From the IMG/VR virus record IMGVR_UViG_3300046167_000036, positions 1 through 28,923 of that record: a stretch of DNA of 28,923 nucleotides; one strand, 5' to 3'. The position numbers and the translations under genes were made by a program. Under the pieces are notes generated by a model. The model did not search any database and was not told the DNA's origin. It saw nothing but the letters and a program-made list of their open reading frames with translations. The stretch is from a virus. Below, piece by piece: positions 1-28,923 of this stretch. Every line of letters starts with the position of its first letter. Position 1 is the first letter of the stretch.

Positions 1-2
1 AC

Positions 3-1502
3 CCCGACCTCAGTGACCGAGATTGGCGTTTAGTAGCACAAGATGAAACCTTCCCACGCAATTGTGTTGGTAAGCATCGTCTTGAGGCGTGGGGACATAG
101 GTTAAAGTGTTACAAAGGTGATTACGATGGCGGTTGGTCAGAGTGGTCATCTGAAATGCAGTATTACTGCGAACAGGATGTGGAGGTCACTGATAGGCTG
201 TGGAAGCTCATCGAGTCTAAAGGCACTTCTCCTATGGCTACCGAACTTGAACATCAGGTCAAGTGGGTGATTGCAGAACAGGAGCGTTGTGGTTTTCCTT
301 TTAACGAGGAAGCTGCATTAAGCCTAAAGCTTACACTAGATAAGCGTAGAGCTGAACTCGAAGCAGAACTACAGGACGCATTCCCTCCTTGGGAAGAGGA
401 GCTTGGTCTCTTTACACCCAAGGTAAACAACAAGGCTCGAGGTTACGTCAAAGGCGTATCCTTTATGAAAACCAAGACCGTCGTGTTTAACGCAGGGTCT
501 CGGATGCACATCGAGTCTAGGCTCAAGGCTATCCACGGTTGGAAGCCAAAAGAGTTTACTGAGGATGGTAGGGCAAAGGTAGATGAAAAAGTATTGTCTA
601 GCTTGCCATACCCTGAAGCTAAACTACTAAGCGAATACCTGATGATCCAAAAACGTATCGGACAAATATCTGACGGGGCTAATGGTTGGCTCAAGAAGGT
701 CAAGGACGGACGTATACATGGTCAGGTAATAACTAATGGGGCAGTGACAGGCCGTGCGACGCACAGGTCTCCCAACACTGCTCAGACACCAAGTGTCTAT
801 GCCCCTTATGGTAAAGAGTGTCGCTCTTGCTGGACTGCATCGAAAGGCCGTGTGTTGATCGGTGCTGATGTTTCTGGCCTCGAGCTTCGTATGCTTGCCA
901 ATAAAATGTGGCAGTACGACAAAGGTGCTTACGCCAAGGAGGTTGTTGATGGGGATGTCCACACGACAAACCAAACTGCCGCTGGCTTGCCGACTAGAAA
1001 TGATGCGAAGACGTTTATCTACGCATTTCTCTACGGTGCTGGCGACGCTAAGATTGGTTCCATTATCGGTAAGGGTGCATCTGCTGGAAAGCAAATTAAG
1101 AAAGCATTCTTCGAGAAAGTCCCAGCACTCAAACAGCTTGTTCAGTCTGTTAAAAAGGAAGCTGAAAAGAACGGTTACCTAATAGGATTGGACGGCAGAC
1201 AGCTCCATATACGAGCTGTATTCGCTTCCCTCAACACAAGCCTACAATCGGACGGTAGTCTGGTCTGTAAGCAGTGGCTCGTAGAGGTAGACAAAGAACT
1301 ACGCTCTAGAGGGTGGCAAGATAAATGCCAGCAAGTTGCATGGATTCATGATGAGCTGCAATTCGACTGTGATCCTGATATCGCAGAGGAGTGCGGCAAG
1401 CTAATCGTGGATTGTATTGCTCGAGCTGGTGACCACTTCAATGTCAAAGTACCACTCACTGGTGAATATAACATCGGCGCAAACTGGGCTGAGACACATT
1501 AG
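3..1502 (+). CDS. T7-like DNA polymerase (gp5-like), 5' truncated
   Basis: Family A replicative DNA polymerase with 3'-5' exonuclease. The frame is open from the first base of the window, so the gene begins upstream; translation from base 3 gives about 51 more residues than the first internal ATG at 156. These include a WSEW segment and YCEQDVEVT, which match the end of the T7 gp5 exonuclease domain (ExoIII). Polymerase motif A is seen as GADVSGLELR, motif B as RNDAKTFIYAFLYGAG with the Tyr found in T7-type enzymes, and motif C as WIHDELQ with the catalytic Asp. The C-terminus (GANWAETH) matches the gp5 end (GPNWAICH). About 499 residues are present of an expected ~650-700. The next gene starts 8 bases later behind AGGAGA. 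The missing N-terminal exonuclease motifs lie outside the window. Confidence 0.97.
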   Translation, partial: PDLSDRDWRLVAQDETFPRNCVGKHRLEAWGHRLKCYKGDYDGGWSEWSSEMQYYCEQDVEVTDRLWKLIESKGTSPMATELEHQVKWVIAEQERCGFPFNEEAALSLKLTLDKRRAELEAELQDAFPPWEEELGLFTPKVNNKARGYVKGVSFMKTKTVVFNAGSRMHIESRLKAIHGWKPKEFTEDGRAKVDEKVLSSLPYPEAKLLSEYLMIQKRIGQISDGANGWLKKVKDGRIHGQVITNGAVTGRATHRSPNTAQTPSVYAPYGKECRSCWTASKGRVLIGADVSGLELRMLANKMWQYDKGAYAKEVVDGDVHTTNQTAAGLPTRNDAKTFIYAFLYGAGDAKIGSIIGKGASAGKQIKKAFFEKVPALKQLVQSVKKEAEKNGYLIGLDGRQLHIRAVFASLNTSLQSDGSLVCKQWLVEVDKELRSRGWQDKCQQVAWIHDELQFDCDPDIAEECGKLIVDCIARAGDHFNVKVPLTGEYNIGANWAETH

Positions 1503-1510
1503 GAGAACGC

Positions 1511-2242
1511 ATGGCTAAGAACACGCTCCTCGTTGACGGGGATATCGTGGCCTTTCAAGCAGCAGTTTCTCTGGAACACCCTACTAAGTACGATGAAGAC
1601 ACTTGGATACTCTGGGCGTCTGAATCCGACACAAAAGCAAAATTCGATGACATGATGCAAACCTTGACCGAAAAGTCTAGGGCTGCTGATGTCATCGTAG
1701 CTTTTACTGATAAGGTGAACTTCCGTAAAGAACTCTGCGATACTTATAAGGCCAACCGAGCAAAGACACGTAAGCCTATGCTTCTGTCTCTACTCAAAGA
1801 CTACTGCACTACCAGATACCGGACTCTAATATACCCTCGCCTCGAGGCTGATGATGTCCTTGGTATCTGTGGAACATACGAGCCTCTTTTTAAAGAGCCA
1901 ATCATCTGGAGCATCGATAAAGACCTGATGCAAATCCCTGGGCTTCACCTAGTGGATGATGAGATCGTCGAAGTAACGCCTGAACAGGCTGATTACTTTT
2001 TCCTAAAACAAGTCCTCACTGGTGACCAAGCCGATAACTATGCTGGATGCAAAGGGATCGGGGAGAAGAGAGCTACTGCTATTCTTGATGAAGACCCCAC
2101 TTGGGGTGCTGTCGTTAAGACCTATGAAAAAGCAGGGCTAACCGAAGAGGACGCTATTTCCCAAGCTAGACTTGCCCGTATCCTGCGACACGGCGAGTAC
2201 GACATGGAGAATGGTAAAGTAAACCTTTGGAGTCCTAATTGA
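1511..2242 (+). CDS. gp6-like 5'-3' exonuclease (FEN/PIN family)
   Basis: A flap-endonuclease-family exonuclease like T7 gp6, which removes RNA primers and degrades host DNA to feed phage synthesis. Visible hallmarks are the N-terminal metal-binding LLVDGDIVAFQAA, the mid-protein RLEADDVLG and SIDKDLMQIPG acidic motifs, and the helix-hairpin-helix-like LTGDQADNYAGCKGIGEKRA, where conserved Asp residues bind metal and the loop binds DNA. At 243 aa it is somewhat shorter than T7 gp6 (300 aa). The ATG follows AGGAGA with good spacing. Its stop overlaps the next start by one base (TGATG at 2240-2244), so the next gene is probably translationally coupled. Confidence 0.95.
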   Translation: MAKNTLLVDGDIVAFQAAVSLEHPTKYDEDTWILWASESDTKAKFDDMMQTLTEKSRAADVIVAFTDKVNFRKELCDTYKANRAKTRKPMLLSLLKDYCTTRYRTLIYPRLEADDVLGICGTYEPLFKEPIIWSIDKDLMQIPGLHLVDDEIVEVTPEQADYFFLKQVLTGDQADNYAGCKGIGEKRATAILDEDPTWGAVVKTYEKAGLTEEDAISQARLARILRHGEYDMENGKVNLWSPN

Positions 2243-2505
2243 TGCCGAGAGATCAATCAGATGAGTTGTTAACCAACGTCAATCACCCTACCCATTACAC
2301 TTCAGGTAAAATCGAAACATGGACTTACATAGTGGATGTGGTTGGCGAGTATGAGTCAATTTCAGTCGCTCATGCACAAGTCCTAAAGTACCTAGGATCA
2401 CGCCTTTGGAATAAGAACAATCCACTCGAAGATGCCATGAAAGCCAGATGGTATTTAGATGAGATGATAAAGCTTATGGAAAAAACAAAGGGGGTTAATT
2501 GGTGA
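2242..2505 (+). CDS. DUF3310 family protein
   Basis: An 87-aa protein with the DUF3310 pattern: VNHPTHYTSGKIE near the N-terminus, then VLKYLGSRLWNKNNPLEDAMKARWYLDEM. In T7 this domain occurs within gp1.7, which has nucleotide kinase activity, and stand-alone phage copies are often labelled 'nucleotide kinase'. No P-loop is visible here, so I do not assign a reaction. The ATG at 2242 shares a base with the exonuclease stop and has GGAG about 10 bases upstream; a TTG at 2239 is possible but less likely. Its stop again overlaps the following ATG by one base. The neighbours (exonuclease, MazG-like, nrdJ) suggest a role in nucleotide supply. Confidence 0.8.
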   Translation: MPRDQSDELLTNVNHPTHYTSGKIETWTYIVDVVGEYESISVAHAQVLKYLGSRLWNKNNPLEDAMKARWYLDEMIKLMEKTKGVNW

Positions 2506-2891
2506 TGAAGGATCGTACAAGAGAATCCTATGTCGCAGAGTTCCACACGGCAATGGGTATGGAACGACACGCCCGACTTAATGTAGAACTGCTTCAGCTT
2601 AGGATGTCTCTCATTCAAGAAGAGATGCTCGAGCTGAAAGAAGCAGTCGATCATGCCTGTAGTTTACTTTGGTATCACAAGGCTGTCCCTGCTTCAGATG
2701 TTGCACATATCCTAAAAGAGCTTGCTGATTGTCAGTACGTTATTTCAGGGTTTGCTGATGCCTTTGGCTTACAGATGCAACCAGCCTTTGTTCGTGTACA
2801 TGAAAGTAATATGTCCAAGCTAGTAGACGGGAAACCAGTCAAGCGAGAGGACGGCAAAGTCCTCAAAGGCAAAAACTACACACCCCCCTAA
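2505..2891 (+). CDS. MazG-like nucleotide pyrophosphohydrolase
   Basis: A 128-aa all-alpha NTP pyrophosphohydrolase of the PRA-PH/MazG superfamily. The metal-binding EExxE arrangement is seen in SLIQEEMLELKEAV, followed by ILKELADCQYVISGFADAFGL, where ExxD-type acidic residues complete the site. The C-terminal SNMSKLVDGKPVKREDGKVL with KGKNYTPP is the usual tail of phage members. Such enzymes hydrolyse (d)NTPs or alarmone-like nucleotides; the substrate here is not predictable. The ATG at 2505 overlaps the previous stop (TGATG) with AGGGGG 10 bases upstream; a GTG at 2502 is an alternative. It sits between DUF3310 and the ribonucleotide reductase in a nucleotide-metabolism block. Confidence 0.87.
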   Translation: MKDRTRESYVAEFHTAMGMERHARLNVELLQLRMSLIQEEMLELKEAVDHACSLLWYHKAVPASDVAHILKELADCQYVISGFADAFGLQMQPAFVRVHESNMSKLVDGKPVKREDGKVLKGKNYTPP

Positions 2892-2915
2892 CCTATTAGA
2901 CTTGGTATAATAAAC

Positions 2916-4602
2916 ATGGCTTTTAAATCAAATAACAACCCGATGTTCCGCTCTAAATTTAGTGAGGACATCTTCAAATTCAAATACGCCCACGACGGAT
3001 GTGAAACGTGGGCAGACCTTTCCAGAACACTCGTTGAGGATGTATGTAGTGACCATATGACTAAGGAAGACCGTAGTCAGCTTCAGAAATACATCACAGA
3101 ACTCAAGTTTATTCCTGGGGGTCGATACCTTTATTATGCTGGTCGTCCTAATAAATTCTTCAACAACTGCTATCTCTTAAAAGCTGAAGAAGATAGCCGT
3201 GAAGACTGGGCTAACCTTAGTTGGAAATCCGAGAGCTGTCTGATGACAGGTGGTGGAATTGGTGTTGATTACAGCATCTACCGTCCTGCCGGATCAACCA
3301 TTAGCCGGACTGGTGGAGAAGCATCTGGTGCTATCCCTAAGATGAACATGATCAATGAGATTGGTCGGAGGGTCATGCAAGGCGGTAGTCGTAGATCAGC
3401 CATCTATGCTTCATTAAATTGGAAGCATGGTGATATCGAAGATTTCTTGAAAGCTAAAGACTGGCAATCAATGCCGGTTGGAAGCACTGGTAAAACCCTG
3501 TGGGATATTAAGCAAGAAGACTTCAACTTTCCAGCTCCCTTAGATATGACAAACATTAGTGTGAACTACGACACTGAATGGCTGCTCAATTACTGGAAAA
3601 CAGGTGATGTCGGAAGCGTATTCAAGCAGAATGTAAAACAAGCCATGCAGTCAGCAGAGCCAGGGTTTAGCTTTAATTTCTTTGATAAAGAGAATGAAAC
3701 CCTTCGTAATGCTTGTACTGAGGTTACCAGCGCAGATGATAGTGACGTTTGCAATCTAGGAAGTATTAACCTAGGTCGTGTTGATGATATCGAAGAGTTT
3801 AGAGATATTGTTGATCTAGCAACCAAGTTCCTCATTTGCGGCACTATGAAAGCCCAGCTCCCATATAGAGCTGTTTATGAAACTCGTGAGAAGAACCGTC
3901 GCCTAGGGCTTGGCCTTATGGGGATGCATGAATGGTTAGTGAAGAAAGGGTCTCGCTATGAGGTTACCCCCTGAGCTTCACCAATGGCTGGCAATTTATA
4001 AAGGTCAGTCTGACACCACTAGCCGCAGTTTTGCTGATCTTCATAGTGTCTCCCGTCCTGTTGCTAACAGGGCGATTGCCCCTACAGGTTCTATTGGCAT
4101 TCTGGCTGGCACTAGTACTGGCCTTGAGCCTATTTTTGCTGTGGCTTACAAGCGTCGTTATCTAAAAGGCGGCAACCGCTGGCACTACCAGTATGTCGTG
4201 GATTCAGCAGCACAAGAGCTGATCGATATGTATGCAGCCTAACCCAGATAAGATCGAGTCTGCACTCGACCTCGCTGAAGATTATGAGCGTCGAATGAAA
4301 TTTCAGGCCTGATGTTCAAGACTACGTGGATATGTCTATTAGCTCAACAATCAACCTTCCCTCATGGGGAAGTGACTTTAAATAATGAGGACACAGTAGA
4401 TGATTTCGCTAGCACTCTGGCATCCTATGCCCACAGGCTCAGAGGCTTTACGTGCTACCCAGACGGAAGTCGGGGTGGTCAACCGTTGGTATCAGTACCT
4501 TATAAAGAAGCTGTCGATAAGCTCGGCACGGAATTTGAGGAACACGTAGAAACACACGACATCTGTGACATTAGTGGCACAGGAGGCTCATGTGGCATCT
4601 AG
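2916..4602 (+). CDS. nrdJ: Class II (B12-dependent) ribonucleotide reductase, interrupted by four frameshifts
   Basis: An adenosylcobalamin-dependent reductase making deoxynucleotides for phage DNA. Fragment 1 (2916-3974) carries FIPGGRYLYYAGRPN, NNCYLL (Cys85), CLMTGGGIGVDYS, and the radical loop NACTE with DVCNLGSINL (Cys267, Glu269, Cys279). The protein continues in three other frames: ELHQWLAIYKG...APTGSIGILAGTSTGLEP (3972-4240), NPDKIESALDLAEDYERR (4241-4310), DVQDYVDMSISSTINLPSWG (4311-4380) and NNEDTVDDF to a Cys-containing tail, CDISGTGGSCGI (4381-4602). Removing one base at each of 3967-3971 (C5), about 4238-4240, about 4308-4310 and 4380-4382 (AAA) restores about 560 aa of continuous reductase. 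No clear Shine-Dalgarno precedes the ATG. Insertion sequencing errors are the simplest reading; real decay or recoding is not excluded. Confidence 0.9.
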
Positions 4603-4783
4603 TAAACTACCAGTAATTGATGAACATCTTCTCGACTATCTGGAGAGGATGTTCCCTGATCGCTGTCCTAATATAGATAATGAAGCTAAGGAAGTCTGGT
4701 TTAAATCAGGTGCTGCCTCGGTAGCTCGGCATCTAAGGGCAGTTTATGAACAACAAAATGAAAATATATTGGAGAATTATTGA
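4592..4783 (+). CDS. Small conserved phage protein of unknown function
   Basis: A 63-aa protein whose best start is the GTG at 4592, because AGGAGG (4581-4586) lies five bases upstream; an earlier in-frame GTG at 4565 lacks such a site. It overlaps the end of nrdJ by 11 bases. The segment LPVIDEHLLDYLERMFPDRC with a following WFKSGAASVARHL resembles a small protein commonly found just before the head genes of marine T7-like phages, but I know no function for it. It has no signal peptide, membrane segment or catalytic motif. Its stop overlaps the next ATG (TGATG at 4781-4785). Confidence 0.72.
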   Translation: MASSKLPVIDEHLLDYLERMFPDRCPNIDNEAKEVWFKSGAASVARHLRAVYEQQNENILENY

Positions 4784-5016
4784 TGTGTTTTGGATCATCT
4801 AAACCAAAGCCGCCGCCACCTCCTCCACCGCCGCCACCGCCGCCTCCTGTACTGGAGCAAGGTGCGCCGACTGAGGCAACAAGCGCAGACGAAAATCGTA
4901 AGAAACGAATGAAGAGCAAGAAAGCATCTGGAACAAAGCCGTACCAGAGTTCAGCTCTCTCAATCACAGGTTCCTCTGGTTCCTCTGGCAACTCGTCAGG
5001 TGGCGTAGGAGTATAA
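4783..5016 (+). CDS. Polyproline small virion/ejection-protein candidate (gp7.3/gp6.7-like position)
   Basis: A 77-aa protein starting MCFGSSKPK, followed by 13 consecutive prolines (codons 4810-4848), a short linker, a basic patch (NRKKRMKSKKASGTK) and a Ser/Gly-rich C-terminus. It lies immediately upstream of the portal gene, where T7 carries 7.3. T7 gp7.3 also ends with a basic stretch and a Ser/Gly-rich tail, and T7 gp6.7 starts MCFSPK; both are small ejected virion proteins. I infer a similar role from position and composition only. The ATG at 4783 shares a base with the previous stop and has GGAG at 4771-4774. The proline run should stall ribosomes and require EF-P. Confidence 0.75.
   Translation: MCFGSSKPKPPPPPPPPPPPPPVLEQGAPTEATSADENRKKRMKSKKASGTKPYQSSALSITGSSGSSGNSSGGVGV
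4810..4848 (+). repeat. CCN trinucleotide tract encoding 13 prolines
   Basis: Thirteen successive proline codons using CCG, CCA and CCT, giving a pyrimidine-rich + strand and a G-rich complement. The mixed codons suggest selection for the amino acid run rather than recent simple slippage, although such tracts can vary in length. Confidence 0.95.
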
Positions 5017-5020
5017 TATT

Positions 5021-6598
5021 ATGCACAACGGTAAGACCTGTGCAGGACGCTACGAGCAACTTGCCGTTGAGCGTGAAATGTTCCTAAACCGAGCTAGAGA
5101 CTGCTCTGAGGTTACGATACCAACTCTCGTACCTCCGAGTGGTCATAGCTCGGCTACGGAATACAACACGCCATATCAAGGTGTAGGTGCAAGGGGTGTA
5201 AACAACCTCGCATCTAAATTATTGCTCTCACTCCTGCCCCCTAATTCACCCTTCTTCAGACTACAAGTAGACGACCAGACGCTCACAGAGCTGACTGGTG
5301 AAGAAGGAGCGAGGGCAAAAGTAGAAGAAGGATTGAACCAGATTGAGCGTTCCGTGATGACGGAAATTGAAACAACTGGTCTTCGATCCCCTATCTTTGA
5401 AGCCCTAAAACATCTCATTGTAGGCGGTAACGTCCTAGTATATCTCCCAAAAAGTGGAGGGATACGGGTATTCCGCCTAGACAGTTATGTTGTGACTCGA
5501 GACCCCTACGGTAATGTCCTAGAGATTATTACCAAGGAAGAGGTGTCCCCAGCAGTTCTCGAAGAAAAAGAACTTGCAGCCCTTGGTGCTGATCCTGAAG
5601 CTGACATGAAAGCTGAGTATGGTAAAAAGGTTGCCCTTTATACTCATATGTACCTCGATGGTAAAACATGGCGTATGTATCAGGAAATCAAGGGACAGAT
5701 CATCCCAGACTCAGGCGGTAGCTGGCCTATCGATAAATCACCGATGCTAGCTTTGCGTTGGACTCGGATCGATTCAGAGAGCTATGGACGCTCTTATGTC
5801 GATGAGTACCTAGGAGACCTAATTAGTCTTGAAGGCCTGTCTAAGGCCGTCGTAGAGGCAGCAGCAGCGTCTTCTAAAGTACTATTCATGGTTAACCCCA
5901 ACGGCACAACTCGTATGCGTGACATCTCCCAAGCTGAGAATTGCGCTATCGTGGCTGGTAATGCCAATGAGGTTTCTGTTCTACAGACTGAGAAATACGC
6001 TGATATGCGGGTCGCCTATGACACCGTCCGTACCATCACAGAACGCCTGTCCTACGCTTTTCTAATGAATAGTGCAGTGCAACGCTCTGGTGAACGTGTG
6101 ACCGCTGAGGAAGTACGCTTCATGGCAAAGGAACTCGAGGACGCCCTAGGTGGTGTGTATTCTATTCTGAGTCAGGAGTTCCAGCTTCCTTTGGTTAATC
6201 GTTTAATGGATCGGATGACAAAAGCAAAGCGTCTTCCAGCTCTACCTAAAGGAATTGTCCGTCCTGCTATTGTAACAGGTTTGGAAGCTCTAGGCCGTGG
6301 TCATGACTTGAACAAGTACAACGCTTTCCTCACCGCCCTTCAACCTCTTGGGGCTGAGGCCGTAGCTCAATATATGAACGTATCTGATTACATAACACGT
6401 ATTGGAACAGCTCTTGGTATTGATATGGATGGTTTGGTTAAGACTCAAGAAGACATTCAAGCAGAGCAGCAAGCAGCAGCCGAAGCTCAACAAGAAATGA
6501 TGATGAATGAAACGATGGGCAGGATTGCTGAGAAAGCAACCCCAGGTGCAATGAACATAGCCCAACAAGGATTAAATGATGGCAACGGAAACGGTTAA
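5021..6598 (+). CDS. Head-tail connector / portal protein (gp8-like)
   Basis: The 525-aa portal protein forms the dodecameric ring at one capsid vertex through which DNA is packaged and ejected. It follows T7 gp8 (536 aa) throughout: TPYQGVGARGVNNLASKLLL near residue 50, FEALKHLIVGGNVLVYLP, DSYVVTRDPYGNVLEIITKE, ESYGRSYVDEYLGDLISLE, SAVQRSGERVTAEEVRFMA and LEDALGGVYSILSQEFQLPL. The Gln/Ala/Met-rich C-terminus also resembles gp8. AGGAG at 5007-5011 lies nine bases before the ATG. The 3' end overlaps the scaffold gene by about 20 bases, so portal and scaffold are probably coupled. Confidence 0.98.
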   Translation: MHNGKTCAGRYEQLAVEREMFLNRARDCSEVTIPTLVPPSGHSSATEYNTPYQGVGARGVNNLASKLLLSLLPPNSPFFRLQVDDQTLTELTGEEGARAKVEEGLNQIERSVMTEIETTGLRSPIFEALKHLIVGGNVLVYLPKSGGIRVFRLDSYVVTRDPYGNVLEIITKEEVSPAVLEEKELAALGADPEADMKAEYGKKVALYTHMYLDGKTWRMYQEIKGQIIPDSGGSWPIDKSPMLALRWTRIDSESYGRSYVDEYLGDLISLEGLSKAVVEAAAASSKVLFMVNPNGTTRMRDISQAENCAIVAGNANEVSVLQTEKYADMRVAYDTVRTITERLSYAFLMNSAVQRSGERVTAEEVRFMAKELEDALGGVYSILSQEFQLPLVNRLMDRMTKAKRLPALPKGIVRPAIVTGLEALGRGHDLNKYNAFLTALQPLGAEAVAQYMNVSDYITRIGTALGIDMDGLVKTQEDIQAEQQAAAEAQQEMMMNETMGRIAEKATPGAMNIAQQGLNDGNGNG

Positions 6599-7343
6599 TA
6601 TCGAATCCCCAGATCACAACCCATCATTGGAAGAACAGGCTGCGCTTCAAGACGAGGCGCAGTCACCTTCTGATGAGAAGATACTGGGAAAATTTGACTC
6701 ATACGAGGACTTAGAGAAAGCATATGAAGAACTTCAATCTAATTTCACGAAGTCTAGACAGACTGATGTGGGAGAAAGCGAGACTGGAAGTGCGGATTCT
6801 TCTGATGATGAAAGCTCTGAAGAGATCGCTCGTGAGGCTGTACAAGAAGCTGGTCTAGATTTTAACTCACTCAGTGAAGAATACTGGGAGAATGAGGGTC
6901 TTACGGATCAATCTTATGAAACCCTTGAGAAAGCTGGTATTCCGCGAGAAATTGTGGACAGCTTCATCGAAGGACAACAGTCTCTTTTACAAAGCACCAC
7001 AAACGAAGTTTATAACTCCGTCGGTGGTCAAGAAAACTATAACTCTATGGTTGATTGGGCAGCAGATAACTTGTCTGACGGACAGGTTGACGCCTACAAC
7101 CGAGCAGTGAATAGCGGCGACATGGAAGAAACCAAGTTTGCCGTTCAGGGTCTCCGCTCAATGTATGAGGCCAATCAAGGCGTCGAACCAGCACGTAATT
7201 TAGCTGGTCAATCTCGCCCATCTGTCGATGCTTACTCGAGCTTGGCTCAAATGAAAGCAGATATGGCAGACCCAAGATACAGTTCTGACCCAGCGTTCCG
7301 TGATCAGGTCGCATCGAAACTGTCTCGCTCAAACATCATGTAA
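6576..7343 (+). CDS. Capsid assembly scaffolding protein (gp9-like)
   Basis: An acidic, low-complexity 255-aa protein between portal and capsid genes, the invariable place of the T7 gp9 scaffold (307 aa). It has an Asp/Glu/Ser-rich N-terminal half (residues 1-90), the segment ILGKFDSYEDLEKAYEELQS typical of phage scaffolds, and a C-terminal region (SLAQMKADMADPRYSSDPAF, RDQVASKL) like the capsid-binding end of gp9. Scaffolds guide capsid assembly and leave before packaging. Start codons at 6576 and 6579 are both possible; AAGG at 6567-6570 is closer to optimal for the second. It overlaps the portal gene. Confidence 0.92.
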   Translation: MMATETVNIESPDHNPSLEEQAALQDEAQSPSDEKILGKFDSYEDLEKAYEELQSNFTKSRQTDVGESETGSADSSDDESSEEIAREAVQEAGLDFNSLSEEYWENEGLTDQSYETLEKAGIPREIVDSFIEGQQSLLQSTTNEVYNSVGGQENYNSMVDWAADNLSDGQVDAYNRAVNSGDMEETKFAVQGLRSMYEANQGVEPARNLAGQSRPSVDAYSSLAQMKADMADPRYSSDPAFRDQVASKLSRSNIM

Positions 7344-7353
7344 GGATTACTAA

Positions 7354-7578
7354 ATGGCTAGGAATTACGCAGCAGAATACGCTGATTACCATTCCAAGCC
7401 CGAGCAAAAAAAGCGACGGGCAGGACGAAACGCAGCTCGTCGGTTAATGGTTAAGAAAGGTTTGGCTCGAAAAGGTGATGGCAAAGATGTCCACCATCGA
7501 GATAACAACACTCTTAACAACTCAGCTAATAATCTTTCAATAATGTCTCGTAATAAAAACCGAGGCATGAAGACCTAA
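7354..7578 (+). CDS. HNH-like small protein between scaffold and capsid genes
   Basis: A 74-aa, strongly basic protein with an HNH-type core, DGKDVHHRDNNTLNNSANNL followed by SIMSRNKNRG. The two His and the central Asn of an HNH nuclease are present, but the final His position appears to be Asn, so catalysis is uncertain. Stand-alone HNH genes of this size are common between scaffold and capsid genes of marine podophages. It might be a free-standing homing endonuclease or a packaging or DNA-binding accessory. TAAGGA ten bases before the ATG, within the scaffold stop region, is its ribosome site. The Arg/Lys-rich N-terminal half probably binds DNA. Confidence 0.82.
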   Translation: MARNYAAEYADYHSKPEQKKRRAGRNAARRLMVKKGLARKGDGKDVHHRDNNTLNNSANNLSIMSRNKNRGMKT

Positions 7579-7696
7579 AGAACACAGACCATTTGTACTT
7601 TCTGGCTCCCTGCGGGGAACAACCTCGAAGGAAAGGTGGCGAGTAATCTGAGGTTAAACCCTTTTATTTTAACTCGTACAATGAGGTACAACAAAA
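7579..7696 (+). promoter_or_regulatory. Leader of the capsid gene, with weak promoter-like hexamers
   Basis: This 118-base gap is the longest within the late region and precedes the most highly expressed gene. It holds a small hairpin (TCCC-TGCG-GGGA near 7610), an inverted repeat AACCTC (from 7621) / GAGGTT (from 7650), and TTAAAC-17 bases-TACAAT (7654-7682), a poor sigma70-like match. GAGG at 7683-7686 is the likely ribosome site. T7 has its strong phi10 promoter at this place, but no phage RNA-polymerase promoter can be recognised without the consensus for this phage. Confidence 0.3.
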
Positions 7697-8653
7697 ATGG
7701 CTAACGCTACTCCTTCACGCTTAGGCGCACTAAACGGGGGTTCCGATAAGGACGCCCTCTTCCTAAAAGTCTTTTCTGGTGAAGTTCTGACTGCATTTGA
7801 GCAGCAGACCATCATGATGGACAAACATCAGATTCGTACAATCGCTAACGGTAAGTCAGCTCAGTTCCCTGTAATGGGTCGGACATCTGCTGATTACCAT
7901 ACCCCAGGCGATGAGATCACTGGTGACAGCATCAACCACGCTGAGAAGATCATCACAATCAACGATCTTCTCTTGGCTTCAACCTTCATTGCTAACATCG
8001 ATGAAGCAAAGAACCACTATGATGTTCGCTCAGTATACTCTCGTGAGATGGGTATTGCTCTGGCTAATCAGATGGACAAGCATATTCTGCAAACCATCAT
8101 TCAGGCCGCTAACGATGCAACGCCGACAGTAACTGGTGAAGCCGACATGATCGGTACAGTTATCACTTCAGCAAATGCTGGTACTGTAGCTGACGATATG
8201 ATCGCAGCTATCTTCGATGCAGCTCAGGCTCTCGATGAGAAGAACGTCCCTGAAGATAACCGCTACGTCGTTGTAAAGCCTGAGCAGTATTATCTGCTGG
8301 CTAACAGCAGCAAGGTTATCAATGTTGACTTTGGCAACACCGCAAACGGCTCTACCGCTTCAGGTAAAGTTATGCAAGTTGCTGGCATCAATGTTCTGAA
8401 GTCAAATAACCTTCCGACTACAAACATCACCGCTGGTGTTGATGCTGGTACATCAACCCGTCAGGCTGTTGACGCTGCAAACACCACAGCACTGGTATTC
8501 CACCCGTCTGCTGCTGGTACTGTGAAGCTCATGGACTTGGCTACTGAGTCTGAGTACGACATCCGTCGTCAAGGCACACTCATGGTAGCTAAATATGCCG
8601 TCGGTCATGGCGTACTACGCAACGAAGCTGCTGTGCAGATTCAGTCTGCCTAA
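7697..8653 (+). CDS. Major capsid protein (gp10-like)
   Basis: A 318-aa HK97-fold capsid protein, slightly shorter than T7 gp10A (345 aa). Typical segments are LFLKVFSGEVLTAFEQQTIM near residue 30, SAQFPVMGRTSADYHTPGDE, ITINDLLLASTFIANIDEAK, YSREMGIALANQMDKHILQ, NRYVVVKPEQYYLLANSSKV, and a C-terminal EYDIRRQGTLMVAKYAVGHG followed by VLRNEAAVQI. It forms the icosahedral shell. There is no 10B-like read-through extension: the frame ends 10 bases before the terminator stem. Its own leader and a dedicated terminator isolate it transcriptionally from its neighbours, as expected for the most abundant virion protein. Confidence 0.97.
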   Translation: MANATPSRLGALNGGSDKDALFLKVFSGEVLTAFEQQTIMMDKHQIRTIANGKSAQFPVMGRTSADYHTPGDEITGDSINHAEKIITINDLLLASTFIANIDEAKNHYDVRSVYSREMGIALANQMDKHILQTIIQAANDATPTVTGEADMIGTVITSANAGTVADDMIAAIFDAAQALDEKNVPEDNRYVVVKPEQYYLLANSSKVINVDFGNTANGSTASGKVMQVAGINVLKSNNLPTTNITAGVDAGTSTRQAVDAANTTALVFHPSAAGTVKLMDLATESEYDIRRQGTLMVAKYAVGHGVLRNEAAVQIQSA

Positions 8654-8663
8654 GCAAACAATT

Positions 8664-8693
8664 AGAGAGGCTCCTTCGGGGGTCTCTCTTTTT
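8664..8693 (+). terminator. Intrinsic terminator after the capsid gene
   Basis: An 11-bp stem (two G-T pairs) capped by a TTCG tetraloop closed by C-G, followed directly by five Ts (8689-8693). Left arm 8664-8674, loop 8675-8678, right arm 8679-8689. It sits just after the capsid gene and before tail tubular A, exactly where T7 has T-phi. Confidence 0.93.
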
Positions 8694-8710
8694 ACCTAAG
8701 AGGAAAAAAC

Positions 8711-9307
8711 ATGGCACTGATCCCTACTACCAAACTAGAGGCCGTGAACGTCTGCCTAACAAACATAGGCGAAGCTCCAGTTGCTTCACTCACAGGACTT
8801 CAAGTGGACGCTCAGGTTGCCTCCTCGATTATTGATGAAGTATCTCGTGAAGTTCAGTCTAACGGCTGGCACTGGAACACTGAGGTTCATACCATCTCAC
8901 CTAATATTTCAAACCAAATCATTCTCCCTGCTAACACACTCCGTGTTGATACGGTTGAGAAAGATCGTAGTCGAGATGTCATACAGCGAGGAATGAAACT
9001 GTATGACCGAAAAGACAACACTTACACATTTACAGGCTCACTCAGACTACACCTTACAATCGCTCTAGATTTCGATGAGATACCTGAAGCTGCCCGTCGG
9101 TATATTACCATGCGGTCATCACGGGTGTTCCAAGAGAGAACTCTAGGCTCTGAGTCTTTATCCAAATTCAACCGTGGTGATGAGCAACAGGCATGGGCTT
9201 TGTTGCAGCACGAAGAAGCTGAAACAGGGGATCACAACATGATCACTGACAGTTATTCAACATACACCACCGTGGCTCGTACTGCACCAGTTCGGAGGAA
9301 TTACTAA
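8711..9307 (+). CDS. Tail tubular protein A (gp11-like adaptor)
   Basis: The 198-aa tail adaptor that binds beneath the portal, matching T7 gp11 (196 aa) in length and sequence. TTKLEAVNVCLTNIGEAPV opens the protein, followed by DEVSREVQSNGWHWNTE, a LPANTLRVD core, the YDRKDNTYTF strand and EAARRYITMRSSRVFQERTL. It starts behind AAGAGGAAAAAAC, directly downstream of the terminator, so its transcription depends on read-through. Its stop shares one base with the ATG of the next gene (TAATG at 9305-9309). Confidence 0.95.
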   Translation: MALIPTTKLEAVNVCLTNIGEAPVASLTGLQVDAQVASSIIDEVSREVQSNGWHWNTEVHTISPNISNQIILPANTLRVDTVEKDRSRDVIQRGMKLYDRKDNTYTFTGSLRLHLTIALDFDEIPEAARRYITMRSSRVFQERTLGSESLSKFNRGDEQQAWALLQHEEAETGDHNMITDSYSTYTTVARTAPVRRNY

Positions 9308-11667
9308 TGGCTCTTGTTGCTGGCTCAATGCCTAATATGTTCAACGGTGTCAGTCAGCAACCTCCAGCTCTTCGGTTACAAAATTCTTGTACTGAGATGG
9401 AGAACGGCTGGGCTTCGTTGGTATCTGGCCTACAAAAACGCTCAGGAAGTGAGATTGTTGCTCGTGTTGGTAACAACGTAACAGGGAATGTCAAAGGACA
9501 CTTCTTTCAAAGATTTGATGGAAAGAAGTTTTTCATCACATTCCAAGATAACGATATCAAAGTCTATGACGACACTGGCGCATCTAAGGTTGTAAATGGA
9601 ACCCTTTCATCAGCCTATTTAGATTTCAACGCAAATCCTAGAGAAAACTGTAAGACCATCACAGTCGGTGACACGATATTCATCCTTAATAGAACCGTGA
9701 ATGCAGCGGCAGCTACCGTTACGGAAGCTAATATTAGCCCCGCACGACTTGACCCTACTCGTTACTGGTCAATTTTCATTAAAGGATCATTATCTAACTC
9801 AAATTATGCCGTATACATTAACGGCACACTAAGAGCTAATTTTGTCACAGGTGCTAATACAGAAGCTTCAAACGCTGTAGAACGTACTGAGGAAATTGCT
9901 CAAGAACTTACCAATGATCTGACAGCGGCTGGGTACACAGCAACTCGTCACAACTCAACGATATCACTATATCTCTCAGCGTCTGACACAGTCCAAATTG
10001 ATGAGGGTAATGGTGGAAACGCCATGAGGGCTTTTAAATCCGAGCTTACAAGCTTTGAGGACTTGCCTTCACAAGATAAGGATGGACGACTTGTCCGTAT
10101 CCTCGGAGAGCCTGGATTTGATGGTGATGATTACTACGTTGTGTTTGAAGCCGATAGACAGCTATGGGTTGAGACATTTGGATACAACAAAAAACGTACA
10201 ATCACTGCCTCAACCCTGCCACATACTTTAGCCTACAATGCAGTCACAGATGAATTCACATTTGATGAACATACATGGGCAGAGCTATATGCTGGCGATG
10301 ATGACACAAACAGTGATCCTAGCTTCATCGGAAAGCCTATTAACGACATCTTTATTCATAGAGGTCGAATGGGTTTCTTATCTGACGAGAACGTCATTCT
10401 ATCTGAAGCTGATTACTTTGAGAACTTTTGGCGCACAACTGTAGCCCAACTGGTAGACAGTGATCCTATTGATATCGCTGCTGTCACAGGACAGGTAACT
10501 CTCCTAAACTTTGCAGTCCCGTTTAACAAGAAACTCCTGATTTTTTCAGATCGGACGCAGTACATTCTTGACTCGGCTGACTTACTCTCCCCAAAAACAG
10601 CATCCCTGACCTTTGCGTCAGCTTTTAACTGCTCAAGAACCCAAACCCCTGTTCAAGTCGGGGCATATGTTTATTTTGCAGATGACACAGGTACTAACTC
10701 CAAATTTATGGAGTACTTCGTTGATAACGACCTCAACACCGAAAACGCAGATGAAGTATCAGCGCAAATCCCTGAATACATCAAATCCCCTGTTCAATAC
10801 ATTGGTGGCTCTAGTCGTTTATCGAGTATATTCTTGCTAGGTAACAACTCTAAGGAAATGTACTGCTATAAGTACTTCCAAGGCACTCAAGGTAAAATCC
10901 AATCATCTTGGGGAAAATGGTTGTTCGAGGGTGATGTAAAATATTTCACCCTTGTAGACAACGATATGTTTCTCTTAGTGGATTACGCTGGTGACGGTCT
11001 TTATTTGGAAAAAATAAACATTGAAGAAGACTCAGTTAGGTCTTCATCATCTTTTCCTATCCACCTCGATCACAGCTTTAAGTTTTCAGATTGTACTCGA
11101 GTATTTGATACTGTTACTGGTCTCACTACGTTTACCCTACCGTATCCGACTCCAGCCACGGCTCAGTTTGTACAGAGTGATCAAAACGCCCCTCGAGGAT
11201 TTTTGTTAAACACCACTCGTGTATCTAGCACCTCTTTCACCTCTATTGGTGATTACACAGGGGCTGATTACGACGATGCCATTATCGGACGGAACTTCTC
11301 ATTCCGTTATGAGTATTCACCTTTCTTCTTGAAAGAAGATAAAGGCCAAGGATCAGTGGCAATTCAGGATGGTCGGGTATCAATAAGGTATTTATCCGTT
11401 CAATACGAAGACACCGCTCAGTTCTCCGCAAGGGTGACTAACCGAGGGCGTACTCCTTATGAGTATACTTTTTCAGGCCGAAACCTAGGCTCTCAAAACA
11501 ACATCCTCGGAGGGCTATCTCTTGACGATGGTGAGTTCAAGTTCCCTGTTATGGGTGAAAACATCTACACAAAAATAGAGCTGTTAAACGACACGCCTTT
11601 CCACTGCACCTTTACAGGAACAGAATGGACAGGTCAGTGGACAGCAAAAGCTGCCAGAAGGGTATAA
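9307..11667 (+). CDS. Tail tubular protein B (gp12-like nozzle)
   Basis: A 786-aa tail nozzle protein, close to the 794 aa of T7 gp12. The start GSMPNMFNGVSQQPPALRLQ is diagnostic of the family, and GRMGFLSDENVILSEADYFE and the conserved FWRTT follow in the middle of the chain. The remainder is beta-rich. It forms the hexameric tail tip that opens on adsorption and anchors the fibres. It is coupled to tail tubular A by a one-base stop/start overlap and is followed at once by the gp13-like gene. Confidence 0.96.
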   Translation: MALVAGSMPNMFNGVSQQPPALRLQNSCTEMENGWASLVSGLQKRSGSEIVARVGNNVTGNVKGHFFQRFDGKKFFITFQDNDIKVYDDTGASKVVNGTLSSAYLDFNANPRENCKTITVGDTIFILNRTVNAAAATVTEANISPARLDPTRYWSIFIKGSLSNSNYAVYINGTLRANFVTGANTEASNAVERTEEIAQELTNDLTAAGYTATRHNSTISLYLSASDTVQIDEGNGGNAMRAFKSELTSFEDLPSQDKDGRLVRILGEPGFDGDDYYVVFEADRQLWVETFGYNKKRTITASTLPHTLAYNAVTDEFTFDEHTWAELYAGDDDTNSDPSFIGKPINDIFIHRGRMGFLSDENVILSEADYFENFWRTTVAQLVDSDPIDIAAVTGQVTLLNFAVPFNKKLLIFSDRTQYILDSADLLSPKTASLTFASAFNCSRTQTPVQVGAYVYFADDTGTNSKFMEYFVDNDLNTENADEVSAQIPEYIKSPVQYIGGSSRLSSIFLLGNNSKEMYCYKYFQGTQGKIQSSWGKWLFEGDVKYFTLVDNDMFLLVDYAGDGLYLEKINIEEDSVRSSSSFPIHLDHSFKFSDCTRVFDTVTGLTTFTLPYPTPATAQFVQSDQNAPRGFLLNTTRVSSTSFTSIGDYTGADYDDAIIGRNFSFRYEYSPFFLKEDKGQGSVAIQDGRVSIRYLSVQYEDTAQFSARVTNRGRTPYEYTFSGRNLGSQNNILGGLSLDDGEFKFPVMGENIYTKIELLNDTPFHCTFTGTEWTGQWTAKAARRV

Positions 11668-11668
11668 A

Positions 11669-12130
11669 ATGCTACATACCGAAATCACTGAGGCTTGGCA
11701 TATCTCGTCATTAGCCTCACGGCTTCGGGAAGCAGACAAGCAAGAAATAAAAGCGACCTCCGATCTTGATGCCTTTACTGGCCTCTCAAGGTCGGTGGAA
11801 AGCTCACCAATATCTATATCTATTATGGAAGGCGAGGTTCCAATAGCCTTATATGGGTCAGTACCAGATGAAGAGAATTCTGCATTGGTATGGCTCTTGG
11901 CTAGTAATGACCTACAACGTCATTCCAAGCAGTTCCTTCGAGAAAGTAGGAACTACGTATCCAAACTCCACAAAGAGTCTAAGGCTGACCTTTTGTGGAA
12001 CTTAACAGACAAAAGAAACACAGTTCACCATAAATGGCTCAAATGGTGTGGGTTCTCATTCATCCGAGAGGTGACTTGGGGCGCATACAATATGCCATTT
12101 TATGAATTTGGAAGGTTTGAAAATGTGTGA
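11669..12130 (+). CDS. Internal virion protein A (gp13-like, DUF2833, GNAT-like fold)
   Basis: A 153-aa protein in the position of T7 gp13 (138 aa). It shows the acetyltransferase-like layout of that family: EVPIALYGSVPDEENSALVW, then a helix (RESRNYVSKLH), DLLWNLTDKRNTVHHKWLKW, and CGFSFIREVTWGAYNMPFYE at the end, where gp13 has its 'FLKTIGAVFHEEY' segment. T7 gp13 is needed for assembly of infectious particles; real acetyl transfer has not been shown to my knowledge. The start lies two bases after the previous stop with AGAAGGG upstream. It overlaps the next gene by eight bases. Confidence 0.85.
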   Translation: MLHTEITEAWHISSLASRLREADKQEIKATSDLDAFTGLSRSVESSPISISIMEGEVPIALYGSVPDEENSALVWLLASNDLQRHSKQFLRESRNYVSKLHKESKADLLWNLTDKRNTVHHKWLKWCGFSFIREVTWGAYNMPFYEFGRFENV

Positions 12131-12662
12131 CGCAACAGCAGCCCTCCAAGGCGGTAAGGCACTAGTGGAATATCAGCAGAAGCGGGAAGAAACCGATGCA
12201 GCTAATGCAGCCGCTAATGCCAGTATTGTCAGTGGACGGGAAGACTACAATTACCAGACAGGCGTAGCCCAAGAAGATTATTCAGCGAATATACGGGCGC
12301 AAAACCAGTCAGAATTCGATGTAATCCTCGCTAACAGGGCAGCAAAAGCTACAGCAGTGACTTCTAACGCATCCGAGGGTGTAACAGGAAAATCTGTTAC
12401 CAACGCTATTGCTGCTATTGTTCAGGCGGGAGCCAGAAACACTGTTCGCTCTAAAGATCAGGAAGCTGTCCTAGATCGAGCTTACAACGCACAAGGTCGA
12501 GGCCTACAAAAGAACCTCGAGCAAATTATTGCAAACAACCCTCAAAAAGCTAATCCAAGCCCTCTAGGGGCAGCACTTGGAATTGCTGGCGCAACTCAGG
12601 GTGCAAATGATCGACAAATTGAAGCTGGTGGGAATGGTTTCCTCCCTTCATTTTTAGCTTAA
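12123..12662 (+). CDS. Internal virion protein B (gp14-like ejection protein)
   Basis: A 179-aa Ala/Gln/Asn-rich, mostly helical protein in the position of T7 gp14 (196 aa), which is ejected and forms the outer-membrane part of the DNA translocation channel. I choose the ATG at 12123 because it gives an MCD start (gp14 starts MCW) and has GAAGG at 12111-12115; an upstream ATG at 12102 would lie within the gp13-like gene without a good site. A helical TDAANAAANASIVSGREDYN segment is followed by the conserved-looking SVTNAIAAIVQAGARNTVRS. The end is Gly/Ala-rich. Confidence 0.85.
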   Translation: MCDATAALQGGKALVEYQQKREETDAANAAANASIVSGREDYNYQTGVAQEDYSANIRAQNQSEFDVILANRAAKATAVTSNASEGVTGKSVTNAIAAIVQAGARNTVRSKDQEAVLDRAYNAQGRGLQKNLEQIIANNPQKANPSPLGAALGIAGATQGANDRQIEAGGNGFLPSFLA

Positions 12663-12677
12663 TAAGGAACAAAAGAC

Positions 12678-14462
12678 ATGGCACGGAGTACGGTTGATAT
12701 AACCCCTTTGTCTCCTCTTGCGAGAGGAATCGGGCAACAGGGGTCAGGAGCAGTACAATACAGAGCCGACCCTAATGCTGGTACATCTGCGGGTTTACTA
12801 GCAAAGAGTCTGGGCGTTGTACTGAACGCATCTCAACAGCGTGATCGTCGAAAGATTGATGAGGCTAACAAACAGTTTGAGCTTGAGTTCAATGGTTATG
12901 TAACCAAGGCACTTCAAGATGACAACACCACTGATGTTGCAGAATTAGACACCCTTTTCCCAGACATGAATATGCCACGCAAGCTGCTTATTCTTGAGGC
13001 AAGTGGAAAGAAAACAATTGAACGTGATGAGACATTCCAGAGTATTTTATCTGGTATCGGCTCACAGAACACCGATGATGACGGGGTAACAACAGGAACC
13101 CCTAACACTTTAGAAGGCCTCAACACAGGCTTTGCTCAGGCTGAAAGCTATATTAGAGATTCCTACAAAGGCTCTAACATGGCCTTTCAATCAGGGATGC
13201 TGGGATACCTCGAGGCGAACCGTTCTGCTCAAATACAGCAGTTCGTATCAAGCCAACGTGCAGCCCAGCTTCAAGACACTAAGAATGACTTCCAGAACAC
13301 CGATGTGGCTATAGCCGCCTCTGGTGACTGGGAAGCTCTATTGGTTAGAGATCAGACTTGGGATTTAGCTGGTGGCAATGGGTTTATTCAGGGCGGGGAT
13401 CGTAACGCTTACATCACCGACGCCGCCTATCAGCAAGCTAAGGCTAACAGGGATATCAAAGTCCTCTCTACGATGCCTGAAGTTTACAAAGGCTCGATGA
13501 GGGGTAAACCTCAGCTTTGGCAGACCTACCTTGCTAACGTACAGCGTGAGATTGACAAGTTAAATGCTGACGATGTCACAGCACGGCTAAAAGCTGCCGA
13601 CGACGCTAAGAAGGCTCGTCAGGAAGCTCTGCGTCTGAAGATGATCAATAAAGAAACTTTGAGCGAAAACGATATCAGAGAAATTGAGGCAGACTCTAGC
13701 CTAAGCGGTACGAGATCGAGGTTGCGGGATAATACGTCAGTTGACCCAAACACATCGAAGATCAACACCACAACTTTTGTAAGTCAGCTTAAAAACGCTC
13801 GTACATCAGAAGACCTTGAGGATTTAGGGTTGAGCGAAGAGAAGTTAAATGACCTTACAAAGCTTCAAGAATGGGCGTCTACTAGGGAGGGCGTTCATCC
13901 AACAGATGTACCGACAATATTAGCGGCAGCTCAAGAGGCCTACTACATCACTGATGTACGTAATAGCGATGAGCATAAGAAGTTCAACACTGAACTTGAT
14001 GCTGTTTTAGCTGATATTAGAGATGTCTCTGTTTTAGAGGGCGGGAGTAGTGGTAATAACGCAGGAATTACTCTCGGAATCTTAGGACAGGACACAACAT
14101 TTTATCGTCGAGGCAAAGAGATTGCCGAAAACGAGTTCTCAGAACTGGTAGCAATCTACCGTGAAGAAAACGGAAACGAGAAGCTGACTTTGAGACAGCT
14201 TAGGGAAATCCGTGAGCTGGTTGTGGCTAAGACACAGACATATGTGACTACAGTCAAGAGTCAGAGAAATGCTGTTCTAGCAGCAAAGAAAATCACGACA
14301 TTTACAGATGAGCTTCGCAACACCAGTAACCAATATAAAGACCCAGACACTGATGTCATTTATGACGTATTTGATAGGGTCGAGGCAAACCGTCTAAGAA
14401 CCACTCGGTCAGGAGGGGACATTAGACAAATCGGGAACAACAGATTTATTCTAGTGAGGTAA
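12678..14462 (+). CDS. Internal virion protein C (gp15-like ejection protein)
   Basis: A 594-aa, largely alpha-helical protein between the gp14- and gp16-like genes. T7 gp15 (747 aa) forms the periplasmic tube of the ejection apparatus. The N-terminus (ITPLSPLARGIGQQGSGAVQ, YRADPNAGTSAG) resembles the Gly-rich start of gp15. The rest contains charged heptad-like segments (ADDAKKARQEALRLKMINKE; LSENDIREIEADSSLSGTRS). It is shorter than gp15 and I could recognise no catalytic motif. It is preceded by TAAGGA overlapping the previous stop region and ends three bases before the next ATG. Confidence 0.83.
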   Translation: MARSTVDITPLSPLARGIGQQGSGAVQYRADPNAGTSAGLLAKSLGVVLNASQQRDRRKIDEANKQFELEFNGYVTKALQDDNTTDVAELDTLFPDMNMPRKLLILEASGKKTIERDETFQSILSGIGSQNTDDDGVTTGTPNTLEGLNTGFAQAESYIRDSYKGSNMAFQSGMLGYLEANRSAQIQQFVSSQRAAQLQDTKNDFQNTDVAIAASGDWEALLVRDQTWDLAGGNGFIQGGDRNAYITDAAYQQAKANRDIKVLSTMPEVYKGSMRGKPQLWQTYLANVQREIDKLNADDVTARLKAADDAKKARQEALRLKMINKETLSENDIREIEADSSLSGTRSRLRDNTSVDPNTSKINTTTFVSQLKNARTSEDLEDLGLSEEKLNDLTKLQEWASTREGVHPTDVPTILAAAQEAYYITDVRNSDEHKKFNTELDAVLADIRDVSVLEGGSSGNNAGITLGILGQDTTFYRRGKEIAENEFSELVAIYREENGNEKLTLRQLREIRELVVAKTQTYVTTVKSQRNAVLAAKKITTFTDELRNTSNQYKDPDTDVIYDVFDRVEANRLRTTRSGGDIRQIGNNRFILVR

Positions 14463-14465
14463 ATT

Positions 14466-17400
14466 ATGGGTATAAATGATCTGCCTACTTGGAATCCATC
14501 TGAAGAAGAGCTGGAGGAAATTAGGAAAGAGGAAGAGCGTCGTAAGAGAGCCAAGCAAGCGCAAGCGGCTCAGACAGCAGCTCAACCAACTCCAGCAACT
14601 ACTCCAGCAACTACTCCCGCAACTACTCCCGCACCTACTAACCTCGGGGGTGCTATTGCGGCAGGGCAGGATAACTTTACTGCACGGTTCGAGGCTGGAG
14701 AAGAAGACACTACTGAAGACTCTCTTGTTCTGGATCAGGACTTTCTTGCAGCAGCCCGTAACGTCTATAGTTTCAACAGTAATGGTCGTAAGTTTGAAGG
14801 CTCCGATCAGGAGCTTGCAGACTACGCTCTCGATACTATGGGCTGGTTCAACTACAACCTCCCAAAGATGACTGTAGACGCTGCGATTGTCTCCCGAGCT
14901 GATGACAATACTAAATCTTCCTTCCTTTACCTTATGGAAGCCTATGATGATAAAAATATCTCATGGGACGGAACTTGGCGTTTCATTAAAGGTGTTGGAC
15001 TCGATCCTACAACCTATGCTGGACTTGCCACCTTTGGTATTGGTACAGCCGCTAGTGCTGGGGGTAAGATAGCTACTAAAGAGGGTCTCAAAGCCCTCTT
15101 CAAAGGCGGTATGCGGAACACTGTTATCGCTGGTGTTGAAGGCGGTATTTATTCTGCCGTAGACGACATCAACAGACAGGTCATAGAGACCTCTGTAACT
15201 GGTGAGGACATGGATTATGCCCGTACTGGTAAAGCTGGTTTGTTTGGTGTCGCCACTGCTGGTACTGTCGGCTTTGCTGCCACCCCGCTGATCAATAAGG
15301 TGCAAAAGGCTGCTAGTGCTAAACCAAAGAAACCTAATGCCCAAGCAACTAGCCCTGATAAGACTGTGACTGAATCTCCTACTACTGATGTCTTAAAGGC
15401 CAGCACTAATCTAGAGACTAGGGTCAACGTCGAAGGGGTCACCGAGCCAAAGCTAGGTATCACAGCAGCTCTCATGAAAATCAGAGAAGCTGTGGAAACT
15501 ACCACAAAGCGTGGGTTTGCTGGGGTTGATCCTGAGACAGGCGTACAGAAACGTAAGTCACTCGGGGAAGCCACCCAGATGCTGACCAATGTCCTCAAGG
15601 GCGTCACACGGAATGCTGATGGCTCACTCGATGGTGACTCATTGAACACCCAAATCCTAGGAATGCAGCTTACACAGGCTGAGTACAACGCCCTTAGTAT
15701 TGGTGTTCAGCGTAACATCTCTGATCTGTATGACGAGCTAGGCACTGTAGTTGACAAACAGCTTAATGGTAAGAACCTCCCAGAGGGGGAGCTTGACGAG
15801 CTTACAGTTCTACGAGAAGAAATCGAAGACCTTATACGACAGGCCAATGTTCTTGATGAGGGTTTTCGCTCTACAGCCGCAAGGTCGCTAGGGTCTCGCC
15901 AGCAGTTTTTATATCGTGGTGAGCTGCTAGACATCCTGCCTGATGACATCAAGGCTGATAAAAATATTACTCAGGAAGCCGCCGATCAAGAGTTTGTAGC
16001 CTTGGTAGAGAAACAAAAATCTCTTTACCATAAGGACACAGAGATTCGTAAGATATCTGGAGAGATCGATACAGCCATCAAAAATAACCGCATCGAGAAA
16101 GCCTTCAAGCTATCAGAACAGCGTCATGAGCTTATCAAAGCAAAAATGGATGAGCAGAACCCTGGCATAAGTTATAAGATCAGAGCAACATCCCGTCGTA
16201 CCATTGAAGGTGTCAACGAGTTTGTTATTGGCACAGTGTTTACCACATCTACTATTGTAGTGAACACCGTTCCATCTTTGGTAAAGACATTATATAAACC
16301 ATTCCTAAACTTTGTGGTTGAAGGTGATTATTCTTCAGTCGGTATGGGTAAGCTTGGAGCCACTTATGGTGCTATGGGTAAAACCATAGGAACAGCCGGA
16401 AGAGCTGCTATCGCCGCTTATAAATACGAGCGGTCTATGCTTACAGGTGACTACAGTAAATTCATGGAGAACCATAACATTCTCCCTCAGCGTTATAAGA
16501 AATGGATACCAGCAGGGTCTGTTATTCGGTTCTTCCCTAACGTACTCAACATGACTGACGAGTTCTTTGCACAAGTGAATTACCGTGGGTTTGTCGAGGG
16601 AAAGGCTGTAGGCAACGCCTTAGCTAAACACCAAGCTGAACTGGCATCGGGTAAACGTAAGAAACCTTTAAAAGGTGCGAAGCTTGAGGCTTATGTTAAA
16701 AAAGAGGTCGATCAGGTAATACTGAAAGCCTTTGATAACCTTGACGCTACCCAGATCAAAAGCCAACTCTTAGAGCAAGCCAAGGCTCGAGGCATGAACG
16801 CTGTTCAAGCTAAGAAGTTTGTGGCTAGTGAGTTCAAAAAGAACGAAAGTTTGTTTTCTCGTGGTGTAAACCGTGAGGGACGCTCCTACACAGAAGACCT
16901 GTTGTTTAAACGGCAGTTCTCTGGGGACGGCCTTGCGTCAAGCACAGCAAAAACTTACGAACAGTTTGTGAGAGATAACCCTTGGATGAAAATCATGGGA
17001 CAGCTCTTCTTCCGTACTCCTGTCAGGGTGTTCGAGGAAGGCATTCGTATGACCCCAGGATTACAGCTTATAGCTCCTAAGTATCTTGCAGACCTACGTG
17101 GTTCTAACGGTACTGCTCGGCAAGTACGGGCGCAGGGTGAGGCTTTACTGTCCTACGGTATCGCTGGATACGTAATGATGCAGTATGCTCAAGGTAATTT
17201 AACTGGCTCTGGATCAGGTGACTACAAGCGTCGTAAGATGCAGGAAGATACCGATAGACAGCAGCCTTACACGATGAAGTTCGATGATGGCACTACGTTA
17301 AGCTATAAGAACTATGACCCCTTCTCTACACCAATCAAAATCCTCGTTAATGCTTTTGAGGCTTATGAGGAAGTTGAGTATCGTAGGAGACAGGGTGAGT

Positions 17401-18248
17401 ACGTCGAGGATGAAGCAGCTCTGGTACGGGATCGTGTGTATATTGCAGCAGGGTCTATTTTCAATGCAATCAAAGACGCTAACCTTATGTCAGGACTAGC
17501 AGACGTAACAAACCTTATGACAGACCTTGGTAAAGAAGAGGCATGGTATAGAGATGTAATGAAGTTCATGGGTAAAAAAGCCCAGCTTGCATTTCCTAAC
17601 ATGATCTACAAGACCAAGAATGCCTTCTTTGAGACTGAGCCTACATTGAAAGACCCAAGGGGATTTCTACAGCATCTTGAAGCTCGTATGGATTTAGGAT
17701 TAACCTCTGTATCTAATCAGTATGATGCCCTAGGAATTGCTAGGCCAATGGAAAAACCCATCAATAGTTTGACTGGTGTATTCATTACAGATGAAGAGGA
17801 TCGTCGTAAAGGTAAGAGTGATGAGGAATTATTTGTTCTAAGGAAACTAGAGTTGATTGCTATAGCAACTGACTCATCATTTGAAACACCTAAACGCATA
17901 CCTTCTTTCTTTGGAAACACTGATCTAGCTGCCGAACCTTACCCAGATGACTCTGGGCGCACTTTGTTCGACAGGTACAATGAGATTTACAGGGATGCCA
18001 ACGGTGGTCTTGTGAACATCTTATACCCCATCTTAGCTAACTCTGATGGTTTCTACGGTACTGCGAGTCAGGACGGAGCAATCACACAGGTTGTCCGATC
18101 AGTCATTAATGATCAGCGTCAGTTAGCAGCTCTGCTTTTATTAGATGAGCTAGGTAAAATTAACACCATTGCTGACCGACAGGTTCGCAAAGCTGAGTCC
18201 AAAGCCGGACTACGAGATGACAACATATTCCCTAATGTTCGAGATTAA
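14466..18248 (+). CDS. Internal virion protein D (gp16-like ejection protein), no visible transglycosylase
   Basis: At 1260 aa this is the largest gene and equals T7 gp16 (1318 aa) in position and size; gp16 spans the inner membrane during DNA ejection. Residues 1-60 are charged and then Pro/Ala/Thr-rich with a four-copy repeat. A conserved marine-podophage block follows (GWFNYNLPKMTVDAAIV; SFLYLMEAYDDKNISWDGTW; RFIKGVGLDPTTYAGLATFG), then helical charged regions, a hydrophobic patch near residues 590-610 (EFVIGTVFTTSTIVVNTVP), and FRTPVRVFEEGIRMTPG. T7 gp16 carries a lytic transglycosylase at its N-terminus, but I see no SLT-type motif here. Upstream site is weak (GTGAGGTAAATT). Confidence 0.88.
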   Translation: MGINDLPTWNPSEEELEEIRKEEERRKRAKQAQAAQTAAQPTPATTPATTPATTPAPTNLGGAIAAGQDNFTARFEAGEEDTTEDSLVLDQDFLAAARNVYSFNSNGRKFEGSDQELADYALDTMGWFNYNLPKMTVDAAIVSRADDNTKSSFLYLMEAYDDKNISWDGTWRFIKGVGLDPTTYAGLATFGIGTAASAGGKIATKEGLKALFKGGMRNTVIAGVEGGIYSAVDDINRQVIETSVTGEDMDYARTGKAGLFGVATAGTVGFAATPLINKVQKAASAKPKKPNAQATSPDKTVTESPTTDVLKASTNLETRVNVEGVTEPKLGITAALMKIREAVETTTKRGFAGVDPETGVQKRKSLGEATQMLTNVLKGVTRNADGSLDGDSLNTQILGMQLTQAEYNALSIGVQRNISDLYDELGTVVDKQLNGKNLPEGELDELTVLREEIEDLIRQANVLDEGFRSTAARSLGSRQQFLYRGELLDILPDDIKADKNITQEAADQEFVALVEKQKSLYHKDTEIRKISGEIDTAIKNNRIEKAFKLSEQRHELIKAKMDEQNPGISYKIRATSRRTIEGVNEFVIGTVFTTSTIVVNTVPSLVKTLYKPFLNFVVEGDYSSVGMGKLGATYGAMGKTIGTAGRAAIAAYKYERSMLTGDYSKFMENHNILPQRYKKWIPAGSVIRFFPNVLNMTDEFFAQVNYRGFVEGKAVGNALAKHQAELASGKRKKPLKGAKLEAYVKKEVDQVILKAFDNLDATQIKSQLLEQAKARGMNAVQAKKFVASEFKKNESLFSRGVNREGRSYTEDLLFKRQFSGDGLASSTAKTYEQFVRDNPWMKIMGQLFFRTPVRVFEEGIRMTPGLQLIAPKYLADLRGSNGTARQVRAQGEALLSYGIAGYVMMQYAQGNLTGSGSGDYKRRKMQEDTDRQQPYTMKFDDGTTLSYKNYDPFSTPIKILVNAFEAYEEVEYRRRQGEYVEDEAALVRDRVYIAAGSIFNAIKDANLMSGLADVTNLMTDLGKEEAWYRDVMKFMGKKAQLAFPNMIYKTKNAFFETEPTLKDPRGFLQHLEARMDLGLTSVSNQYDALGIARPMEKPINSLTGVFITDEEDRRKGKSDEELFVLRKLELIAIATDSSFETPKRIPSFFGNTDLAAEPYPDDSGRTLFDRYNEIYRDANGGLVNILYPILANSDGFYGTASQDGAITQVVRSVINDQRQLAALLLLDELGKINTIADRQVRKAESKAGLRDDNIFPNVRD
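14592..14639 (+). repeat. Four tandem 12-bp repeats in the gp16-like gene
   Basis: Unit CCAGCAACTACT occurs four times in a row (14592, 14604, 14616, 14628), the third and fourth with CCAG changed to CCCG and the last with one more change. It encodes Pro-Ala-Thr-Thr repeats, a flexible linker after the charged N-terminus. Copy number may vary between relatives. Confidence 0.95.
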
Positions 18249-18262
18249 TAAGGAAAAACATA

Positions 18263-19546
18263 ATGGCAAACTCCATTTATGAAGCCACAGGTGATGGAAG
18301 CACCACGGATTTTACTATTCCGTACACTTACCTAGAAGCTAACGATGTAACGGCTTTCATAGGTGGAGTTTCCACTCCCTTTACTTTTACATCAAATAAT
18401 ATTGTATCTTTTACTACAGCTCCTGCAAACGGGGCTAGCTTACGGATAGTACGTAACACAGATATCGACAGCCTCAACGTCACATATTCAGACGGTGGTG
18501 CGTTAACTGCTGAACAGTTAAATGACTCTAACACTCAGCTTTTATTCGGCGTACAAGAGGCTATCGATACTGCTAACGGGGCTATGATTCTCGATAACGA
18601 CGGTAAGTTTCAGGGTCAGGTATCCAGTACTAACCGTGTAGTTAAGAATGTAGCTAACCCTGTTGATCCTCAGGATGTAGCTACTAAAGACTACCTTGAG
18701 AATACTTGGTTATCACCTACAGATAAAACTAACTTAACCAATGTATCTAATATTTCTAGTGAGGTAACAACTACTGCTGGTATTGCTAGTGATATTACGG
18801 CAGTAGCTGCTGATGCTACAGACATTGGAGTAGTCTCTACTAGTATAGCAAGTGTTAATACTAACGCTGATAGTATAGCGTCTATTAACACCAACGCCGC
18901 TAACATTGCAGACATCCAGAACGCATCAGCTAATGCTACAACAGCTACAACTAAGGCTAGTGAAGCTAGTGGGTTTGCTGATGAAGCTGAAGCATGGGCA
19001 ATAAAAATAGATGGTGAAGCTGTAGCTAGTGAAGGTTATTCTTCTAAGGCTTGGGCTGTAGGAGGACAAGGCGTTACTGACACAGCGGGTGCTGGTGCTG
19101 CTAAAGATTGGGCAACAGAAACCACTGGTCAAGTAGATGGTACAGAGTATTCTGCGAAGGAGTACGCTGTTGGCGCACAAGCTAGTAACACTTCTGGCTC
19201 CGCTAAACAGTGGTCACTGGGTGGTGGCACAGGTTTTGACCGTGACACGGCTGTTACTGGCTCCGGTCTCACTGCTGAATATTCGGCAAGGTACTGGGCA
19301 AACCAAGCAGCTAACTCTGCTCAAGATTTTGTGGATGTTTACTACGGTTCGTTCACTTCAGACACGGCTGCTGAAGATTACCAGATAAATGATAATCAAG
19401 GCTCTGTGAATGTTGGTGATCTATACTTCAACAGCTCAGACAATGTGATGCGAGTGCGATCATTTTCTGGGTGGAATGACGTAGCAGCAGACACAACAAA
19501 CTTTGCTACAAACGGTTTCGCAATCGCAATGGCAATCGCCCTTTAG
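18263..19546 (+). CDS. Tail fibre protein (gp17-like N-terminus), lacking a receptor-binding C-terminus
   Basis: A 427-aa fibre. Residues 1-150 match the T7 gp17 tail-attachment domain: YEATGDGSTTDFTIPYTYLE, VRNTDIDSLNVTYSDGGALT, LFGVQEAIDTAN, PVDPQDVATKDYLEN. Residues 155-240 are Ala/Thr/Asn-rich heptad-like sequence. Residues 240-350 hold repeats of a Trp/Tyr-Ala/Ser-Lys-x-Trp/Tyr-Ala motif (EAEAWAIKIDGE, YSSKAWAVGG, YSAKEYAVGA, SAKQWSLGGG, YSARYWANQA), common in marine fibres. The end (VNVGDLYFNSSDNVMRVRSF) is a short beta module. There is no large C-terminal receptor domain, which fits the idea that the following small genes supply it. AAGGA precedes the ATG. Confidence 0.93.
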   Translation: MANSIYEATGDGSTTDFTIPYTYLEANDVTAFIGGVSTPFTFTSNNIVSFTTAPANGASLRIVRNTDIDSLNVTYSDGGALTAEQLNDSNTQLLFGVQEAIDTANGAMILDNDGKFQGQVSSTNRVVKNVANPVDPQDVATKDYLENTWLSPTDKTNLTNVSNISSEVTTTAGIASDITAVAADATDIGVVSTSIASVNTNADSIASINTNAANIADIQNASANATTATTKASEASGFADEAEAWAIKIDGEAVASEGYSSKAWAVGGQGVTDTAGAGAAKDWATETTGQVDGTEYSAKEYAVGAQASNTSGSAKQWSLGGGTGFDRDTAVTGSGLTAEYSARYWANQAANSAQDFVDVYYGSFTSDTAAEDYQINDNQGSVNVGDLYFNSSDNVMRVRSFSGWNDVAADTTNFATNGFAIAMAIAL

Positions 19547-19555
19547 GAGTTACAA

Positions 19556-19891
19556 ATGGCACAGAATTTTAGACGATATAAGCTACAGGGCGTAGGCACA
19601 GCAGCAACGGACATCCCTGATGGCTCAGACTTTGATAGCAACGATACCATCGTGGGTATCCACATGACAAATACCACAGCCAACGCAATTACTGTAGAGG
19701 CTTACATTTCTAACGGTGGAACTAACCACTATCTAATCAAAGGCGCACCTATTGCCGCTGGCGGTGCTTTGCAACTGCTTGACGGGGGCGCAAAGATAGT
19801 AGTCCAAACAGGCGATAGATTGTGGGTTAAATCAGACACAGCAGCATCCTTAGATTGCTGGGTATCTGCCGTTGATGACATCAGTGCATAA
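19556..19891 (+). CDS. Small beta-rich tail-associated protein
   Basis: A 111-aa protein starting MAQNFRRYKLQGVGTAATDI, with alternating strands (DTIVGIHMTNTTANAITVEA; GTNHYLIKGAPIAAGGALQL; VVQTGDRLWVKSDTAASLDC). The pattern resembles small beta-sandwich virion proteins found near tail fibres of marine phages, where GxP-I-x-x-G-G-A and GD-x-x-x-V are typical. It probably decorates or links fibre parts; no enzymatic motif is seen. The stop codon of the fibre gene lies inside its Shine-Dalgarno (TAGGAG), nine bases before the ATG. Confidence 0.75.
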   Translation: MAQNFRRYKLQGVGTAATDIPDGSDFDSNDTIVGIHMTNTTANAITVEAYISNGGTNHYLIKGAPIAAGGALQLLDGGAKIVVQTGDRLWVKSDTAASLDCWVSAVDDISA

Positions 19892-19902
19892 GGGAGAGAA
19901 CT

Positions 19903-20397
19903 ATGGGTTACATTGGTAATCAAGCAGTACAGGGCTTCAGCAGTATACCTGCAAAGCAAGACCTGACTGGTGCTACTGGCACAACACTAACACTCTCTCA
20001 CCCTGTATCTAGCCCAGAGGCTATTGACCTGTACATCAATAACGTCCGTCAGGAGCCTACTGAGGCTTACTCAGCAGCAGCTACTACAGTTACCCTCACA
20101 GGTTCTGTTGTGGCTACTGACGATATCTATGTGGTCTATAACGCCCTAGCTTTACAGACATCTGTACCGCCTGATGGCTCTGTTACATCAGCCAAGCTAG
20201 ACCCCAACCTTGTATTAGGTGGTGGCAGCTTCCTTGGTGATAGTGGTGGTGGAACGGCAGATATCTTTCGGGTGCATCAAAGTGAGTTAAACACAAGCGT
20301 CACAATCCCAGCCAATTCAAACGCCTTATGCGCCGGAGCTTTAACATTAGCAACAGGAGTTACCGTGACAGTAAACGGTAATCTGGTGATAGCATGA
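19903..20397 (+). CDS. Tail-fibre module with YIG-type anchor domain (short form)
   Basis: A 164-aa protein starting MGYIGNQAVQGFSSIPAK. Its core (LTLSHPVSSPEAIDLYINNV; VTLTGSVVATDDIYVVYNAL; DGSVTSAKLDPNL) is the 'N-G-V-x-Q-x-P / D-x-I-x-V-V' fibre module, and is repeated in the gene at 22952. The C-terminus (VTIPANSNALCAGALTLATG; VTVTVNGNLVIA) looks like the end of an autonomous trimeric fibre segment. AGGGAGAG precedes the ATG. Its stop overlaps the next ATG by four bases (ATGA). It probably acts in the fibre complex; receptor binding is inferred. Confidence 0.75.
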   Translation: MGYIGNQAVQGFSSIPAKQDLTGATGTTLTLSHPVSSPEAIDLYINNVRQEPTEAYSAAATTVTLTGSVVATDDIYVVYNALALQTSVPPDGSVTSAKLDPNLVLGGGSFLGDSGGGTADIFRVHQSELNTSVTIPANSNALCAGALTLATGVTVTVNGNLVIA

Positions 20398-20831
20398 GTG
20401 AATTACGTACAGACACAATCACTGCCAGCGATGGCACCAGTCCGGTTACGTTGACTAAACAGGAAGCCATAAAGTTTTGGGTAACTTATAATGCTGTTAA
20501 TAATCAAACTGAAGGGTCACTAAACCAAAGCGGTTTGATAGATGAAGCAGCCGGAAGACATCACTCTACGTTTACTACTGTTTTTGGTTCTTCAACAGAT
20601 AAATGTGCAATAGCAAGTGTCTATAATTCCGCTAATAATACTGCACATTATATAAATGATAATAGAGGCGGCGTTATTGCAAATATAGGAACATCGACTA
20701 GTGGAACATTTAGGGCATTGAGTGCATCTGAAATTCAGTTCCAAACCAGTTATGGTTCTCACGCAAGCGCACACGGTGATCAGGCTGATTTATTTGCAGT
20801 TTATGTGATGGTAACAGGAGATTTAGCATGA
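20394..20831 (+). CDS. Tail-fibre module 1 of the GDLA family
   Basis: A 145-aa protein starting MSELRTDTITASDGTSPVTL, an anchor segment usually found inside larger fibres, followed by TKQEAIKFWVTYNAVNN and a beta-rich domain ending VYVMVTGDLA. It is related to the genes at 20828, 21238 and 22518: the same x-x-W/L-V-x-(F/Y) entry strand, an Asn-rich middle, and the terminal Gly-Asp-Leu-Ala. Base composition becomes clearly AT-rich after the anchor (from about 20470). It overlaps both neighbours by four bases (ATGA). I infer a trimeric receptor-binding or chaperone-like fibre tip; no enzymatic motif is seen. Confidence 0.78.
   Translation: MSELRTDTITASDGTSPVTLTKQEAIKFWVTYNAVNNQTEGSLNQSGLIDEAAGRHHSTFTTVFGSSTDKCAIASVYNSANNTAHYINDNRGGVIANIGTSTSGTFRALSASEIQFQTSYGSHASAHGDQADLFAVYVMVTGDLA
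20816..20821 (+). promoter_or_regulatory. Ribosome site encoded by the GDLA codons (for 20828)
   Basis: AGGAGA, six bases before the ATG at 20828, is formed by the codons of the Thr-Gly-Asp stretch just before the C-terminal Leu-Ala. It doubles as coding sequence. Confidence 0.7.
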
Positions 20832-21238
20832 GTGAGATAAAAGTAGACACGCTCACTGGCAAGACCGCAGCTAAGACAGTGACTATGACTGTTGGTGCTA
20901 CCGTTACGCAGTCTCTTGAGAAAGGCTTGTCAAAGTGTTGGGTAAATTTTGATGGCACAGTAGATGCAGACCCCGCAACTTTAGCGGGCGTAGCAGAAAG
21001 TCTCAATGTATCTTCACTGTTTGATGTTGATCAAGGCCGATACTACGCAAATCTAGTCAATAATTTTACAAATGCTAATTTTGTTCGCACTGTTTCGTCA
21101 AGGGCGCAGAGTTACAATGCGTCTTTAGATGCCACTTATGTTGGCTCTGATAAAGTGTCTATGGCTGTTCGCCAAGATACAGGGGCTTATATAGACGTAG
21201 CTATAAACTGTATAATATGTCAGGGAGACCTAGCGTAA
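20828..21238 (+). CDS. Tail-fibre module 2 of the GDLA family
   Basis: A 136-aa protein starting MSEIKVDTLTGKTAAKTVTM, an anchor often found within marine phage fibres as 'IKVDTLTGKT-AKTVTV', followed by TVTQSLEKGLSKCWVNFDGT and a beta domain with SLNVSSLFDVDQGRYYANLV. It ends INCIICQGDLA. The 'LEKGLxKxWVNF ... NVSS ... D-x-G-x-Y' signature is the commonest form of this fibre-tip domain. It overlaps the genes on both sides, upstream by ATGA and downstream by one base (TAATG). Role inferred from family: host recognition or completion of the fibre trimer. Confidence 0.8.
   Translation: MSEIKVDTLTGKTAAKTVTMTVGATVTQSLEKGLSKCWVNFDGTVDADPATLAGVAESLNVSSLFDVDQGRYYANLVNNFTNANFVRTVSSRAQSYNASLDATYVGSDKVSMAVRQDTGAYIDVAINCIICQGDLA
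21222..21228 (+). promoter_or_regulatory. Ribosome site encoded by the GDLA codons (for 21238)
   Basis: AGGGAGA lies nine bases before the ATG at 21238 and is formed by the Gln-Gly-Asp codons of the upstream module's C-terminus. Confidence 0.7.
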
Positions 21239-21651
21239 TGGCTGGAAAAATTCTTGCGGATACCTTTCAAGGCACAGATTCAACTGAAACTGTAAGTGGA
21301 GCCAGTGTAACTATACCAACATCTGTTGCTTCTAAATATGTAGTTAATGGCACTTTAAAAGCGTGGGCAGGAACGCTAGACAGTACTGGAGCAACAATAA
21401 ATAATTCTTTGAATGTGTCATCAAAAACAGATGAATCAGGTGCTGGGGTGTTTACTTATGCCCTTATAAATGCCGCTGCTGAACAAATGGATGCGTCTGC
21501 TTTGAGTGCGCTTGGCGGTGGTGCGGCTAGATTTATACGGATTGCAAGTAACGCTACAACAACAACTAATTTTCAATTAGTTTCGGTTTCTTCCAGTGGT
21601 TCAAATGAAAATGGCTCACATAACTGGATGTTTGCGGGGGAGTTGGCCTAA
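21238..21651 (+). CDS. Tail-fibre module 3 of the GDLA family
   Basis: A 137-aa protein. I choose the ATG at 21238 (MAGKILADTFQGTDSTETVS) over the in-frame ATG at 21217, because it follows AGGGAGA and overlaps the previous stop by one base, as in the sister genes. A short anchor is followed by VNGTLKAWAGTLDSTGATIN, SLNVSSKTDESGAGVFTYAL and a terminal WMFAGELA, in which Glu replaces the Asp of the other members. The NVSS-x-x-D-x-x-x-G core is shared with module 2. The stop overlaps the next ATG by one base. Confidence 0.78.
   Translation: MAGKILADTFQGTDSTETVSGASVTIPTSVASKYVVNGTLKAWAGTLDSTGATINNSLNVSSKTDESGAGVFTYALINAAAEQMDASALSALGGGAARFIRIASNATTTTNFQLVSVSSSGSNENGSHNWMFAGELA
21636..21642 (+). 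promoter_or_regulatory. Ribosome site encoded by the GELA codons (for 21651)
   Basis: GGGGGAG lies eight bases before the ATG at 21651 and is formed by the Ala-Gly-Glu codons at the C-terminus of module 3. Confidence 0.7.
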
Positions 21652-22127
21652 TGACCCAGACACCACAGTTCAAAGGCACAAAACTGTTTGACCGCCTATG
21701 CTGGGCGAAAGAAAACCTAGACGGTGTGCAGTCAGACTATCGTGTAGTCTTTGAGGACAGTGTAGACGAGTGCGCTAAGATACTTGTTCCTGACCCTAAC
21801 TGGATGGCGTGTGCGTTACAAGGCGGCATCCTGCCACCAGTGTGGGTGTATCACGAACTGGCAAAGGATGAAGCACAGCCTGACTTCAAGAAGCACACCA
21901 GAGGTTACTTACTGCACAACACTGAACCTGTTGAGGCTATGACTGAGGAAGAAGCAATTGAGTACTTAATTCTCAAGGACTGCCCACAAAGTGTGATCGA
22001 AACATATAACGAAGGCAACCGTCTAAAGATGGTTATCTGTAAGAAAGAACAACTACCTCAAACGAGAGAGTGGCGTAACGCTTGGAAGATTAGCGATGAC
22101 CTCTCTTTAACTGACCTAGCCGCATAG
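21651..22127 (+). CDS. Conserved protein in tail-fibre locus, possible fibre chaperone
   Basis: A 158-aa acidic/basic mixed protein, not beta-repetitive like its neighbours. It has FKGTKLFDRLCWAKENLDGV at the start, VPDPNWMACALQGGILPPVW in the middle, an acidic helix (MTEEEAIEYLILKDCPQSVI) and a C-terminal KMVICKKEQLPQTREWRNAW. The last segment resembles 'LPxxRxFRxAWxL' in tail-assembly-chaperone-like proteins and is echoed by FRGAWVLNG in the next gene. I do not recognise the N-terminal two thirds. Base composition is more balanced than in the adjacent modules. The start overlaps the previous stop by one base (TAATG). Confidence 0.6.
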   Translation: MTQTPQFKGTKLFDRLCWAKENLDGVQSDYRVVFEDSVDECAKILVPDPNWMACALQGGILPPVWVYHELAKDEAQPDFKKHTRGYLLHNTEPVEAMTEEEAIEYLILKDCPQSVIETYNEGNRLKMVICKKEQLPQTREWRNAWKISDDLSLTDLAA

Positions 22128-22136
22128 GAGAAACAA

Positions 22137-22502
22137 ATGGTCAATACTTATATCGTAGATAAAGACGGTAATCAGGCAGATGCCTCAACCGTAACAGTAC
22201 CAGCCAATCGTGATTTCCGTGGTGCTTGGGTACTCAATGGTGCAGTGATCTCAGAAGATATGGACTCTGCACGTGACATCTTTAAGGACAAAGTTCGTGA
22301 GGCTCGTAAGCCTCTGTTAGAAGCTAAAGACGTAGAGTTGATGAAGGCACTAGAGACAAGCGCAGACACAACAGCTATTGCTGCTGCTAAGAACGCACTG
22401 CGTGATGCACCAGCTAATGCAGCTATTGCTTCAGCGTCTACCATCACAGAACTTAAAGCTGCTTGGGATACTGCCACACTTGGTGACAATCCTTACGCAT
22501 AA
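22137..22502 (+). CDS. Tail-fibre assembly chaperone-like protein (DUF4376/XkdW-like)
   Basis: A 121-aa protein. Residues 20-45 (PANRDFRGAWVLNGAVISED, then MDSARDI) are followed by a helical region: KVREARKPLLEAKDVELMKA, LETSADTTAIAAAKNALRDA. The order 'FRxAW ... D-M-x-x-A ... R-x-x-R-x-x-x-L ... KxxLRDxP' is that of small chaperone-like proteins that sit next to phage tail fibres (DUF4376/XkdW-like). It probably helps fold or assemble fibre modules; the family assignment is from memory of the pattern. The previous stop lies within its Shine-Dalgarno (TAGGAGA). Confidence 0.68.
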   Translation: MVNTYIVDKDGNQADASTVTVPANRDFRGAWVLNGAVISEDMDSARDIFKDKVREARKPLLEAKDVELMKALETSADTTAIAAAKNALRDAPANAAIASASTITELKAAWDTATLGDNPYA

Positions 22503-22517
22503 GGAAGGATTACACTA

Positions 22518-22952
22518 ATGGCTTTATCTAAAATAGACGCAGATGGTGTATCTGGTTTACAGGCAGCACTAACGGCAACAACAACTGTCCCATCTGAGGG
22601 TGGGGCGGTTAATACTAATCTTGTGCAAGGGTTGTGCAAGGCGTTGCTTCTTTTCAATCAACTAAGCGGCACCGCAACAAGCGTCAGAACAATGAATATC
22701 GCATCCTTGGTTGACGGCGCAAACGGTATGTCAACTGTAAGCTTTACAAGCAGCTTTGATGCGGTTGATTACTGTCATTTGACAGGTGCAGCCACAGACG
22801 GCGGTAATGCTAATTGTGCAACTATAAATCGTGATAATTCTGATTCTAATGCAACTACAAGCAGTATGCCTATAGTTGTACAAGTTAGTAGCACGACTAC
22901 AGATGACAATAGAGATTTTAACAGTATTGGTTGGTGGGGAGACTTAGCTTAA
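22518..22952 (+). CDS. Tail-fibre module 4 of the GDLA family
   Basis: A 144-aa protein starting MALSKIDADGVSGLQAALTA, a different anchor from modules 1-3, but with the same fold signature afterwards: TNLVQGLCKALLLFNQLSG, the TMNIASLVDGANGMSTVSFT core (compare NVSS-x-x-D) and a terminal SIGWWGDLA. It follows the two chaperone-like genes, so the family is split into 3+1. TAAGGAAGGA upstream is a strong ribosome site that includes the previous stop codon. The stop overlaps the next ATG by one base. Confidence 0.78.
   Translation: MALSKIDADGVSGLQAALTATTTVPSEGGAVNTNLVQGLCKALLLFNQLSGTATSVRTMNIASLVDGANGMSTVSFTSSFDAVDYCHLTGAATDGGNANCATINRDNSDSNATTSSMPIVVQVSSTTTDDNRDFNSIGWWGDLA
22936..22942 (+). promoter_or_regulatory. 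Ribosome site encoded by the GDLA codons (for 22952)
   Basis: GGGGAGA lies nine bases before the ATG at 22952 and is formed by the Trp-Gly-Asp codons at the C-terminus of module 4. Confidence 0.7.
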
Positions 22953-23851
22953 TGCCGTACATAGGAAAATCCCCAGTAGGCGGCGGGTTCCACAAGCTGG
23001 ACAACCTGACTGCCTCTGCCACGGCTACCTACGCTTTGACGCTAGGTTCTGCGGCATACTTTCCAGAGACTGCTAACCAACTGCTAGTCTCTCTCAACGG
23101 TGTGATCCAAGCACCACAAGACAGCTTCACAGTATCAGGTAGCAACCTTGTATTTGACAGCGCACTGACAGCCAGCGACAGCATTGACTTTGTTGTAGCT
23201 CTTGGTGATGTGTTAAGTGTGGGTTCTGTTACTGACGGTGCTGTGACTACGGCCAAGATTGCCAATGGTGCTGTCACTGCTAATAAGTTAGCGTCTGGTG
23301 TAGGTGGTGTAGCTGGTATCTCATCAAGCAGTACTAGCGGAACAGCGTTGAGTATCAATGCCAATAATATTGTAACTAACTCTGTGCCTGTTGGTTTTTC
23401 AGCAGCGTTAGAAACTAATTTTGCAACAGACGCAAGCGACTACTATCGAGTACCACTCAAAACAAATATATCGTCTTTAAGTGGCGTACTTTTTGACACT
23501 CATAACGGATGGGATAATACAAATAATTATTACACCATCCCTAATGGTTTAGATGGCTATTGGTTTTTACATGCTGCTGCTGAATTTAACTTTATAGCTA
23601 CTGCTACTAGAATGATGATTTCTAGCGGCACTTCTGTTGGTACTCTGGCAGATTTTATAGCATTTAGTCACGGTGCTGGGGCTTCTGGTTCTGCAAATGC
23701 TCATCCAAAAGCTACAATTATTAAATATTTCACTGCTGGTGAAATAATAAATATGCAAGCGTATCAAAATCATAGTGACGGAGTAGTTGTGCAAGCTAGT
23801 TCATCTTCAAGCGGAATGAGAAGTTACATGCAAGGATGGAGATTGTTCTAA
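22952..23851 (+). CDS. Tail-fibre protein: YIG anchor plus C1q-like receptor-binding domain
   Basis: A 299-aa protein. I choose the ATG at 22952 (MPYIGKSPVGGGFHKLDNLT), which overlaps the previous stop, not the upstream ATG at 22931. Residues 1-120 are the fibre anchor: NQLLVSLNGVIQAPQDSFTV, SDSIDFVVALGDVLSVGSVT and DGAVTTAKIANGAVTANKLA. From about residue 150 the sequence looks like a C1q/TNF-type jelly roll: GVLFDTHNGWDNTNNYYTIP, GYWFLHAAAEFN, FTAGEIINMQAYQNHS and the final SYMQGWRLF. Such domains are typical host-recognition tips. Composition shifts from about 52% GC (23041-23100, hand count) to about 35% (23521-23580), suggesting domain exchange. Confidence 0.82.
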   Translation: MPYIGKSPVGGGFHKLDNLTASATATYALTLGSAAYFPETANQLLVSLNGVIQAPQDSFTVSGSNLVFDSALTASDSIDFVVALGDVLSVGSVTDGAVTTAKIANGAVTANKLASGVGGVAGISSSSTSGTALSINANNIVTNSVPVGFSAALETNFATDASDYYRVPLKTNISSLSGVLFDTHNGWDNTNNYYTIPNGLDGYWFLHAAAEFNFIATATRMMISSGTSVGTLADFIAFSHGAGASGSANAHPKATIIKYFTAGEIINMQAYQNHSDGVVVQASSSSSGMRSYMQGWRLF

Positions 23852-24342
23852 TGGCACTTATAAAACTAAACAATCAGTCTCTCACGGCAGTCTCTGCGTT
23901 ACCAGCGGCGATCACTACTGGAACTGTACTCCAAGTAGTTAGTGGATCGACAACTACTCAAACATCAACCAGTTCTACTAGCTTTCAAGCTACAAATATA
24001 ACAGCGTCTATTACCCCATCATCGGCGTCTAGTAAAATATTTGTTATGGTGACTGCTGCAACAGAAACCAGAACAAGCGCTAGTAATGGCAGCTATCCAC
24101 AGGTTATAGCAGTTTTTAGAGATTCAACTGAAATTGCGTCAACAGCTATTGGAACTAGAGAGGCTTCTGGATTTTTTGATCATGTTAATTCTGGAACTTC
24201 AGTATCAAAACTTGACACACCAGCTACAACATCAGCAATAACATACACTGTAAAGATAAAGTCAAACATGTCTGCTACAACGGTGTCTTGTCCATTTGGT
24301 GGATATGAGGGTGTAATTACACTAACGGAAATCGCTGGCTGA
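23851..24342 (+). CDS. Tail-fibre-like protein with ITPSSASSKI-type domain
   Basis: A 163-aa beta-rich protein. The ATG at 23851 overlaps the previous stop and follows GGAGA (23838-23842); the earlier ATG at 23836 is inside the previous gene. The start MALIKLNNQSLTAVSALPA is a short anchor, and TNITASITPSSASSKIFVMV with YPQVIAVFRDSTEIASTAIG matches a widespread phage fibre domain ('L-x-x-x-I-T-P-x-S-x-x-S-K-I-x-V'). Its C-terminus is VSCPFGGYEGVITLTEIAG. It is probably the last receptor-binding component of this locus and is AT-rich. Its stop overlaps the following ATG by one base. Confidence 0.78.
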   Translation: MALIKLNNQSLTAVSALPAAITTGTVLQVVSGSTTTQTSTSSTSFQATNITASITPSSASSKIFVMVTAATETRTSASNGSYPQVIAVFRDSTEIASTAIGTREASGFFDHVNSGTSVSKLDTPATTSAITYTVKIKSNMSATTVSCPFGGYEGVITLTEIAG

Positions 24343-24545
24343 TGAAACTAGAACAGTCAGTCAGCCCCGCCCTAAAGGTAGAACTAGAGTTAGAAGCACA
24401 CGAAAAAGAATGTGCGGTGCGCTATGAAATGGTGCATGGTAAGCTAGAAAGCCTTGATAAACGCATGTGGCGTTTAGAAGCAATGATTATGGGGTCAACG
24501 GTTATTGTCGTTGGCCTCGCAGCTACTTTAATCAGTAAAATTTAA
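24342..24545 (+). CDS. Small C-terminally anchored membrane protein (XhlA/holin-like)
   Basis: A 67-aa protein with a charged, coiled-coil-prone N-terminal part (LEAHEKECAVRYEMVHGKLE, SLDKRMWRLE) and one C-terminal membrane segment (AMIMGSTVIVVGLAATLISK). This is the layout of XhlA-like phage proteins that work with holins. It opens the probable lysis block and is coupled to the preceding fibre gene (TGATG). A direct holin role is possible but the classical three-TM holin is further downstream. Confidence 0.7.
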   Translation: MKLEQSVSPALKVELELEAHEKECAVRYEMVHGKLESLDKRMWRLEAMIMGSTVIVVGLAATLISKI

Positions 24546-24580
24546 TCCCCCTAAAATCTATATGAATGGAGGTCATCCCT

Positions 24581-25036
24581 ATGATTGACCCAGTATCCGC
24601 TTTTGCGGCTGTTTCTGCTGGTCACGCTACAATTATGAAGGCCATCCAAATAGGCAAAGATTTGAGTAGTGTTAGTTCGTCAATTTCAAAATATGCCCAA
24701 GGTGAAGCCGAGCTTCAATTTGGTGCGGCTAAAAAGAAAAAGTCAAAGTTCTCATTTGCTGAGGACAGTGCCATCGAGAAGCATTTCCGCAAAGAGAAGC
24801 TCGATGATATGAGGAGCGAACTCCGCTCCATCTTCCAGCTCTATGGTAAGCCAGGGCAGTGGGAAAGACTACAGGCTGAAATAGCCAACGAGAGAGCTAG
24901 AATTAAAGCCCAGCTCGAACTTGAAGCCCTACACAAAGAACGAATGCAAGCAATCATAGCTGTAATCGCCATTCTTATCATAGGTGGTGGCGGTTTGTTT
25001 ATGTGGGCTGGCTGGTTAACAGGACGGTTAGAATGA
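24581..25036 (+). CDS. Conserved phage protein with C-terminal transmembrane segment
   Basis: A 151-aa protein. I choose the ATG at 24581, which has GGAGG (24568-24572) eight bases upstream, over an in-frame ATG at 24566 that overlaps that site. It starts MIDPVSAFAAVSAGHATIMK, a form common to a family found near marine phage tail and lysis genes. A basic region (AAKKKKSKFSFAEDSAIEKH) and a long charged helix follow, and it ends with a membrane segment (AIIAVIAILIIGGGGLFMWA). The function is unknown to me; position suggests lysis or a virion-associated role. It overlaps the next gene by ATGA. Confidence 0.7.
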   Translation: MIDPVSAFAAVSAGHATIMKAIQIGKDLSSVSSSISKYAQGEAELQFGAAKKKKSKFSFAEDSAIEKHFRKEKLDDMRSELRSIFQLYGKPGQWERLQAEIANERARIKAQLELEALHKERMQAIIAVIAILIIGGGGLFMWAGWLTGRLE

Positions 25037-25419
25037 TTAACATTTTACTACAAGGTCTCTTAGGTGTGGCTGGTGAAGCTGTAACAGGCTTCATCGACAC
25101 CAAGAAGGCTAAGGCCAAGCAGAAGCTGGTCAAAATAGAGGCTGAGACAAGCCTTATGGAAAAGCAGATTACAGGGGAAATCGAATGGGACGTAGAGGCA
25201 GTCAAGGGATCGAAAGAGAGCTGGAAAGATGAGTATCTTACTATCTTATTTTCTATTCCATTACTTCTATGTTTTTTACCATTCACCGTGGAATACGTGG
25301 AAAGAGGCTTCCAAGCATTAGCCCTTACTCCTGATTGGTACAAATACACCCTAGGCGTAATCGTATCTGCAAGCTTTGGCATCAAAGGTGCGACCAAGAT
25401 GTTCGGGGGTAAGCGATGA
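25033..25419 (+). CDS. Holin, three-TM GTA-type family
   Basis: A 128-aa protein. I choose the ATG at 25033 (ATGA overlap; AGGA at 25021-25024) over the upstream GTG at 25003. An N-terminal hydrophobic stretch (ILLQGLLGVAGEAVTGFID) is followed by a basic helix, then GSKESWKDEYLTILFSIPLL and a second hydrophobic segment, and a C-terminal one (YKYTLGVIVSASFGIKGATK). The 'S-W-K-D-E-[YW]' motif before TM2 and the short loop with Trp-Tyr before TM3 are the hallmark of holins released with gene transfer agents of alphaproteobacteria. It would make lesions in the inner membrane to let the lysozyme out. Confidence 0.82.
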   Translation: MINILLQGLLGVAGEAVTGFIDTKKAKAKQKLVKIEAETSLMEKQITGEIEWDVEAVKGSKESWKDEYLTILFSIPLLLCFLPFTVEYVERGFQALALTPDWYKYTLGVIVSASFGIKGATKMFGGKR

Positions 25420-25751
25420 AACAAGCTGCAACCAAACTTAATGAGGCTAGTGAGATAACCATTCCTCTGAGAAATTTAATCTCCATGATCGCCTTCACAG
25501 CCGTATCTTGCTGGGTCTACTTCCAACTCACACAGCAGATTTCGTTCCTTCAGCGTGACTTGGAGAACCTCAGAAACAGCACCACCAGCGAGATGACGAT
25601 GATGCTAGAAGAGATTGAAGAGAACGACACATGGATTGATGATTTTGAGCCACCAAAAATTGTCCAAGAAACGGTATCTAAGGTTCAACATTTAGAAATA
25701 GAGCTGGCTAAAATTAAGCTCGTATTAACACAAGGAAGAGCATGGAACTAG
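25416..25751 (+). CDS. Membrane-anchored coiled-coil protein, inner-membrane spanin candidate
   Basis: A 111-aa protein with one N-terminal membrane segment (residues about 18-42, RNLISMIAFTAVSCWVYFQL) and a long charged coiled-coil-prone domain after it (ISFLQRDLENLRNSTTSEMT; EEIEENDTWI; VQHLEIELAKIKLVL). This topology (N-in, helix out) is that of i-spanins and related lysis accessories, and it lies between holin and endolysin. No lipoprotein o-spanin was recognised in or around it, so the call is tentative. It overlaps the holin gene by four bases (ATGA). Confidence 0.68.
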   Translation: MKQAATKLNEASEITIPLRNLISMIAFTAVSCWVYFQLTQQISFLQRDLENLRNSTTSEMTMMLEEIEENDTWIDDFEPPKIVQETVSKVQHLEIELAKIKLVLTQGRAWN

Positions 25752-25758
25752 AGGTAAC

Positions 25759-26172
25759 ATGAACCAGCTAATTCAACAACTCAAATTACATGAGGGACTT
25801 CGGTTAAAACCTTATAAATGCACATCTGGCAAACTCAGCATCGGCGTAGGACGGAACTTAGAAGACATAGGCATCTCGGAGAAAGAAGCAGAGATGCTCC
25901 TACTCCACGACATAGAGGAAGCCGAGAGACAGCTAACAGCCCACTTCCCGTGGACTCAAGACCTCGACGAGGTACGTTTAGCAGCCCTTATCAACTTCAC
26001 CTTCAACGTAGGGATAGGGACAGTCTCCAAGTTCGTAAACGCAATGGCTCTGCTAAAGGAAGGAAACTTCGATATGGCATCGGAGGAATTTCTCCAGAGC
26101 CGCTGGGCTAACCAAGTAGGCCAGAGAGCCATCGATGTCACTGAACAGATTCGTACAGGCGAGTGGGTGTAA
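25759..26172 (+). CDS. Endolysin, GH24 T4-type lysozyme
   Basis: A 137-aa muramidase without a signal peptide, so it depends on the holin. It is small compared with T4 lysozyme (164 aa). The catalytic loop reads KLHEGLRLKPYKCTSGKLSI: Glu12 corresponds to T4 Glu11, but Cys21 stands at T4 Asp20 and Ser27 at T4 Thr26. From what is known of T4 lysozyme, Asp20 can be replaced by Cys with activity retained, so the enzyme is probably active. C-terminal segments LAALINFTFNVGIGTVSKFV and a Trp-containing SRWANQVGQRAIDVTEQIRT are typical of the family. GAGGTAAC precedes the ATG. Confidence 0.93.
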   Translation: MNQLIQQLKLHEGLRLKPYKCTSGKLSIGVGRNLEDIGISEKEAEMLLLHDIEEAERQLTAHFPWTQDLDEVRLAALINFTFNVGIGTVSKFVNAMALLKEGNFDMASEEFLQSRWANQVGQRAIDVTEQIRTGEWV

Positions 26173-26176
26173 TACA

Positions 26177-26299
26177 ATGAAAAGCCCGTGTGTGAGCGTA
26201 TGCAAACTCGATAAGTACAAAAAGTACTGCATTGGATGTGGGAGAACAATCGAACAGATTCGTGATCATTATCTGAAGGATACATTAAAGAATGAGTAG
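26177..26299 (+). CDS. DUF1289 cysteine-rich mini-protein
   Basis: A 40-aa ORF with SPCVSVCKLDKYKKYCIGCG followed by RTIEQIRDHYL. The four Cys (C5, C9, C18, C21) in a C-x3-C-x8-C-x2-C pattern with 'GCGRT-x-E-x-I' are exactly the DUF1289 signature, a proteobacterial family that probably binds a metal through the Cys cluster. It lies between lysozyme and the small terminase, and overlaps the terminase start by eight bases (ATG at 26292, stop at 26297). The upstream ribosome site is poor. A role in phage is unknown; it could have been captured from a host. Confidence 0.8.
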   Translation: MKSPCVSVCKLDKYKKYCIGCGRTIEQIRDHYLKDTLKNE

Positions 26300-26525
26300 A
26301 GCAACTGAAACCCTACTAGCCACCCTACACGACGCTGTAGCCCAAGAGCTATTAGGTCGTGTCAAGTCAGGTGAAGCCTCCCCAGCAGAACTAAGTGCCG
26401 CCATCAAGTTCCTCAAGGACAACGGTATCGAGGCAGTCCCCTCTGTCGATAACAACATAGGCAAGCTGATGGCATCACTGCCGGATTTCGAGGAGGACTC
26501 TGATGGGAACCAATCTGTCAATTAA
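26292..26525 (+). CDS. Small terminase subunit (gp18-like)
   Basis: A 77-aa protein, near the size of T7 gp18 (89 aa). It opens MSRATETLLATLHDAVAQEL, then RVKSGEASPAELSAAIKFLK with DNGIEAVP, the recognisable 'A-x-x-L-x-x-A-x-x-F-L-K-D-N-x-I' pattern of DNA maturase A proteins, and a short acidic tail. It binds the phage DNA and stimulates the large subunit. Located three genes before the large terminase. It overlaps the DUF1289 gene at the start and the next gene by 23 bases at the end. Confidence 0.87.
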   Translation: MSRATETLLATLHDAVAQELLGRVKSGEASPAELSAAIKFLKDNGIEAVPSVDNNIGKLMASLPDFEEDSDGNQSVN

Positions 26526-26751
26526 GAAGGGCGAGAAGCTCTCTACAAAAGCAGGGGCTGGCTTAACGGCTAAAGGCCGAGCCAAGTACAACCGAGAGAA
26601 CGGTAGTAACCTAAAAGCCCCTGCCCCTAACCCTAAAACAAAAGCTGATGCTGGACGGAAGAAATCATTCTGCGCCCGTATGGGTGGCGTTGTGAAACGC
26701 TCTAAGAATGCAGAACGAGCCAGAGCATCTATGAGAAGGTGGAATTGTTAA
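26503..26751 (+). CDS. Small basic Lys/Gly-rich phage protein (DUF6321-like)
   Basis: An 82-aa, highly basic protein: KKGEKLSTKAGAGLTAKGRA, a Lys-rich middle, then RKKSFCARMGGVVKRSKNAE and a final RRWNC. 'KxLSxKAGxGLTAKGRAKYN ... KSFCARM ... RWNC' is a conserved pattern in small phage proteins near packaging genes (annotated DUF6321 in some databases as I recall). It might bind DNA. Start inside the small-terminase gene with AGGAGG at 26491-26496, six bases upstream. One-base overlap with the next gene. Confidence 0.77.
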   Translation: MGTNLSIKKGEKLSTKAGAGLTAKGRAKYNRENGSNLKAPAPNPKTKADAGRKKSFCARMGGVVKRSKNAERARASMRRWNC

Positions 26752-26894
26752 TGTCATTATATGAAAATATGAACAAACGTAAGAAGGCCGGAACAAGCCG
26801 ATCTAAGAAGAAGTCAACAGTAGACCCGAAGACCTACGCTAAGATGAGAGCTAAGAAGGGCGGCTTCGCTATTAAGAAGAAAGATAATGCCTAA
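26751..26894 (+). CDS. Small basic protein before the large terminase
   Basis: A 47-aa Lys-rich ORF, starting MSLYENMNKRKKAGTSRSKK, then KMRAKKGGFAIKKKDNA. The opening 'M-S-L-Y-x-N' and its place directly before the large terminase match a small conserved podophage protein of unknown function. It overlaps the previous stop by one base (TAATG) and its own stop lies inside the first codons of the terminase gene (8-base overlap, 26887-26894). Its existence as a coding region rests on this tight coupling; codons are consistent with the neighbours. Confidence 0.7.
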   Translation: MSLYENMNKRKKAGTSRSKKKSTVDPKTYAKMRAKKGGFAIKKKDNA

Positions 26895-28657
26895 GAAGGC
26901 TAAAGGCTCTCAGAAGCCCCTACAGAAGAAAGAGGGTCATTCTGGTGTAACCATACCCCAGACCCCTCTAGAGGCTGTCAGTGACCCTCTGAGGCCGATT
27001 AAACAGGACTTCAGGAAGTTTCTCTACCTAGTATGGAAAGAGATCAAGCTTCCTGATCCTACCCCTGTCCAGTACGACATAGCCCAGTTCTTACAGGACG
27101 GAGAGGCTAAGATATGCGTACAGGCCTTCCGAGGGGTTGGTAAGTCGTTCATTACGTCGGCCTATGTTCTCTGGGAGTTACTGAGAGACCCTCAAAAGAA
27201 GATACTGGTTGTATCAGCTTCCAAGAACAGGTCAGACAACTTCACCACCTTTACCCTGAACCTAGTGAATCAGATGGAGGTCTTGAAGCACCTGATGCCT
27301 AAAGACAACCAGAGGCAGTCTAAGATTGAATTCGATGTTGCCCCTGCTGAACCAGACCAGTCACCCTCAGTTAAGTCTGTGGGTATCACTGGGCAGATCA
27401 CAGGTACACGAGCTGACATCATCATTGCTGATGACGTTGAGGTATTGAATAACTCAGCTACAGCCGATATGCGAGAGAAGCTGCTTGAGAGAACCAAAGA
27501 GTTCTCAGCTATCCTGAAGCCTAAGAAGGAAGCCCGAGTGATTTACTTGGGAACCCCTCAGACTGAGGACAGTATCTACAACAAGCTCCCTGAGACATTC
27601 ACTTCCCGTATATGGCCTGCCCTGATGCCTACAGATGAAGAGATGGACAAGTATGGTAGTGGACTAGCCCCGTACATCAAAAGGCTGTCTACGGTCTCTG
27701 AAGGGGCTTCTACAGACCCTTTAAGATTCACCGACATGGACTTGGCTGAACGTAAGGCAGAATACGGCAAGGCTGGCTTCTCCCTACAGTTCATGCTCAA
27801 TACCCAGCTCAGTGATCTGGAGAGATATCCCTCTCAAGATACGTGACCTTATTGTCATGCACACATCCGTGGACAAAGCTCCTATGGACGTACACTGGAT
27901 GCCTGACCCTGAGAAGCAATGGAAAGACCTTCCGAACCTAGCGATGGCTGGAGACCGCTTCTACCACCCTAGGAGTACCTCAAGTGAATTCGGGGAGTAC
28001 ACAGGCTCAGTCTTAGCTATTGACCCTGCTGGTCGTGGTAAGGATGAGACAGGCTATGCTGTCGTAAAGATGATCAATGGTTTTCTTTATGTCAGACGAT
28101 GCGGTGGCTTCCAAGGTGGTTACGACAACGAGACCCTGACTAAGCTAGCTGAGATGGCTAAGGAGGAGAAGGTCAACGCTATTATCACTGAGGCCAACTT
28201 TGGTGACGGTATGTTCACCCAGCTTATGAAGCCCATCCTGAACAAGGTACATCCCTGCATGGTCGAAGAGGTCAAGCACAGTACCCAGAAGGAACGCAGG
28301 ATCATCGATACGATAGAACCCGTGATGGCAAGACATAAGCTCATAGTGGACTCGAGTGTGATTGAGGATGACTATAAGACAGCTCAGAGATATGACGCTG
28401 AGAACAAGTACACCAAGACGCTCGTCTACCAGCTAACTAGGGTCACCTATGACCGTGGGGCGTTGAAGCATGACGATAGGCTCGATGCCTTAGCTATTGC
28501 TGTGAACTATTGGACAGAGCAGATGGCTCAGGACGAGGTTCGTGGGATGGCTGATGTGAGACAGCAGAAGCTTGATGATGAACTGGAGAAGTTCATGAGG
28601 AGTGCTGTAGGTGGACATAAGAAGACTGGCAGTAACTGGATGAATACTTACAGATAG
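26887..28657 (+). CDS. Large terminase subunit (gp19-like), interrupted by one frameshift
   Basis: The packaging ATPase/nuclease. The first frame (26887-27846) holds Walker A AFRGVGKSF (Lys86), Walker B IIIADDVE (about residues 178-185) and the C-motif-like VIYLGTPQTEDSIY. It then stops after LQFMLNTQLSDLERYP. The reading continues in another frame as LKIRDLIVMHTSVDKAPMDV and carries the nuclease domain: AIDPAGRGKDETGYAVV, ITEANFGDGMF and HDDRLDALAIAVNYW with the metal-binding Asp residues. Removing one C from the CCC at 27829-27831 joins them into about 589 aa, matching T7 gp19 (586 aa). As terminase is essential, this is probably a sequence error rather than a real break. Confidence 0.95.
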
Positions 28658-28671
28658 CTAGGGATTAGAAA

Positions 28672-28696
28672 ATACCACAAAAATATGAAGTGGTAT
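28672..28696 (+). repeat. Inverted repeat after the terminase gene
   Basis: A perfect 7-bp stem, ATACCAC (28672-28678) and GTGGTAT (28690-28696), with an 11-base loop. No T-run follows, so it is not a typical intrinsic terminator on the + strand. Confidence 0.6.
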
Positions 28697-28707
28697 ATTC
28701 GAGTGGG

Positions 28708-28848
28708 ATGACAGCAAAATCCCCCCTTGGGGGGTCATGGGGGCGCCATCAAGCTGAATGCCCTGCCCCCTACCCGTCCGGCGTCGTCACGGTCATGGTC
28801 ACCAACCAGCCGAAACACAAGGCCAGCTCTGCAATTACAAGAGACTAG
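28708..28848 (+). CDS. Possible small ORF after the terminase, unknown
   Basis: A 46-codon ORF (ATG at 28708, TAG at 28846) whose middle has a high proportion of C or G at third positions (GCC, CCC, TAC, GTC, ACC, AAC, CAG). This is unlike the rest of the phage and could be coding-like or simply a result of the GC-rich DNA. It starts MTAKSPLGGSWGRHQ, and a weak GAGTGGG precedes it. T7 has a small gene (19.5, 49 aa) at this place, but I see no similarity. It crosses the C6-TT-G6 palindrome, which argues against coding. Confidence 0.2.
   Translation: MTAKSPLGGSWGRHQAECPAPYPSGVVTVMVTNQPKHKASSAITRD
28721..28734 (+). repeat. C6-TT-G6 palindrome
   Basis: Six Cs, TT, then six Gs. It is further framed by ATGAC (28708-28712 with the start ATG) and GTCAT (28734-28738), giving a nested inverted repeat with an eight-base asymmetric bulge. 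G-runs continue to 28743. Confidence 0.7.
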
Positions 28849-28881
28849 TCGAACCCATGCCATGCGATAGGCTCGAGCTTG

Positions 28882-28901
28882 CCCGAGGCTAGCCGGTCGG
28901 G
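28882..28901 (+). repeat. CCCGA/TCGGG inverted repeat near the right edge
   Basis: CCCGA (28882-28886) and TCGGG (28897-28901) enclose a palindromic GGCTAGCC. T-rich sequence (about 28910-28923) follows, so a weak terminator is possible; the window ends too soon to decide. Confidence 0.4.
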
Positions 28902-28923
28902 TTGCGTGTCTCTGTTTTGTGTT

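Follow-up and report, generated by a model that had tools for sequence, protein, structure and literature searches.

Several small tail genes in this viral DNA end in almost the same residues, and the following gene begins on their stop codons. This arrangement raises the question of how protein modules could be exchanged within an operon of overlapping genes without breaking it, and whether the shared end codons are part of the answer. The window, that is the whole 28,923-nucleotide stretch analysed here (positions 1 to 28,923 of IMG/VR record IMGVR_UViG_3300046167_000036), is a fragment of an HMO-2011-type podovirus. Phages of this type are abundant among marine viruses of bacteria.

An array of small tail fibre genes

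Domain searches of the window found a family A DNA polymerase fragment (a partial DNA_pol_A gene at the left end), a 5'-3' exonuclease, a ribonucleotide reductase, a T7-type tail fibre and a lysozyme, together with a weak match to a terminase. The tail genes and the array (Table 1) have the same order in the window and in Puniceispirillum phage HMO-2011, with 33% of the region alignable at 74% nucleotide identity, over two conserved genes; the product of one conserved array gene, P0007, is 79.7% identical to its HMO-2011 counterpart.

Table 1. Genes and sites of the array and its upstream neighbour, in positions of the window. SD, Shine-Dalgarno sequence.
Feature	Position	Strand	Basis or detail
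T7-type tail fibre protein, upstream neighbour of the array	18263..19546	+	Pfam Phage_T7_tail N-terminal domain, PF03906, E 2.5e-26
MGYIG-type tail protein, first of the array, ends NLVIA	19903..20397	+	PHROG 18673 tail fibre, E 6.4e-8
Slot A gene, slot anchor plus exchangeable module, ends TGDLA	20394..20831	+	end codons ACA GGA GAT TTA GCA TGA
Slot A 5' exchange joint, K-F-W codons	20472..20480	+	aligned to joints mapped in relatives
GGAGAT, Gly-Asp codons, 3' exchange joint and putative SD for the gene at 20828	20817..20822	+	
Slot B gene, ends QGDLA	20828..21238	+	sequence; AlphaFold2 model; end codons CAG GGA GAC CTA GCG TAA
Slot B 5' exchange joint, K-C-W codons	20933..20941	+	K36 opens the first strand of the predicted domain
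GGAGAC, Gly-Asp codons, 3' exchange joint and putative SD for the gene at 21238	21224..21229	+	
Slot C gene, ends AGELA	21238..21651	+	start from the conserved MAGKI N-terminus of relatives; end codons GCG GGG GAG TTG GCC TAA
Slot C 5' exchange joint, K-A-W codons	21358..21366	+	aligned to mapped joints
GGGGAG, Gly-Glu codons, 3' joint and putative SD for the gene at 21651	21637..21642	+	
P0007, conserved gene after slot C, 158 aa, not a module	21651..22127	+	
Conserved gene, weakly like a phage tail assembly chaperone	22137..22502	+	PF16778, E 0.0026, below its cut-off
Slot D gene, ends WGDLA	22518..22952	+	end codons TGG GGA GAC TTA GCT TAA
Slot D 5' exchange joint, K-A-L codons	22638..22646	+	alignment with L007
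GGAGAC, Gly-Asp codons, 3' joint and putative SD for the gene at 22952	22938..22943	+	
MPYIGKSP-type tail fibre gene, ends GWRLF	22952..23851	+	TGG AGA spells GGAGA before TAATG
Other module type, ends TEIAG, last gene of the array	23851..24342	+	

A sequence-only reading of this DNA had claimed that four modules end in Gly-Asp/Glu-Leu-Ala, that their x-Gly-Asp/Glu codons form a purine-rich SD, and that the next ATG overlaps the stop. All of this stands. The stops at 20831, 21238, 21651 and 22952 close reading frames ending in TGDLA, QGDLA, AGELA and WGDLA (GDLA three times, GELA once); the purine-rich stretch lies 6, 9, 8 and 9 nucleotides, respectively, before the next ATG, and the overlap has the form ATGA at 20828 and TAATG at 21238, 21651 and 22952. 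The four ends are homologous rather than independent inventions, GDLA being the C-terminus of one homologous family, and two of the four genes that follow them (21651-22127 and 22952-23851) do not belong to the module family. The first gene of the array also overlaps the slot A start, by 4 nucleotides, with a GGTGAT within its end that is able to pair with the anti-SD. The starts at 21217, 22931 and 23836 given in the list of open reading frames were rejected as too far upstream, the relatives starting at 21238, 22952 and 23851. The TEIAG-ending last gene, searched from the 23836 start, had no Pfam match.

By annotation of their sequences, the modules are tail fibre proteins: 112 of 114 aligned members match PHROG 11355 at E <= 0.001, among them window slots A, B and D, and slot C (P0003) had no match in a single-protein scan. 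A Pfam search of the modules returned no family. An AlphaFold2 model of the slot-B protein, made with 114 sequences, has a mean pLDDT of 82. In this model Lys36 opens the first strand (35-41) and GDLA comes after the last (126-132), and therefore the exchanged unit would be one whole beta-sandwich. A structural alignment places residues 34-135 on the C-terminal domain of the phiAB6 tailspike (5js4; Z 9.0, rmsd 2.9 over 91 residues, 12% sequence identity). This score came from a second structural aligner; Foldseek against the PDB gave nothing under E 0.001, and comparing the sequence with those of solved structures yielded no significant hit. Weaker matches to the Pam1 tailspike, AP22 gp53, snail H-type lectins (2ce6 and 4q56; Z about 5.8, 5-7% identity) and a pyocin fibre may reflect a common arrangement only. 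The predicted domain probably binds a receptor; the phiAB6- and lectin-like fold fits this role, and a shared fold is by itself no demonstration of binding.

Anchors stay in their slots while modules move

We collected 80 viral contigs carrying the conserved gene that occupies 21651-22127 in the window, most of these loci being metagenome assemblies. Their arrays contain seven slots, told apart by conserved N-termini (A, MSELR/MSTLK; B, MSEIKVD; C, MAGKI; D, MALSK; E, MTSVLNVD; F, MASILKVD; G, MASELRV); some of the slots are separated by fixed genes that are not modules, and the window carries slots A to D. Each protein consists of an anchor of 25-50 residues followed by a module of about 95. 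When slots were assigned by the next gene, the nearest relative of an anchor shared its slot in 337 of 355 cases (95%), whereas that of a module did so in only 98 of 355 (28%; 15% expected by chance).

The same module can be found in different slots. With a threshold of 75% nucleotide identity, we count 30 cross-slot pairs (27 non-redundant), and 23 of 41 module clusters span several slots. The best cross-slot pairs reach 97-100% nucleotide identity and are, judged by their sequences, recent events. The slot-D module of the window, for example, also occurs in slot C of one relative (L007) and in slot A of another (L083). Moreover, HMO-2011 has two modules in common with other slots, and the participation of this isolate makes it hard to attribute every case to assembly error. 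No single contig was seen to carry copies of one module in two slots.

The limits of the exchanged unit are sharp. In the mean of the 27 pairs, identity leaves the background level and exceeds 0.9 at the Lys codon of a Lys-x-Trp block, and it returns to that level with the third base of the GDLA Leu codon; same-slot pairs are alike through both flanks. In addition, the Leu codon follows the slot (CTA/TTA in 51 of 53 slot A genes, CTC/CTT in 47 of 54 slot E genes). Since identity breaks at both joints and the Leu codon stays with the slot, the exchanged unit extends from Lys-x-Trp to Gly-Asp. Slot-locked anchors, cross-slot modules and their breakpoints are thus directly visible in the alignments, and the shuffling of modules, which had been proposed as an inference, is supported by modules shared between slots with breakpoints at the GDLA codons.

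End codons track the downstream start

If the end codons serve the next gene, their choice should follow the SD and not only the protein. Among 249 distinct ends from the first 82 loci, the Gly codon is GGA in 240 and GGG in 9, and never GGT or GGC, although these genes use GGT more than any other Gly codon, and an internal Gly before Asp or Glu is GGR in only 27.6% of 221 cases. A family profile run on all fetched loci extended this to 426 distinct G[DE]LA ends (GGA 412, GGG 13, GGT 1); since the sequences are related, such counts of ends are not independent, and one end per 40%-identity module cluster still gives GGR in 60 of 60. The isolate HMO-2011 itself carries five GDLA ends, each of them encoded with GGA-GAC and overlapped by the ATG that follows.

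Wherever the sequence downstream of a G[DE]LA end is readable, a start lies within 10 nucleotides, nearly always overlapping the stop and at -1 or -4; where a contig stops too early, TAATG can still be read. The proposed dual use of the end codons is supported by these starts and by a GGR Gly codon in 425 of 426 G[DE]LA ends. Only two GDLA ends (L178 and L185) clearly have no overlapping start, and GGA is present in both. One locus (L148, GGT GAT) was considered as a counter-case and dropped, since pairing of its GGTGAT with the anti-SD is possible and an overlapping TTG is the probable start of the following gene.

The comparison that separates SD from protein comes from homologues with ends other than G[DE]LA. 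Here, GGR is tied to the downstream start, as had been suggested: the ratio of GGR to GGY is 47 to 2 with a near start and 10 to 9 with a far one (Fisher p = 7e-5, relatedness uncorrected). Similarly, the last five codons include an SD core in 469 of 480 ends with a near start and in 3 of 118 with a far one. Ends in which another residue takes the place of Asp retain this core by other means: GSLA ends are always GGG AGT, spelling GGGAG, GGLA ends are GGA GGY or GGG GGA, and the GGQA/GGQS ends of another phage group are GGR GGC before TAATG or ATGA, the start being overlapping or adjacent in all of them. In two further loci (L213 and L228), the stop precedes GGAGACCTA, which stays as a non-coding leader of the next gene. 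Taken together, the Asp-replaced ends, the near/far contrast and this leader favour the SD over the protein as the reason for the end codons, and a codon bias that tracks the downstream start is visible in the sequences. The RNA is also less structured at the junction than inside the modules.

An SD inside the end of the upstream gene is common in overlapping phage genes, and so the coupling by itself is not special. Nor is GDLA needed for it, since other overlaps in the arrays form GGAG from other residues: WRLF (TGG AGA), WSIV before slot E, and EIAG. These ends fit the explanation that the codon pattern is a by-product of ordinary SD placement, in which GDLA happens to supply the SD and the modules diverge in place without being specially exchangeable. 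However, modules mix between slots, with most nearest neighbours lying in other slots and sharp joints at the GDLA codons. Moreover, two codons are biased where SD use offers no explanation. The Asp codon is GAC in 384 ends and GAT in 36, a bias explained neither by the SD nor by the protein. Likewise, the Lys codon of the 5' joint is AAG in 194 of 217 cases in the arrays (AAA in 23), against 473 AAG and 614 AAA elsewhere in the same genes (44% AAG); in homologues outside the arrays the joint has AAG in 58 of 89. The by-product explanation is already largely refuted by the slot-mixing and breakpoint results, and we consider it unlikely.

Because GAC and AAG are biased where the SD cannot explain it, recurrent exchange probably also helps to keep the joint DNA alike, and the same DNA being exchanged again and again may account for part of the end-codon conservation. 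One could go further and propose that GGAGAC is kept mainly as recombination homology, its SD activity being incidental. The GAC bias, the sharp joints and a joint DNA that is near-constant at both ends, although the modules are mostly just 20-40% identical, all agree with this. It does not account for an SD core that survives the loss of Asp, or for a Gly codon that relaxes to GGY in homologues with far starts; the non-coding GGAGACCTA of two loci also speaks against it, though recombination homology could explain that case too. As the main cause of the pattern, we find it quite improbable. At the other positions of the ends, the third bases of the Leu and Ala codons vary, but CTG and TTG are rare.

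Proposed mechanism

Our preferred reading, to which we give a probability of roughly 0.83, is that slot anchors are combined with domains swapped at two short blocks, the 3' block serving also as the SD of the next gene. The array would encode small tail-fibre proteins, each with a slot-specific N-terminal anchor and an exchangeable beta-sandwich domain of about 95 residues, and recombination at two short blocks of conserved sequence would pass this domain from slot to slot and from genome to genome. The 5' block, AAGGC[GT]TGG (Lys-x-Trp), would open the first strand, and the 3' block, GGAGAC (Gly-Asp), would lie just after the last. The Leu codon, the stop and the ATG would remain with the slot, and the 3' block would double as the SD of the gene whose start overlaps that stop, on the premise, deduced from the codon pattern, that ribosomes use it. 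An incoming domain ending in GGAGAC would therefore bring a correct protein end and leave the downstream gene translatable.

We infer that the exchange takes place between co-infecting relatives by ordinary homologous or annealing recombination. A search of the window and HMO-2011 found no Erf or RecT recombinase; HMO-2011 has a tyrosine integrase. Programmed switching by an invertase shufflon or a diversity-generating retroelement, which the multiple positions and hypervariable tips might bring to mind, is highly unlikely, as searches of the window (a fragment) and the complete HMO-2011 record found neither a reverse transcriptase (PF00078) nor a serine resolvase/invertase (PF00239), the modules of the window are not flanked by inverted joint copies, the 5' and 3' joints have different sequences, and the variation is replacement of a whole domain.

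It is tempting to extend the preferred reading of anchors and swapped domains to a standing cassette system, in which equivalent slots take any receptor-binding domain, the joints are selected for exchangeability, and the 3' joint has evolved so that exchange never breaks the expression of the next slot. We regard this broader idea as tentative and, on balance, somewhat doubtful.

Discussion

Domain exchange in tail fibres is well known. What the array adds is a concrete case in which a recombination joint, a protein end and a putative ribosome site fall within a few shared codons, and thereby one answer to how modular exchange may avoid breaking an overlapping operon: a newly inserted domain should keep its neighbour gene switched on. 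Moreover, slots and joints make a countable system, in which one can type the modules, quantify from metagenomes how they pass between slots and genomes, and test the domains one at a time.

We found no description of slots or joints of HMO-2011-type phages in the literature searched, the scope of which lay largely outside subscription journals. The word fiber is absent from the main comparative paper (PMC9038755), another study notes tail-fibre variation and nothing further on it (PMC6918029), and a third states that it could not locate where larger exchanged modules begin and end (PMC8528129). The PHROG 11355 entry is likewise silent on slots, exchange joints and an SD in the C-terminus. Judged against the literature searched, three things are new: the layout with several slots, the mapping of the joints, and the finding that exchange joint, protein end and predicted ribosome site coincide.

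Several known systems share parts of this design. In T4-type adhesins, tips are exchanged at conserved glycine-rich or His-box motifs. The array resembles them in using short conserved motifs as tip-swapping joints; however, their motifs lie within one adhesin, whereas here the joint apparently doubles as the SD of the downstream gene. The array also resembles stop-start translational coupling (ATGA, TAATG) in its start-stop overlap and in a putative SD within the upstream coding sequence. Such coupling is usually not tied to a portable domain end, as the overlap in the array is.

Another parallel is found in modular phage receptor-binding proteins, such as those of Klebsiella phages (PMC8262889) and modular tailspikes (PMC10408124). 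In these, the anchor at the N-terminus is conserved for attachment, and the tip at the C-terminus is a replaceable specificity domain exchanged by recombination. As in those proteins, a conserved anchor carries an exchanged distal domain, here seen in the 95% versus 28% of same-slot neighbours. The array differs in that its interchangeable slots are a series of short genes within one genome, and the 3' joint would also serve the translation of the next gene.

Module ends and the Shine-Dalgarno layout

Where the Gly-Asp or Gly-Glu codons (typically GGAGAC) close an exchanged tail-fibre module ending in G[DE]LA (the 3' joint), the G-ending leucine codons CTG and TTG are almost missing (10 of 426 ends), whereas they make up about one-third of leucine codons in the rest of the modules. 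The residue just N-terminal to GDLA is histidine in 142 of 358 modules (~40%). In one related locus, L148, a long fibre protein has a GDLA module attached at its end, and a homologue of the window's conserved non-module gene comes next.

The same GGAGA-spacer-TAATG arrangement is built by other residues at the end of the MPYIGKSP tail fibre gene, GWRLF, through the codons TGG AGA TTG TTC TAA TG. In two related loci with premature module ends, GGAGACCTA is retained past the early stop as a non-coding leader of the following gene. A second module type ends in [TM]EIAG, once in the window and at 33 ends in other loci; here GAG ATN precedes ATGA or TGATG, and GGAG is formed in some ends only.

Coordinates of the features discussed
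Locus	Position	Feature
Window	2916-3974	similarity to ribonucleotide reductase
Window	2916-4783	reductase region, including several short overlapping ORFs that follow
Window	14466-18248	1260-aa protein
Window	21651-22127	conserved non-module gene
Window	23837-23851	GWRLF end
Window	23851-24342	[TM]EIAG module
L148	1836	fibre-GDLA fusion
L213	2960-3030	premature end, VVIHR*
L228	3315-3380	premature end, VTVTR*

Other genes and phages

The ribonucleotide reductase region, with the short ORFs after it, is possibly a split or interrupted gene. The 1260-aa protein shows similarity (37% over 82%) to the internal virion protein D encoded by Pseudomonas phage LUZ100. Finally, a second phage group (L103, L104, L121, L125, L126, L128, L154 and L158) carries GGQA/GGQS ends (GGAGGCCAAGCATAATG) in the same arrangement as the GDLA ends, and may represent a parallel slot system.
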